Below, one piece after another: positions 1 to 56,483 of a stretch of 56,483 bases of DNA (the first letter of the stretch is position 1; each line of letters opens with the position of its first letter). The DNA is taken from positions 1 to 56,483 of the forward strand of contig CAKJYW010000028.1 in the NCBI GenBank assembly GCA_918272565.1. Direction: 5' to 3'. The stretch is from Bacilli bacterium (lineage in GTDB: Bacteria > Bacillota_I > Bacilli_A > ML615J-28 > CAG-698). The notes under the pieces were generated by a model. It was not told the DNA's origin. It ran no database searches and was given only the letters and a program-made list of their open reading frames with translations. Made by a program: the position numbers and the translations under genes.

Positions 1-696
1 GCTACATCTCAAGATAGCCTCAATGATTCTATTTCAACACTTGCGGTATTAATTAGTTTAATTGTTACTCTAATCTGGCCTAATGTGTTACTTGATGGAT
101 ATATGGGATGTGTTGTATCTCTATTTATTCTTTATAGTGGAATAAAGTTAGTAAAAGAATCAATATCTCCTTTAATTGGAGAAGCCCCAAGTAAAGAATT
201 TATTGCTATGGTCGCAGATAAGGTTTTAAGTTATGACGGAATATTAGGCATTCATGACTTAGTTATCCATTCTTATGGACCAAGCAAGACTTTTATTACT
301 CTACATGCTGAGGTTGATAGTAGTGTTGATGTCTTAGTTAGCCATGATATAATCGATAATATCGAGCGCGATTTTTTGAATGAGTTTAATCTGAATTTAG
401 TAATTCACTTAGATCCTGTTGATTTAAAGAGCCCTGAATTACTTGAATTAAGAGAAAAAATTGGTTTTATCTTAAATGATATCGATCCTAATTTAAGATT
501 CCATGACTTTAGGATTGTTAAAGGGGTTACTCACACAAATATCGTCTTTGATGTAGTGGTTCCTATTAAGTATAAGATGAACAATGAAGAATTAAAGGAA
601 TTAATTGATAAGAAAGTTAAAGAGATTAATAACAATTATTTTACTGTTATTACAATAGATCAAGAACTAATCGGTAGGAGGAGCGAAAATGAATAG
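1..696 (+). CDS. Cation diffusion facilitator (CDF) family exporter, 5' end missing
   Basis: The reading frame is open from base 1, so the gene begins before the window and 231 residues remain. The first visible residues contain the CDF helix motif DSLND (residues 4-8 of the fragment), whose acidic residue normally contributes to the metal site, followed by two hydrophobic helices. The rest, from about residue 55, is the soluble C-terminal domain that dimerises and senses metal in this family. Members exchange Zn2+, Mn2+ or Fe2+ for protons at the cytoplasmic membrane; the metal cannot be told from this part. It overlaps the next gene by 8 bases, which suggests co-transcription. An internal ATG at 85 cuts through the membrane domain and is not the start. 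Confidence 0.88.
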   Translation, partial: ATSQDSLNDSISTLAVLISLIVTLIWPNVLLDGYMGCVVSLFILYSGIKLVKESISPLIGEAPSKEFIAMVADKVLSYDGILGIHDLVIHSYGPSKTFITLHAEVDSSVDVLVSHDIIDNIERDFLNEFNLNLVIHLDPVDLKSPELLELREKIGFILNDIDPNLRFHDFRIVKGVTHTNIVFDVVVPIKYKMNNEELKELIDKKVKEINNNYFTVITIDQELIGRRSENE

Positions 697-2377
697 TGCT
701 ATTTTAAATGTTATTAACAAATGGAAAAATTACAAAGAACTAGATTTAGAACTTAAAAAAGAACTAGATACTTTAAGTGAAGAAGAACTATTTGATGCCT
801 TTTACAAAGATTTGGAGTTCGGTACTGGGGGAATGCGTGGCGTTTTAGGTGCAGGAACTAATAGGATGAATATCTATACTATTAGAAAAGCTAATTATGG
901 TTATGCTAAATATATCTTAATGAATAAGATGAAAGAAAAAAGCGTAGTTATTGCTTACGACTGTAGAAAAAATAGTTTATTATTTGCTAAAGAATCTGCT
1001 AAGGTACTAGCTAGTTTTGGTATTAAAGTATATCTATTTGATAAAATCACTCCAACTCCGGAACTAAGTTTTGCGGTTAGATACTTAAAGGCTACTGGTG
1101 GAATCGTCGTTACTGCTAGTCACAATCCTCCAAAATATAATGGATATAAGATCTATGATGAAAGAGGATGCCAATTAATCCCTGATTTAGCTGAAATTGT
1201 TATTAATGAAATTAGTAAAGCTCCAGATAGTTTTGATATAAAAGTAGAAGAATATGAAACGTATTTAGAAAAAGGACTAATTGAAATAGTAGATAAGAGT
1301 GTTGATACTGCTTATTTAGAAAAAGTTAAATCAATTAGTTTAAATGATCTTGATAAGAGTAACTTTAAAGTAGTATTTACTTCACTTCATGGTACAAGTG
1401 CTGTTTTAGGTCAAAGGTTATTAAAAGAAGTTGGTTATAACTTTATTCCTGTAAAAGAACAAATGGTAGCTGATGCTAACTTTTCAACTGTTAAGTCACC
1501 TAACCCAGAAAATGGAGAAGCATTTACTCTAGCTATCAAATACGCTAAAGAAAATGATGCTGATATATGTATTGCTACAGACCCAGATGCTGATAGAGTA
1601 GGGCTTGCGGTTAAACATAATGGTGAGTTTATTTTACTAACAGGAAACCAAACAGGTCCAATTCTAATTGATTATTTAGCTAAATTTAGAAAACTAGAGA
1701 AAAAGAATGTTTTATATAACACTATCGTTACTAGCGACTTTGGTGCTGCTATTGCTAAAAGTCACGGAATTGATGTTGTTTCTACTCTAACAGGCTTTAA
1801 ATATATTGGAGATGAAGCTAGAAAACTAGAAGGAACAGACAGAGAGTTTTTCTTTGGCTATGAAGAGTCTTATGGATACGTTGTTAAGGACTTTGTTCGT
1901 GATAAAGACTCACTTCAAGCTTTACTTATATGTTGCGAAGTAGCATGCTACTATAAGAATCAAGGACTTGATTTAGTTGATGTACTAGAATCTTTATATA
2001 AGAAATATGGCTATTATCAAGAAAAATTAGTTAATATCAACCTTGAAGGTGAAGCTGGTGCTAAACAAATCAAGAAGACTTTAGATTATTTTAGAAATAA
2101 TATTAAGTTTGATGTTAATGGCTTAAAGTGTAAAACAAAAGAAGATTATGAGTTAAGCAAGAGATTTACTTTAGATAAAGAAGAAAAGTTGACTCTACCT
2201 AAGAGTAATGTATTAAAATACATTTTAGAAAATGGTTCTTGGTTTGTTCTTCGTCCTAGTGGAACTGAACCAAAGATGAAAATATATATTAATGTAAAAG
2301 AAGAAACAAAAGAAAAAGCAACAAATTTATTAAATCTAATTAATGATAAAGTATTAGAGATAATAAATAATATTTAA
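689..2377 (+). CDS. pgcA: Phosphoglucomutase / phosphomannomutase
   Basis: This 562-residue protein is a full-length member of the alpha-D-phosphohexomutase family, close in size to Bacillus PgcA. Visible motifs in order are the N-terminal GTGGMRG, the phosphoserine loop TASHNPP that carries the catalytic serine, the Mg2+ loop DPDADRVG, the sugar-binding GYEESYG and the phosphate-binding RPSGTEPK near the C-terminus. It interconverts glucose-1-phosphate and glucose-6-phosphate in the cytoplasm, feeding nucleotide-sugar and glycolipid synthesis. The start has a clear GGAGGAG Shine-Dalgarno sequence just upstream, and the gene overlaps the CDF gene by 8 bases. A phosphomannomutase or phosphopentomutase preference cannot be excluded by eye. 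Confidence 0.93.
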   Translation: MNSAILNVINKWKNYKELDLELKKELDTLSEEELFDAFYKDLEFGTGGMRGVLGAGTNRMNIYTIRKANYGYAKYILMNKMKEKSVVIAYDCRKNSLLFAKESAKVLASFGIKVYLFDKITPTPELSFAVRYLKATGGIVVTASHNPPKYNGYKIYDERGCQLIPDLAEIVINEISKAPDSFDIKVEEYETYLEKGLIEIVDKSVDTAYLEKVKSISLNDLDKSNFKVVFTSLHGTSAVLGQRLLKEVGYNFIPVKEQMVADANFSTVKSPNPENGEAFTLAIKYAKENDADICIATDPDADRVGLAVKHNGEFILLTGNQTGPILIDYLAKFRKLEKKNVLYNTIVTSDFGAAIAKSHGIDVVSTLTGFKYIGDEARKLEGTDREFFFGYEESYGYVVKDFVRDKDSLQALLICCEVACYYKNQGLDLVDVLESLYKKYGYYQEKLVNINLEGEAGAKQIKKTLDYFRNNIKFDVNGLKCKTKEDYELSKRFTLDKEEKLTLPKSNVLKYILENGSWFVLRPSGTEPKMKIYINVKEETKEKATNLLNLINDKVLEIINNI

Positions 2378-2386
2378 GGAGGCATT

Positions 2387-3646
2387 ATGCTAACAAAAGA
2401 AAGTTTTATTAAACATCGTGATAGATATTTTGAGATTGTTCAAGATAATTCTTTAAGCATCCTATTTAGTGGAAGACTAAAAAACAAGACAGCTGATGAG
2501 AATTATGACTTTGAAGTCGATAAGAATTTCTATTACTTAACAGGAATTAATCAAGATGAGGTTATTCTAGTTCTACTTAAAAGTGGAGAAAGCAAAAAAG
2601 CAATTCTATTTATTGAAGAGAATGATCCAACATACATTAAGTGGTATGCTCGTAAATTATACAAAGAAGAAGCAGAAGAGATTAGTGGAATTGATGAAAT
2701 CTATTATTTAGATGCTTTTGATTCATTTGTTTTTAACCGTCTTAATTCAACAAGAAGTGGTAATGTTTTATATAACACCCTTTATTTGAATTTAGAACGT
2801 CGTGATCAAAAAGGTTTTACTACACTTGCCCTAGAATATTCAAAGAAATTTAAGAAAGAATATCCTGATATTGAGATAAAGAGCAATTATAATTTGATAG
2901 TATCTTTAAGAATGGTTAAGGATAAAGAAGAAATTGAACTAATTAAAGCTTCAATTGAAACAACTAAAGGTGGAATTGAGGCATTAATGAAAAATGCTAA
3001 GCCAGGTCTATATGAATATCAACTAGAGTCTTATTATGACCAATATATTAAATACAATGGTCAAAAAGAAGTGTCATTTAAGACTATTGCGGCTAGTGGA
3101 GTGAATGCTACAGTTTTACACTATTCACTAAATAACACTAAGATTGGTGAAGATGAGCTCGTTTTATTTGATTTAGGAACTAGAACTGACTTCTATATTA
3201 GCGATATCACTAGAATGATCCCATCGAGTGGTAAATTTAGTGGTAGACAAAAAGAAGTTTATGAAGCAGTTTTAAGAGTTAACAAGAAATGTATTGAATT
3301 CTTACATGCTGGTGTAACATGGAAAGAATACAATGACTTTGCAACTGACTTAATCGCTTTAGAGTGCATTAATCTAGGACTTATAAAAGATAAGGGTGAG
3401 GTAAGAAAGTATTATTGGCACTCAATTGGTCACTCAATTGGCTTAGATACTCATGATCCAAGTCTTAACTTTGAACCAATCAAAGAAGGAATGACTCTAA
3501 CAGTTGAGCCAGGTATTTATATCGAAGAAGAAAAAATCGGTGTTAGAATCGAAGATGATGTTTTAATTACTAAAGATGGATGCTTAGTATTAAGTAAAGA
3601 TATCATTAAAGAAGTAAAAGACATCGAAAACTTTATGAAAAAATAA
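2387..3646 (+). CDS. pepP: M24-family Xaa-Pro aminopeptidase
   Basis: The 419-residue product has an N-terminal creatinase-like domain (about 1-175) and a C-terminal pita-bread peptidase domain. Metal ligands are recognisable: Asp262 and Asp273 in the DLG...SDITR segment, the second His of HSIGHSIG, Glu in EPGIY and Glu in RIEDDV. Family members remove the N-terminal residue before proline using two Mn2+ ions. An AGGAGG Shine-Dalgarno lies just before the ATG, 9 bases after pgcA, so the two genes are probably co-transcribed. Length and domain order fit aminopeptidase P (PepP) better than the shorter prolidase PepQ, but the two are hard to separate without alignment. Confidence 0.88.
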   Translation: MLTKESFIKHRDRYFEIVQDNSLSILFSGRLKNKTADENYDFEVDKNFYYLTGINQDEVILVLLKSGESKKAILFIEENDPTYIKWYARKLYKEEAEEISGIDEIYYLDAFDSFVFNRLNSTRSGNVLYNTLYLNLERRDQKGFTTLALEYSKKFKKEYPDIEIKSNYNLIVSLRMVKDKEEIELIKASIETTKGGIEALMKNAKPGLYEYQLESYYDQYIKYNGQKEVSFKTIAASGVNATVLHYSLNNTKIGEDELVLFDLGTRTDFYISDITRMIPSSGKFSGRQKEVYEAVLRVNKKCIEFLHAGVTWKEYNDFATDLIALECINLGLIKDKGEVRKYYWHSIGHSIGLDTHDPSLNFEPIKEGMTLTVEPGIYIEEEKIGVRIEDDVLITKDGCLVLSKDIIKEVKDIENFMKK

Positions 3647-3653
3647 AATAATG

Positions 3654-3697
3654 AGTTTTATTGTTTTGAAAAAATCAAAATAATAAAACTTTTTTTT
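3654..3697 (+). terminator. Rho-independent terminator after the M24 peptidase gene
   Basis: A 16-bp stem (3654-3669 with 3675-3690, one G-T wobble) closes a 5-base A-rich loop and is followed by a run of T. It separates the pgcA/pepP operon from the membrane-protein/ABC operon. Confidence 0.85.
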
Positions 3698-3758
3698 ATT
3701 AAAAAAATAAAAAAACAGATTTTCTTTCTATTATATGTATGAAAGGAAGTTTTGTGTT

Positions 3759-4415
3759 ATGAGAAAAATAAGAATTTTTATTATTTTATTTGCTTTTGTT
3801 TCTCTTTTATTATCGAGCTTTGTTTTCTTTAATGCATACATTAAAACAGGGCATGATAATTTTCAAGAGATAACATTTGATGATGAAAATGTCGTCTTGC
3901 TTGTTAATAGAAGTAAAGATGAGATCGATAGTGCTTATAAGAAAATAGGCAAAAAGATTTTTGGTTGGTCAACATATTATTTTAATATTAATTCAAAAGC
4001 TGAATATGTTGGGGATACCTTAATGAGTAGAAGTAATAGAACAGGTGAAGTTTTGCATTTCTCTTATAAATTAAGAGAAGAGGACTTTAAAACTACTTCA
4101 CTAAAGCTTAGTGCCGGGATTGATGTTAAAGTTACTGCTCAAAACAGCAAGAAAACCTTATCTGGTGTTATAAATCCTAGTTTTGGTGTTAATAAGACCA
4201 ATTCTACTTCAAACACCAAAGAAGAAATCACTGAATTTAAGATTGACCTTGCTCCTTATACGAGAGTAAGTCTTAGAATTAGTGGAGATTGCTATGTTAC
4301 TAGTGGCGTTAGTAAGTATTATTTATTTGGTATTCAAATGAAAAAGGGTGACTGGGAGAGGATTGATGTTGAAACGATGTATTATGAACTATATGAGGAG
4401 ATTTTAGAACGATGA
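3759..4415 (+). CDS. Membrane-anchored protein of unknown function (first gene of ABC cluster)
   Basis: I do not recognise the family. From the chosen ATG the product has 218 residues: a short basic start (MRKIR), one hydrophobic helix (about 5-25) without a lipobox, and a beta-rich polar domain presumably outside the membrane. It is probably a single-pass N-in protein or a signal-peptide protein. An earlier in-frame ATG at 3735 lacks a ribosome site, whereas 3759 follows AAAGGAAG with good spacing. It overlaps the next gene by 4 bases (ATGA), and that gene has the same architecture; both precede an ABC ATPase and permease. Role inferred only from context: accessory or substrate-contacting part of that exporter. 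Confidence 0.75.
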   Translation: MRKIRIFIILFAFVSLLLSSFVFFNAYIKTGHDNFQEITFDDENVVLLVNRSKDEIDSAYKKIGKKIFGWSTYYFNINSKAEYVGDTLMSRSNRTGEVLHFSYKLREEDFKTTSLKLSAGIDVKVTAQNSKKTLSGVINPSFGVNKTNSTSNTKEEITEFKIDLAPYTRVSLRISGDCYVTSGVSKYYLFGIQMKKGDWERIDVETMYYELYEEILER

Positions 4416-5368
4416 GAAAGAGAAATATCATATTTGCGTCTTTAATTGGAGTAGCAGTTTTAGTTTTCGTTTTATCAATCGTTTTGTTCTCAAAAGGTAG
4501 CGATACCTACAAGCTCACAACAATCAAACAAGCTTATAACGTTTTATCGTTAGTTAATGAAAAAGATGAAATTGTAATTCCAATTTATTCAAATAATAAG
4601 AAATGCGATTTTGTTGATAAGAAGAAGGTAGCAAATTGTTCAATAACCGACACTTTAGAAGACAATGTCTTTAAATTATCCCTAACTGATATTACTTCTA
4701 GTGGTAACGTCTTAAAGATTAGCGGTGAAGAATTCTATGAATATGAATATCATTTTACATTTTTAGGGGAATATACAGAAGAAGTAAGATCATTAATTGA
4801 TAAAGCCTATTTAAAGATTGAACTAAAAGAAAAAGAAGTAAGACTTTGTATTGGCTCACTAAGTTATTATAAAGTGTTAAATTATGGTGACGGAATTAAT
4901 AACCTCGATTTAGTTTGCCTAAAAGCGATAGTCAATGAATTAGATGACGAAAAGACGATTGTTGGGGTAGTAATGGGGCTGAAAAACAATTCTTACGATG
5001 GTCTAACTATTAGTAACATCAATTTGCTTGATGTTAACTTGAAAGCTTCAAGCGGTGAGATAAAGATCATCAATGAAGTTCCATCTTCAACTGATGATAT
5101 TAGCGCTCTACTTGGTTATGAATATAAGGTGAGTGGTGTCGCAATTGACAATGCTTTAGATATTAGCCTTGATTCATATGAAGTTAAATATCTACTAGTT
5201 CCTCTAAAAAGAGTAGGCGATGTCTATACTAATAGATTTGGTTTACAAATCGATTATTTGATTAATGGCAAAACTATGACTTATTATTTAGATGATTTCT
5301 TGTATTTTAAAGCCAATCAGAACCTAAAGCTAGAAGATTTTGAAATTTTCACTTATGAAAATAATTGA
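4412..5368 (+). CDS. Membrane-anchored protein of unknown function (second gene of ABC cluster)
   Basis: The 318-residue product starts with basic MRKRN and one hydrophobic segment (about 6-27), then a polar domain with many beta-strand-like stretches and three cysteines in the N-terminal half. No lipobox and no family motif is visible to me. GAGGAG lies just before the start inside the end of the previous gene, so translation is coupled. Its own end overlaps the ATPase gene by 14 bases. With the preceding protein it forms a pair of ectodomain proteins upstream of a minimal ABC-2-like transporter; a periplasm-side accessory role is inference. Confidence 0.75.
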   Translation: MRKRNIIFASLIGVAVLVFVLSIVLFSKGSDTYKLTTIKQAYNVLSLVNEKDEIVIPIYSNNKKCDFVDKKKVANCSITDTLEDNVFKLSLTDITSSGNVLKISGEEFYEYEYHFTFLGEYTEEVRSLIDKAYLKIELKEKEVRLCIGSLSYYKVLNYGDGINNLDLVCLKAIVNELDDEKTIVGVVMGLKNNSYDGLTISNINLLDVNLKASSGEIKIINEVPSSTDDISALLGYEYKVSGVAIDNALDISLDSYEVKYLLVPLKRVGDVYTNRFGLQIDYLINGKTMTYYLDDFLYFKANQNLKLEDFEIFTYENN

Positions 5369-5987
5369 GGTTAATGGATTAACAAAAAAATATCGCAAAC
5401 ACACTATTTTGAAAGATATAAATGTGAGTTTTTTAAAAAGTAAATGCTACATGCTTATTGGAAACAATGGAGCAGGAAAAAGCACCTTTATTAAGTGCTT
5501 GATTGGAGCAACTCACTTTAAAGGAGAAATCATTAAAATGATTACTAGAATAGGTTATGTACCAGAGAAAGTATTTCTCCCTCAGCACTTAACAGTAAGT
5601 GAGTTTTTGGAAGAAGTTGCAAGCTGTAAAGGAGTAGATGAAGGATTAGATTCTTTCATTAGTAGTAATTTAAGCAAATGGAGTATTTTAGAAAAAAAGA
5701 ATAGTTTGATAAAAACTTTATCTAAAGGGATGTTACAAAAAGTGTCAATCATTCAAAGTATGATTGATGATGGTGAACTTTTGATATTTGATGAAGTTTT
5801 AAATGGACTTGATCAAGATAATCAGCATATCTTCTTTGATACAATTAGAAGCCTAAAAGAAGAAGGAAAAACCATCATTGTATCAACGCACTATCCTAAA
5901 GAATATTTAGATATAGTTGATGTAATCTTAGAAATAAAGAATCAAAGTATTTATGAAAAGAAAGTATCAGATTATAAAACTAATTAA
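5355..5987 (+). CDS. ABC transporter ATP-binding protein
   Basis: This 210-residue protein is a compact nucleotide-binding domain. It shows Walker A GNNGAGKST, a signature-like LSKGMLQK replacing LSGGQ, Walker B LLIFDEVLNGLD and the H-loop STHYP. Length fits stand-alone ABC-2-type exporter ATPases. The ATG at 5355 is preferred over the in-frame TTG at 5340 because a normal ABC N-terminus begins there (MKIIEVNGLTK). It overlaps the upstream gene by 14 bases and the downstream permease gene by 35 bases, implying a stoichiometric complex with that permease at the cytoplasmic membrane. Substrate unknown. Confidence 0.9.
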   Translation: MKIIEVNGLTKKYRKHTILKDINVSFLKSKCYMLIGNNGAGKSTFIKCLIGATHFKGEIIKMITRIGYVPEKVFLPQHLTVSEFLEEVASCKGVDEGLDSFISSNLSKWSILEKKNSLIKTLSKGMLQKVSIIQSMIDDGELLIFDEVLNGLDQDNQHIFFDTIRSLKEEGKTIIVSTHYPKEYLDIVDVILEIKNQSIYEKKVSDYKTN

Positions 5988-6663
5988 ATGTCATTTTAAT
6001 TTCTGTTTTAGTAAAAAATCATCGATTCTTTTGATTTCTTTATTAGTGATTTCTACTATTTATAATTTTATTGTCATCGATAATATCGATGAGAGTTTAG
6101 GTAGTAATTATCTATTCCAAGGATACTTAGAATCTACTTTATCGTTTTTCAATTTTCTTTCAATACTTTTTTCGATAATTGTATTTTCTTATTCCTTTTT
6201 AACAAAGCAAGATAGTTACCTTTCCTATTTAATAGGTAGTAGGGTTACTAAATTAGCTTATTTTTATACTAAGATTGTGGCTATAATTATGTATTCTTTG
6301 TTATTCTTTATTGCTTTAATAATCTCTTTCTTTATTCCTTTCTTTATTAAAAAAACTCTTTATATAGATAGTAGTGTTGTTTTGTGCTTTTTTGATGCAC
6401 TAAAGGTAATGATTTATTATGGATTAATATCATTATTATTAGTATTAGCATTTGATAACATGTATGTAGCGATAATACCAATTGTTTTATTTATCTTTTC
6501 AACAAACATAACTTTATTAGAAGAAAAACTATCAAAAATCTTATCTTGTATTATTCCTGTTTATAGTGAAAGTTATTTGCTTATTAGTCCAAAAGGAGTA
6601 ATTATAACAATTATTATGATATTAGTTATAATAAATGGCATCTATTACTATTATCGGGATTAG
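5953..6663 (+). CDS. ABC transporter permease (ABC-2-like), about six membrane helices
   Basis: The 236-residue product is strongly hydrophobic with segments near residues 18-37, 60-82, 97-130, 140-165, 168-182 and 213-234, the usual pattern of a small ABC-2-type permease. No motif tells the substrate. The 35-base overlap with the ATPase gene and matched size support a two-component exporter with the upstream NBD. It is the last gene of the four-gene operon. I see no good terminator hairpin before the next promoter at 6668, so some read-through into the lipoprotein genes is possible. Confidence 0.8.
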   Translation: MKRKYQIIKLIKCHFNFCFSKKSSILLISLLVISTIYNFIVIDNIDESLGSNYLFQGYLESTLSFFNFLSILFSIIVFSYSFLTKQDSYLSYLIGSRVTKLAYFYTKIVAIIMYSLLFFIALIISFFIPFFIKKTLYIDSSVVLCFFDALKVMIYYGLISLLLVLAFDNMYVAIIPIVLFIFSTNITLLEEKLSKILSCIIPVYSESYLLISPKGVIITIIMILVIINGIYYYYRD

Positions 6664-6667
6664 CATA

Positions 6668-6696
6668 TTGCATTTAAGTGGTTTTTATGCTAAAAT
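6668..6696 (+). promoter_or_regulatory. Sigma-A-type promoter for the Big_2 lipoprotein operon
   Basis: TTGCAT (6668-6673) and TAAAAT (6691-6696) are separated by 17 bases, 25 bases before the first lipoprotein start. It sits directly after the permease stop codon. Confidence 0.6.
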
Positions 6697-6720
6697 ATAT
6701 AATAATATGAGGTTATTAGT

Positions 6721-7875
6721 ATGAAGAAATTTTATAAAGTTTTGTTTGCCTTGATATTACTAAGTGCACTAATCTTTCTTCCAGCTTGTAAGAAAAAATA
6801 TAGCGCCACTATCAAGGGTGAACGTAGTGTTTTAGAGGGTGAACAAATAACTCTTTCCATAGATACAAATATTGAAACATATTCTTTGAAGTGGACTTCA
6901 TCAAATCCTGAAGTTGCTTCAATCAATCCTAATGGTGTAGTGACTGGTATTAAAGAAGGTACTACTGAAATAAGAGTAACGATTAATGATATGGTACTAG
7001 ATGCGATAGTAACAGTAACCAAATTTGAAATCAATATCTCTTGTGAGAAGTACTTACACATCGGTGATAAGACAAAAATGGTAGTCACTCACAATTCGAA
7101 ATTAGAAAAAGAAGTGTTCTTTGTATCAAGTAATGCGGATGTAGCTACCATTAGTCAAGATGGTGAAATTGAAGCCTTAAGTGAAGGAGAAACAACAATA
7201 ACTGTAACCGTTGGTGGTAAAAAGAAAAACTTTTTACTTAAGGTGTTACCTATAGGTGAAGAAATTCCAATTGATGATCCGCCTATAGACGACCCAGTTG
7301 ATGATCCAGTTGACGATCCAACAGATGAACCTGGACCGGTTGTTATCCCAATTGAAATCTATGTTCCAACAATCATAAAATATGACGATTGTATTATCGC
7401 TACAGCAAACCGTGATGTTACTTGGTATTCAAGCGATCCAGATAATATTTTGTTTTTTAATGAAGAAAATGAAATTGTCCTAATGGGAGGATTTGGACCA
7501 GTCACAATTAAAGCTGTTGATGTAAATAATAAAGATGCATACGTCGAAAAAGTAGTATATGTTGTTTTAACTGATGTAGCGCCTAAAGAAATCGAGATCT
7601 ATAATGAAGATGGCGTATATGAAGTGGCACTAGAGAAAGTGGGCGGTATTGTTAGTAGCTCTTTACAATTAAAGGTTAGAGCAGTAAATAGTAGTGACGA
7701 TGCAGACACTACTGTAGTTTGGACTACTAGCGATGAAAGTGTTGCTGCTATTGGAAAAAGTGGTTTAGTAGTTCCTAATAAGATTGGTACTGTAACAATT
7801 AAAGCCGTTTCTGTTCATGACGAGTCAGTCTACGCAACAGTTACTATAAAGGTAGTATCATCAACAGGTAAATAA
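6721..7875 (+). CDS. Lipoprotein with bacterial Ig-like (Big_2) domains
   Basis: The 384-residue product has a type II signal peptide with lipobox LPAC (Cys23), so it should be anchored on the outer face of the membrane. Big_2-like repeats are visible at about 28-105, 108-178, 215-290 and 295-380, each with a WxSSxPxxAxI-type strand and a GxxxGxxxIxV ending. Between the second and third lies an Asp/Pro-rich linker (about 183-205) built from repeated DDPV/DDPP units, probably an extended spacer. Such domains typically serve adhesion or hold catalytic domains away from the surface. It is 2 bases from the GH3 lipoprotein gene, so the two act together; no catalytic domain is present here. Confidence 0.85.
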   Translation: MKKFYKVLFALILLSALIFLPACKKKYSATIKGERSVLEGEQITLSIDTNIETYSLKWTSSNPEVASINPNGVVTGIKEGTTEIRVTINDMVLDAIVTVTKFEINISCEKYLHIGDKTKMVVTHNSKLEKEVFFVSSNADVATISQDGEIEALSEGETTITVTVGGKKKNFLLKVLPIGEEIPIDDPPIDDPVDDPVDDPTDEPGPVVIPIEIYVPTIIKYDDCIIATANRDVTWYSSDPDNILFFNEENEIVLMGGFGPVTIKAVDVNNKDAYVEKVVYVVLTDVAPKEIEIYNEDGVYEVALEKVGGIVSSSLQLKVRAVNSSDDADTTVVWTTSDESVAAIGKSGLVVPNKIGTVTIKAVSVHDESVYATVTIKVVSSTGK

Positions 7876-7877
7876 TT

Positions 7878-10800
7878 ATGAAGAAAATCTTAATTCCTTT
7901 TTTAATATTTATATTTAGTTTAACATTTATATCATGTGGCAAAAAAGAAAAAGAAGAGCTTACAATCTTTGGTCCAGATGAAGTTGCACTAGATACAAAT
8001 ATAGTTTTGGAATGCAACTATCACGATAGTAGTGATATTAAATGGAGCAGTAGTGATGAAGCTACTGCTTTAGTTGTGTTTAGTGGAAGTAGCGCAACTG
8101 TTACTGGTTTAAAACTTGGAGAAGTTGAAATTAGTGTTAGTGCAAGTGGACTTACAGCAAGTAAGAAGATTAGGGTTGTAGCGGGAAGTAAAATAGTAGA
8201 TATATCAGGCCCAATATTTATGTTTGAAGGGGCTAAAGTCACTTATAGATCTAATATGGACGTTAGTTGGAATAGTAGTGATGAAAGCATCTTAACTATT
8301 AATTCAAATGGTGAAGCAACAGCAATTAAAAGCGGTGAAGCTAGCATTATTGCAAAAAGTGCTTCAGGCTTAGAGGCAAGCCTAAATATTAAGGTTTTCC
8401 CTAAAGATTTTGAATTTGATATTGAGATTGATCCTTTACTCATTGTTGGCAGTGAAAAGCAAGTTATCGTAAAAACCAACCTAATTGAATTGATGACTGA
8501 TGTAACATATTCGTCAAGTGATGAAAGTATTGCAACTGTTTCTAATATTGGACAGGTTAAGGCTATTTCAAGTGGTAAAGCTACAATTACCGCAACCCTT
8601 TACGGGAAAAGCGCATCTGTCACAATTGAGGTTGTAGAAGACCCTAATGCGATTAGAATTAGTGGCGATAATGCTTGTAGAATCGATCAAACTATCTTTC
8701 TAACTTGTAATTACGATTGTAATTGGGAAAGTAGTAATGATGATGTTGCTTTAGTTTTAGAAACTGGAGAGATCTGCCCTATTGGAATCGGTAAATGTAT
8801 AATTACTGCAACTGATAAAGAAAACCCAAATAATAAAGCAACATTTGAACTAGAGATAATCGGAAAAACTCCTAGAACAATTACAATAAATAATAAAAAT
8901 TATGTTGGTTTAAATCAAGAAGTAAAGTTAGACGTTTCAACATTCCCATCTACTGCTAGTAAAAGATTTATTTATGAAACTAATAATCCGATTGTAGCTA
9001 CAGTTGATCAAAGTGGCGTAGTTAGGGGACTTGCAGAAGGGGAAGCAGTTATTACTGTTTATTCATTTGAAGATAAATCTATTTTCGCTTCAATAACATT
9101 ACTTGTAACAATGCCGGCACCTAAAAATATCACACTAAAAGGTGATAGTGAGATGATGCAAGGTGGACATAATTATTTAGAAGTATCATTTGATAGTAAT
9201 GATTGTAATAAGAATTTAGAGTGGAGTAGTAGTGATAATAAAATCGCTATTGTCTACGATGGAATAGTTTTAGCTGTAAATAAGGGAGAAGTTACTATTA
9301 GAGCAACTTCATCACTAGATAAAGATATTTATGGTGAAATAACAATTAATGTAACAAAATATGTAGCACCTAAAGCTGATGATGCTGATTTAGCTAGAGT
9401 AAGAGAAATAATGTCTACAATGACACTTGAACAAAAATTAGGTCAAATGTTTGTTGTGGGATTTAGTGGAACTGAAATATCTAGTGATTTAATCAAAGCT
9501 ATTGAAAACTATCATATGGGTAATGTTATCTATATGGGTGCTAATTGTACTGATTACACTACTTTAGCTAAGATGAGTAATGATATTCAAACAAAGATGA
9601 TACAAGAAAACAAAGTTGGCGCGTTTATTTCTACTGACCAAGAAGGTGGAACTGTTGCAAGACTTAAGGTGGGTGGAACACATTTCATCTCTAATATGGC
9701 AATGGGTGCAACTGGAGATTATAACAACACTTATTTAGAAGGAGTAGCATGTGGTGCAGAACTTCGAAATTATGGAATAAATGTCGATTTTGCTCCTGTA
9801 TTAGATGTTAATAATAATCCAAATAATCCTGTAATTGGGGTAAGAAGTTATTCTGATAATCCTTTGAAAGTTTCTTTATATGGAAAGAACATGTATTTAG
9901 GATTAATGGAATCAGGTGTTATGGGGACTTGTAAACACTTCCCTGGCCATGGTAATACTTCAACTGATAGTCACTACGGTCTTCCTACTATTACAACAGC
10001 GATGAATGAGCTTTATCAAACAGAACTTGCTCCATACATTTCTAGTATCACTAATGGAATTGATGCGATAATGACAACACACATTATCTTTACCGCAATC
10101 GATAAAGACTACCCAGCAACATTATCTTATAAAGTTTTAACTAATCTATTAAGAGAAGAACTTGGATTTGATGGTGTAATCTTTACTGATGGTATGGAAA
10201 TGGCAGCTGTTACTAATAATTTTGGTTCATATGATGCTACAGGTGTGCTAGCAGTTAAAGCTGGTGTTGATATTTTAACCTACACTACAACTGCTAATCC
10301 TATTAAAGCATATAATGGAATCATGGCTGCAATCAAAGCTGGTGAAATAACTGAAGAAAGAATCGATGCTTCAGTTGAAAGAATCTTACTAAAGAAATTA
10401 AAATATGGTATCTTAGATGATCCATTTGCTAAAAATGAAGATCTAAGTGAAGACTTAGAAGCTCACGAAGAACTTAATAACAACTTTGCTTCAGCTGCTT
10501 TAACTAGAGTTAGAGGTGACTTTAGTGGCCTTGATAAAGACAAAAAAGCACTAATCATCTCCCCAACAACTTCTAATTCATTAGGGGATGGCTTAAACAG
10601 TAACTCACTTGGTGCTTTTGCTACAAAATACCTTACTGACCTAGGATATGACGTAGAATATTATGATGTATCAAGTAACATCTCATCTAGTCAAAGGATA
10701 ACAGCCTTAAAACTAATTGATAATTTTGATGTTATTATCTTAGCGTTTAGTAATGTTAAAAAAAGTAGCCATACAAATACAGCTAATTTTGTTAAAGAAG

Positions 10801-10991
10801 TATGTAAGTTAGATAAAGAAGTAGTTGTCTTTGGCTTAGATTCTCCATATGACATAAGTTCTTATGGAACAAGCGTTACTAATTATTTCAATATCTATGG
10901 ATATCAAAAAGCTAGTGTTGTAGCTATTAGTAGATTTCTAGCTAGTGAGATTGATGCTAATGGTATTTCTAGTGTAGCACTAGATAAATAA
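7878..10991 (+). CDS. Surface lipoprotein: Big_2 repeats plus NagZ-like GH3 beta-N-acetylhexosaminidase
   Basis: The 1037-residue protein has lipobox FISC (Cys20), then about six Big_2-like Ig repeats (about 30-490), a GH3 catalytic barrel (about 505-860) and a C-terminal alpha/beta domain (about 865-1037). In the barrel, KHFPGHG near residue 685 followed by the D-S-H dyad is typical of the NagZ branch, where His acts as acid/base, and FTDGMEM (Asp near 770) carries the nucleophile. Members remove terminal beta-linked GlcNAc from peptidoglycan fragments or other glycans. Here the enzyme would work outside the cell on a long Ig stalk, whereas classic NagZ is cytoplasmic. Substrate (peptidoglycan, host glycan, chitin) is unresolved. 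Confidence 0.88.
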   Translation: MKKILIPFLIFIFSLTFISCGKKEKEELTIFGPDEVALDTNIVLECNYHDSSDIKWSSSDEATALVVFSGSSATVTGLKLGEVEISVSASGLTASKKIRVVAGSKIVDISGPIFMFEGAKVTYRSNMDVSWNSSDESILTINSNGEATAIKSGEASIIAKSASGLEASLNIKVFPKDFEFDIEIDPLLIVGSEKQVIVKTNLIELMTDVTYSSSDESIATVSNIGQVKAISSGKATITATLYGKSASVTIEVVEDPNAIRISGDNACRIDQTIFLTCNYDCNWESSNDDVALVLETGEICPIGIGKCIITATDKENPNNKATFELEIIGKTPRTITINNKNYVGLNQEVKLDVSTFPSTASKRFIYETNNPIVATVDQSGVVRGLAEGEAVITVYSFEDKSIFASITLLVTMPAPKNITLKGDSEMMQGGHNYLEVSFDSNDCNKNLEWSSSDNKIAIVYDGIVLAVNKGEVTIRATSSLDKDIYGEITINVTKYVAPKADDADLARVREIMSTMTLEQKLGQMFVVGFSGTEISSDLIKAIENYHMGNVIYMGANCTDYTTLAKMSNDIQTKMIQENKVGAFISTDQEGGTVARLKVGGTHFISNMAMGATGDYNNTYLEGVACGAELRNYGINVDFAPVLDVNNNPNNPVIGVRSYSDNPLKVSLYGKNMYLGLMESGVMGTCKHFPGHGNTSTDSHYGLPTITTAMNELYQTELAPYISSITNGIDAIMTTHIIFTAIDKDYPATLSYKVLTNLLREELGFDGVIFTDGMEMAAVTNNFGSYDATGVLAVKAGVDILTYTTTANPIKAYNGIMAAIKAGEITEERIDASVERILLKKLKYGILDDPFAKNEDLSEDLEAHEELNNNFASAALTRVRGDFSGLDKDKKALIISPTTSNSLGDGLNSNSLGAFATKYLTDLGYDVEYYDVSSNISSSQRITALKLIDNFDVIILAFSNVKKSSHTNTANFVKEVCKLDKEVVVFGLDSPYDISSYGTSVTNYFNIYGYQKASVVAISRFLASEIDANGISSVALDK

Positions 10992-11023
10992 AGTATTTAA
11001 ATTAATAAAAACAAAAAAATTGC

Positions 11024-11052
11024 TTGACTTTTTGCATGATTTATAGTATCAT
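11024..11052 (+). promoter_or_regulatory. Promoter of infC-rpmI-rplT
   Basis: TTGACT (11024-11029), 17-base spacer, TATCAT (11047-11052). Transcription would start near 11059 and include the whole leader. Confidence 0.7.
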
Positions 11053-11073
11053 AATAGAGGTAAAAAATATCAT

Positions 11074-11193
11074 AGTGGAAAGAAGAAGTACCCACTTCTC
11101 ACCTGACTGATTATGTTGGTAGGTAAATGGTCACTTATAAAAAGTTTTGTGATTTATATTAGTGGGTGCATTCTGCGCCTACTTTTTATTTTT
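11074..11193 (+). promoter_or_regulatory. L20/IF3-type leader with attenuator hairpins
   Basis: The 5' leader resembles the autoregulatory leader of infC-rpmI-rplT in Bacillota, including the sequence CCCACTTCTCACC. A terminator is visible: AGTGGGTGC (11161-11169) pairs with 11175-11183 (two wobbles, loop ATTCT) and is followed by a T-rich tract 11184-11193. Its 5' arm can instead pair with ACCCACT at 11090-11096, giving an antiterminator. That strand can in turn be taken by AGTGG at 11074-11078 or by a local hairpin (11084-11089 with 11094-11099). The pairings are mutually exclusive. In Bacillus subtilis, L20 protein binding to this leader favours termination; the same here is inference. Confidence 0.8.
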
Positions 11194-11228
11194 ACTATGA
11201 TTAAATACTTACAATGGAGGTGCTAATT

Positions 11229-11765
11229 ATTAGTAAGAATTTGGATCGCAAAGCTGAAGCTCTAGTGAATGAAAACATTACAGCTCCTAGAGTTCTTGTT
11301 ATTGACGCTGAAGGTAAACCTTTAGGCGAAATGGACATCGAAGAAGCTATTAAGTTAGCTAAAGATGAAGAACTTGACTTAGTGTGTGTTGCACCTAATG
11401 CGAAAGTTCCTGTTTGTCGTTTTATCGATTACAGTAAATATCGTTATGATATGCAAAGAAGAAAACGAGAAGCAAAGAAAAATCAAAAGACTGTTACAAT
11501 TAAAGAAGTTAGAGTTTCTCCTTTAATTGGAACAAAAGACTTTGAAACAAAGGTAAAAACAGGTCGTGAATTCCTTGCTGAAGGAAACAAACTAAAAGTT
11601 ACTTTGTTCTATCCAAAAGGAAAGAGAAGATTGATTCAATTTGAAACATCTGCTCAAATCTTAGATAAGTACATTGAAGCTGTTAGCGATGTTGCTACAG
11701 TAGAATCAAAGATCACAAATGATGGTAGAACTACTGCAATTACTCTAGTTCCCAAGAAAAAATAA
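11229..11765 (+). CDS. infC: Translation initiation factor IF-3, probable AUU start
   Basis: The 178-residue product (starting SKNLDRKAEALVNENI after the initiator) has the two-domain IF-3 layout, with the basic linker YDMQRRKREAKK and the C-terminal motif KEVRVSP. IF-3 binds the 30S subunit and checks the start codon and initiator tRNA. I place the start at ATT 11229 because GGAGGTG (11216-11222) lies 6 bases before it. The in-frame ATG at 11214 overlaps that Shine-Dalgarno and has none of its own, and AUU/AUA starts are usual for infC. An ATT at 11226 is the alternative. A non-AUG start lets IF-3 repress its own translation. First gene of the operon. Confidence 0.93.
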   Translation: MSKNLDRKAEALVNENITAPRVLVIDAEGKPLGEMDIEEAIKLAKDEELDLVCVAPNAKVPVCRFIDYSKYRYDMQRRKREAKKNQKTVTIKEVRVSPLIGTKDFETKVKTGREFLAEGNKLKVTLFYPKGKRRLIQFETSAQILDKYIEAVSDVATVESKITNDGRTTAITLVPKKK

Positions 11766-11793
11766 TATTGGATAATAGAAGGAGAGAAAAATT

Positions 11794-11994
11794 ATGCCAA
11801 AAATGAAATCACATAAAGGTATTAAGAAACGTTTTAGATTTACTGGTACTGGTAAAGTTGTTCAAAGCCGTCCTGGCTCAAGTCACCTAGCACCTGGTAA
11901 GACTCAAAAGAGAATTCGTCACTTACGTAAGGAAAAATCAACTGCAAAAGGTGATTTAGTTCGTATTAAGAAACAATTAGATTATATTAAATAA
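11794..11994 (+). CDS. rpmI: Ribosomal protein bL35
   Basis: A 66-residue, very basic protein beginning MPKMKSHKGIKKRF, the typical bL35 start. The Shine-Dalgarno AAGGAG precedes the ATG. It is part of the large ribosomal subunit and sits between infC (28 bases) and rplT (34 bases) in the conserved order. Confidence 0.97.
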   Translation: MPKMKSHKGIKKRFRFTGTGKVVQSRPGSSHLAPGKTQKRIRHLRKEKSTAKGDLVRIKKQLDYIK

Positions 11995-12028
11995 TCACAT
12001 TAAAAAATAAAATAAGGAGGAAACAATT

Positions 12029-12385
12029 ATGCCACGTACTAAAGGCGGATACGTTACTAGAAGAAGACGTAATAGAATTTTAAAATTAGCCAAAGGTTAT
12101 TTTGGTTCAAAACATACATTATATAAAGTTGCTAATCAACAAGTAATGAAGTCATTGACTTATGCATACAGAGATAGAAGAACTAAGAAACGTAATTTCA
12201 GAAAATTATGGATCGCTCGTATCAATGCAGCTGCAAGATTAAATGGACTTTCTTACAATACATTAATGCATGGTTTAAAACTTGCTAACATCGAAATCAA
12301 TCGTAAGATGTTATCAGAAATCGCTATTAGTGATCCTGCTGGATTTACTTCTTTGTGCGATACTGCAAAAAGCAAATTAAATTAA
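12029..12385 (+). CDS. rplT: Ribosomal protein bL20
   Basis: The 118-residue basic protein begins [14 protein letters not shown] and contains the conserved [11 protein letters not shown] and [10 protein letters not shown] segments. It is essential for early 50S assembly and, in Bacillus, is the autoregulator that binds the operon leader; the leader at 11074-11193 suggests the same here. AAGGAGG precedes the start. A strong hairpin closes the operon directly after it. Confidence 0.97.
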
Positions 12386-12390
12386 TATAA

Positions 12391-12420
12391 AAAAAAGCAC
12401 TTCAAGAGAAGTGCTTTTTT
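12391..12420. terminator. Bidirectional terminator between rplT and the HAD gene
   Basis: A stem of up to 13 bp (12391-12403 with 12408-12420), loop AAGA, with A-run on the left and T-run on the right, so it can end both convergent transcripts. It overlaps the last two bases of the minus-strand gene. Confidence 0.92.
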
Positions 12421-13213
12421 ATATCTTATCTATTAAATCTTTTACTGAATCAAAAATGAAATCAGGTTTGATATCGGAATTATTGATAGTGTCCATTGTG
12501 GCTTCACCGCTTAAAACGCAGATTGTTAGAGCTCCAGCGTTATATCCACTTGCGATATCGGTGTATACTCTATCTCCAATAACTGCTATCCTCTTTTTAT
12601 CGATTTTATTAGCTTCAGAGAGTAAATCAATCATATATGGAGATGGTTTACCAATGTATGTTGGTTTTTTGCCTGTTGCGTTTTCGATTAAGATGCACAT
12701 GCTTCCACAATCAGGGATGTATTTTTTGTTTTCGATTGGGCAAACAAGGTCAGGGTTTGTAGCTAGGAATGGCTTTCCTTCATCAACAAGCCTAGTTACC
12801 TTTAATAATTTCTCGTATGTTAGCTCTGTATCAAACCCAAATACCACAATATCAGCATCATCATCTACTAAATTGATGTGGTAATTGTTTTTAAGTTCAT
12901 CTTCTAATGCTTTAGTTCCTGCTAGATACACTCTTTTATTTGGATAATTAGCATTTAAATACATGCCCATCGCCATACCACTTGTAAAGATGTTTTCACT
13001 GCTAGCAGGTATTCCTAGATGTTTAAGTTTATTAACATAATCAAATTTATTCTTTGATGAATTATTTGTCATAAAAATGTATTTTTTATTTTTCTTGATT
13101 ATGGTATTAATGAAATCTAGTGATCCATCAAACAGATCTTCACCTAGATAGATTGTTCCATCCATATCAAGTAAAAATAAATCAATATTTTTTAATTCTT
13201 TTATATCTTTCAT
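12419..13213 (-). CDS. HAD-IIA family phosphatase (NagD/AraL-like)
   Basis: The 264-residue protein contains HAD motif I DMDGTIYLG (nucleophile and acid Asp), motif II MTNNSS, GKPSPYM with the conserved Lys, and motif IV IGDRVYTD. The cap between motifs II and III fits subfamily IIA, which dephosphorylates small sugar phosphates, nucleotides or p-nitrophenyl phosphate; the physiological substrate is unclear. The ATG at 13213 is preferred over the in-frame TTG at 13225 because GAGG lies 7 bases before it. Single-gene unit, convergent with rplT and divergent from the CvpA-like gene. Confidence 0.88.
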   Translation of the reverse strand: MKDIKELKNIDLFLLDMDGTIYLGEDLFDGSLDFINTIIKKNKKYIFMTNNSSKNKFDYVNKLKHLGIPASSENIFTSGMAMGMYLNANYPNKRVYLAGTKALEDELKNNYHINLVDDDADIVVFGFDTELTYEKLLKVTRLVDEGKPFLATNPDLVCPIENKKYIPDCGSMCILIENATGKKPTYIGKPSPYMIDLLSEANKIDKKRIAVIGDRVYTDIASGYNAGALTICVLSGEATMDTINNSDIKPDFIFDSVKDLIDKI

Positions 13214-13272
13214 AATGTACCTCAAACGTCTATTATTCTATCAAAAAAAGGCTTAGGTGTCAAAAATAAGTC

Positions 13273-13301
13273 TTTATAAAAAAGTTTTATTATGTTATAA
13301 T
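13273..13301 (+). promoter_or_regulatory. Probable promoter of the CvpA-like gene
   Basis: A perfect -10 TATAAT (13296-13301) with a weak -35 TTTATA (13273-13278) 17 bases upstream, 20 bases before the start codon. Confidence 0.5.
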
Positions 13302-13321
13302 TCTATCTAGAGGTGAAAAAT

Positions 13322-16300
13322 ATGTTTTTAGCAATGAGCGCAACAGATTTTATCCAATATACTAATTATGCTTTTATAGGAATACTCGTTATAGGAGCTT
13401 TGATGGGTTTATGGAGAGGATTATTCAAATCTATTTATTATTTAGTTGTTTTTGTGGGGATGGCACTACTAGCATGGTTTGTGTTATCACCATTAATTAT
13501 AGATTCCTTACTTGATTGGAATTTAAACATTACAATTAGTGGGGTCACAATCACTTCAATTAGGGCAAGTATGCCAGAGATTATGTCGCTCTTTAATAGC
13601 GATTATGCTTCTTTAATGGTTGAAGGAACTGAGACTTACACACTGATGATGGGTTTAATGACAATGATTGTAAGAATCGTTTTCACAATCAGTGTTATCA
13701 TTTTAACAATGACTGGATTAAAACTTATATTTGCAATCATCTATAAGATTATTGCTCCTAAGAATAAAGACAAAGATGGTAATCCAGTTAAAATGTCATT
13801 CGGCTCTAGAATGGGTGGCTTAGTAGTTGGTGCTATTCATGCATTCTTATTACTTTTATTACTTGCTATTCCAATTAGTGGAATTAGTGAAATTGGTTCA
13901 AAAGTAAGTGAAATAAGTCAAAACAATAACAACACAGAAGAAGTTGAATACAAGGTTCTAACTGATGGAAGTAGAATTATTCTTTTATCAAATAGAGAAA
14001 ACTTAGCTTCTACAAACGATACATTAAAGACTATCAGTCCATATTTTAGTATTTACCGTTCAAGTGTTTACGGAAAAGTATTTAGCTATGTAAAGATGAA
14101 TAACCGTCCACTTGATGAAAAGTTATTCGATACTGTTTTAAGTGTTGATTATAATAACAAAAAGATATCATTAACAAATGATATTATTGTTGGTATTGAT
14201 ATTTATAATACATTAAACAAAGAAGTAGATGGCAAATGGTCACTAGAAGCCATCGTTAATATTGATGAAGCTATCTTAAACGGTGCGGCTCAAAAATTAG
14301 GTGATTTGGGCTTAATTAATGCGTTAGTTCCGATTGCGGCTGAAGTTGTCTTAAAGACTGATGCTTTTAAGAAACAACTTGGACCTACAATTGAAGAAGT
14401 AAATGCTGATAAAGTTATTCAAGACTTAAAAGCAATCAATCTAAATGATGATATCGTTAATTTAGGATTATCACTTGTTAGTATTGGTAAGAGTGGAATC
14501 TTAGAGATCAGTAAAGTAAATAAAGAAGATGAAGAAGGACACAAGGTTACACTTGTAGAAGTATTAAATAAATTAGACAGCAAACTTATCGACGAAGGAT
14601 TTAAGAAAGTTGGAGATGTTGAAATATTTAATGTTATTGGCGATATTGGACTTAAATATTTAGCTAACGCTCAATTCATGAATAAGTATTTAGAAAGTGC
14701 TGGCATGACTAGTAGCGATCTTAACTTTGAAGGTGTTAGCTTAAGCGATAATCTAGCTAATCTTGGTGGAGTTATTATTGCTATTCAAGGTCTTAATATG
14801 TCTGATGAAGACATGAAGAAGATTGACTTGAGTAAATACAGTGAAGCTCAAACTGATAAACTAGTTGATTCTTTATATAAATTGTCACTACTTTCTAAAA
14901 ACACTGAATTACTAGCTGCTGTTGTTAGAGAAGAATTCTTCCCAGCAGAATACAAAGCATTACTTCCTAGAAAAGAAATGACTGCTAAAGATATGAAGTC
15001 AGTTATTAAGGTTGCTAAAGTAATGTTAACTGGTGAAAATATTGCATCTGGTAATATTACAATTGAATCATTATTAAATAAAGACACAATTGATACAATC
15101 GTTAGCGAAGCTACAAACAGCGAATATGTTGCGGAAATTATTAATGGTGCTGGATCAATTCTAATTGATACATTATGTGAAAGTTTACACATTGAACCAG
15201 AAGCAATTAACCTAGAAGGAGTTAATTGGGTAGAAGAACTAGAACCATTAACTGAATTAATTGATATAGCCCAAGAAATTGGAATTGATATTACTAAAGG
15301 AACTGCTTCTAATATCAAGATTGAGGATTTGACAGAAGAACAAATCAATAAATTTGCGGTTGCTGTTTTTGAAAGTAAAGTAATGAGTCAAAACACAGAA
15401 TTAATTCTTAACATGATTAAGAAGAATATTCCTGAGTCTTATTCATCTCTTATTCCAACAAAACTTGCAAGTTCAGATGAATTTATTGGATTATTAAAAC
15501 TAGCTAAGACTGCAAGCAAGACTATGTCTGGTGGTAAAATTGATCTAACTAATCTTGATACTGATGATATTGCTGATGCGGTAAGTAGCTTAAATGGTGA
15601 ACAAATTGAATCACTAATCACAGGTATTATTGATAGTACAGGTTTAATTGATGTATCTAATTTAGATTTACCAAACATTGATACTTCAACTGCTGAAGGA
15701 ATTGAAGAAGTTCAAAAGCTTTTAGGTGCTGTTGAAACTATCAGTAGTGTTAGTGGCGTTAGTGACCTTAAAGATTTAGCAGAAGATGAAATTGAAAACA
15801 TCACTTCATCAAAAGTAGCTACATCTGTTGTTGTTGAGTTATTAACTCAAGAAACACAAGAAGGTGGATCATTAAGTGGATTTATCACACTTGATGGAAT
15901 TAGTGAAGATGAATGGGCTGATAGTGAAGAAGGAAGCGGTGAGCTTAAGAAGTTAATGGATGCTACAAGCGTTCTAATGGATGATAAAGGTGAAATTGAT
16001 ATGTCTGTTGATAAGATTTCTAATCTAACTGACGAAGACATTTCAACATTAACTGATTCTAAAGTTATCACTAATTCATTAAGCGAAAACTTAAATGACA
16101 TTATCGCTGATGAAATCACTTCAACATTCGACCAAGAAAAGTATGGATATGAACTTAACCTTGGAACAGTTGAAGTAAAAGAAGGCGAAAATGCTGGTGA
16201 AGTATGGGCACAAGAAGTAACTGTCATTAGAGATGTTGTTGAAATGAGTTCTAACATCGAAGAAACTGACCTTTCTGATGAATCTACAGCTCAAAACATT

Positions 16301-16495
16301 GGTCAATTACTTGATGCAGGTAAAGATAGTCAAATCTTAGGTGACTCTGTAGTTAGTATCGCTGATTCTATTCTACAAGATGCTTACGCTGGAATTGATG
16401 GTTATGATGCTCCTACTGTTGATGAAAATACTAATTTTGCTGAAGAATTTGCTATTTTACAAGCATTACTTGCAGCACAATCTTCAGGTGAATAA
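13322..16495 (+). CDS. CvpA-like membrane protein with very long repeated acidic C-terminal region
   Basis: The 1057-residue product starts with about four membrane helices (about 10-30, 34-58, 105-135, 160-182) in a CvpA-like arrangement, including the GLWRGLFKS loop after helix 1. CvpA-family proteins are usually 160-230 residues. Here some 870 further residues follow, rich in Asp, Glu, Ser and Thr and predicted helical, with no further clear membrane segment. They contain at least one tandem duplication of about 160 residues (about 467-627 and 628-782) and further degenerate units. Start: ATG 13322 after AGAGGTG; the GTG at 13313 lies inside that site. Single gene with its own promoter and terminator. 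Function unknown; a scaffold or envelope-tethering role is speculation. Confidence 0.75.
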   Translation: MFLAMSATDFIQYTNYAFIGILVIGALMGLWRGLFKSIYYLVVFVGMALLAWFVLSPLIIDSLLDWNLNITISGVTITSIRASMPEIMSLFNSDYASLMVEGTETYTLMMGLMTMIVRIVFTISVIILTMTGLKLIFAIIYKIIAPKNKDKDGNPVKMSFGSRMGGLVVGAIHAFLLLLLLAIPISGISEIGSKVSEISQNNNNTEEVEYKVLTDGSRIILLSNRENLASTNDTLKTISPYFSIYRSSVYGKVFSYVKMNNRPLDEKLFDTVLSVDYNNKKISLTNDIIVGIDIYNTLNKEVDGKWSLEAIVNIDEAILNGAAQKLGDLGLINALVPIAAEVVLKTDAFKKQLGPTIEEVNADKVIQDLKAINLNDDIVNLGLSLVSIGKSGILEISKVNKEDEEGHKVTLVEVLNKLDSKLIDEGFKKVGDVEIFNVIGDIGLKYLANAQFMNKYLESAGMTSSDLNFEGVSLSDNLANLGGVIIAIQGLNMSDEDMKKIDLSKYSEAQTDKLVDSLYKLSLLSKNTELLAAVVREEFFPAEYKALLPRKEMTAKDMKSVIKVAKVMLTGENIASGNITIESLLNKDTIDTIVSEATNSEYVAEIINGAGSILIDTLCESLHIEPEAINLEGVNWVEELEPLTELIDIAQEIGIDITKGTASNIKIEDLTEEQINKFAVAVFESKVMSQNTELILNMIKKNIPESYSSLIPTKLASSDEFIGLLKLAKTASKTMSGGKIDLTNLDTDDIADAVSSLNGEQIESLITGIIDSTGLIDVSNLDLPNIDTSTAEGIEEVQKLLGAVETISSVSGVSDLKDLAEDEIENITSSKVATSVVVELLTQETQEGGSLSGFITLDGISEDEWADSEEGSGELKKLMDATSVLMDDKGEIDMSVDKISNLTDEDISTLTDSKVITNSLSENLNDIIADEITSTFDQEKYGYELNLGTVEVKEGENAGEVWAQEVTVIRDVVEMSSNIEETDLSDESTAQNIGQLLDAGKDSQILGDSVVSIADSILQDAYAGIDGYDAPTVDENTNFAEEFAILQALLAAQSSGE
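14721..15665 (+). repeat. Protein-level tandem repeat of about 160 residues within the CvpA-like gene
   Basis: Unit A (from 14721) and unit B (from about 15205) line up: NFEGVSLSDNL with NLEGVNWVEEL, SLLSKNTELL with KVMSQNTELI, EYKALLPRK with SYSSLIPTK, and VIKVAKVMLTG with LLKLAKTASKT. The DNA has diverged much more than the protein pattern, pointing to an old duplication. Confidence 0.75.
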
Positions 16496-16501
16496 TAGGT
16501 T

Positions 16502-16529
16502 ATGTGGGTGGTTTTCCACCCACATTTTT
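16502..16529 (+). terminator. Terminator of the CvpA-like gene
   Basis: A perfect 10-bp GC-rich stem (16502-16511 with 16516-16525), TTTT loop, then a T-run. Confidence 0.92.
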
Positions 16530-16540
16530 GTGCTTTTTAA

Positions 16541-16569
16541 TTGACTTGAGTGATATAATTTGATATAAT
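16541..16569 (+). promoter_or_regulatory. Strong promoter of tRNA-Cys
   Basis: TTGACT (16541-16546), exactly 17 bases, TATAAT (16564-16569), 20 bases before the tRNA. The 16496-16931 interval otherwise holds two terminators, the tRNA, an ORF remnant, a 16-bp repeat and the next promoter. Confidence 0.85.
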
Positions 16570-16588
16570 ATTTCTGCAGTCAAAAAAT

Positions 16589-16662
16589 GGCTCCTTAGCC
16601 AAGTGGTAAGGCAAGGGTCTGCAACACCCTGATCGTTGGTTCAAATCCGACAGGAGCCTCCA
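16589..16662 (+). tRNA. tRNA-Cys (anticodon GCA), CCA encoded
   Basis: A 74-base cloverleaf: acceptor GGCTCCT/AGGAGCC, D arm GCC...GGC, anticodon arm AGGGT-CTGCAAC-ACCCT with anticodon GCA, T arm GTTGG-TTCAAAT-CCGAC (one G-T pair), discriminator T, then CCA. It stands alone, with its own promoter and terminator. Confidence 0.96.
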
Positions 16663-16675
16663 ATATGAGATGTAC

Positions 16676-16705
16676 AGAGTGATACCCTAGTATCACTCTT
16701 TTTTT
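16676..16705 (+). terminator. Terminator of tRNA-Cys
   Basis: A perfect 10-bp stem (16676-16685 with 16690-16699), loop CCTA, then six T. Confidence 0.92.
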
Positions 16706-16721
16706 AGTCTTAGTAGATATA

Positions 16722-16868
16722 TTGAAACAATTGGCTCACGATAAATTTATGACAAATAACTTACGGCAAAACGGAATTTTGTACATAAATATTAATGAAT
16801 CATCGATGTTCAAACTACAATCTTTATTAAAACTTGCAAAAAAAGTAGATAAATGCTTGCCTAAATAA
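16722..16868 (+). pseudogene. Short ORF remnant upstream of the ATPase gene
   Basis: A frame open from 16683 reads like ordinary protein (for example NNLRQNGILYININESS) and ends in KLAKKVDKCLPK at a TAA at 16866-16868. Possible starts are TTG 16722 (48 residues) or ATG 16749 (39 residues), neither with a ribosome site. Two readings are possible: a decayed 3' end of an accessory gene, or a chance ORF. I recognise no family. The tRNA-Cys terminator immediately upstream is compatible with insertion of foreign DNA next to a tRNA gene. Confidence 0.3.
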
Positions 16869-16923
16869 ATATTATGTGGTATAATTTAACTACAAAAAAA
16901 GCAAAATCTTGCAAAAAAAGTAG
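16833..16923 (+). repeat. Direct 16-bp repeat flanking the ATPase promoter
   Basis: CTTGCAAAAAAAGTAG occurs twice, at 16833-16848 and 16908-16923, 75 bases apart. The copies bracket the -35/-10 elements of the next gene; the second copy runs into its Shine-Dalgarno. It may be an operator pair or the trace of a small duplication. Confidence 0.7.
16857..16885 (+). promoter_or_regulatory. Promoter of the ATPase-ASCH genes
   Basis: TTGCCT (16857-16862), 17 bases, TATAAT (16880-16885), with an extended -10 TGG immediately before. Confidence 0.75.
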
Positions 16924-16931
16924 GTGAAATG

Positions 16932-18233
16932 ATGGAAATAAAAAGAGAAAAGTATTTAACCGAGATTATTGAAAGGAAGAATAATAATCTAATTAAAGTT
17001 ATTACAGGTTTAAGAAGATCTGGTAAATCATATTTACTTAACAAACTATATAAATCATATTTACTAGAACATAATATTTTAGAGTCACAAATTATTACTT
17101 TTGCTTTTGACAATTTAGAAAATATTATGAAATTAGACAAATATATGCCTAATGAGCCAACTCTTATTTATGATTCTAAAAATAATTATGTTGTTAATTC
17201 TAAAAAGTTTATTCTTTATATTAGTGATTTAACAAAAGAAAATATAGATTATTATTTATTGCTTGATGAAATACAGCTTTTAGATAATTTTGTACTTGCT
17301 CTAAATGGCTTATTAAGCCATGACAATTTTGATATTTATGTCACTGGAAGTAATTCAAAAATGCTTTCTAAGGATGTTATTACCGAATTTAGAGGTAGAG
17401 GAGACCAAATTCATATTTATCCATTATCATTTAAAGAATTTTATGATTCTTCAAACTTGACATTTGAAGATGCTTATTTAGAATATCAATATTACGGAGG
17501 TATGCCATATTTAATTAATTTAAGCAGTGATGAAAGAAAACAAGAATATTTAAAACAATTATTCTCTGAAATTTATATAAAGGACATTACTGAAAGAAAT
17601 GGAATTAAAGATATAGAGTCATTTGAAAAACTATTATCTGTATTATCTAGCTCAATTGGCTCCTATACTAATCCTACCAATTTAGAAAAAACATTTAAAA
17701 GCACTGAAAATGTTGTCTATGGTCATGTAGCGATTAAAAATCATATAGAATATATAAAGGATGCATTTTTAATATCAGAAGCTAAAAGATATGATATAAA
17801 AGGAAGAAAATACATTGGATCTAATTCAAAATATTATTTTACAGATATCGGCCTTAGAAATGCTATAATTAATTTTAGGCAAAATGAATCAACGCATATA
17901 ATGGAAAATATTATCTATAATGAGTTGCTATGTAGAGGATATAGCGTTGACGTTGGAATTGTTGAAATCAATATAAAAAATGAAAAAGGTAATTATGTTT
18001 CAAAGCAACTTGAAACTGATTTTATTTGTAATAAATTAAATGAAAAAATATATATTCAATCTGCTTATTCAATGGAATCACTAGACAAACAAAATCAAGA
18101 AAAAAGATCTTTGCTTAATATAAAGGATAATTTTAGAAAAGTGATTATTGTAAAAGATAACTTTAAAAAATATATTACTGAAGAAGGTATTGAGGTTATA
18201 AGCTTAAAAGAGTGGTTATTGGGTGGTGAATGA
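16932..18233 (+). CDS. AAA-type ATPase with DUF4143 C-terminal domain
   Basis: The 433-residue protein has an N-terminal AAA_14-like ATPase with Walker A GLRRSGKSY (about residues 26-34) and Walker B YYLLLDEIQ (about 106-114), and sensor-like TGSNSKML. A C-terminal domain matches the DUF4143 pattern (YYGGMPYLI, later YYFTDIGLRN). These proteins are widespread accessory ATPases in bacteria and archaea with no settled function. ATG 16932 sits 5 bases after AGGTG; the ATG at 16929 is too close. Codon use is more AT-rich than in neighbouring housekeeping genes, suggesting recent acquisition. The ASCH gene follows after 3 bases. Confidence 0.88.
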   Translation: MEIKREKYLTEIIERKNNNLIKVITGLRRSGKSYLLNKLYKSYLLEHNILESQIITFAFDNLENIMKLDKYMPNEPTLIYDSKNNYVVNSKKFILYISDLTKENIDYYLLLDEIQLLDNFVLALNGLLSHDNFDIYVTGSNSKMLSKDVITEFRGRGDQIHIYPLSFKEFYDSSNLTFEDAYLEYQYYGGMPYLINLSSDERKQEYLKQLFSEIYIKDITERNGIKDIESFEKLLSVLSSSIGSYTNPTNLEKTFKSTENVVYGHVAIKNHIEYIKDAFLISEAKRYDIKGRKYIGSNSKYYFTDIGLRNAIINFRQNESTHIMENIIYNELLCRGYSVDVGIVEINIKNEKGNYVSKQLETDFICNKLNEKIYIQSAYSMESLDKQNQEKRSLLNIKDNFRKVIIVKDNFKKYITEEGIEVISLKEWLLGGE

Positions 18234-18236
18234 TTA

Positions 18237-18578
18237 ATGCATAGAATGAATTTATGGAATGACTCGTTTGAAGCGATTAAAGATGGTTGGAAAACCATTG
18301 AAATGAGGCTTAATGATGAAAAGAGAAGTCAAATTAAAATTAGTGATGAAATAGAATTTACTAACATTAAAACTAATGAAACACTGATATGTAGAGTTAC
18401 CAATCTTTTCAAATATAATAATTTTGAGGAACTATATAACAATCATAATAAAATATCAATTGGATATACAAAAGATGAAAGTGCAAATCCAGATGACATG
18501 TTAATGTATTATTCAAAAGAAGATATTGAAAGATATGGTGTATTAGGAATAGAAATTCAAAAACTAAGTGGCAAGTGA
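18237..18578 (+). CDS. ASCH domain protein
   Basis: The 113-residue product begins MHRMNLWNDSFEAIKDGWKT and contains the ASCH pattern G-x-K-T-x-E-x-R (GWKTIEMRL), a later FTNIKTNE strand and a C-terminal YGVLGIEIQKL strand. ASCH domains are PUA-like beta-barrels thought to bind RNA or nucleotides; some members hydrolyse N4-acetylcytidine. Only 3 bases from the ATPase stop, so co-transcribed. A role tied to the ATPase is not established. Confidence 0.82.
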   Translation: MHRMNLWNDSFEAIKDGWKTIEMRLNDEKRSQIKISDEIEFTNIKTNETLICRVTNLFKYNNFEELYNNHNKISIGYTKDESANPDDMLMYYSKEDIERYGVLGIEIQKLSGK

Positions 18579-18585
18579 TAATTAT

Positions 18586-18639
18586 GTATACAAAACGATT
18601 AGAAAGTCATTCGGAACATTTTGTATCAAAATTGTATAC
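18586..18639. repeat. Inverted repeat GTATACAA / TTGTATAC
   Basis: Arms at 18586-18593 and 18632-18639 enclose a 38-base loop that also contains TTTTGTATC. It follows the ASCH gene and precedes the terminator. It could be a regulatory palindrome pair or an old mobile-element end; no element remains. Confidence 0.4.
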
Positions 18640-18658
18640 CTTTGCCATTTAGAACAAT

Positions 18659-18690
18659 AGCTTTGGTACATTTGTATCAAGGCTTTTTTT
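18659..18690 (+). terminator. Terminator of the ATPase-ASCH operon
   Basis: An 11-bp stem with two wobbles (18659-18669 with 18674-18684), loop ATTT, and a T-run 18684-18690. Confidence 0.8.
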
Positions 18691-18732
18691 CTTTTTAAAT
18701 AACTAGTATAATAAGTATAGGAGTATAGAACT

Positions 18733-19281
18733 ATGAAAACTATATTAGAAACTAAAAGATTGATATTTAGAGAAATGAATCTTGATGATTTTGATAGCTT
18801 AAAAAAAGTCATATCTGATCCCATAAATATGAAATATTATCCTAAACCATATGATGATAATGGATTGTTACGATGGATTAATTGGTGTATGGATAGTTAT
18901 AAGAAATATGGCTTTGGATTATGGGCTGTTGTATTTAAGGAAACAGGTGAAATGATTGGGGATTGTGGTATCTCTATTCAAAATATCGATAATGAATTAA
19001 AGCCTGAAATAGGATATCATTTGAGGTTGGATTATCACAATCAAGGCTTAGGTCATGAAATGACTAGTGCTGTAAAAGATTACTTTTTTTTAAATTATGA
19101 TTATGATGAAGTATATTCATACATGAATATTAATAACATTCCATCTGAAAAGACAGCTATGAAAAATGGAATGACATTTATTAAAACATTTGAATCTAAC
19201 GGTGAAATAGATAAGGTATACAGAATAACAAGAAAAGAATGGGAATTCAATAAAAAAATAGACTCATTTGATACAATATGA
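18733..19281 (+). CDS. GNAT N-acetyltransferase (RimJ/RimL-like)
   Basis: The 182-residue protein starts ETKRLIFREMNLDDF, typical of the Acetyltransf_3 group that acetylates protein N-termini or small amines with acetyl-CoA. The cofactor loop is NQGLGHE in the YHNQGLG segment (about residue 100). The start has AGGAG (18719-18723) and a TATAAT at 18707-18712, so the gene has its own promoter. Substrate unknown. It shares the AT-rich character of the island. Confidence 0.88.
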   Translation: MKTILETKRLIFREMNLDDFDSLKKVISDPINMKYYPKPYDDNGLLRWINWCMDSYKKYGFGLWAVVFKETGEMIGDCGISIQNIDNELKPEIGYHLRLDYHNQGLGHEMTSAVKDYFFLNYDYDEVYSYMNINNIPSEKTAMKNGMTFIKTFESNGEIDKVYRITRKEWEFNKKIDSFDTI

Positions 19282-19325
19282 TATACTTTTTATAGAAGTA
19301 TTATTAAAAAAGGTGAATGACCGAT

Positions 19326-21860
19326 ATGAAAAGAACTGGAATAATTATAATTAATATTCTTATTATGAGCGCAATTCTAGCGTTTGTTGCTTTTTATACT
19401 GTATTCGAAAACAAAGATTCTTTAAAGAGGCAAATAGAGCATTTCGAAAATACCACTATTGCCATGGAACATGTTACTGAAAACTACCTAGAAGGTGAGC
19501 AGCGTATTTGTGATGTTTGGGCAAGGTATATCAATAGTGAGGAAATGACAATGGAAGAAGCTGTTTCTTTTATTCGTATTTCTCACGTTTTGCCTAATGC
19601 ATCTGCTCATTTGATTTATACTGATACTAATAAAGGTGTTTCCACAAGACCGCACTTAGGTACAGAGGATGACTATAACGTATCTTATGCGAGCATGGAT
19701 TTTATGAGTGACACTTCATGGATAATGGATATAGGTGAGTCTATTAATATTTCACGTGCTTATACAAATCCAATGAATGGTGAGCAGTCAATTGCCTTTT
19801 GTAATAAAATAAAGCTTAAAGATACTGAAAGTGGTACTTATAAAGATGCGATTTTACTTAGAGTATTGCCAATATCAGAGCTTGAAGAGAAGTGGATTTT
19901 CCCTCAAGAGGAATTTGAAACTGCTGAAATCACGTTGATTGATTTTGATGGTGACTATATTATTAAAAGTAAGACATTTAAGAATTCAAATTTCTTTGAA
20001 TTCTATAAATCATACAATAATACAGATCCTGAACTAATAAAGAAGCTTCAAGATGACATTTCAACATTAACGGGATCAATAACTTTACTTAACTCTCGTG
20101 GTGAAGAGATGCTTCTAGCTTATACTCAGATTTCTGAAGCGGTTGAGTGGACTTTCTTGAGTTTGATTCCTGTTAGTGATTTAAAGATTAATACACAAAA
20201 CTGGTTATTAATTGGTGTGATTTCTGCTGGACTTTTGGTAATCTTTGTGATTGACTTATTATTCTTCCAAAGCTTTAATAAGAAATTAAGAATTGCAGCT
20301 AAAGAAGCAAAATCTGCAAGTAAAGCTAAGACTGATTTCCTTTCAACAATGTCTCATGACATTCGTACTCCAATGAATGCGATTATCGGTTTGACGGCTA
20401 TTTCTCAAAAGAATTTAGATGATAAAGATGCACTGAAGGATAACCTTCGTAAAATTAGTACTGCAAGTAATCATTTACTTACCCTAATCAATGATATTTT
20501 GGATATCTCTAAAGTAGAAAGTGGTAAACTTGTTTTATCACCTGTAACATTCTCTTTAGTTGAGATGGTTGATAATCTAGTTAACTTGTCTCAACCAATG
20601 GTGAAAGATAAGAATATCGATTTTAATTTCCGTATTAATAAGATAGAAAAAGAATATCTATACGCTGACCAGCTAAGACTAAATCAGATTTATATCAATA
20701 TTTTATCTAACGCTATTAAATATACTTTAGCTAATGGATATGTTAATGTTGATATGATGGAAGAAGAGAGTGAAATACCTGGTTACGTTAAACTCACTTA
20801 CAAGGTATCTGATAATGGAATCGGTATGAGCAAAGAGTTCATGGAAAGAATGTTCCAACCATTCTCTCGTCAGACTGATAGCCGTGTTAATAAGATTCAA
20901 GGTACGGGATTAGGTCTTGCCATCACTAAACAAATGGTTGATTTGATGGGTGGAACAATCGAATGTGAAAGTGAAGAAGGTAAAGGAACAACATTTACGA
21001 TAGTCATCGATATTAAGGTAGCTGATAGACAAAGAGATGATATGACGCTCAATCCTATTGATATCTTGATTGTTGATGATGACGATGTATTCCTTCAAAC
21101 AACTATAGATACGCTTTTAGAAATGGGAGCTAAAGCAGAAAGCGCAAATAGTGGCAAGGATGCAATCGAAAAGATTACAAAACGTCACCAAGAAGGACAT
21201 GATTATGACATCATTATCCTAGATTGGAAGATGCCTGATATGAATGGTATTGAAACAGTTAGAAAGATTAAGTCAGATATTGATGGAAAGATTCCCGTTT
21301 TACTTATTTCTGCTTATGATAGATCAGAAGTAGAAGATGAAGCAAAACAAGCAGGAGCAAGTGGATTTGTTAGTAAACCACTATTCCCATCAACTCTCTA
21401 TGATAAAATTAATCAAATCCTTGGAACTGAAGTTAAATCAGTTGAAGTTGAAGAAGATTATTCAGACCTTGAAGGAGTTCATGTACTTGTGGCTGAAGAT
21501 AATGAAATCAACTGGGAGATTATCCAGGCATTACTTAATTCATTCGGTGTAACAGCTGAACGTGCGGAAAATGGTCGTGTTTGCGTTGATATGATGGAAA
21601 AAGCTGAAGAAGGTCGTTACACATTAATCTTTATGGATGTTCAAATGCCAGAAATGAATGGACTTGATGCTACTAGAACTATTCGTAAGATGGCTAATCC
21701 ATGGGCAGCTTCAATTCCAATTATTGCTATGACAGCCGATGCATTTTCTGAAAATGTTACTGAATGCTTAAATGCAGGTATGAATGGACATATTGCAAAA
21801 CCTGTAGATATCAAACTTGTTATTAAAGAAATTAGAAAGATAATAGAAAGGAAAAAATAA
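19326..21860 (+). CDS. Hybrid sensor histidine kinase with two receiver domains
   Basis: The product has 844 residues from this start. Domains in order (numbering from 19317): TM helix about 8-29, extracellular sensor about 30-290 (Cache-like by shape), TM about 294-317, HisKA with His347 in SHDIRTPMN, HATPase with NGIGMS and GTGLGLAI (about 440-565), REC1 (about 580-700, Asp636 in LDWKMPDMNG) and REC2 (about 718-845, Asp774 in MDVQMPEMNG). Both receivers keep the Thr/Ser and Lys switch residues. No HPt or DNA-binding output domain is present, so a separate partner is needed. ATG 19326 is preferred on spacing from AGGTG; ATG 19317 abuts that site. A solute-binding lipoprotein gene follows after 3 bases and probably supplies the ligand signal. 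Confidence 0.92.
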   Translation: MKRTGIIIINILIMSAILAFVAFYTVFENKDSLKRQIEHFENTTIAMEHVTENYLEGEQRICDVWARYINSEEMTMEEAVSFIRISHVLPNASAHLIYTDTNKGVSTRPHLGTEDDYNVSYASMDFMSDTSWIMDIGESINISRAYTNPMNGEQSIAFCNKIKLKDTESGTYKDAILLRVLPISELEEKWIFPQEEFETAEITLIDFDGDYIIKSKTFKNSNFFEFYKSYNNTDPELIKKLQDDISTLTGSITLLNSRGEEMLLAYTQISEAVEWTFLSLIPVSDLKINTQNWLLIGVISAGLLVIFVIDLLFFQSFNKKLRIAAKEAKSASKAKTDFLSTMSHDIRTPMNAIIGLTAISQKNLDDKDALKDNLRKISTASNHLLTLINDILDISKVESGKLVLSPVTFSLVEMVDNLVNLSQPMVKDKNIDFNFRINKIEKEYLYADQLRLNQIYINILSNAIKYTLANGYVNVDMMEEESEIPGYVKLTYKVSDNGIGMSKEFMERMFQPFSRQTDSRVNKIQGTGLGLAITKQMVDLMGGTIECESEEGKGTTFTIVIDIKVADRQRDDMTLNPIDILIVDDDDVFLQTTIDTLLEMGAKAESANSGKDAIEKITKRHQEGHDYDIIILDWKMPDMNGIETVRKIKSDIDGKIPVLLISAYDRSEVEDEAKQAGASGFVSKPLFPSTLYDKINQILGTEVKSVEVEEDYSDLEGVHVLVAEDNEINWEIIQALLNSFGVTAERAENGRVCVDMMEKAEEGRYTLIFMDVQMPEMNGLDATRTIRKMANPWAASIPIIAMTADAFSENVTECLNAGMNGHIAKPVDIKLVIKEIRKIIERKK

Positions 21861-21863
21861 AAA

Positions 21864-23153
21864 ATGAAAAGATTTTTTAGTATTATTCTAGTTGTATTCG
21901 TTTTTCTTGGGCTAACTGCTTGTGGGTCTGGGAAAAAACAAGAAGAAAAAGAAGAGTTTAAACCTAAATTAGACACATCAACTGCATGTAAAATCAGCAT
22001 TGTTGGTACTTATAGTAATTTCGAAGCTCTTGAAGCTGAATTTGATCGCTTTAATGAGTATTATCCTAATGTTGAACTAAGTTATACAAAAATTGATGAT
22101 TATAACAACTCAATTGCTACCGTTTTAAATGGAAAAGATGCGCCTAATATTTTCTTTTCATTTAGTTCTTGGGAAGGAAATTCTGCTTACGACTCAGTCT
22201 TTGAGCATATGGAGAATTTAGCTGATTCTAAGTTGGGATTTAATTTAGATTGCATTCGTCCAGGACTACTTGATTCTGACTCAGAAGGACGTGTTTTAAC
22301 TGTTCCAATCTTTTCAACATCTTATGGAATGTTAATTAATAACGATTTGTTTGAAAAAGAAGGATTAAAAGTTCCAAAGACTTTACAAGAACTTCTTGAG
22401 GTTTGTGAAAAGTTCCGTGAAAAAGGATATGAAAGTCCGATGATGGGTTATAGCAAAAAGAATTCTGGTGCTCTAATGAACACACTTGCTTATCCTATAT
22501 TTGCAGGAACATTGGCTGAAAACCCTGAAATGGTTTCTCTTGCTAATAAGTGCGATCCTAAAGCTGGAGAATATATGCGAACTGCTTTAGAAACTCTTTC
22601 ACGTTTAATTAATGAAGGATGCATTAATCTAGAAAAATGTAATGAAATTAAAGATAATTATACTGAAGTTATTTTACGTTTCTTTGAGGGAGATGTTCCT
22701 ATGATGATTTGTACAGGCGACACTGTATCAGGAACAGGTAAACGTGAAAGTCAATCACAAGCTTTCACAGATCATCCATTCTCATACTCTTTTGCTCCTA
22801 TTCCAACAACAGCAAAAGGTGGATATTTCCTTGATAGCCCATCTATTCAATTCTCTGTAAATAGTGCTTGTAACGACTTAGATATGACAAACGAGTTTAT
22901 GCGTTTCCTTATCTCAAATGAAGAATTAAATCAAATGGCATCTGTAAAACGTCTAATTACTCCAACAAAAGACTTATCTTTCGATAAAGTATATGCTCCA
23001 ATTGGTGATGTTCCAACAAATCTAATCATTTCACCTACTGCACTAGGAATCGAAGATACACTAGCAGTTCAAATCAGAGTAGCATCATTTAAAGTAGTTA
23101 CAGGAGAATTAACAATTGAAGAAGCTATTGCAAGTTATGGAAGTTTAAAATAA
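21864..23153 (+). CDS. Extracellular solute-binding lipoprotein (family 1 type)
   Basis: The 429-residue protein has lipobox LTAC (Cys20) and a family-1 substrate-binding fold, with the typical early segment ELEAEFDRFNEYYPN-like motif near 50-65 and the segment FEKEGLKVPKTLQELLEVC near 155-175. Such proteins bind sugars or oligosaccharides for ABC importers. No importer permease or ATPase is nearby; instead the gene is 3 bases behind a hybrid histidine kinase. I therefore infer that it presents ligand to that kinase, or works with a permease elsewhere. A terminator follows. Confidence 0.88.
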   Translation: MKRFFSIILVVFVFLGLTACGSGKKQEEKEEFKPKLDTSTACKISIVGTYSNFEALEAEFDRFNEYYPNVELSYTKIDDYNNSIATVLNGKDAPNIFFSFSSWEGNSAYDSVFEHMENLADSKLGFNLDCIRPGLLDSDSEGRVLTVPIFSTSYGMLINNDLFEKEGLKVPKTLQELLEVCEKFREKGYESPMMGYSKKNSGALMNTLAYPIFAGTLAENPEMVSLANKCDPKAGEYMRTALETLSRLINEGCINLEKCNEIKDNYTEVILRFFEGDVPMMICTGDTVSGTGKRESQSQAFTDHPFSYSFAPIPTTAKGGYFLDSPSIQFSVNSACNDLDMTNEFMRFLISNEELNQMASVKRLITPTKDLSFDKVYAPIGDVPTNLIISPTALGIEDTLAVQIRVASFKVVTGELTIEEAIASYGSLK

Positions 23154-23167
23154 TGTTTAATAAAAGT

Positions 23168-23196
23168 TTGCGCATAGATTTATGCGCAACTTTTTT
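23168..23196 (+). terminator. Terminator of the kinase-SBP operon
   Basis: A 9-bp GC-rich stem (23168-23176 with 23181-23189), loop GATT, extended outward with one bulge, then six T. Confidence 0.92.
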
Positions 23197-23235
23197 ATTG
23201 AATTTACAAGTTTTCTATTATTAGAAGTGATTTTG

Positions 23236-23268
23236 TGATATAATATTAAAGGTGTTTTTTGTAACACC
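23236..23268 (+). promoter_or_regulatory. Extended -10 promoter and 5'-UTR hairpin of the transporter gene
   Basis: TGA-TATAAT (23236-23244) with no clear -35, followed by a small hairpin GGTGTT/AACACC (23251-23256, 23263-23268) at the expected 5' end of the transcript. The hairpin has no T-run, so it is more likely a stabilising element than a terminator. Confidence 0.55.
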
Positions 23269-23305
23269 AATAATACTTAATTGAGTTTTATTTTGGAGAA
23301 AGATT

Positions 23306-24472
23306 ATGTTTACGATTTCTAATACTCTTATATGTTTATTAATATTCTTTGGCGTCTTGTTTGTGGGATATTTGCTAGGTAGGATTAAGATTAAAGGAAT
23401 AGCATTAGGTACTTCAGGAATATTCATTATTGCTATTGTTGCGGGATGCATTATTCCTAAAGAAAGTATCGATATCACCACAATCACAAAGCAGCTTAGT
23501 AATGTCGGTTTAGCTTTGTTTATCACATCGGTTGGTTTTACTGCTGGACCAATGTTCATTCAGAATTTTAAGAGTAAAGCATTTAAATATATTGCAATAT
23601 CAGTCATTATTATCTTTAGTGCATTAGGTGTAGCAATGCTAATCTATGCCCTTGATAAAGATTTAGATATGCCTACAGTATTAGGTATTACGATGGGAGC
23701 AATGACTAGTACACCTGGTCTAAGTTCTAACCTAGCTGCTTTTGAAGATAGCGCTGATATTATTCAAACTGTAAATGCGATTGCTTATCCATTTGGAGTA
23801 TTAGGTGTTTGCTTGTTTGTTCAAATCGTTCCTAAGATTTTAAGAGTAAACATGAAAGAAGAAGTTGAAAAAATAAGTGGTCCAAAAGAAGAGAAAGTCG
23901 AAGAAGAAGCTGGTAGCGAAGAAAAGAAAATGATTAAGCTAGATCGACTAGGAATAGGAGTATTTAGCTTAGCTGTTGTTTTAGGTATCTTGGTTGGAGC
24001 ATTAACTATTCCTGGAATTAAGTTCCAATTAACTTTAACTGGTGGATCTCTAATTGTTGGTTTGTTATTTGGTCACTTTAAGAAAATTGGTAGAATTTCA
24101 CTAGAGGTTCCAAAGCCAACATTAAAGGTCTTAAAAGAAATTGGACTTGCTATATTCCTTGCTTGTTCTGGTTTAAGTGGAGGACTTAAGTTTATTGAAT
24201 ATATTCAAATATATCCAATATATTTCTTATATGGAGCTTTAATCACATTTATTCCAATGCTTATTACATTCATTATCGCAAAACTATTCTTCAAGATGGA
24301 ATTATTAAACATATTAGGAGCTTTAACTGGTGGAATGACTTCAACTCCTGCCTTAGGTGCTCTAATTGAAGTTGCAGATACTGATGATGTAGGTAGTTCA
24401 TACACATCTACTTATCCATTTGCTCTATTCTTACTTGTTTTAATTCCTCAAATATTAAAAATGTTTGTGTGA
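23306..24472 (+). CDS. Transporter of the aspartate/alanine exchanger (AAEx) family
   Basis: The 388-residue membrane protein has two homologous halves, each with the family signature: GAMTSTPGLSSNL (about 132-144) and GALTGGMTSTPALGALIE (about 338-355). Family members include the Asp/Ala antiporter AspT and the succinate exporter SucE of Corynebacterium. They usually exceed 530 residues because two RCK_C/TrkA_C domains sit between the halves; here only a short charged linker (about 188-212) is present, so this is a minimal form. TTGGAG precedes the ATG. It is transcribed alone just upstream of a succinate-producing gene cluster, so succinate or amino-acid exchange is a reasonable inference. 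Confidence 0.82.
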   Translation: MFTISNTLICLLIFFGVLFVGYLLGRIKIKGIALGTSGIFIIAIVAGCIIPKESIDITTITKQLSNVGLALFITSVGFTAGPMFIQNFKSKAFKYIAISVIIIFSALGVAMLIYALDKDLDMPTVLGITMGAMTSTPGLSSNLAAFEDSADIIQTVNAIAYPFGVLGVCLFVQIVPKILRVNMKEEVEKISGPKEEKVEEEAGSEEKKMIKLDRLGIGVFSLAVVLGILVGALTIPGIKFQLTLTGGSLIVGLLFGHFKKIGRISLEVPKPTLKVLKEIGLAIFLACSGLSGGLKFIEYIQIYPIYFLYGALITFIPMLITFIIAKLFFKMELLNILGALTGGMTSTPALGALIEVADTDDVGSSYTSTYPFALFLLVLIPQILKMFV

Positions 24473-24500
24473 TAAAGATTAAATTATGTATAAATTAATA

Positions 24501-24530
24501 GGTCTAGAAATGTTTTTCTAGACCTTTTTT
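24501..24530 (+). terminator. Terminator of the AAEx transporter gene
   Basis: A perfect 10-bp stem (24501-24510 with 24515-24524), loop TGTT, then six T. I see nothing else in 24531-24640. Confidence 0.93.
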
Positions 24531-24645
24531 ATTGCTTAAAAGTATCAAAAATTATTTAATCAACAAAAGAGAATTAAAGGGTAATTTGTTAGATGTGAGT
24601 AAATTCAAAAATTGTTTTTAAATAGTTTAAAAAAAGAACAAATAG

Positions 24646-24654
24646 TGGTAAAAT
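24646..24654 (+). promoter_or_regulatory. Extended -10 promoter of the korDABC-sucCD cluster
   Basis: TGG-TAAAAT (24646-24654), weak -35 TTTAAA at 24626-24631, about 60 bases before the first start codon. Confidence 0.5.
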
Positions 24655-24715
24655 ATATAAGCGGAAACAGCCGAGTTTGACAATTAATAAACAAGAAAGA
24701 TTTAATGGTGAAGCA

Positions 24716-24916
24716 ATGAGTAAAAAATTAGTTATTAATACTGATTGGTGCAAGGGCTGTGGTATTTGTGTAGCCTTTTGCCCCAAGAAAGTTTTATCTA
24801 TTTCAAAAGAGAAAGTAAAAATAGAAGACATTTCTAATTGTATTTTGTGTGGCCAATGTGAACAAAGATGCCCAGACTATGCTATTTATATTGAGGAGAG
24901 TGCAGCAAATGAGTAA
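24716..24916 (+). CDS. korD: 2-oxoacid:ferredoxin oxidoreductase, ferredoxin-like delta subunit
   Basis: The 66-residue protein carries two [4Fe-4S] motifs, CKGCGICVAFCP and CILCGQCEQRCP, each C-x2-C-x2-C-x3-C-P. It passes electrons from the thiamine-bound intermediate to external ferredoxin. The ATG at 24716 follows GGTGAAG; an upstream in-frame start at 24677 has no ribosome site. It overlaps korA by 8 bases. The 2-oxoglutarate assignment rests on the linked succinyl-CoA synthetase genes. Confidence 0.9.
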   Translation: MSKKLVINTDWCKGCGICVAFCPKKVLSISKEKVKIEDISNCILCGQCEQRCPDYAIYIEESAANE

Positions 24917-26036
24917 AAAAGTTTTAATGCAAGGAAATGCTGCTTGTGTAGCAGGTGCAATTAAGGCCGGAATGCGTTTCTTTGCTGGTTATCCTATTAC
25001 ACCATCAACAGAAATAGCTGAAATGGCTAGCTTGAAATTGCCTACAGTTGGTGGTCATTTTATCCAAATGGAAGATGAACTAGCTAGTATGGCAGCTATA
25101 ATTGGTGCTTCTTGTGTAGGTGTTAAATCAATGACCGCTACAAGTGGACCTGGATTTAGTCTAAAGCAAGAGAACATCGGTTATGCATGCATGGCTGAAA
25201 TCCCATGTGTTATCGTAAACGTTCAAAGAAGTGGACCATCTACTGGTCTACCAACAAGTCCATCTCAAGGCGATGTTATGCAATCAAGGTGGGGAACACA
25301 TGGTGATCATCCAATGATCGTTTTATCTCCTAGTTCAGTTACTGAAACTTACTACCTTACAATCCGTGCTTTTAATTTAGCTGAAAAGTATAAAACACCT
25401 GTTATTTTATTAATGGATGAAATTATTGGACATTTAAGAGAAGGAATCGAAATTAATGATGAAGATGTTCAAATAATTGAAAGAAATAAGCTAGATTTAA
25501 ATGAGAACAAAAAAGGATATGAAGTAAGTGGTGATGAGTTAGTACCTTCTAAACATTTACAAGGTAACATGAAATATAACATCACTGGTTTAAGTCATGG
25601 CTTTGATGGCTTCCCAACAAACAATAACAAGGTTGCTGGGGAACTTCATGAAAGACTAATGAAGAAGATTGATGAAAATAAAGATGATATTGTTACATAT
25701 CAAGAATATAAGACTGATGATGCTGATACTATCGTTGTATGCTTTGGTGGTAGTGCTAGAATTGTAGCTACTGCTGTTGATATGGCACGTGAAGAAGGTT
25801 ATAAAGTAGGAATGTTTAGAGCAATAACTATTTGGCCTTCACCTGAGGAAGCTTTAAGAAAGTTATCAGAAAGAGTTAAGAGAATAATTGTTGTAGAACA
25901 TAATTATGGTCAATATTTACTAGAAGTACAAAGAATTGTAAATAATCCTAATTGTAAGATAGACTTTTTAGGCAAAGTCGACGGAACTGTTATTATTCCT
26001 GATGAAGTCTTAAAAGTTATTAAGGAGGTAAAATAA
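24909..26036 (+). CDS. korA: 2-oxoacid:ferredoxin oxidoreductase, alpha subunit
   Basis: The 375-residue product begins MSKKVLMQGNAACVAGAI and has GYPITPSTEIAEM and ATSGPGFSL, conserved in the pyrimidine-binding alpha subunit of KorA/VorB type. The C-terminal part (IVVEHNYGQYLLEV) is the transketolase-like domain II. It binds the thiamine ring side of TPP with korB. GAGGAG lies 10 bases upstream inside korD. A start at 24849 would be a frame shadow in the ferredoxin gene. TAATG overlap with korB indicates coupling. Alternative substrate: branched-chain 2-oxoacids, but sucCD linkage favours 2-oxoglutarate. Confidence 0.9.
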   Translation: MSKKVLMQGNAACVAGAIKAGMRFFAGYPITPSTEIAEMASLKLPTVGGHFIQMEDELASMAAIIGASCVGVKSMTATSGPGFSLKQENIGYACMAEIPCVIVNVQRSGPSTGLPTSPSQGDVMQSRWGTHGDHPMIVLSPSSVTETYYLTIRAFNLAEKYKTPVILLMDEIIGHLREGIEINDEDVQIIERNKLDLNENKKGYEVSGDELVPSKHLQGNMKYNITGLSHGFDGFPTNNNKVAGELHERLMKKIDENKDDIVTYQEYKTDDADTIVVCFGGSARIVATAVDMAREEGYKVGMFRAITIWPSPEEALRKLSERVKRIIVVEHNYGQYLLEVQRIVNNPNCKIDFLGKVDGTVIIPDEVLKVIKEVK

Positions 26037-26854
26037 TGGCTAGCAAGTTAATTGAAAAGTATTTTCGCTATGAGCATTTACCTCAAATATGGTGCCAGGG
26101 ATGTGGAAATGGAATCATCCTTCGTGATGTTGTTAAAGCAATTGATGATTTAGGATTAGATGTAGATAAGACTGTTATTGTTAGTGGTATTGGTTGCTCA
26201 TCTAGAGCTGCTGGTTACCTTAATTTCTTAACACTACACACTACTCATGGTAGAGCTGTTGCTTTTGCAACTGGTATCAAGATGGCTCGTCCTGAACTTA
26301 ATGTTATTGTGCTTGCAGGTGATGGTGATTTATCAGCAATCGGTGGTAACCACTTGATTCACGCAGCAAGACGTAACATCAATATTACTGTTATTGCCTT
26401 TAATAATAATATCTATGGAATGACTGGTGGACAATACTCACCAACAACTCCAACTGGAGATTATGGAACTACAGCTCCTTATGGTAATATTGACCGTCCA
26501 TTTGATATTGCGCTCCTTGCAAAAGGTGCTGGCGCTACATATGTAGCTAAAGGTGACTGCTTCCATGTAGTTCAAACAACAAAGCTTATCCGTGATGGTA
26601 TAAAACATAATGGTTTTTCTATAATTGAAGTTGCTGATGTTTGTCCTACTTATTATGGAAGAAAGAATAAAAAGGGTAATGCTGTTGACATGATGACTTA
26701 TCAAAAAGAAAATATGATAAGTGCTGAAGCTGCATTAGCTATGAGTGAAGAAGAAAGAAAAGGAAAGATAATCGTTGGTAAAATTTGTGAAAATGATTAT
26801 CCAGAACTTACTGAAGAATATCAAAAAATTATTGATAGAGTAATGGTGAAATAA
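26036..26854 (+). CDS. korB: 2-oxoacid:ferredoxin oxidoreductase, beta subunit (TPP-binding)
   Basis: The 272-residue protein has WCQGCGNG at the start, GIGCSSRAAGYLN, and the TPP/Mg motif GDGDLSAIGGNH followed by NNNIYGMTGGQ. The Cys residues of WCxGC and GIGCS fit [4Fe-4S] ligands of this subunit. It decarboxylates the 2-oxoacid on TPP. Start overlaps the korA stop by one base. Confidence 0.92.
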   Translation: MASKLIEKYFRYEHLPQIWCQGCGNGIILRDVVKAIDDLGLDVDKTVIVSGIGCSSRAAGYLNFLTLHTTHGRAVAFATGIKMARPELNVIVLAGDGDLSAIGGNHLIHAARRNINITVIAFNNNIYGMTGGQYSPTTPTGDYGTTAPYGNIDRPFDIALLAKGAGATYVAKGDCFHVVQTTKLIRDGIKHNGFSIIEVADVCPTYYGRKNKKGNAVDMMTYQKENMISAEAALAMSEEERKGKIIVGKICENDYPELTEEYQKIIDRVMVK

Positions 26855-27394
26855 ATGGGAAATAATAGAGAAGAACTAAGACTAACTGGCTCTGGTGGTC
26901 AAGGTGTCATTTTAGCAACAATCATTCTAGCTGATATTGCGTTACAAGCTGGTAAATATGTTGCTCAATCACAATCTTACGGCCCTGAAGCTAGAGGTGG
27001 TCTTTGTAAAGCTGAAGTAATCATTAGTAACAAAGAGATTGGCTATACAAAAGTCATGAATCCAACATTATTATTATCTTTAACACAGAGTTCACTTGAT
27101 ACTTATTCTAAGACAATTGATGAAAATTGTATTTTAGTTGTTGATTCAAGTTTAGAAGTAAAAGAAAATGTAAAATGTAAAAAGCTATATCAATTTCCTA
27201 TTCTTTCATGTGCTAAAGAGAAAGTTGGAAAAGTCTTCACTGCAAACATTGTTGCTGTGGGACTACTTTGTAATATCTTAGGTTTTACTGATCAAGAATT
27301 AATTAAAGAAACTGTATTAAAATACGTTCCAAAAGGAACAGAAGAAATTAATAATAAGGCACTTGATGAAGGCTTTAATCTTTTTAAAGAGTAA
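26855..27394 (+). CDS. korC: 2-oxoacid:ferredoxin oxidoreductase, gamma subunit (CoA domain)
   Basis: The 179-residue product starts LRLTGSGGQGVILA and has SQSYGPEARGG, hallmarks of the gamma domain that places CoA. It directly abuts korB with a GGTGAAATAA ribosome site. With korD, A and B it completes a four-subunit enzyme that yields succinyl-CoA, CO2 and reduced ferredoxin if the substrate is 2-oxoglutarate. Confidence 0.92.
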   Translation: MGNNREELRLTGSGGQGVILATIILADIALQAGKYVAQSQSYGPEARGGLCKAEVIISNKEIGYTKVMNPTLLLSLTQSSLDTYSKTIDENCILVVDSSLEVKENVKCKKLYQFPILSCAKEKVGKVFTANIVAVGLLCNILGFTDQELIKETVLKYVPKGTEEINNKALDEGFNLFKE

Positions 27395-27408
27395 GCGAGG
27401 TCGATATT

Positions 27409-28563
27409 GTGAAAATTCATGAATATCAAGCAAAAGAATTGTTTAGAAAATATGGTATTCCAACAGATAATGGAATATTAGTGAGTGAAAAAGGTGGAGA
27501 TTTAGAAATACCTTTTGATCCTCCATATGTTATAAAAGCACAGGTTCATAGTGGAGGAAGAGGCAAAGCTGGTGGAGTTAAGTTAGCTAAAAGTATTAAC
27601 GAAGCAAAAGAAATCGTGAATAATATGATTGGTTCAACTTTATACACTAAGCAAGTACCTGATGGAAAGAAAGTTAATCAAGTATTAATAACTGATGCTA
27701 GTGCTCTAACAAAGCAAATGTATTTAGCTTTAACAGTTGATGCTGCTAGAGAAGGGATTGCGGTAATTGCATCTTTAGAGGGTGGAACTGAAATTGAAGA
27801 AGTAGCATCAAGCAATCCAGAAAAGATCTACACTGAAGTGATTCCTTATGAAATTGGATTAAAGACTTATCATGCTACTTATATTGCAAAGAAATTAGAG
27901 ATTAAAAAAGAAAACATTAACACATTTGTTACAATGCTTAAAAATATGTATAAGATGTTTTTCGAACTTGATTGCTCATTAATTGAAATTAATCCATTAG
28001 TTGAAAATGATAATGGACTTATTGCAATCGATGCTAAAGTTAATTTTGATGATAATGCTCTTTATCGTCACCCTGAACTTCTTGAATTGCGTGATACTAA
28101 AGAAGAAGATCCTAAAGAACTTCTAGCTATGGAGCATGATCTTAATTTCGTTACATTAAATGGTAATATTGGTTGCTTAGTTAATGGTGCTGGTCTTGCT
28201 ATGGCTACAATGGATATCATTAAATCTTATGGTGGCTCTCCTGCAAACTTCCTAGATATCGGTGGAAGTGCAACAGTCGAAAGAGTTACAGCTGCTTTTA
28301 AGATTTTACTTATGGATGAAAATGTAGAAGCTATTATGGTAAATATCTTTGGTGGAATCATTAAATGCGATGTTGTAGCTGAAGGAATAGTAGAAGCTGC
28401 TAAAGCTGTAGAACTAAATGTTCCTCTAGTTGTTAGGTTAAACGGAACAAATTATGAGCTTGGTAAGGAAATAATCTCTAAATCAGGATTAAACATCATC
28501 TATGCATCAGATATGCATGATGCTGTTATAAAGACAGTTAAAGCAAGTAGAGGTGAACTATGA
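27409..28563 (+). CDS. sucC: Succinyl-CoA synthetase beta subunit (GTG start)
   Basis: The 384-residue protein begins (V)[17 protein letters not shown], the ATP-grasp opening of SucC, with [14 protein letters not shown] for nucleotide binding, EINPLV, and [11 protein letters not shown] with NIFGGI in the CoA-ligase half. It forms the nucleotide-binding half of the enzyme that converts succinyl-CoA + ADP + Pi to succinate + ATP. The start is GTG 27409 with GCGAGG upstream. It lies 14 bases after korC and overlaps sucD by 4 bases. Confidence 0.95.
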
Positions 28564-29465
28564 GCGTATTGATTGATGAAAATACTAGAGTAATAGTTCA
28601 AGGTATTACTGGTAAAACAGGAAGTTTCCATACTGAGCAAATGCTTAAATATGGTACAAAGATTGTGGCTGGTGTCACTCCAAATAAAGGAGGAACAGTT
28701 GTCTTTGATACTATTCCTGTATTTGATACTGTAAAGGAAGCAAAAGAAGCAACAAAAGCTAATGCTTCAATTATCTTTGTTCCACCTAAGTTTGCTAAAG
28801 ATAGTATCTTAGAAGCAATTGATGCGGATCTTGAATTAGTTGTAGTTATAACTGAAGGTATACCTGCACTAGATATGCTAGAAGTTAAAAGATATTTACA
28901 TGGTAAAGCTACAAGACTTATTGGTCCAAATTGTCCTGGTTTAATCACTCCAGGTAAATGTAAAATCGGAATTCTCCCTGCATCAATTTATAAAAAAGGA
29001 CATATTGGTGTAGTATCTCGATCTGGTACTTTAACATATGAAGTAACAAATCAGTTATCTATATTAAATATCGGTCAATCAAGCGCAATTGGTATTGGTG
29101 GAGATTCACTTCGAGGAACATCATTTGTTGATGTTTTGAAGTTATTTAATGAAGATGAAGACACTTATGGAATTGTGATGATTGGTGAGATTGGTGGAAC
29201 AGGCGAAGAAGAAGCTGCTAGTTGGATTAAAGAAAACTGTAAAAAACCAATTGTTTCCTTTATTGCAGGTAGCACTGCTCCAAAAGGAAAGAGAATGGGA
29301 CATGCTGGTGCCATTATCTCTGGTGGAAAAGGAACAGCTAGCGATAAGAAGCAATGCTTAAAAGATGCTGGTGTTAAGATTTGTGAGACACCTGATGTAA
29401 TTGGAGAAGCAATGTATGAACTTTTGAAAGAAAAGGGACTACTTGAAAAATGTTTAGTCAAATAA
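28560..29465 (+). CDS. sucD: Succinyl-CoA synthetase alpha subunit
   Basis: The 301-residue protein has the CoA-binding Rossmann part with [23 protein letters not shown] and the active phosphohistidine in [15 protein letters not shown] (near residue 243). The His is phosphorylated during turnover and passes phosphate to ADP bound by SucC. Coupled ATGA overlap with sucC. Last member of the kor-suc run; gdhA follows after 46 bases with no terminator between. Confidence 0.95.
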
Positions 29466-29511
29466 TGTTGTAATGAGTAAGTAAAATATTATCATGAGAA
29501 AAGAGGAAAAT

Positions 29512-30858
29512 ATGTACAAAAGTGAGTATTTAAATAGAATTTATGAATCAGTTGTTAAAAAATGCCCTGGTGAAAAAGAATTTATTAATGCTGTAGAAGA
29601 GTTTTTAGATTCAATGGAATATCTAGTAAAAGTTGATCCTAGTATTGAAAAGAATGCTATTCTAGAAAGATTAGTCGTTCCAGAAAGAGTTTTTCAATTT
29701 AGAGTTCCATGGATGGGTGATGATGGAAAGATTCATGTTAATACTGGTTACCGTGTTCAATTCAATAGTGCTATTGGACCTTTTAAGGGTGGTATTAGAT
29801 TAGATGAATCTGTTAATCTATCAATTATTAAATTCTTGGGTTTTGAACAAATATTCAAAAATTCTTTAACAGGACTTCCTATGGGTGGAGGTAAAGGTGG
29901 ATCTGACTTTAGTCCTATTGGAAAGAGTGATAATGAAGTAATGCGTTTCTGTCAAGCATTTATGACTGAACTATTCCATTTTATTGGACCTGACACTGAC
30001 GTTCCAGCTGGTGATTTAGGCTGTGGTGCTCGTGAAATCGGTTATTTATATGGAATGTATAAGAAACTTACTAAAGAACATACAGGTGTATTAACAGGAA
30101 AAGGATTATCATTTGGTGGTTCTCTAGCTAGAACTGAAGCTACAGGATTTGGTTTAGCATATTTCACTAGTGAAATGTTAAAGACTTACAAGAACGATTC
30201 ATTCAAAGGAAAGAAAGTAATTGTAAGTGGTTGTGGAAATGTTGCTAAACATGCAGCTTTGAAAGTTCATGAATTAGGCGCAACAGTTGTAGCTATGAGT
30301 AATATTCAAGGATATTTCTATGATGAAAATGGATTAGATGTTTATGCTATTAAAGAAATATCTGATAGAACTATCAATATTATTGAAGAATATACAAAGC
30401 TTTATCCAAATACTAAGAGCGGTGAAAACAAGCATGACATTTGGAAAATTAAATGCGATATAGCAATGCCATGTGCAACTCAAAACGAAATCAATTTAGA
30501 TGATGCTAAAGAATTAGTTAAGAACGGATGCATGATTTTAGCTGAAGGAGCTAACATGCCAACTGAACTAGATGCTATTAGATATTTAATGAAGAATGGC
30601 GTAATCTTTAGCCCTGGTAAAGCAAGCAATGCTGGTGGAGTTGCAGTAAGTGGATTAGAAATGACTCAAAATGCTGAACACTTATCTTGGACATTCGAAG
30701 AAGTTGATAACAAGCTTAAAGATATCATGAAATCTATTTTCAACCTTTGCTATGAAACAGCTAAGAAATTCAATGAACCAGAAAATCTTTCATTAGGTGC
30801 TAATGTTGCTGGATTCTTGAAAGTTAAAGACGCTATTATTAGAGAAGGTCTTGTATAA
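29512..30858 (+). CDS. gdhA: Hexameric-type glutamate dehydrogenase
   Basis: The 448-residue product is a full-length family-I Glu dehydrogenase with GLPMGGGKGGSDF (catalytic and substrate-binding Lys), VPAGDLGCGAREIG, and the dinucleotide motif SGCGNVAKHAALK. It interconverts glutamate with 2-oxoglutarate + NH4+. ATG 29512 follows AGAGGAAA; the ATG at 29494 would add six residues and lacks such a site. NADP or NAD use cannot be read by eye. Directly behind kor and suc genes it probably supplies 2-oxoglutarate from glutamate, although an assimilatory role is possible. Confidence 0.93.
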   Translation: MYKSEYLNRIYESVVKKCPGEKEFINAVEEFLDSMEYLVKVDPSIEKNAILERLVVPERVFQFRVPWMGDDGKIHVNTGYRVQFNSAIGPFKGGIRLDESVNLSIIKFLGFEQIFKNSLTGLPMGGGKGGSDFSPIGKSDNEVMRFCQAFMTELFHFIGPDTDVPAGDLGCGAREIGYLYGMYKKLTKEHTGVLTGKGLSFGGSLARTEATGFGLAYFTSEMLKTYKNDSFKGKKVIVSGCGNVAKHAALKVHELGATVVAMSNIQGYFYDENGLDVYAIKEISDRTINIIEEYTKLYPNTKSGENKHDIWKIKCDIAMPCATQNEINLDDAKELVKNGCMILAEGANMPTELDAIRYLMKNGVIFSPGKASNAGGVAVSGLEMTQNAEHLSWTFEEVDNKLKDIMKSIFNLCYETAKKFNEPENLSLGANVAGFLKVKDAIIREGLV

Positions 30859-30869
30859 TACAAAAAAAT

Positions 30870-30900
30870 GCTATTCTCATTATTTGGGAATAGCTTTTTT
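30870..30900 (+). terminator. Terminator of gdhA
   Basis: A 9-bp stem with one wobble (30870-30878 with 30886-30894), loop ATTATTT, then six T. Confidence 0.88.
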
Positions 30901-30985
30901 ATTTGTTAATATAGATGGTTTTCCATAAAAAGTTAATTTAAAGAACTATAAATTTTTATAAATTATAGATTTTTATAAAATGTAG

Positions 30986-30994
30986 TGTTACAAT
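30986..30994 (+). promoter_or_regulatory. Extended -10 promoter of the DUF2188 gene
   Basis: TGT-TACAAT (30986-30994), no good -35. Just upstream, 30945-30980 holds two imperfect copies of an AT-rich unit (ATAAATTTTTATAAA / ATAGATTTTTATAAA). Confidence 0.45.
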
Positions 30995-31035
30995 GATATT
31001 AGAAATGATTCAATTTAAAGGAGAGGGGTAAAAAA

Positions 31036-31245
31036 ATGGCAGAACCAAAAGTTGTATATCATGTTTCTAAGAGAGATAATAACGGAAGAGAATGGAAAGT
31101 ATTTATTCAAGGATCTGATAAAGTTATTAAATTATTTGCTACTCAACAAGAAGCACTAAAATATGCTACTTCATTATGTAAGAACAAGGACAATGGAAGT
31201 TATGTAATGCTTCATGGTCTTGATGGAAAGATTAGAAAATACTAA
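31036..31245 (+). CDS. Small DUF2188 protein
   Basis: The 69-residue protein reads VVYHVSKRDNNGREWKV at the start, then FATQQEALKYATSL and ends HGLDGKIRKY, the DUF2188 pattern. Function of the family is unknown; it is small, soluble and common in Bacillota. It has an unusually strong ribosome site (AAAGGAGAGGGG) and is a single-gene unit with promoter and terminator, which suggests high expression. Confidence 0.85.
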   Translation: MAEPKVVYHVSKRDNNGREWKVFIQGSDKVIKLFATQQEALKYATSLCKNKDNGSYVMLHGLDGKIRKY

Positions 31246-31252
31246 AAGAATT

Positions 31253-31285
31253 AACTTAAATAGGTTACCTATTTAAGTTTTTTTT
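31253..31285 (+). terminator. Terminator of the DUF2188 gene
   Basis: A perfect 12-bp stem (31253-31264 with 31268-31279), loop TTA, then six further T. Confidence 0.93.
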
Positions 31286-31310
31286 ATGCTTTATTTTTTT
31301 GAAATTATAC

Positions 31311-31339
31311 TTAAAAAAATAGTAATTTTGTAGTATAAT
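31311..31339 (+). promoter_or_regulatory. Probable promoter of the EIIC-EAL gene
   Basis: TATAAT at 31334-31339 with a weak TTAAAA 17 bases upstream (31311-31316). Confidence 0.45.
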
Positions 31340-31389
31340 AAGTAACGTGAGAATTGGTGTTTATTTGCCTTGGTTATTGGAGGAATAAT

Positions 31390-33498
31390 ATGACAAACAA
31401 ACTAATGATAAATTATTATAAAACAATAGATAAAATTCAAAAGAGACCATCTATTAAGGCCATTCGTAACGGATTAGTTAATATGATACCAGTATTAATT
31501 ATTGGTGCATTCTCTTTGATTCTAAAGACATTCCCTATTAAGGGATATCAAACATTTATTAACACTTTTGCCAATGGATTTATACTAAATCTGTTTGATT
31601 TTATTTATCAAGCAACATTTGGTGTACTTGCTGTTTATATGACATTTTCAATCAGTCGTTCATATATGAAGTTTAAAGCTGACCCTGATACTGTTCATGG
31701 TGGGGCAATTTTAGCTTCAATTCTTTGTTTCTTCATTTTGTCAGGTGCGTATCTTCCAGGATTTGGACTTGATAAGATGGGACCTAAAGCAATGCTTCCA
31801 GCAATCATTTCAGGTTTAGGTGCATCAAGTTTATATTTATTATTCTATCGTTTGTTTAATAAGAAGATGAGACTTAGTTTTGCAGCGGGATCTGACAGAA
31901 ATTTCAATAGAATGTTATCAACATTCATTCCAATTTCATTAGTTGCTATTTCCTTTGCCTTAACAAATATCATCATCACTAGAATATTTAAAACAGATTC
32001 CTTCCATGATTTATATATCAATATTTTAAATAATTTATTCTCATATGGAGGAGATAAACCAGGATTTTTTAAAGGTTTCTTCTTTGTATTATTATCATCA
32101 ATTCTATGGTTCTTTGGTGTTCACGGAAGTGATGCCTTAGAAGGTGTAATGCAAACAGTGTTTGTTCCAGGACTTTTAGAAAACCAAGCTGCAATTGCTG
32201 CCGGTGCTCAACCAACTGCAATTCTTTCTAAGCAATTCTTTGATTGCTTCGTATTAATGGGTGGATGTGGTGCCACAATTTGTTTGCTTATTGCCATTTT
32301 GTTGTTCTCACAAAATCGTTCAAGAAGAGGACTAGGAATTACCGCTTCCTTCCCTATGATATTTAACATTAATGAGTTAATGGTATTTGGTCTACCAATC
32401 ATCTTTAACCCAATTATGTTAATTCCATTCCTTGTTACTCCGCTTGTATGTTATTCAATTAGCTATTTAGCTACTGCAATTGGAATTGTACCAATGATAG
32501 CAACAGAAATTGAGTGGACTACTCCAGTTTTACTGGGTGGCTATCTCGCTACAAACTCTATCACAGGTGCTTTATTGCAATTATTTAATATTTGTGTTGG
32601 TGTTTTAATTTATGTTCCATTCGTTCGTATTTTAGATAAAGAAAGCGAACGTAATAGTCGTCAAATGTACAATGAATTTATTAAATATTACATCGACAAT
32701 GAGCAAATGTTACAAAGTGAGACATTAATTGATTTAAATAGTGTCTATGGTAACTATGCAAAAGAACTATGTGCTGAATTAAAACATGACTTAGTTGAAA
32801 ACATTAGATTCTTCTACCAACCTCAATACGATTATACTGGTAAGTGTGTGGGAGTAGAAGCACTTCTTAGATGGAAACATCCAGAGCATGGATTCTTATA
32901 TCCTCCACTAGTTATTAAACTAGCAAAAGAATGTGGAGTCTTAACTCGTTTTGAAGAAGAAGTATTTTTACATGTTCTAAAAGAACGTGATGAAGTAATT
33001 GAGAAATATGGTAAAGGAATTTCTTTATCAATTAATATTAGTGGTGACACTATCACTAATAGTGAATTCATTCAATTCTTGAAGCAACAAGATAAAGTTG
33101 ATCCATTTATGGGTAAAAATGTTCACATCGAAGTTACTGAAAGAGCAGCTTTATCACTTGATGATAAGACTTATATTGCTTTAAAGGAACTTAAAGATTT
33201 AGGAATTGGACTTGAAATAGATGACTTCTCAATGGGTCAAACTTCAATTCAATATTTGAAATACAACTTGTTTGACTGCTTGAAGATTGATGGATCTTTA
33301 GTTAGTGGATTAACTACTTCTCAAAACTGTCGTGAGATTATCTCTTCAATCACTGAACTAACTAGCGCCCTTAACATTTATGTTATCGCTGAGTTTGTTG
33401 AAACAGAGGAACAAAAAGAAATCTTACATTCAATTGGATGCGATAGATATCAAGGATGGTTATATTCTAAAGCTGTTCCACTTAATGAAGAAGAATAA
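31390..33498 (+). CDS. PTS EIIC-like membrane domain fused to an EAL (c-di-GMP phosphodiesterase) domain
   Basis: The 702-residue product joins an N-terminal EIIC-like region (about 1-420, roughly ten helices, lactose/cellobiose type with FFGVHGSD and FNINELMVFGLPI) to a C-terminal EAL domain (about 460-700). EAL residues appear intact: EALLRW (Glu490), NISGD, EVTERA, DDFSMG, LKIDGS, Glu in AEFVE and Gln in YQGWLYSK, so hydrolysis of c-di-GMP is predicted. The usual NEP motif of EIIC reads NEL, and no EIIA or EIIB domain is present or nearby. The membrane part may therefore act as a sugar sensor. ATG 31390 follows GGAGG; the frame upstream lacks a ribosome site. Confidence 0.9.
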   Translation: MTNKLMINYYKTIDKIQKRPSIKAIRNGLVNMIPVLIIGAFSLILKTFPIKGYQTFINTFANGFILNLFDFIYQATFGVLAVYMTFSISRSYMKFKADPDTVHGGAILASILCFFILSGAYLPGFGLDKMGPKAMLPAIISGLGASSLYLLFYRLFNKKMRLSFAAGSDRNFNRMLSTFIPISLVAISFALTNIIITRIFKTDSFHDLYINILNNLFSYGGDKPGFFKGFFFVLLSSILWFFGVHGSDALEGVMQTVFVPGLLENQAAIAAGAQPTAILSKQFFDCFVLMGGCGATICLLIAILLFSQNRSRRGLGITASFPMIFNINELMVFGLPIIFNPIMLIPFLVTPLVCYSISYLATAIGIVPMIATEIEWTTPVLLGGYLATNSITGALLQLFNICVGVLIYVPFVRILDKESERNSRQMYNEFIKYYIDNEQMLQSETLIDLNSVYGNYAKELCAELKHDLVENIRFFYQPQYDYTGKCVGVEALLRWKHPEHGFLYPPLVIKLAKECGVLTRFEEEVFLHVLKERDEVIEKYGKGISLSINISGDTITNSEFIQFLKQQDKVDPFMGKNVHIEVTERAALSLDDKTYIALKELKDLGIGLEIDDFSMGQTSIQYLKYNLFDCLKIDGSLVSGLTTSQNCREIISSITELTSALNIYVIAEFVETEEQKEILHSIGCDRYQGWLYSKAVPLNEEE

Positions 33499-33503
33499 AA
33501 AAT

Positions 33504-33532
33504 ACCGTTACTTTTTAAAAGTAACGGTTTTT
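33504..33532. terminator. Bidirectional terminator between the EIIC-EAL and YfcC genes
   Basis: An 11-bp stem (33504-33514 with 33518-33528) with A-run left and T-run right, between convergent genes. Confidence 0.88.
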
Positions 33533-33539
33533 GTTTTAC

Positions 33540-34940
33540 TTATATTCCTAAAGCGACAGCACCAACTAAGAATAATGCTGAAGATAGAAGAAGGAATAAT
33601 AGGAATAATCCATTCTTCTTTATCCAATCGATGAAACTTACATCAGCTAAGCCTAAGCCTATTAGTAGAGTTCCACATGTTGGGTATAATACATTAGTGT
33701 ATCCATCTCCAAACAAGTAGCATAGGATAATAACATTTACTGAAATACCTGGGATTGGTGCTAAAGTGAGTAGAGGTATTAATAACAAAGCTTTAGCAGA
33801 AGAACCAGGGATAAAGAATTCAACAATCAAAACGAATAAATAGATAATAATAACTGCTAGGTAAGGTGATGTATTACTCAAATAATTATAAATATAATAG
33901 AATAATGTGTGCAAAATATCACCACATTCAGCTACATATTTGATTGAGAATGCTGTCATCATGATTAGTAGAGAAGGAGCGATAGCAACGCATCCCTTCC
34001 AGAATGATTTTCCCCACTCTTTGAAACTTCCAATTAAGATTTTACCGATGATTAGAGTTCCAATTAGGAAGGCGATTCCCATAATTACCATTCCAAGACC
34101 TAAGTCTCTTAAGAATGGGACAACAGCAAATAATATTACAATAAATAGAACAAAAGCAAATAATGATAGAATCATCTTTGTTTTTTTCTTGTCTTCGTCT
34201 GTTATAACGATTTCTTCAGCTTCTTCGCTAACTAAAGAGGCATTTTGTTTTTCCTCTTTTTTAACAAACTTAACTAAATATAGAGATGTTAAAACATAAA
34301 GGATAACAAAGATTAAAGCTCTATAGAATAAACCATCAATTACAGTTGTTCCAGTTAAGCCAGCACATAATCCAATAGTGAATGGATTAAAGAGGGCACA
34401 AGTGAAACCAACGCCTGTTGTTATTAAAACAAAGTTTAGGGCTGTTACTTTACTCCATTTCATAGCATTTGCAAAACTAAAGAAGATTGGGAATAAAATA
34501 AGTAGCTCTTCTTGAAGTCCAAAGAATGATGATAAACACATCATTAGTAGAGTAATAATCCAAATAGATAAATATCTCTTTTCTTTGAATTTGTTAATGA
34601 TTGTTTTGATTAATGATTTAATAGCACCAGAATCTTCTAGGACTTTAAAGCATCCACCTAGAACCAAAATCATAGCAAATATTTCGAACATGCTAATGTT
34701 ACCATTACCAAATATTGCTCCTTCAATTGGTGCAGTTGGCCAACGATACCAAGGAAGTCTAGTGTTTGATGTTATAAATTCAAACGATCCTTCGATGATC
34801 TTACCTGCTTCATCTAGTTTATAGCTTCCTGCTGGAATAATATAAGTTAATATTCCAACAATCACTAAAATGATATATAAAAGGGCGATTGTTTTTAAAA
34901 AACTCTTTAAACCAATCTTTAAATCAGTTTTCTCTTCCAT
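33540..34940 (-). CDS. YfcC-family membrane carrier
   Basis: The 466-residue, about 12-helix protein shows the YfcC/DcuC-like opening (IVGILTYIIPAGSY) and the GLQEELLILFPIF and FFIPGSSAKALLLIPL segments of this family. Members are proposed carriers for C4-dicarboxylates, arginine/ornithine or short-chain acids; the substrate is not proven for most. AAGGA lies 10 bases before the ATG. It overlaps the VTT gene by 17 bases and is the last gene of a four-gene minus-strand operon. Confidence 0.82.
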   Translation of the reverse strand: MEEKTDLKIGLKSFLKTIALLYIILVIVGILTYIIPAGSYKLDEAGKIIEGSFEFITSNTRLPWYRWPTAPIEGAIFGNGNISMFEIFAMILVLGGCFKVLEDSGAIKSLIKTIINKFKEKRYLSIWIITLLMMCLSSFFGLQEELLILFPIFFSFANAMKWSKVTALNFVLITTGVGFTCALFNPFTIGLCAGLTGTTVIDGLFYRALIFVILYVLTSLYLVKFVKKEEKQNASLVSEEAEEIVITDEDKKKTKMILSLFAFVLFIVILFAVVPFLRDLGLGMVIMGIAFLIGTLIIGKILIGSFKEWGKSFWKGCVAIAPSLLIMMTAFSIKYVAECGDILHTLFYYIYNYLSNTSPYLAVIIIYLFVLIVEFFIPGSSAKALLLIPLLTLAPIPGISVNVIILCYLFGDGYTNVLYPTCGTLLIGLGLADVSFIDWIKKNGLFLLFLLLSSALFLVGAVALGI

Positions 34941-35649
34941 CTTGCTTTTTCCTTTCTACAAACACAAAATCTACTATTTTATCTTTGAAAATGATCGATA
35001 GAACAACTATTGCGATGATTAAAACTAAGGTTACAACGCTAGCAACAGGAGAGGTATTAAGTAATGCTTGTCCTAAGAACAAAGTGACTATAACCTCTAA
35101 AATAGGCCCAAAAACGGTAAATAGGAAGTATTTCCAGTATTTTAAGCCTGATGCGGCGATACTACTGATGATTAGAAACGGAATGAAAGGAACGAGGTAG
35201 GCAATAAGCATTATCATTGTCATACTCCTCTTGCTATTCTTAATCTTCTCATCTAATTCCATTTGTTTTTCTTTTTGCTTCTTTGTCATGAATAGCTTAA
35301 AGTCTTGTTTGAAAAGGAAAAGAAGTTGGCTAGCAATTGCATAAGCAGCGCTAACAATTAGTGTTCCTTTTAGTAAACCATATGTTATTCCACAAGCAAT
35401 TTGCACTGGTAGAGATGATATAAAAGGGAAGAAGAAGCAAATAATGATTATGAGCATTGCGGAAGCTAATCCTACCCAACCGAGTGAAAGAACATATTCT
35501 TTCATTATTTCGGTTCCACTTACCAGTTTTTTAAACAAATCGATTACGATATCCCAATAGATTAGGCAAAATGTAATGGCAATAGCTATAACAATAAATG
35601 TTACAACTAGTAAGATAATATCTCTTTTCCTTAGATTAATCATAGACAT
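34924..35649 (-). CDS. TVP38/TMEM64 (VTT-domain, DedA-like) membrane protein
   Basis: The 241-residue protein has N-terminal helix, then the VTT core with FPFISSLPVQIACGITYGLLKG and a later LVPFIPFLIISSIAA segment, about six helices in all. Bacterial VTT/DedA proteins are linked to lipid-carrier recycling and membrane homeostasis. AGGTGAG sits 6 bases before ATG 35649. The gene overlaps both neighbours (14 and 17 bases), so it is translationally coupled to the acyltransferase upstream, compatible with a shared role in lipids. Confidence 0.85.
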   Translation of the reverse strand: MSMINLRKRDIILLVVTFIVIAIAITFCLIYWDIVIDLFKKLVSGTEIMKEYVLSLGWVGLASAMLIIIICFFFPFISSLPVQIACGITYGLLKGTLIVSAAYAIASQLLFLFKQDFKLFMTKKQKEKQMELDEKIKNSKRSMTMIMLIAYLVPFIPFLIISSIAASGLKYWKYFLFTVFGPILEVIVTLFLGQALLNTSPVASVVTLVLIIAIVVLSIIFKDKIVDFVFVERKKQDGREN

Positions 35650-36910
35650 CTTTGCTCACCTTTGCCCATGCATCATCTATTAAGTTGTGCATCTCTTCAA
35701 CATACATCATATATTTTACCACTTTTAGTTTGTTTTCTTTTGGTCTAAAAGAGTAATAATTAGAATGATAATATAAATCATTTTCTTTTCCAGGGGTAAA
35801 GACAAAAGAAGGAGTGTTAATTAGTTCAAAGAATAGATTAACATTTTCGTTATTTTTAGTTCCAACGTATCTTATACCTTCGTGGTTTATTGTTACTTTT
35901 CCCTCACCAACCACATAATATTGGTCTTTATAGAACTTGTCATAATGAAGATCAACCAACTCCGCATCATAACTAACTATAAAATTAGGGTCAGTAATCT
36001 CACGTCTCACAAGTTTCCTTTGATATTTAAACCAATCATCTATTGTTTCAAATGGGTTTATGGAATCATTAATTGGAATTAAGTTATAGGCTTCATCTAC
36101 TTTAATAGTGTTTAAGCAAGATGAGCAAATAATCTTATCATCAACTGAAGCTAAGGTAAATTCCTTGCCACATTTAGGGCAGTAATACAAAATCTTCTCT
36201 ATTCCACAAGCGTTAGATTCTTTGCCTATATATTTATACTGATGTTCCTTATTCCATTTAAAGTCATTATATCTAAATCTATCAATGAATTTATCATATA
36301 ATTCATCTACTGACATATTTAATAAATCTTCTTTAGTAAACAAAACTTCGTAATGGATTTCAATTTCACCTTTTCTTGTTGTTTTAGAATATCTTGGACG
36401 AGAGAGGTATGTTCCATATGATTTACATAAAACAACATCTAGTCCAAGTTTTTTGATGAATTTGATTGTTGAAGGGTTCATTGGATGAGTTGATCCTGAT
36501 GCTGATTGAATTCCTTCAGGAAACAAACAGATAGATCCCCCTTTTTTCACAACATCAAACATTTGTTTTGTGGCTTTGATGTCAGCTTCATAAAGTGACT
36601 TTAAAATAGCTCCACTTTTTAACATCGGTTTAAAGAAAAAGCGATTAAATATGTTTTGATATCCAACTACCACATTAGGATTAACTAGTTTATATCCATT
36701 TAGGGTGTAGTAGAAAGTATCACGAGAAGCGTGATCGCTAAGTAGTATTATCTGCTTATCTTTCCACTTTAGTTTATCAAAATGGTAAACATATTTAGGC
36801 TTCATTGTTTTGCTTTTAAGTGAAAGAATAACTCTAAAAAAACGAGCAGTCGTTTTCTTAGGAACTGTTATTTTTCTATCATCGATATATTTCAATAACT
36901 TGTTTTCCAT
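35636..36910 (-). CDS. PlsC-like acyltransferase with C-terminal zinc-ribbon region
   Basis: The 424-residue protein has a glycerophosphate-acyltransferase-like part (about 50-205) with SDHASRDTF and FPEGIQSASG. The catalytic His/Asp pair reads H-x3-D rather than the canonical H-x4-D. From about 245 there is a CPKCG...CSSC zinc ribbon and then a polar domain of about 150 residues that I do not recognise. PlsC-type enzymes acylate lysophosphatidate; this one may use another acceptor. It begins 10 bases after the histidine phosphatase gene and overlaps the VTT gene, suggesting a lipid-related operon. Confidence 0.8.
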   Translation of the reverse strand: MENKLLKYIDDRKITVPKKTTARFFRVILSLKSKTMKPKYVYHFDKLKWKDKQIILLSDHASRDTFYYTLNGYKLVNPNVVVGYQNIFNRFFFKPMLKSGAILKSLYEADIKATKQMFDVVKKGGSICLFPEGIQSASGSTHPMNPSTIKFIKKLGLDVVLCKSYGTYLSRPRYSKTTRKGEIEIHYEVLFTKEDLLNMSVDELYDKFIDRFRYNDFKWNKEHQYKYIGKESNACGIEKILYYCPKCGKEFTLASVDDKIICSSCLNTIKVDEAYNLIPINDSINPFETIDDWFKYQRKLVRREITDPNFIVSYDAELVDLHYDKFYKDQYYVVGEGKVTINHEGIRYVGTKNNENVNLFFELINTPSFVFTPGKENDLYYHSNYYSFRPKENKLKVVKYMMYVEEMHNLIDDAWAKVSKDVYD

Positions 36911-36920
36911 AACAAAAGTC

Positions 36921-37484
36921 CTATTTATTAATTTCTTTTATTGTAATAATGTCGTTATCAACTTCAATAAAATTAAGTGATGAATTATCTAGGGCACATG
37001 TGAAATCAAAATCTTTGATTTGGTGGGCTAGAACTCCTTTAATTACTTGGGAGTGGGTAAAGACTAATACGTTAGAATTAGGGTGAAAAGAAGCAATTTT
37101 TAAAACTGCATTAGTTGCTCTAATCTCTAAATCAGCTTGTTTTTCTAATCCTTTAGCCTCTCCACTAGCCATCAGCTTATAATTATCTAGTCCTACTTTC
37201 TTTCCTTCTAATTCTCCAAATTCGCGCTCTACTAAATCATCTAATACGATGATTTCTTTATCGATTTTTGCTTCATTTATGGCAATTACTGCTGTTTCAT
37301 AAGCACGTTTTAGGGGAGATGAATAGATGTAGTCCCATTTTATATTTAGTTTTTTGATCTTTTTACCGGCATTTGCTGCTTGGAGTCTACCTTCAGCATT
37401 AAGTAGAGTATCAACTCTTCCCTGAATTAAATGTTCTTTATTCCAATCAGTTTGTCCGTGTCTAATTAAACATATCCTAGTCAT
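36921..37484 (-). CDS. Histidine phosphatase family protein (phosphoglycerate-mutase-like)
   Basis: The 187-residue protein begins MTRICLIRHGQTDWN with the catalytic RHG, has the conserved second-part Glu in LVEREFGELEG and the late His in FTHSQVI. Length and sequence fit a broad-specificity phosphatase rather than glycolytic mutase. Cytoplasmic; substrate unknown (alpha-ribazole, sugar or lipid phosphates are options). It is the first gene of the minus-strand operon, behind an extended -10 promoter. Confidence 0.87.
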   Translation of the reverse strand: MTRICLIRHGQTDWNKEHLIQGRVDTLLNAEGRLQAANAGKKIKKLNIKWDYIYSSPLKRAYETAVIAINEAKIDKEIIVLDDLVEREFGELEGKKVGLDNYKLMASGEAKGLEKQADLEIRATNAVLKIASFHPNSNVLVFTHSQVIKGVLAHQIKDFDFTCALDNSSLNFIEVDNDIITIKEINK

Positions 37485-37499
37485 AATATCACTTTTTAT

Positions 37500-37508
37500 A
37501 TTATACCA
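37500..37508 (-). promoter_or_regulatory. Extended -10 promoter of the minus-strand operon
   Basis: On the minus strand TGG-TATAAT reads 37508 to 37500, 16 bases before the histidine phosphatase start. No good -35 seen. Confidence 0.6.
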
Positions 37509-37536
37509 AAAAAGGTTTGTTTTTGCTATATATAGT

Positions 37537-37565
37537 TTGAAACAAATTGCTACTTGTAGTATAAT
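37537..37565 (+). promoter_or_regulatory. Promoter of the nucleoside phosphorylase gene
   Basis: TTGAAA (37537-37542), 17 bases, TATAAT (37560-37565), divergent from the minus-strand promoter. Confidence 0.8.
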
Positions 37566-37583
37566 AACATTAGGAGAATAAAT

Positions 37584-38885
37584 ATGAGAGTAGTAGATAT
37601 TATATTAAAGAAAAGAAACAATCTTCCTTTAACAAAAGAAGAAATCCATTTTATTATCGATGGATATGTTAATGAGAAAATCCCTGATTATCAAATAAGC
37701 GCTCTCCTTATGGCTATTTGTTTTAATGGGTTAAATAGAGAAGAACGCATCAATTTGACACTTGAAATGCTTCATAGTGGAGAAGAAGTTGATTTATCTA
37801 AGATTGAGGGAATCTGTGTAGATAAACACTCTACAGGTGGTGTTGGTGATAAAACATCTTTAGTTGTGGCTCCAATTGTAGCTAGTTGTGGGTTAAAGAT
37901 TGCAAAGATGAGTGGTAGAGGCTTAGGTCACACTGGTGGAACTTTAGATAAATTAGAATCAATCCCTGGTTTTTCTATTAATGTTAGTAGTGAAGATTTC
38001 TTTAAACAAGTTAAAGATATCGGTATTGCTATCGTTGGTCAAACCGCAAACATCACTCCAGCAGATAAGAAATTATATGCTTTAAGAGATGTTACGGGAA
38101 CTGTTGAATCAGTTGGTTTAATATCTGCTTCTATTATGAGTAAAAAGTTAGCAAGTGGCGCTCATTCAATTTTACTTGATGTTAAAGTTGGAGATGGAGC
38201 ATTCATGAAAACAATTGATGATGCTAAAGTGTTAGCTAGCTCAATGGTTGATATCGGTAATAGTTGTGGAAGAAAGACGGTAGCAATGCTAACTGATATG
38301 GATCAACCACTTGGTGAAGCTGTTGGTAATTCAATTGAAGTAATTGAAGCAATTGAAACATTAAAGGGTAGAGGAAACAAAGACTTTACAAAGCTTTGTT
38401 ATGAAATATCAGCAGAAATGCTAATGATGACAGGTTGCGCTAAGACTAAAGAAGAAGCTACATCTTTAATCAAAGAAAAAATCGAAAGTGGCGAAGCTTT
38501 AGATAAATTAAAGATGATGATCATCTATCAACACGGTAATCCTGATGTTATTAATGATTATTCTTTATTTGGAAAAGCTAAAACTGATATTTTAGTTAAA
38601 GCAACTAAAACTGGTTACATTGAAAAGATCAAGACACTAGATGTTGGTGTTAGTGCGATGTTACTAGGAGCTGGTAGAGCTAAGAAAGAAGATAAGATTG
38701 ATCCAACAGTTGGTGTGAGCGTTAAAGTTAAAGTTGGTAACTTTGTTAATAGTGGTGATACTTTAGCTATAATTCATTCAAATGGTAAAAATGAAAAAGA
38801 AGCATACAAGATGCTTCAGGATTCATTCGTTATTAGCGATAACTTTGTTAAAGAACAAGATATTATATTAGGAATAGTAAAATAA
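37584..38885 (+). CDS. pdp: Pyrimidine-nucleoside phosphorylase
   Basis: The 433-residue enzyme matches the length of Bacillus Pdp. It shows KHSTGGVGDKTSL (phosphate loop), SGRGLGHTGGTLDKLESIPG (family signature) and a C-terminal barrel-sandwich domain with GVSVKVKVGNFV. It splits uridine, thymidine and deoxyuridine with phosphate into base and (deoxy)ribose-1-phosphate in the cytoplasm. AGGAGAA precedes the ATG. Single-gene unit; a bidirectional hairpin follows at once. Strict thymidine phosphorylase (DeoA) is the alternative name. Confidence 0.94.
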   Translation: MRVVDIILKKRNNLPLTKEEIHFIIDGYVNEKIPDYQISALLMAICFNGLNREERINLTLEMLHSGEEVDLSKIEGICVDKHSTGGVGDKTSLVVAPIVASCGLKIAKMSGRGLGHTGGTLDKLESIPGFSINVSSEDFFKQVKDIGIAIVGQTANITPADKKLYALRDVTGTVESVGLISASIMSKKLASGAHSILLDVKVGDGAFMKTIDDAKVLASSMVDIGNSCGRKTVAMLTDMDQPLGEAVGNSIEVIEAIETLKGRGNKDFTKLCYEISAEMLMMTGCAKTKEEATSLIKEKIESGEALDKLKMMIIYQHGNPDVINDYSLFGKAKTDILVKATKTGYIEKIKTLDVGVSAMLLGAGRAKKEDKIDPTVGVSVKVKVGNFVNSGDTLAIIHSNGKNEKEAYKMLQDSFVISDNFVKEQDIILGIVK

Positions 38886-38907
38886 CCAACTATTGTTGGT
38901 TATTTTC
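38881..38907. terminator. Bidirectional terminator overlapping the ends of pdp and mscL
   Basis: A perfect 10-bp stem (38881-38890 with 38895-38904), loop TATT, then T-rich. The right arm lies inside the mscL coding region and encodes its last residues (NNQQ), while the left arm holds the pdp stop. Confidence 0.85.
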
Positions 38908-39516
38908 TTTTTCTATTAACTTTTCGATATTTTCATTTAATTTGGTTAGTAGTTGGTTGTTAATCTCCATTTCCGTTGGTGCCACAACAACGCTACTACG
39001 TTTCTTTTCAATTTCCGCGTTGATTTCTTCTTGGAAATATTCAGGATGTTTAGCTTTAAGCTTTTCATATAGTAAAGTTCCAAATTCATCATCTTCATCA
39101 AAGAATTCAGGATGTTTTTTCTTTAATTTTTTGATGTATTTAATTTCACTTCTGATGTAGCCTTTTCTAATCCATTTAATTATTCCAATAGTAATATAAA
39201 CGGCAAGAGCGATAAAGAAGAAGTTGATTAAACTTTGGATGAAATTACCATAATTTAGGCTGATTTCTGATGTTATTACCTCTTCAGTAGCTTCATCAAT
39301 TACTGCTTCACGTAATATCCACCTTGCTTTAGTTAAGTCGATATTGATCGCGCTAGATATTAATGGCATGATAATATCTTTAACTAAGGAATTGACGATA
39401 GCAGTAAAAGCTGTACCTACAATAATACCTGTTGCCAAATCCAAGATATTACCACGATTCATGAATTTCTTGAAATCATCTATTTGGTTGTCTATTTTTT
39501 TTGCATGATGTGCCAT
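38890..39516 (-). CDS. mscL: Large-conductance mechanosensitive channel MscL with an unusual cytoplasmic insert
   Basis: The 208-residue protein begins with FKKFMNRGNILDLATGIIVGTAF, i.e. the N-terminal amphipathic helix and TM1 of MscL, periplasmic loop about 55-90, TM2 about 92-113. MscL is normally about 120-150 residues with a short C-terminal helical bundle. Here about 70 extra charged residues follow TM2, with two copies of a K-L-K-x-K-H-P-E-aromatic-F unit (about 129-139 and 151-161), before a normal-looking terminal helix LLTKLNENIEKL. The channel releases solutes on hypo-osmotic shock. GAGGT precedes the ATG. Confidence 0.92.
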   Translation of the reverse strand: MAHHAKKIDNQIDDFKKFMNRGNILDLATGIIVGTAFTAIVNSLVKDIIMPLISSAINIDLTKARWILREAVIDEATEEVITSEISLNYGNFIQSLINFFFIALAVYITIGIIKWIRKGYIRSEIKYIKKLKKKHPEFFDEDDEFGTLLYEKLKAKHPEYFQEEINAEIEKKRSSVVVAPTEMEINNQLLTKLNENIEKLIEKENNQQ

Positions 39517-39536
39517 AGGTTTTTACCTCTTATACT

Positions 39537-39545
39537 ATTATACCA
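39537..39545 (-). promoter_or_regulatory. Extended -10 promoter of mscL
   Basis: Minus-strand TGG-TATAAT reads 39545 to 39537, about 20 bases before the start codon. Confidence 0.6.
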
Positions 39546-39575
39546 AAAAAAAGACCTTTAGGAAAGTCCTAAAGG
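39545..39575 (-). terminator. Terminator of the M42 peptidase gene
   Basis: On the minus strand a 9-bp stem (39575-39567 with 39563-39555), 3-base loop, then a run of T (complement of 39552-39545). It abuts the mscL promoter. Confidence 0.85.
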
Positions 39576-39581
39576 CTTTTA

Positions 39582-40631
39582 TTAATCAAACATATTGAAT
39601 GTTTCGTCTTCATTTATATCTAAGATTACTTGAGTAATTAGTTCAATAATCTCTTCAACATCTTTTAAGTCACAAACTTCAACTGCTGAGTGCATATATC
39701 TTAGTGGAATACTGATTAGATATGATGGGATTCCTCCTTGACGTGGGAAAATGCCATCTAAGTCAGTGTATGTTCTACTTGAAGCAACTTCAAATTGTGT
39801 CTGAATATTAAGTTTCTTAGCTGCATTTAAGACGATTTGTTCCATCTTAGCATTAATTGAAGTACCTCTTGTTAGAGCTGGTCCACCACCTAATTTAACT
39901 GGATTAGTTAAGTTTTCGCGATAATTAATATCTGAAGCATAAGTTACATCCACAACAATTGAGCAACTTGGCTTGATTTGGTCAGCTGCAGCCATTGCAC
40001 CACGGTCAGATGTCTCTTCACCTACAGTTGTAGAAACGTAGACTCCGTTTTTCCCGCCTTTTTCTTTAACTCTTTTCATGGCTTCTAGGCAAATGAAAGC
40101 ACCAAGTCTATCATCTAGGGCACGAGAAGAGAAGCGGTTATTAGCAAGCATTTGGTAGTCAGATGCATGGATGATAGGATCTCCAATTGTTACAACTTTC
40201 TCAGTATCTTCCTTCTTATCATATCCTAAATCAACGATTAAATCATTAAGTTCAAATCCTTTATTCATATTAGGTAAGTAAGTTACTACACCAGGAACTA
40301 GAGTTATTTTACCATCAAAGTCCTTATGAATAACATTGACATGTTGACCAATATAGCAATGAGCTCTAACTCCACCATTGTAAGTTACTCTTAATGTACC
40401 ATTTTCTCTTATTTCTTCAATAACTAAACTAATTTCATCAACGTGTCCACTTAGTAAAATCTTCATTTTACTATCTAAGTTAATAGCATGAACTACATTA
40501 AAGTTGTGATGAGTAAATACTTTTTCATCAACATCCTTCATTTCATCGATGATGAATTTTTGAATTTCTAGTTCTCTTCCAGAAGGTGAAGGAACTTTTA
40601 ACATTTTTTCTAAGAATTCTAAGTTTTTCAT
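39582..40631 (-). CDS. M42-family aminopeptidase
   Basis: The 349-residue metallopeptidase shows the M42 ligands in order: His/Asp in SGHVDEIS, Asp in RALDDRLGA, catalytic and metal Glu in VGEETSDRG, Asp in VVDVTYASD and His in RYMHSAVEV. M42 enzymes form tetrahedral dodecamers and trim peptides; glutamyl or deblocking aminopeptidase activity is common. ATG 40631 is chosen since GGAGG lies 7 bases upstream; the ATG at 40643 has no such site. A peptide-degrading role would feed amino acids, including glutamate, to the catabolic genes elsewhere in the window. Confidence 0.9.
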   Translation of the reverse strand: MKNLEFLEKMLKVPSPSGRELEIQKFIIDEMKDVDEKVFTHHNFNVVHAINLDSKMKILLSGHVDEISLVIEEIRENGTLRVTYNGGVRAHCYIGQHVNVIHKDFDGKITLVPGVVTYLPNMNKGFELNDLIVDLGYDKKEDTEKVVTIGDPIIHASDYQMLANNRFSSRALDDRLGAFICLEAMKRVKEKGGKNGVYVSTTVGEETSDRGAMAAADQIKPSCSIVVDVTYASDINYRENLTNPVKLGGGPALTRGTSINAKMEQIVLNAAKKLNIQTQFEVASSRTYTDLDGIFPRQGGIPSYLISIPLRYMHSAVEVCDLKDVEEIIELITQVILDINEDETFNMFD

Positions 40632-40655
40632 TATATCCTCCATTAATACGTAAAG

Positions 40656-40684
40656 ATTATATCAAAAAAAAGGTTTTAAGTAAA
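40656..40684 (-). promoter_or_regulatory. Promoter of the M42 peptidase gene
   Basis: Minus strand: TTTACT (40684-40679), 17 bases, TGA-TATAAT (-10 at 40661-40656). Confidence 0.75.
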
Positions 40685-40691
40685 CGAAAGC

Positions 40692-40722
40692 AATTAAAAA
40701 GGCTTCTTAATTGAAGCCTTTT
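40692..40722 (-). terminator. Terminator of the RCK_C membrane protein gene
   Basis: A 10-bp stem (40697-40706 with 40713-40722), loop of six, with a T-rich tract on the minus strand. It overlaps the stop codon of the gene. Confidence 0.8.
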
Positions 40723-41713
40723 AATTATCCTCTTCCTTAATTAGGAAGACATCTTTTATATCTTTATATGAACCAAATACGGTTAGTTCATCATCTTTTT
40801 CGATGATTGTATCTTTTGTAGCCATAAAGATGTTTGAATTACGATTGATTGATAGTACAACGATGTTGTATTTTTCTCTTAGAGGAGAATCGAGGAGTGT
40901 TTTATTTTCTAAGTTCTTTGGAACTTTATTTATAAAGACTTTAGCCATAGCTTCCCCGTGGAAGTTATCGATTATCTCAATTACATTATCTGTGTTTTCG
41001 ATTTCTTCAACTTTAACAAGCCCTTCATTTAAGAACAAATCACGGATGTTTATGTATTTACCATAAACTAAGATTACATCACCAGGTTGGATGATGGTAT
41101 CTGCTTTAACCTTTACAACTCGATTGTTTCTTTCTAGTGACATTATATTGATGCCATATTTCTTACTGATCATCGCATCAGCTAAGCATGTATCTTTTAG
41201 GATTTCAGGTAGAGCATAGACTAGAATCTTACAAATAGCTTCATCACCAAATTCATCTAAGATTGTTACTGCATTCTTGTTTTTACCTTTTATTATCCTA
41301 TTGCTTATTTTAACAATTGAGTTTTGGATTGCTTTATTAATAAAAGGAAGTCTAAGGATAATAACTAAAACTAAGAATGAGGCAAAAGCGATTAACACAA
41401 TCCAGATACTATCTTTTATTTGTGTTTTATCAAAGCTTAAAACAAGATTGATAAATAAAGTAACAATCAAAATTGAGAAGATATTACCAGTTATCATTAC
41501 CACAACCGCTAGTCTTCTACGCATTTTATGACCGGTTACAGCTTCACTTTCTTTTGTTGTGAAACCTGAGTTAGTAAGTAATGATATTACTTGGAATCTA
41601 GCTTTCTCTTTTGTTAATCCTGTTATTTGAAATAGGATCATAAAGAGGTTTACTAAGAAGTTGTAAACAACAAAAACTCCTAGAATAATAACAAAAAACA
41701 CATTAAATGACAT
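40721..41713 (-). CDS. Membrane protein with two C-terminal RCK_C (TrkA_C) domains
   Basis: The 330-residue product has N-terminal hydrophobic helices (about 4-28, 68-92, 100-120) separated by a cytoplasmic loop with LLTNSGFTTKESE. Two RCK_C-like domains follow (about 155-235 and 245-325), each ending in a D-x-L-x-V-x-G strand (DVILVYGK, DELTVFGS). RCK_C domains bind ligands such as c-di-AMP in potassium transporters. There is no Rossmann RCK_N domain and no recognisable pore, so it may be a membrane-tethered sensor. ATG 41713 follows GGTGAT; it overlaps the Nudix gene by 11 bases. Family otherwise uncharacterised as far as I know. Confidence 0.8.
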   Translation of the reverse strand: MSFNVFFVIILGVFVVYNFLVNLFMILFQITGLTKEKARFQVISLLTNSGFTTKESEAVTGHKMRRRLAVVVMITGNIFSILIVTLFINLVLSFDKTQIKDSIWIVLIAFASFLVLVIILRLPFINKAIQNSIVKISNRIIKGKNKNAVTILDEFGDEAICKILVYALPEILKDTCLADAMISKKYGINIMSLERNNRVVKVKADTIIQPGDVILVYGKYINIRDLFLNEGLVKVEEIENTDNVIEIIDNFHGEAMAKVFINKVPKNLENKTLLDSPLREKYNIVVLSINRNSNIFMATKDTIIEKDDELTVFGSYKDIKDVFLIKEEDN

Positions 41714-42212
41714 AATTATCACCGTTATTAATTAATTCTTTTAAAGCTTCGTATTCTCTTAAATAAGTGCCTCTACGAACTTCATCTATATTATAATACA
41801 TTTTATGCTTAGAGAAAATATCTAATAATTCATTAATATTAATCCATTTAGGGATAAGATTGAAATAAGCTTCGCCTTCGGTTAGTTTTTGAGTAGCTTT
41901 ACTTTCTACTTTAGCTAAGAAGTAGTAGGATAAATATTTATAATCTTCATAATATTCATCGATTTCTAGATAGCATTTAATTGGTTTAATGATGTATCCA
42001 GTTTCTTCTAAAACTTCTCTACTGACACATTCTTCTAAAGTTTCTCCATCTTCTAAACCACCGCCTGGAAACATCGAAAAATCATTTCTTTGTAAATAAG
42101 AGATTAATACTTTATTATCCTGAATAATAACTGCACGGCAGGCTATTCGTGTTTTAGAGTATTTCCCATAGTAGTTTTCACCAATTATGTCGATTATCTT
42201 TGGTTTATCCAT
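41703..42212 (-). CDS. Nudix hydrolase
   Basis: The 169-residue protein contains a complete Nudix box, G-x5-E-x7-REVLEETG, within GGLEDGETLEECVSREVLE and the following residues, after the strand RACRAVIIQ-like CRAVIIQDNKVLIS. Nudix enzymes cleave nucleoside-diphosphate derivatives with Mg2+; the substrate is open. ATG 42212 with AGAGGAT upstream is the real start. A longer frame reaching 42356 only translates the tRNA-Leu gene. The start lies 17 bases after a terminator tract, with no room for a promoter, so expression depends on read-through from the tRNA-Leu promoter. Confidence 0.9.
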   Translation of the reverse strand: MDKPKIIDIIGENYYGKYSKTRIACRAVIIQDNKVLISYLQRNDFSMFPGGGLEDGETLEECVSREVLEETGYIIKPIKCYLEIDEYYEDYKYLSYYFLAKVESKATQKLTEGEAYFNLIPKWININELLDIFSKHKMYYNIDEVRRGTYLREYEALKELINNGDNYVI

Positions 42213-42228
42213 TTTTAATCCTCTAAAG

Positions 42229-42264
42229 AAAAAAAGGGTTGATGAAAGAAAAAACACATCAACC
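42229..42264 (-). terminator. Terminator between tRNA-Leu and the Nudix gene
   Basis: Minus strand: 8-bp stem (42264-42257 with 42044-equivalent arm 42244-42237), T-rich 12-base loop, then a C and seven T (42235-42229). Confidence 0.75.
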
Positions 42265-42275
42265 TTGTTTTTTAA

Positions 42276-42362
42276 TGGTGGCTCTGGTCGGACTCGAACC
42301 GACACGGTATTGCTACCACAGGATTTTGAGTCCAGCGCGTCTACCAATTTCACCACAAAGCC
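42276..42362 (-). tRNA. tRNA-Leu (anticodon CAA), CCA encoded
   Basis: An 87-base class II tRNA on the minus strand: acceptor GGCTTTG/CAGAGCC (one G-T), D arm with GGTAGACGC, anticodon loop CTCAAAA giving CAA, long variable arm, T arm GTCGG-TTCGAGT-CCGAC, discriminator A, CCA. The anticodon stem shows a T-T mismatch at its second pair (CTGGA/TCCTG). Confidence 0.95.
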
Positions 42363-42374
42363 ATATCTTTAATT

Positions 42375-42403
42375 ATTATACCATATTATAGATACGTTTT
42401 CAA
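42375..42403 (-). promoter_or_regulatory. Strong promoter of tRNA-Leu
   Basis: Minus strand: TTGAAA (42403-42398), 17 bases, TATAAT (42380-42375) with TGG before it. The -35 lies in the centre of a long palindrome. Confidence 0.85.
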
Positions 42404-42419
42404 GAAAAAGTATCTATAA
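42386..42419. repeat. 34-bp near-perfect palindrome in the tRNA-Leu / transporter divergent region
   Basis: Bases 42386-42401 pair with 42404-42419; 15 of 16 positions match (mismatch 42396/42409). Outer arms are TTATAGATAC/GTATCTATAA, inner arms TTTTC/GAAAA. There is no T-run on either side, so it is not a terminator. Position over the -35 of tRNA-Leu suggests an operator. Confidence 0.85.
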
Positions 42420-42434
42420 AAGAAGGGGAGTTTG

Positions 42435-42443
42435 TGATAAAAT
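42435..42443 (+). promoter_or_regulatory. Extended -10 promoter of the ArsB/CitM-like gene
   Basis: TGA-TAAAAT (42435-42443), no clear -35, 24 bases before the start codon. Confidence 0.5.
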
Positions 42444-42467
42444 ATATGAGTTTTGTGAGGCAATAAA

Positions 42468-43754
42468 ATGAAAATTGCATTGATAATTAGTCTAATAATT
42501 GTTTTAGTAATGATATTTATGATCATCAAGTTTCCTAAAATAAAAATAGGCAAGGTTGAGTTCCAATCATTTTGGGTTGTCCCTCTAATTGGGATGGTTG
42601 TTATCTTTGTTTTAGGGCTTATTAATTTTAGTGATGCTTTAGATGAATTACTAAAAGAAAGTAGTGTTAATCCGATAAAGATTCTAATTCTCTTTTTCTC
42701 AATGACTTTTATGTCAATTGTTTTAGATGAATTAGGATTCTTTGAATATCTAGCTAATAAAGCATTAAAAAGATGTAGCAACAATCAGATTAAACTATTT
42801 TTCTCTTTATATATCTTAACTAGCATTTTAACAATCTTTACATCAAATGATATTATCATTTTAACATTTACGCCTTTTATTGTCTTTTTCACAAAAAACG
42901 CTAAGATTAATCCAATTCCATATTTAGTAAGTGAGTTTGTGGCAGCTAATACTTGGAGCATGATGTTTATTATCGGTAATCCAACAAACATCTATCTAGC
43001 TACATCTTTTAATCTTGGCTTTTTAGATTATTTTAAAGTGATGATTCTACCAACTATTGCTGCTGGGTCTGTAAGCTTAGGAGTTTTATATCTACTTTTT
43101 AGAAAAGAATTAAAAGAAGAAATGGTAATAGAAGCAAAAGATGCTCATGTTAAAAGTAGAAAGCTAGTAATATCTGATGTTATTATCTTAGGTGTATGTA
43201 CTTTAATCTTAATTGTTTCTAATTACATCGGAATTGAAATGTATTTAGTTGCTTTGTTTTGTGCTTTGATGATGCTTGGATTATTAGTTCTTTATTCAAT
43301 AAAGAAACATAACACTGTTTTTTTGTTTGATGGAGTGAAGAGGATTCCTTGGAATTTAGCACCATTTTTGCTTTCGATGTTTGTAATTGTCTTAACTGAC
43401 AAAGGATATCAAATAAATGATAAGATTAGAGAATTTTATAATCATGGTAATAGCATCTTAGTTTATGGTGGCTCGTCTACTCTAGCATCAAACCTAATTA
43501 ATAATATTCCTATGAGTGTCTTTTATTCTTCAATCATTCCTGAAAATGATTTAGGAGCGCTCTTTAGTACGATAATTGGATCTAATATTGGAGCATTTTT
43601 AACTCCAATAGGAGCTCTAGCGGGTATAATGTGGTTATCAATATTAAAAAAATATGAAATTAAATATTCATTTTTAAGTTTTATTAAATATGGAGTAATC
43701 ATAGTTATACCAACTTTGTGTGCTAGTTTACTTACACTTTTCTTGGTTTTGTAA
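42468..43754 (+). CDS. ArsB/CitM-like ion transporter (IT superfamily)
   Basis: The 428-residue protein has about 10-12 helices and two half-similar motifs: FTSNDIIILTFTPF with NTWSMMFIIGNPTNI in the first half, and NLINNIPMSVFYS with IGSNIGAFLTPIGALAGI in the second. These pseudo-repeats are typical of the ArsB/NhaD/CitM group of ion transporter family proteins that move arsenite, Na+/H+ or dicarboxylates. No arsenic genes lie nearby, so the substrate is open. GTGAGG precedes the start. A VTT gene follows. Confidence 0.8.
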   Translation: MKIALIISLIIVLVMIFMIIKFPKIKIGKVEFQSFWVVPLIGMVVIFVLGLINFSDALDELLKESSVNPIKILILFFSMTFMSIVLDELGFFEYLANKALKRCSNNQIKLFFSLYILTSILTIFTSNDIIILTFTPFIVFFTKNAKINPIPYLVSEFVAANTWSMMFIIGNPTNIYLATSFNLGFLDYFKVMILPTIAAGSVSLGVLYLLFRKELKEEMVIEAKDAHVKSRKLVISDVIILGVCTLILIVSNYIGIEMYLVALFCALMMLGLLVLYSIKKHNTVFLFDGVKRIPWNLAPFLLSMFVIVLTDKGYQINDKIREFYNHGNSILVYGGSSTLASNLINNIPMSVFYSSIIPENDLGALFSTIIGSNIGAFLTPIGALAGIMWLSILKKYEIKYSFLSFIKYGVIIVIPTLCASLLTLFLVL

Positions 43755-43827
43755 AAAATAAAAAAAACTTGTATTTTATTTGTTTTTTTATTTCAAAAAT
43801 AGTAGAATAATAACAAGGAATATAGTT

Positions 43828-44613
43828 ATGAATAAATTGAGTGAGAATACAAAGAAAATATTAAAAGTTTTAATCGTTATCGTTGGCCTTGCTTTACTAA
43901 GTGTAACGATATATTTAATCCTTTATGCTTGTGGCTTAACTGATAAAGAAACAATATCAAATTGGCTACTTAAGTGGGGCGAACTTGCCTGGGTTGTTTT
44001 CATCCTAACGAGAGTTGTTTGTACAATTTTCTTATCATTTGTCCCTGCTTGTAGCATGGCGTTTGATGCTATTGCTTTGATGCTATTTGGCTCAATGATG
44101 CATTATGAGCCTTGGAAAGTATTTATCATTTGCCTTATAAGTGTAATTTTAGCTAGTTGCATAATGGATGTAATTGGAAGATTCGGTGGAAGTAGAGCAA
44201 TTATAAAGCTTGTTGGGAAGAAAGACTACGATGAAGCACTTGACTTAGTTCAAGAAAAGGGAATAGTTTATGTCCCTGTTATGTATTTGCTTCCAGTATT
44301 TCCTGATGATGCTATTTGCTTAGTTGCGGGGGCTGCTAGAATTAAATTCTGGGTACATTTCTTGTATATTTTCTTCTTTAGAGGAATAGGATGTGCAACT
44401 GTTGTCTTTGGAGTATCAGTTATTCCTGAAGGTGTAAGAACATTTACATCAACTAATGTTTGGGATTATGTAGAAGTAGTAACAGTCGTTGTCTTCTGGA
44501 TTTTTGCGGTATTTAGAATCGCTGGATTTGTTGACAAGTGGTTAACAAAGAAATTAAAAGAAAGAAAAGCTTTGAAAGAATCAACTACAGAAGAAGCTAA
44601 AGTAGAAGAATAA
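43828..44613 (+). CDS. Second TVP38/TMEM64 (VTT-domain, DedA-like) membrane protein
   Basis: The 261-residue protein has an N-terminal helix (about 10-32), the VTT core FLSFVPACSMAFDAIALMLFG and the later VMYLLPVFPDDAICLVAGAARI, and a charged C-terminal tail rich in Lys and Glu. ATG 43828 follows AAGGAA; the frame open from 43780 lies in the AT-rich intergenic stretch. Probable role in lipid or carrier transbilayer movement. As with the VTT gene at 34924, its neighbour is an anion-type carrier. A terminator follows directly. Confidence 0.83.
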   Translation: MNKLSENTKKILKVLIVIVGLALLSVTIYLILYACGLTDKETISNWLLKWGELAWVVFILTRVVCTIFLSFVPACSMAFDAIALMLFGSMMHYEPWKVFIICLISVILASCIMDVIGRFGGSRAIIKLVGKKDYDEALDLVQEKGIVYVPVMYLLPVFPDDAICLVAGAARIKFWVHFLYIFFFRGIGCATVVFGVSVIPEGVRTFTSTNVWDYVEVVTVVVFWIFAVFRIAGFVDKWLTKKLKERKALKESTTEEAKVEE

Positions 44614-44639
44614 AATGCAATTATTTAATTGCATTTTTT
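44612..44639 (+). terminator. Terminator-like hairpin before the S11 peptidase gene
   Basis: An 11-bp stem (44612-44622 with 44627-44637), loop ATTT, T-run to 44639. The next start codon is only 18 bases further, leaving no room for a promoter. Confidence 0.85.
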
Positions 44640-44656
44640 ATAACTATGGAGGAAAA

Positions 44657-45496
44657 ATGAAAACAAAAATCGATTTAGAATTACAAAAGATCATTGAAGA
44701 TGGAACAGCTGGCTATGTTACAGTATATGATGTAAAAAATGATACTATTATTGCTTCAATTGAAGGCGACTACGAATGTTATCCTGCAAGTGTAACTAAA
44801 GTTTTAACTGCAATCACAGCTTATAATTATGTAGATGGAGAAGAAGAAATGATTGTTGGGGACGAGCAAGATGTTATGCACTATTCACCTGACCCAAGCG
44901 TTGCGGGAGTTAGTAAGGGTGAGAAATGGAAACTAAAAGATATGCTATATGGCTTAATGCTTCCATCAGGTAACGACTGTGCTTATACTATTGGATATAA
45001 TGTAATTAGTAAGATGGATAAATATAAAGATTTATCAGTTGAAGGTAAATGTCACGCTTACGCTAAATTAATGAATGATTATGCGCGTAGTCTCGGGTGC
45101 TTACAGACTGAATATTACACATTAGATGGTAATGATCATGTTAAAGGGAAAGTGGCACGTCACGTCACTTCAACAAACGACCTAATTCTAATGATGAAGA
45201 AAGCTTTAGAGATTCCTGATATTAAAAAAGCAATGTCAACTGAGGCTATAACATTAGATATCAATGGAAAAATCTATAATTTAAAGAATACTAATAGATT
45301 AATCAGAAAAGATAGTGAATTTTATAATCCAAATGTAGTTTGTGGAAAGACAGGAACAACTAATCTAGCTGGTTATTGTTTAATGACATATGCTAAAAAA
45401 GATAATAAAGAATATATCGTAGCTATGTGTCATGCTGCACCAGGAACTTACCGTTTTTCTGAACAAAACAAGATTTATAATTATTTATTTAAATAA
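44657..45496 (+). CDS. S11-type serine peptidase (D-Ala-D-Ala carboxypeptidase-like) without signal peptide
   Basis: The 279-residue protein has the penicillin-binding triad: Ser45 and Lys48 in ASVTK, Ser104 and Asn106 in PSGNDCAY, and CGKTGTTNLAGY near 235. This is the DacA/S11 pattern that removes the terminal D-Ala of peptidoglycan stem peptides. The mature-type sequence starts at once (MKTKIDLELQKIIED) with no signal peptide, hydrophobic anchor or C-terminal membrane helix, which is unusual for an enzyme acting outside the membrane. ATG 44657 follows GGAGG; upstream frame is the terminator hairpin. Confidence 0.85.
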   Translation: MKTKIDLELQKIIEDGTAGYVTVYDVKNDTIIASIEGDYECYPASVTKVLTAITAYNYVDGEEEMIVGDEQDVMHYSPDPSVAGVSKGEKWKLKDMLYGLMLPSGNDCAYTIGYNVISKMDKYKDLSVEGKCHAYAKLMNDYARSLGCLQTEYYTLDGNDHVKGKVARHVTSTNDLILMMKKALEIPDIKKAMSTEAITLDINGKIYNLKNTNRLIRKDSEFYNPNVVCGKTGTTNLAGYCLMTYAKKDNKEYIVAMCHAAPGTYRFSEQNKIYNYLFK

Positions 45497-45525
45497 AGAG
45501 CATCCAACATTTTGTTGGGCTCTTT
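45495..45525 (+). terminator. Terminator-like hairpin between the S11 and polymerase genes
   Basis: Stem AAAGAGC/GCTCTTT (45495-45501 with 45519-45525) plus CCAAC/GTTGG inside a 2-base bulge, then T. The polymerase start is 14 bases downstream. Confidence 0.8.
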
Positions 45526-45538
45526 TTAGGAGTTAGAA

Positions 45539-46819
45539 ATGAAGCAACATGTTTACTTTGTTATTGATATGAAATCATTCTATGCTTCAGTCGAATGTGT
45601 CTTAAGAGGCCTAGATCCTCTAACTACAGATTTGGTTGTAGCAGACGAAACTAGAACCGATAAAACAATCTGCTTAGCAGTGTCTCCTTCACTAAAGAAG
45701 AAGGGTGTTAAAAACAGATGTCGCTTATTTGAGGTTCCAAAAAGCTTCAATGCAATTATCGCCTGTCCCCAGATGGAAACCTATATCGATTATGCTGGTA
45801 AGATTTATTCGATTTATCTAGATTATCTATCTAAAGATGATATTCATGTCTATTCTATCGATGAATGCTTTTTAGATGTAACTAGTTACCTTAAAATTCA
45901 TAAAATTAGAGCAAAGCAATTTGCGTGTTTGCTACTTAATAGAATTAAAAATGAGCTTCACCTTCCTGCTACATGCGGAATAGGATCTAACCTTTATCTA
46001 GCTAAAATTGCTTTAGATATTAGCGCTAAGCACTCACGTGACGGGATTGATTGGTTAGATGAAGAGAAGTTCATTAAAACATTATCGCACCATACTCCAA
46101 TAACTGACTTTTGGCGTATTTCAACTGGTACCGCAAACCGTCTAAAGAAATATGGAATCGTCGATATGGAAGGTATTAGAAACATAGATAGTGATGTATT
46201 GTATAAAGAATTTGGAATTGATGCAGAACTTTTGATTGATCACGCTTATGGAATAGAGCCGTGTGAGATGAAACACATCAAAAATTATAAAAGTAGAAGT
46301 AAATCGATTTCTTCAACGCAAATTTTAGCTGATGGTTATAGTTATAATGATGTTTTAGTCGTTATTAAAGAGATGATTCAAGAAGGGTGCTTCACTTTAG
46401 CTAGCAAAAAACTTGTAACTGATAGTGTAGCGGTAATGTTTAATTATGAAGATTATTCTTATGGACATTTTAAGATTAATCTAGGTGTTAAAACAAATCT
46501 TTTTAGTTTTATGATTGATAAAGTGTTAGATGAAGCCAAAAAAGTACTAGATAAAGATAAAAAGGTAAAAAGAATTGGATATGGATTTGGTGCACTTTTT
46601 GATGAAACAAACGAATCTTACGATTTATTTACCGATTTAGAAAAAGTAAAGAAAGAAAAAGCGTTACGAGATTCTATTTTAGAGATTCAAGAGAAATATG
46701 GAAAGAACTCTTTGCTTAAAGCGATTAATTATACTGAGAAAGCTATGCAAATAGAGCGTAATGAAATGATTGGAGGTCATCGTGCCAAAGCAAGAAAGAA
46801 CAAAGATGAGTCTAAATGA
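45539..46819 (+). CDS. Y-family DNA polymerase (UvrX/UmuC-like)
   Basis: The 426-residue protein has VIDMKSFYASVEC at the start (first catalytic Asp, steric-gate aromatic), YSIDECFLDVT (Asp-Glu pair), CGIGSNLYLAKIA and a helix-hairpin-helix thumb (LKKYGIVDMEGI). It belongs to the translesion polymerases; the sequence looks more like the Bacillus UvrX/YqjW type than DinB, supported by a YolD-like gene overlapping its end. AGGAG precedes ATG. No beta-clamp motif search was done. No LexA box (GAACN4GTTC) is visible upstream. Confidence 0.9.
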   Translation: MKQHVYFVIDMKSFYASVECVLRGLDPLTTDLVVADETRTDKTICLAVSPSLKKKGVKNRCRLFEVPKSFNAIIACPQMETYIDYAGKIYSIYLDYLSKDDIHVYSIDECFLDVTSYLKIHKIRAKQFACLLLNRIKNELHLPATCGIGSNLYLAKIALDISAKHSRDGIDWLDEEKFIKTLSHHTPITDFWRISTGTANRLKKYGIVDMEGIRNIDSDVLYKEFGIDAELLIDHAYGIEPCEMKHIKNYKSRSKSISSTQILADGYSYNDVLVVIKEMIQEGCFTLASKKLVTDSVAVMFNYEDYSYGHFKINLGVKTNLFSFMIDKVLDEAKKVLDKDKKVKRIGYGFGALFDETNESYDLFTDLEKVKKEKALRDSILEIQEKYGKNSLLKAINYTEKAMQIERNEMIGGHRAKARKNKDESK

Positions 46820-47123
46820 TAGAGCAAAGCAATTTGCTCCATTTGATGCCTTAAAAGGGCTAAGGACTAAATTAAGATTAGTTGAATACGAACACGAAAG
46901 AGTTGAAAAAGGCGATGTAAGCGAAGAAAAAGCTAAGAAGATCTCTGATATTTTGCTTAATCTGAATAAGAAGCAAGTTTTAAAAGTTACTTACTACTAT
47001 TGCGGTCATTATATGGAACTTAAAGGAAATGCTAAGTTTGATATTGAATTTAATACATTAGATATTTTAGGAAAGAAAATTGAGCTTAGTGATATCTACG
47101 ATATTGATGTTATAGAAAATTAA
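46782..47123 (+). CDS. YolD-like protein (GTG start)
   Basis: The 113-residue protein carries DRAKQFAPFDALKGL, the YolD-like opening, and beta-strands LKVTYYYCGHYMELKG. YolD-like proteins accompany Y-family polymerases in Bacillota, often with the genes overlapping as here (38 bases). They are thought to be UmuD-like partners but the role is unproven. Start GTG 46782 has GGAGGT 4 bases upstream; an ATG at 46806 is the alternative and lacks a site. Confidence 0.8.
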   Translation: MPKQERTKMSLNDRAKQFAPFDALKGLRTKLRLVEYEHERVEKGDVSEEKAKKISDILLNLNKKQVLKVTYYYCGHYMELKGNAKFDIEFNTLDILGKKIELSDIYDIDVIEN

Positions 47124-47141
47124 GGAAAATTTTGGTATAAT
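47113..47141 (+). promoter_or_regulatory. Promoter of the DUF2971-amidase-GH2-GT2 operon
   Basis: TGG-TATAAT (-10 at 47136-47141), weak -35 TAGAAA at 47113-47118. Transcription should begin near 47148, just before AGAAGGTG. Confidence 0.65.
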
Positions 47142-47160
47142 ACCTTTAGAAGGTGATATT

Positions 47161-48144
47161 ATTAGATCTAGTAACAATTATATTTATAAATATGTAAAAT
47201 ACGATGACGCTATTTCTAATATCAAAGAAAATGTCGTGTCATTAGGAAATCCTTTAAGGTTTAATGACCCTTTTGATAGTTTTATTGCGGTGGACGAAAG
47301 TAATAAAAAGAAGTCAATAAAACTACTTGAAGAATTCTTTTATATTAAGAAATTTAACGATTTACTTGAGAGTCATGAACTTCCTAGTGGAAAGTTTGCA
47401 TCTCAAGAAAAGAGATTAGCGGAATTAAGGAAAGAGATCGTTAAAACGAGACAATTTCTTCATGATGCCTCTTTATATAAAACAGCACTAAATACAATTA
47501 GTGAAATAGTGACTAAAGACTATACATATAATGAGATCTTAGAGAAAGAAAGAGCTGATTTCATTAAAAACATGACTAAGAAGTTGATGGGATTTAGAGA
47601 ATCGGCTTTGGTTAGTTGCTTTTGTGAAAGGTATGACTCAATATTAATGTGGGGGCATTATGCTGATAGGGATCGTGGTGTTTGTATTGAATATGAGCGT
47701 CCTTTAGATAATCCTAACTTTTATAAAGTTAGATATCAAAAGAAGAGGATACCATTTAATCTCTTTAAAATTACGACTTTAGTTCTAGGCTATTTGTTTA
47801 CTAATGATGTTATTGATGAATCTGATGATAAATTAATTAGTAGTATTATTGAGCCATTCTTAACTAAGTCATATGAGTGGAAATACGAAGACGAAATTCG
47901 TTGTATTTTCGCTCGCTCTAGTAAGGATGAAAATATCTATACTATTAATAAGCCAACAAGGCCTGATGGTATTCAGTATTTATACCATATGCCAACAAAA
48001 GTCACTAGAATTTTCTTGGGTTGCAAGATTTCTAATGAAAGAGAGCAAAACATCAAAAGGTTAGCAGATGAATTAGGTATACCTGTTGTTAAAATGAAAC
48101 CAGATAATTACATTTATCGCTTAGATCCAGTAGAAATTAAATAG
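47161..48144 (+). CDS. DUF2971 family protein, probable AUU start
   Basis: The 327-residue product contains the DUF2971 N-terminal signature: YKYVKYDDAISNI, then LGNPLRFNDPFDSF, and later ALVSCFCERYDSILMWGHYAD and YEWKYEDEIRCIF. The first part of this signature lies upstream of the only canonical start in frame (GTG 47236), and no ATG, GTG or TTG exists in frame between the promoter and there. AAGGTG at 47150-47155 is 5 bases before ATT 47161, so AUU initiation is most likely (ATT 47158 is too close). Function of DUF2971 is unknown; members are common in accessory and phage-related regions. First gene of a four-gene operon. Confidence 0.82.
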   Translation: MRSSNNYIYKYVKYDDAISNIKENVVSLGNPLRFNDPFDSFIAVDESNKKKSIKLLEEFFYIKKFNDLLESHELPSGKFASQEKRLAELRKEIVKTRQFLHDASLYKTALNTISEIVTKDYTYNEILEKERADFIKNMTKKLMGFRESALVSCFCERYDSILMWGHYADRDRGVCIEYERPLDNPNFYKVRYQKKRIPFNLFKITTLVLGYLFTNDVIDESDDKLISSIIEPFLTKSYEWKYEDEIRCIFARSSKDENIYTINKPTRPDGIQYLYHMPTKVTRIFLGCKISNEREQNIKRLADELGIPVVKMKPDNYIYRLDPVEIK

Positions 48145-48152
48145 GAGTTATT

Positions 48153-49220
48153 ATGAATAAAGTACTTAAGTTTTTTCTAGATAATAAAGAGAAAAGAGAA
48201 ACAATTGTTAATAAAGACATTAGAGTTTATGGATGGGAATTTGAATATGACTATCATATGACTGGTAGTCTAACAAAATATCTTTTTGAAGATTTTGAAG
48301 TGATTGAAAATATTGCTCCTATTACTAATGATAATCGTGATGGAAGAGTAAAACCTAATTATTACATCACTGTTCATGATACTGGTGATACTCGTGATTA
48401 TCACAATGCAGGTTTTTGGAGCAATGTTGTTAAGGTGCAAGAGTGGGAACAGGGCCATTATTCTGCTAGTTTCCAATATGTTACTGGTAATGATGGTATT
48501 TTCCATAATATCCCTGATAATGAGATAGGATATCATGCAGGGGATAGTACTTATTATGATTACACTTTGTATGATACTTTAGTTACTGGAACTAATAATA
48601 ACCCTAAAGTAACTATTAGTGAAGATGGTTATTATGAAGTAGATGGAAAGAAGTCAGTTTTACTAGCTCCAAGAGTTCATAGAGAAAAAAACGGTGAAGT
48701 CGTTTTAGATAGATTACCAAAAACTAGCGATATTAACGATCAAGGAGTTTTGTGTAAACTAATTGATGGTAAATATTTTATTGGAGAAACATATTATTCA
48801 CCAGGTTACGGTCTAATTAGTAATCGTGGAGGTAATAATAATTCTATTGGAATTGAATCTTGCATTAATTTAGGTAGTGATATCTATTTGACTTGGCAAA
48901 AAACCGCTAAGCTTGTAGCTCATTTATTAAAAGAAAACTTCCTAGAAATGTCTGATATTAAGCAACATCATTACTTTAGTGGAAAGAATTGCCCTCAAAC
49001 AATGAGAATGAATGGGTTATGGGAGCACTTCTTAAGTTTGGTTAGTTTTGAGCGCAGGATCCTTGATTTTTTAGATGAAGGATACATTATCAAGCTAGAA
49101 TGCGATGATCCTAATGTTGATTCTTTGGGAAGAATTAAAAAGCTAACTGATAAGACAATTAAATACAAAATCATAACTATTTATAATGGCGAAAAAGAAG
49201 AGTTAGAGTTGGAACTATAA
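48153..49220 (+). CDS. N-acetylmuramoyl-L-alanine amidase (Amidase_2) without signal peptide
   Basis: The 355-residue protein has the Amidase_2/PGRP zinc site: His75 in TVHDTG, a late His in QHHYFSGKNCPQ and the Cys of NCP, with the catalytic-type Lys just before it. HAGD near 128 is the usual substrate-groove strand. About 60 residues with no match are inserted between 135 and 195. No signal peptide or wall-binding module is present. AGGAG precedes the ATG; the gene lies 8 bases after DUF2971 and overlaps GH2 by one base. It may cleave recycled muropeptides in the cytoplasm or be exported by a route not visible here. Confidence 0.86.
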   Translation: MNKVLKFFLDNKEKRETIVNKDIRVYGWEFEYDYHMTGSLTKYLFEDFEVIENIAPITNDNRDGRVKPNYYITVHDTGDTRDYHNAGFWSNVVKVQEWEQGHYSASFQYVTGNDGIFHNIPDNEIGYHAGDSTYYDYTLYDTLVTGTNNNPKVTISEDGYYEVDGKKSVLLAPRVHREKNGEVVLDRLPKTSDINDQGVLCKLIDGKYFIGETYYSPGYGLISNRGGNNNSIGIESCINLGSDIYLTWQKTAKLVAHLLKENFLEMSDIKQHHYFSGKNCPQTMRMNGLWEHFLSLVSFERRILDFLDEGYIIKLECDDPNVDSLGRIKKLTDKTIKYKIITIYNGEKEELELEL

Positions 49221-50932
49221 TGAGAAAACACGAATACATTAGAAGTAGTGAAGAAAACCATTTGAGTTTTTACCCAAGACCTACTTTAAAAAGAAGTGAA
49301 GATGCTAATTACTTAAACCTTAATGGTATTTGGGATATAGATATTAAAAAAAGTGATATTGAAAATATCGATATAAAAAATATCACTTTTAATAAAACAA
49401 TCAATGTTCCATACCCTGTTGAGTCTTACGCTAGCGGAATTGAGTATGATTTAAGTGGTGATGAGGTTTTAATTTATCACAAAAGCTTTGAATATCTTTC
49501 CACAAAAGAAAAGACGATTCTTCATATTGATGGAGCTGATAATCACACAGTTGTTTATTTAAACGGAGAAAGAGTCGGCGAAAACATTGGAGGGTATTTA
49601 CCTTTTAGTTTTGATGTTAGTAGATTAATTAGAAAAACAAACGATTTAATTGTTATAGTTAGTGATAATCTAGATTTTAATTATCCTTATGGCAAGCAAT
49701 CAAAGGAAAGCCATGGCATTTGGTATACTAAATGTAGTGGTATTTGGAAAAGCGTTTGGCTTGAAAGCGTAGATAGTGATGCTATTACTAAAATAAAGAT
49801 TGATACTGATATTGATAAAAAAGAATTAAAGATTGACTTTTTTAAAGAAGAAAAAGCATCTATAAAGATTATTTTTAATAATGAATTAATAAGAAAAATC
49901 GATGAATATAAATCAAATGAAGTAATCAAGTTTGATAGCATCAATTTATGGAGCCCTGAAGAGCCTAATTTATATGATTTAGTTATTAGTTATAAAGATG
50001 ATAGCGTTAAGTCTTATTTTGCTTTCCGTAAGATTAGTATTGTAGAGCATAATGGGTTTAAAGTTTTCGCTTTAAACAATAAACCTTATTTTATGCATGG
50101 GCTACTTGATCAAGGATATTATCCTGAATCGCTTCTTGCTATTAGTAGTATAGAGACTTTAGAAAGCGACTTAAAGAAAATAAAAGAATATGGTTTTAAT
50201 ACTTTAAGAAAGCACATCAAGATAGAAGAAGAGATTTGGTATTATCTATGTGACAAACTTGGAATCATCGTTTGGCAAGATTTTGTTAATTCCTTTAAAT
50301 ATAATTTCTTCTTTGATTCTGCCTTACCTACAATAGGTTTAAAAGGTAAAAGCTTAAAAATAGCGTCTTATAAAAGAGAAGCAAAAGATTTCTTTACCAA
50401 TCATTCTATTGAAACCATCGAGTATTTATATAATCACCCTTCAATTGTCCTTTGGACTATATTTAATGAGGGATGGGGACAATTTGAAACTAAAAAAGTT
50501 TATGATTTAATAAAACCTCACGATTCTACAAGAATCTTTGATAGTGCTAGTGGTTGGTTTAACGATCATAAGGAAAGAGAAATCGAAAGTAAGCACATTT
50601 ATTTTAAACCAATTAAGATTAAAAAGACTTACGATAAGCCTTTAGTGATTAGTGAATTTGGTGGATATGCGCTTAAAATAGATAACCATACTTATTATGA
50701 TAAAGCTTTTGGTTACAAAGTATTTAATACGCAAGAGGAATACAATGAAGCATTGTTTGATTTATACAAAAATGATATCTATGAAAACATTAAAAAAGGT
50801 GTTTGTGCTTCGATTTATACTCAAGTAAGCGATGTTGAAGAAGAGATTAATGGAATTATGACCTATGATCGAAAGGTTATGAAACTAGATAAAGAGGTAG
50901 CTATTAAGATTAGCAAGATGCTTAAATTATAA
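49220..50932 (+). CDS. Glycoside hydrolase family 2 enzyme
   Basis: The 570-residue protein has the GH2 order: sugar-binding jelly roll (about 15-185; NLNGIWDIDI, VYLNGERVG, SHGIWYTKCSGIWKSVWLE), Ig-like domain (about 190-270) and TIM barrel (about 275-570). The acid/base Glu is Glu417 in NEGWGQ and the nucleophile Glu479 in SEFGG. It lacks the extra C-terminal domains of LacZ, resembling short beta-glucuronidase/galactosidase-like enzymes; specificity unknown. No signal peptide, so cytoplasmic. TAATG overlap with the amidase gene. Confidence 0.9.
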   Translation: MRKHEYIRSSEENHLSFYPRPTLKRSEDANYLNLNGIWDIDIKKSDIENIDIKNITFNKTINVPYPVESYASGIEYDLSGDEVLIYHKSFEYLSTKEKTILHIDGADNHTVVYLNGERVGENIGGYLPFSFDVSRLIRKTNDLIVIVSDNLDFNYPYGKQSKESHGIWYTKCSGIWKSVWLESVDSDAITKIKIDTDIDKKELKIDFFKEEKASIKIIFNNELIRKIDEYKSNEVIKFDSINLWSPEEPNLYDLVISYKDDSVKSYFAFRKISIVEHNGFKVFALNNKPYFMHGLLDQGYYPESLLAISSIETLESDLKKIKEYGFNTLRKHIKIEEEIWYYLCDKLGIIVWQDFVNSFKYNFFFDSALPTIGLKGKSLKIASYKREAKDFFTNHSIETIEYLYNHPSIVLWTIFNEGWGQFETKKVYDLIKPHDSTRIFDSASGWFNDHKEREIESKHIYFKPIKIKKTYDKPLVISEFGGYALKIDNHTYYDKAFGYKVFNTQEEYNEALFDLYKNDIYENIKKGVCASIYTQVSDVEEEINGIMTYDRKVMKLDKEVAIKISKMLKL

Positions 50933-50951
50933 AAAAAGGAGATGAGGTTAA

Positions 50952-52226
50952 ATGTTTAATACACTGTATTGGATTAACGCTATTTTTATGAGCGTTGTTT
51001 CAGTTATTTATTTTAACCAAATATTTAATCTCATTGTTTCTATTTTTACTAAAGTTAAGAAGTATGAAGATGCAAAAGAGAGTCATAATTATGCATATCT
51101 AATTTGTGCAAGGAACGAAGAGGGTGTAATTAGTGATTTAATTAATAGCATTTATAGCCAAGATTACCCTAAAGAACTCATGCATGTGTTTGTTGTGGCA
51201 GATAATTCGCTTGATGCAACAGCTATTAATGCTAAAAACGCTGGAGCCATCGTCTTTGAGAGAACAGATAAAGAGTTTGTTGGGAAAAGCTATGCAATGG
51301 ACTGGGCATTAAATAAGATTATTAATGAATATAGCGATTTAAAAATCGAAGCTTTTATCATTTTAGATGCTGATAATTTAGTTGATATTAATTTCACTAA
51401 AGAAATGAATAAAGCTTTTGATTACGCTATTAACAATAAGAAAACCAAAGTGATTACTGGCTTTCGTTCTTCAAAGAACTTTAAAGCTAGTTGGGTTTCA
51501 GCAGGTAGCAGTTACTTACAATTAAGAGAAGCACGTCAAATGCATCACTCAAGGAGCGCTTTAGGTGTTGGAACTTATGTTTCTGGAACAGGTTATTTAG
51601 TTGATTATGACGTTATAAAGAACCAAGGTGGATGGCCTTATCATACATTAGTAGAAGATATTGAGATTTCTACTGATTTAACAGCAAAAGGTGAAAAAAT
51701 ATTGTTTTGTGAAGATGCCATATTTTATGATGAGCAACCAACGACACTAAAATATTCATGGCGTCAGAGGATGAGATGGTGTAGAGGAACACATCAAGTA
51801 TTTAAAAGATACTTTTTTAAGCTTTTAAAAAGCTTACTAAAGAAACCTACACTAACTAAATGGGGAATGTTAGTTCACATTTTGCCACTTCCTGCATTAT
51901 CATTCCTTTGGATCTTAGTTTATATGTTTATTGGTGGACTTTATTCAATTATCTATAATGTACCATTTGCTGAATATTTTAATGGCTGTATGTTATTTGC
52001 TTTAATGGATATAGCAGGGTCACTTGCTTTTGCATTTCTTGTTGGGATTGTAGCAATGATTGAAGAATGGAAAAAAATCGATGCAAGTTGGTTTTTAAAG
52101 ATTCTTTATTTAATTACTTTCCCAATCTTTATGGGTTTATATCTTCCTATTACAACATTTGCTTTATTTGTTAGAGTAAGATGGAAAGAAATAAAGCATG
52201 TTAATTATGATAAGAAGAAGGCATAA
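50952..52226 (+). CDS. Membrane glycosyltransferase family 2
   Basis: The 424-residue protein has an N-terminal helix (about 5-28), a GT-A domain with ICARNEE, LDADNL (the DxD), TLVEDIEIS and QRMRWCRG (the QxxRW product-binding motif), and about three C-terminal helices. This architecture is that of processive or lipid-directed GT2 synthases such as hyaluronan or beta-glucan synthases. It likely extends a surface polysaccharide or glycolipid. AAAAGGAG lies upstream. Last gene of the operon with GH2 and amidase. Confidence 0.88.
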   Translation: MFNTLYWINAIFMSVVSVIYFNQIFNLIVSIFTKVKKYEDAKESHNYAYLICARNEEGVISDLINSIYSQDYPKELMHVFVVADNSLDATAINAKNAGAIVFERTDKEFVGKSYAMDWALNKIINEYSDLKIEAFIILDADNLVDINFTKEMNKAFDYAINNKKTKVITGFRSSKNFKASWVSAGSSYLQLREARQMHHSRSALGVGTYVSGTGYLVDYDVIKNQGGWPYHTLVEDIEISTDLTAKGEKILFCEDAIFYDEQPTTLKYSWRQRMRWCRGTHQVFKRYFFKLLKSLLKKPTLTKWGMLVHILPLPALSFLWILVYMFIGGLYSIIYNVPFAEYFNGCMLFALMDIAGSLAFAFLVGIVAMIEEWKKIDASWFLKILYLITFPIFMGLYLPITTFALFVRVRWKEIKHVNYDKKKA

Positions 52227-52232
52227 AAAAAG

Positions 52233-52258
52233 CTCCTTATAAAATAAGGAGTTTTTTT
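52233..52258. terminator. Bidirectional terminator between GT2 and MATE genes
   Basis: An 8-bp stem (52233-52240 with 52244-52251), loop AAA, A-run left, seven T right; between convergent genes. Confidence 0.9.
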
Positions 52259-53654
52259 ATCGTTCAATAGTAGTTAATTGTTTAAATACTTTTTTAGATA
52301 CTACTAAATATGTTACAAAATGTACCAAGAATGTGATCGTCCAGCTAATTGGGTATGATACATAAAGCATGTTTAGATCAGTTACATCCTGGAAAGAAGA
52401 ATATTGATAGAAGAATCCTAAAATCCAAGCAACTCTAAATCCACACACCCCAACAATCGATACGATCATTGGCATTACCGAGTAACCTATTCCTCTTAAG
52501 ATCCCAACCATTACGTCCATTATGCCACAGAGGAAATATGGTAAAGTTAGGTAATGAAGTCTAATATATGCTACTTCAATTTCAACTGGTACTTTAGTAT
52601 AAAGTGAAATAACACTACGTCCAAACCAAAATAGTGGTTGACCGATGATTAAAGCGAACATTGTAACAATTATTAATGAATATAAAGTTACTTTTTTGAT
52701 GTTTTTAACGTTTCTTGCTCCGTAGTTTTGACCAGTAAAAGCTAGTGATGCATGATATACAGAGTTCATTGATGTGTAAACGAAGCCTTCTATTGATTGG
52801 GCTGCAGTGTTACCATTCATAGCTACTGTACCAAACATATTTACTGATGACTGAATCAAAACATTTGAAATAGAGAAAATTGATGATTGGATTCCGGCAG
52901 GGAGTCCAATTTTAATGATTTGCTTTAATTCGTTAAGACTAATCTTAAGTTCTTTTAATTTTAGTTTGTAACACTCATTTGTCTTAATTAGAGTAACAAT
53001 TATCATTAAGAATGATAAGAATTGACTGATTACAGTTGCCATTGCAACACCGGCAACGCTTAAGCGAAAGACGATAACAAATAAAAGGTTAAGTAAGACA
53101 TTTACAAATCCTGATATTGTTAAGAAATAAAGGGGACGTTTTGTGTCTCCTACGGCTCTTAGGACGGCTGCTGCAAAGTTATAACATAGGTTAAATGGCA
53201 TTCCCACAAAATATATTCTTAAGTAGATCCTAGATAACTCTAGATCATTATTCATTAAAAGAAGTAGTTCTTTACAGAATAAGAATCCCAAAATTCCTAG
53301 AACAATTCCTATTAAAAAACTCATTAGAATTGATGTGTGGACTACTTTACCAACTCTATTTTTCTCATTTGCCCCAAATAGCCTTGCACAAACAACATTG
53401 GTTCCTACTGATAATCCCATAAATAGATTTATAAATAGATTAATCAGTGAACCTGTTGAGCCAACAGCACCTAGGGCTTCACTATCACCACTAAAGTTCC
53501 CCACAACAATCAAGTCTGCTGTGTTATAAAGTAGTTGTAAGATACCCATTAAAGCTAGGGGAATAGAGAACCTAATGATCTTTATAAATAGGTTTCCATT
53601 CACCATATCTATTTCATATCTTTTTTGTCTTTTTGGTTTAATATTTTCTTCCAT
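52257..53654 (-). CDS. MATE-family efflux protein
   Basis: The 465-residue, 12-helix protein starts with PLALMGILQLLYNTADLIVVG, typical of the DinF/NorM-type MATE branch in Firmicutes, and has the second-half repeat GLPAGIQSSIFSISNVLIQ. These exporters use Na+ or H+ to expel cationic drugs or metabolites. The start has only a weak AGAAGA site. A minus-strand TATAAT at 53684-53679 is a likely -10. Substrate unknown. Confidence 0.9.
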   Translation of the reverse strand: MEENIKPKRQKRYEIDMVNGNLFIKIIRFSIPLALMGILQLLYNTADLIVVGNFSGDSEALGAVGSTGSLINLFINLFMGLSVGTNVVCARLFGANEKNRVGKVVHTSILMSFLIGIVLGILGFLFCKELLLLMNNDLELSRIYLRIYFVGMPFNLCYNFAAAVLRAVGDTKRPLYFLTISGFVNVLLNLLFVIVFRLSVAGVAMATVISQFLSFLMIIVTLIKTNECYKLKLKELKISLNELKQIIKIGLPAGIQSSIFSISNVLIQSSVNMFGTVAMNGNTAAQSIEGFVYTSMNSVYHASLAFTGQNYGARNVKNIKKVTLYSLIIVTMFALIIGQPLFWFGRSVISLYTKVPVEIEVAYIRLHYLTLPYFLCGIMDVMVGILRGIGYSVMPMIVSIVGVCGFRVAWILGFFYQYSSFQDVTDLNMLYVSYPISWTITFLVHFVTYLVVSKKVFKQLTTIER

Positions 53655-53718
53655 ATTTATATTCTTCTATATGCAAATATTATACTCTTTTTTTAGATTG
53701 TTGCATAGATGAAAACAT

Positions 53719-53731
53719 TGTCAATTTGACA
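53719..53731. repeat. 13-bp palindrome between MATE and trkA
   Basis: TGTCAA-T-TTGACA is a perfect inverted repeat in the divergent intergenic region, about 40 bases upstream of the trkA -10 and 35 bases upstream of the MATE -10. It looks like a small regulator site. Confidence 0.5.
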
Positions 53732-53746
53732 CAAGAAAAAACGTAT

Positions 53747-53775
53747 TTGTCTTTTTGGTTAAGAAGTGATATAAT
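53747..53775 (+). promoter_or_regulatory. Promoter of trkA-trkH
   Basis: TTGTCT (53747-53752), 17 bases, TATAAT (53770-53775) with TGA before it. Confidence 0.75.
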
Positions 53776-53799
53776 AAGGAACAATGGAAGTATAAAAAT

Positions 53800-55158
53800 A
53801 TGAGAATTATTATTGTTGGATTAGGAAAAATAGGTGTTTCAGTATTGGAACACATATCAAAAGAAGGTCATGATTTGTGTATTATCGATAGCGATAGCAA
53901 TATCGTAAGTGGCTTAGTTGACACATATGATATTTCTGGAGTTACCGGAAATGGCGCAAGTTATGACATTTTGATGAAGGCTGAGTGTGCTAAGGCTGAC
54001 CTTGTAATCACATGCACTTCAACTGATGAAGTTAACTTACTTGCATGTTTGGTTGCTAAGAAGATTGGTGCTAAACACACAATTGCTCGTATTCGTAATC
54101 ATGATTACTATAAACAAATCAATATGATGAAAGAAGATTTAGGTTTATCAATGATTATTAACCCTGAGCAAGAAGCCGCAAACGAAATTGGTAGGATTTT
54201 AGACTTTCCTCAAGCAAATAAGATTGATACCTTTGCTAAAGGTAAAATCGATTTGATGGAAATATTAATTAGTGATGATAATTTGCTTTGTGGGATGACG
54301 CTCCAACAAATCCGTCAAAAATACCAATTCCAAGTTCTAGTTTGTGCTGTTCAAAGAGGAGAAGATGTCTTCATTCCTGGTGGTGATTTTAGAATCGAAG
54401 CCAAAGATAAGATTCATGTAACTGCTCCTCGTGATGAAATCATCAAACTTCTTGATAAATTAGGAATGATTAAAACTAAAATCAAGTCAGTTATGATTAT
54501 CGGTGGTAGTAAGATTGCTTTCTACTTAGCTAGTAATTTACTTGATAGTGGTTATAGAGTAATAATCGTTGATAATGATAAGAAACGTTGCGATGAATTA
54601 GGATTATTACTTCCTGGTGTTGATATTATATGTGGAGACGGAACTGATCAAGATTTATTAATCGATGAAGGAATTAATGAAGTTGATGCTTTCATTGCAT
54701 TAACTGGTATGGATGAAGAAAACATCATCACATCAATGTTTGCTAATGGAATTAAAGTTCCTAAAGTTATTTGTAAAATCAATCGTACAAGTTTAGTTTC
54801 CATGGCTGAGTCAACAGGTGTAGCTAGCATTGTTTCGCCAAAGAGCATTGCTGGTAACCGCGTTGTTAGTTACATTAGAGCCTTAGGTGCTAGTCACGGT
54901 AGTGGTGTTGTAACTCTATATAAGCTAGTTAATAACGAAGTTGAAGCGATGGAATTTAATGTCAATAGTGTAGGAAGATTCGAAGATATTCCTATCAAAG
55001 ACTTGAATATGAAGAAAGGAATTCTGATTTGTTCAATTATTAGAGGTGATAAATCATTTATCCCTAGTGCCAACGACTATATTAAAGAAGGCGATAGTAT
55101 CATCATCGTTACTAATAGGCACATAATTGAAAAATTAGATGATATCCTGATTGATTAA
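53800..55158 (+). CDS. trkA: Trk potassium uptake regulator TrkA
   Basis: The 452-residue protein is the full two-unit TrkA: RCK_N with IVGLGKIGVSVLE and acidic IIDSD at the end of strand 2 (NAD-type), RCK_C (about 140-225), then a second RCK_N with a degenerate loop (IIGGSKIAFYLA) and a second RCK_C (about 370-452). It forms the cytoplasmic gating ring of TrkH and responds to nucleotides. GGAAG precedes the ATG. The trkH gene follows after 2 bases. Confidence 0.94.
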   Translation: MRIIIVGLGKIGVSVLEHISKEGHDLCIIDSDSNIVSGLVDTYDISGVTGNGASYDILMKAECAKADLVITCTSTDEVNLLACLVAKKIGAKHTIARIRNHDYYKQINMMKEDLGLSMIINPEQEAANEIGRILDFPQANKIDTFAKGKIDLMEILISDDNLLCGMTLQQIRQKYQFQVLVCAVQRGEDVFIPGGDFRIEAKDKIHVTAPRDEIIKLLDKLGMIKTKIKSVMIIGGSKIAFYLASNLLDSGYRVIIVDNDKKRCDELGLLLPGVDIICGDGTDQDLLIDEGINEVDAFIALTGMDEENIITSMFANGIKVPKVICKINRTSLVSMAESTGVASIVSPKSIAGNRVVSYIRALGASHGSGVVTLYKLVNNEVEAMEFNVNSVGRFEDIPIKDLNMKKGILICSIIRGDKSFIPSANDYIKEGDSIIIVTNRHIIEKLDDILID

Positions 55159-55160
55159 TT

Positions 55161-56483
55161 ATGAAATTTAAAGTTATACTGAATTACATTGGTAGAATTT
55201 TACTGCTTGAAGCAGCAGTAATGATTCTACCTTTGATTGTTTCATTGTTATATCAAGAAGGATTTAGGCTCTACATTTCATTCTTAATTCCAATAGCAGT
55301 TGCTAGTGGAACAGGGCTTTTATTAAATATTAAAAAAACAAAAAGTAAATTAAGAGCAAAAGAAGGATTTGTAATAGTAGCCTTAAGCTGGATTCTTATG
55401 TCACTAGTTGGATCTATTCCACTGATGGTATCTGGTGACATTCCTAATTTCTTTGATGCATTCTTTGAAATAACTTCAGGTTTCACAACAACTGGTGCTT
55501 GTGTATTAAATAATGTTGAACTATTACACAAAAGCATAATGTTTTGGCGATGCTTTAGTCACTGGTTAGGTGGAATGGGTATATTAGTTTTAATCCTTGC
55601 CTTCATTCCTGAAGATAGCGATGGAACTACTGTTCATATCTTAAGAGCAGAGAGCCCTGGACCACAAGTTGGTAAACTTGTTAGTAAGATGAGAGTATCA
55701 TCAAGAATCCTTTATTTGATTTATATTGGCATTACTTTGATTGAATTGATATTCTTGCTTGTAGGACCTGATAAAAATATCGGGTTGTTTGAAGCAACAG
55801 TAATATCATTTTCAACTGCAGGAACTGGTGGTTTTGCCCCACTATCTACAAGTATCATTACATATTCAGCTTACACTCAATATGTAATTGCATGTTTTAT
55901 GCTTGTATTTGCGGGGAACTTTACTTTATATTATTTAGTTTTAATAGGAAAAGTAAAAGAAGCTCTTAAGAGCGAAGAACTTCACTGGTATTTGTTCTTC
56001 ATCATCGGTTCAGTTATCATCATTTGTTCAAATATTTTTAGATTATATAACACTTTTGAAGAAGCATTTAGGTTATCATTCTTTGAAGTTGCTACAACTA
56101 TTTCAACAACCGGCTTCACAGTCGTCGATTATTCGGTTTGGCCATCTGTTGCTAAATGGGTAATTGTAATGCTTATGCTTGTTGGTGGATGTGCTGGTTC
56201 AACAGGTGGAGCAATCAAAGTATCACGTTTTGCGATTCTTTTTAAGACTGCTTTTTATAAGATTAAGAAGATGATCAACCCAAGACATGTTCATGTTGTG
56301 AAGTTTGAAGGAGCTCCACTTAGTAGTGAAGTGATCGATTCAACACAAAACTTCTTTATTGTTTATATTTTGCTTGTTGGTACAATTACACTTGCTATAT
56401 CTTTGCTTAACCCAACGATCGACATCTTGTCTAACCTCACCGCAACACTTTCATGTATCGGTAATGTTGGACCAGCTATGGGA
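55161..56483 (+). CDS. trkH: Trk potassium transporter TrkH, 3' end missing
   Basis: The frame starts with ATG 55161 and is open to the last base (441 residues seen of about 480). It shows the four pore-loop filters of TrkH: TSGFTTTGA (about 112-120), STAGTGGFAP (about 215-224), ISTTGFTV (about 313-320) and CIGNVGPAMG at the window edge. It moves K+ through the cytoplasmic membrane under TrkA control. The 2-base gap to trkA shows one operon. Confidence 0.94.
   Translation, partial: MKFKVILNYIGRILLLEAAVMILPLIVSLLYQEGFRLYISFLIPIAVASGTGLLLNIKKTKSKLRAKEGFVIVALSWILMSLVGSIPLMVSGDIPNFFDAFFEITSGFTTTGACVLNNVELLHKSIMFWRCFSHWLGGMGILVLILAFIPEDSDGTTVHILRAESPGPQVGKLVSKMRVSSRILYLIYIGITLIELIFLLVGPDKNIGLFEATVISFSTAGTGGFAPLSTSIITYSAYTQYVIACFMLVFAGNFTLYYLVLIGKVKEALKSEELHWYLFFIIGSVIIICSNIFRLYNTFEEAFRLSFFEVATTISTTGFTVVDYSVWPSVAKWVIVMLMLVGGCAGSTGGAIKVSRFAILFKTAFYKIKKMINPRHVHVVKFEGAPLSSEVIDSTQNFFIVYILLVGTITLAISLLNPTIDILSNLTATLSCIGNVGPAMG

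Follow-up and report, generated by a model that had tools for sequence, protein, structure and literature searches.

A widespread EIIC–EAL fusion is a candidate PTS-independent sugar receptor that would control c-di-GMP breakdown

What can the membrane domain of a sugar phosphotransferase system (PTS) do when it is joined to a c-di-GMP phosphodiesterase domain in a genome in which its phosphorylation partners are not found? The question is raised by a gene in a 56,483-nucleotide contig of a gut bacterium of the Bacilli; "the window" below means this whole stretch of DNA. The original prediction held that a PTS-EIIC domain is fused here to an EAL domain. Indeed, an uninterrupted ORF at 31390–33498 on the + strand encodes a 702-aa protein in which both Pfam domains exceed their cut-offs, PTS_EIIC at residues 26–351 (105.6 bits; cut-off 30.7) and EAL at residues 470–694 (175.3 bits; cut-off 31.3). 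GGAGG is located upstream of the ATG, and an in-frame TTG at 31354 is an alternative start. The features of the locus are as follows.

31253..31279, + strand: terminator-like hairpin with T run, separating the DUF2188 gene from the fusion gene (z −4.59 for 31246–31300)
31311..31339, + strand: weak promoter-like sequence, TTAAAA-17-TATAAT
31390..33498, + strand: coding sequence of the EIIC–EAL fusion, 702 aa (ORF and Pfam)
31432..32655, + strand: lactose/cellobiose-family EIIC, residues 15–422 (TIGR00410; PF02378, residues 26–351; fold match to 3qnq_A)
32116..32127, + strand: GVHG, residues 243–246, including His245 (present in 77/77 fusions and 11/11 transporter EIICs)
32371..32379, + strand: N328-E329-L330, the altered NEP motif (alignment of fusions and other EIICs)
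32560..32787, + strand: last long helix (391–436) and linker to residue 466 (predicted structure; conservation)
32797..33471, + strand: EAL phosphodiesterase domain, residues 470–694 (Pfam, alignment and fold match)
33504..33528, no strand assigned: terminator-like hairpin 3′ of the fusion gene, with a T run on both strands (z −4.10 for 33499–33545)

Six terminator-like sites were observed, compared with 0.7 expected in shuffles. The neighbors of the fusion gene are a DUF2188 gene upstream and a DcuC-family gene downstream on the opposite strand. With these neighbors and a terminator-like hairpin on each side, the fusion gene is probably transcribed alone. The stretch has 12 promoter-like sites, whereas shuffled sequence gives 15.5; the one at 31311–31339 is thus no better than chance, and it was dropped as a promoter. 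Rfam models revealed no c-di-GMP riboswitch in the window. A ribosomal protein L20 leader is located at window positions 11074–11196 (+). No neighboring gene is conserved among related loci, the widest family occurring in 3 of 81, many of which have short flanks.

The membrane half of the protein scores 247.1 against TIGR00410, the lacE subfamily, above the curated cut-off of 236. Its best solved relative is ChbC of Bacillus cereus (3qnq), with an alignment that spans residues 14–419; ChbC is of the same EIIC family but has no EAL domain. W240, H245, K281, N328, E329 and W376 are invariant in all 77 aligned fusions, and among 11 transporter EIICs W240, H245 and E329 are present in every one and W376 in 10. 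The fusion, like ChbC, keeps the conserved site His and Glu (H245 and E329) of lactose/cellobiose EIICs. By analogy with ChbC, W240, H245, E329 and W376 are presumed to be sugar-site residues. In an AlphaFold model of the fusion (mean pLDDT 85.3, pTM 0.72, 46 sequences), the EIIC half matches 3qnq_A with Z 25.3 and an rmsd of 9.9 over 322 residues; the rmsd near 10, seen in the Foldseek and VIA matches, perhaps reflects another transport state. Residues 391–436 are predicted to form one helix that continues into the linker, and the linker (residues 421–469) is less conserved in the 77 aligned fusions (0.54 compared with 0.72 and 0.71).

This half departs from other EIICs in its altered NEP motif, in the context FNINELMVFG. 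The residue after E329 is Leu in 75 of the 77 fusions, Met in one and Ile in one; five of six more distant fusions also have a residue other than Pro, so that Pro is lost in 82 of 83 overall. In EIICs without an EAL domain, Pro follows the site Glu in 17 of 18 (the Priestia sister EIIC of ChbC, L159, and 16 others), and the exception is the crystallized ChbC chain, 3qnq_A, which has Met. As judged from these alignments, NEL, which the original prediction had picked out, is a real, clade-typical feature and not an oddity of the query copy. Decay was ruled out as its cause, as the change is clade-wide while H245, E329 and W376 never vary. Nor did we accept NEL as proof that transport is lost, because 3qnq carries Met at the same position.

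The enzyme half retains E490, N549, E581, E584, D611, D612, K632, E668 and Q688, all nine of which are invariant in 77/77 aligned fusions. Their catalytic and metal-binding roles are presumed by comparison with RocR, whose spacing of these residues the fusion matches within one residue. Against EAL structures, the AlphaFold model of this domain reaches a Z of up to 26.8, for 5m3c, with an rmsd of 2.4 across 251 residues. Loop 6 departs from the usual form, reading DDFSMGQTS where the solved EAL domains compared have DDFGTGHSS. Of the 77 fusions, 76 have Ser614, 75 have Met615 and 69 have Gln617; since these residues are near-constant, the loop 6 form is a family trait. The domain is predicted to be an intact and active phosphodiesterase, in agreement with the earlier claim that its catalytic residues are kept, and no metal ligand is missing.

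To work as a PTS permease, the EIIC would have to share its cell with EI, HPr and EIIB. The host genome (1.69 Mb, 47 contigs, 97.4% complete) was searched for PTS_EIIC, HPr, PTS_IIB (PF02302), the EI N-terminal domain and PEP-utilizers_C. The same searches in 14 named control genomes gave PTS_EIIC in 7, HPr in 7, PTS_IIB in 6, EI in 7 and PEP-utilizers_C in 14. In the 97.4% complete host genome, HPr, the EI N-terminal domain and PTS_IIB each gave zero matches, and the sole PTS_EIIC match is the fusion gene itself. PEP-utilizers_C gave two matches, by eye pieces of pyruvate phosphate dikinase. These pieces lie on two contig ends (L015 on C35 and L016 on C25) and overlap but are not identical, representing either a second copy or a strain mixture in the assembly. 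Consistent with the proposed absence of an EIIA/EIIB partner, phmmer found no EIIA or EIIB gene at E 1e-3 in the window or at 80 related loci, using a single Listeria EIIA and a single Listeria EIIB as queries, which recovered the copies of other species in control loci. An ordinary transporter with its partners encoded elsewhere was thus rejected for the host genome, which has no match to HPr, EI or PTS_IIB and no second PTS_EIIC. GGDEF domains gave nine matches, eight over the cut-off, all of them on contigs other than that of the window, which is as predicted free of GGDEF genes. Five host proteins (L001–L005) have the canonical motif, so that c-di-GMP can be made, and the possibility raised with the prediction that the genome has no synthase does not hold. 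Including the fusion, the host has five EAL proteins, the other four of which also contain GGDEF-type domains, one below the cut-off.

The PTS inventory was extended to 54 fusion genomes, namely the host, G036–G038, and 50 reached via 50 of the 80 loci, which were picked by rank and supplemented with distant ones; in one genome of the 54, the fusion has a broken frame (L127). EI is present in 10 of the 54, with G035, which has no fusion, as positive control. PTS_IIB exceeds the cut-off in eight, all among the 10 EI-positive genomes, and falls below it in three more; its matches lie mostly in frames of 636–706 aa, and G046 also has a 127-aa frame that is possibly a separate EIIB. HPr is more common, at 32/54. 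Most fusion hosts are metagenome-assembled genomes (MAGs), so single absences may be incompleteness, yet EI and PTS_IIB agree. Two records not labeled as MAGs, L078 (G056) and L141 (G092, 4.5 Mb), are also without EI and PTS_IIB, with HPr found in G056 and not in G092. No alignment column separates the fusions of the 10 EI-positive genomes from those of the other 43. The idea that all fusion hosts are PTS-free was rejected, given the HPr and EI counts; as these counts and the 127-aa frame in G046 indicate, PTS coupling may occur in some hosts. Collectively, PTS partners are absent from the searches of the whole host genome and of most of the relatives checked, which extends the original prediction beyond the window.

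Within its order the fusion is patchy, the full protein being found in 4 of 43 genomes. PTS_EIIC exceeds the cut-off only in these four and in G035, where it lies within a protein of 658 aa, adjacent to HPr and EI. Weak PTS_EIIC matches in G021, G022 and G040 were set aside; the longest frames there are on the other strand and by eye resemble DcuC/YfcC-type transporters. HPr was found in 9 of the 43 genomes and in none of the four with the fusion. HPr is thus found in several genomes of the order (e.g., L055–L061) even though G035 and the fusion genomes are alone in having PTS_EIIC over the cut-off, and it may be regulatory there. Beyond the order, relatives are encoded at 99 loci in genome contig records, the best 80 of which were analyzed and are 42–73% identical; 59 of these 80 have rumen, reticulum or RUG in their titles. 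The fusion is thus a widespread family, mostly of rumen Bacillota. In one rumen copy, L127, the gene is broken into shorter frames at 5001–7063, the longest of 568 aa. Among the matches listed from plasmid-collection records are distant fusions from C. difficile (WP_003435700), Acetoanaerobium, Photobacterium, Vibrio, Pseudoalteromonas and Tritonibacter. These proteins, four of them proteobacterial, share the architecture and EIIC branch of the query but are 27–39% identical to it, and in the Photobacterium protein (L150) Asn replaces His245 and NEP is kept, which sets it apart from the other fusions compared. An EIIC–EAL protein is reportedly listed in a 2011 PLoS Genetics survey of the c-di-GMP enzymes of C. 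difficile. Two of the records filed as plasmids look chromosomal, the 163-kb C. difficile record (L149), in which rlmH lies beside the EIIC–EAL gene, and the 2.6-Mb Acetoanaerobium record (L146). In phage records, no place covered 80% of the fusion protein.

In a tree of EIIC domains only, one branch (support 99/97) splits 20 fusions from 18 EIICs without EAL, among which ChbC falls on the transporter side; the same split was seen in an earlier tree (97/94), built from 28 fusions and 11 others. These trees have an assumed root and long proteobacterial rows, and closer EIICs without EAL may have been missed, since those used were drawn from plasmid records and the PDB. When 79 fusions are placed in a quick tree, the query falls with one Mollicutes, three Bacilli and one unplaced row in a set (SH-aLRT 98) inside Clostridia-labeled rows. 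This nesting, together with the patchy presence in the order, suggests horizontal transfer of the fusion, with the proviso that MAG labels are unreliable. Sensor domains usually change faster than enzymes. The two halves of the fusion, in contrast, are equally conserved, with mean pairwise identities, taken across 2926 pairs, of 0.61 (EIIC) and 0.60 (EAL), and the ligand of the EIIC is thus probably fixed.

Of the readings considered, the one we favor, and hold to be probable by a modest degree, is that the protein is a self-contained membrane c-di-GMP phosphodiesterase in which the EIIC would act as a sugar receptor without phosphotransfer. This reading follows from a site that is kept, phosphorylation partners that are gone, an enzyme that is intact and a helical link between the two. 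A β-linked di- or oligosaccharide, probably such as cellobiose, would bind near His245, Glu329 and Trp376; a cello-oligosaccharide is perhaps the ligand, a guess from family and habitat. The resulting movement of the EIIC would pass through the last long helix to the linker, which would alter how the EAL domains pair or what state they adopt, so that c-di-GMP is broken down according to the sugar supply. EAL enzymes work in pairs. Such EIICs are likewise dimeric and have an elevator movement (excerpts of PMC7329351), so that two EAL domains would sit on each EIIC dimer, whose movement could re-pair them. The direct sugar control of c-di-GMP breakdown that was originally proposed stands as the best reading of the sequences, with both metal ligands and synthases present, although its ligand, activity, dimer coupling and direction are putative. 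Against it are the unusual loop 6 and the fact that conserved site residues would suit a transporter too. An alternative is that the EIIC is a non-phosphorylating sugar facilitator with a tethered EAL domain that reads flux, or whose c-di-GMP state gates uptake. Every transporter-type site residue is kept; however, no sugar-processing gene is conserved beside the fusion, and the fusion EIICs form their own branch with the Pro after the site Glu almost always lost, so we consider a facilitator unlikely.

We think it distinctly unlikely that the EIIC is a mere membrane anchor and dimer scaffold for an EAL domain that is constitutive or otherwise regulated. The PTS partners are missing in the host genome and EIICs are dimeric (excerpts of PMC7329351), but an anchor would have no need to keep W240, H245, E329 and W376 in 77/77 fusions or to evolve as slowly as the enzyme. 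Receptor-type EAL domains have lost some of their catalytic residues. The family shows no such LapD-like loss, all nine catalytic and metal residues being present in 77/77 fusions, and an inactive, LapD-like c-di-GMP receptor that controls the EIIC from the inside is very improbable even with the unusual loop 6 in its favor; LapD is also among the fold matches, as expected of any EAL. Slightly less probable still is a PTS-coupled sensor, in which EIIB docks on the EIIC and its phosphorylation state or flux sets EAL activity. The view of PTS_EIIC as a phosphoreceiver (excerpts of PMC8846402) and the EI and HPr of some fusion genomes fit such a sensor, but EI, HPr and PTS_IIB were not found in the host genome, nor EI in 44/54 fusion genomes.

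Comparison with known systems helps to place the receptor reading. The excerpts of PMC8846402 name PTS_EIIC among the rare domains of c-di-GMP proteins, combined as here with c-di-GMP enzyme domains. They view it as a phosphoreceiver, however, whereas the genome of the fusion has no detected EI, HPr or PTS_IIB, and that role cannot apply when a cell lacks EI, HPr and EIIB; because the EIIC persists in genomes that yield no EI or EIIB, the phosphoreceiver mechanism is unlikely in most hosts checked. In Vibrio cholerae, sugar state likewise reaches a c-di-GMP phosphodiesterase, PdeS, but via phosphorylated EIIA-Glc and a separate phosphodiesterase, so that the PTS is needed (excerpts of PMC6877527 and PMC8846402). 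In the literature searched, outside which many subscription papers lie, there was no characterized EIIC–EAL protein or report of PTS-less hosts, and, as far as the excerpts extend, only PMC8846402 treats PTS_EIIC in c-di-GMP proteins. Thus, the domain pair was already known, and its independence from the PTS appears new. A fuller account, on which we are evenly divided, is that an EIIC branch, fused to EAL long ago, then gave up transporting sugar and became a phosphorylation-independent transmembrane sugar receptor that persists without the PTS, with its elevator movement switching c-di-GMP breakdown and perhaps reporting rumen cello-oligosaccharides. The finding suggests that a transporter was co-opted as a receptor, and it offers a one-protein system for asking whether an elevator-type transporter can signal. 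The two records not labeled as MAGs that carry the fusion without EI or PTS_IIB matches (L078 and L141) should make this testable, and in rumen bacteria the protein is a candidate direct link from sugar to c-di-GMP.
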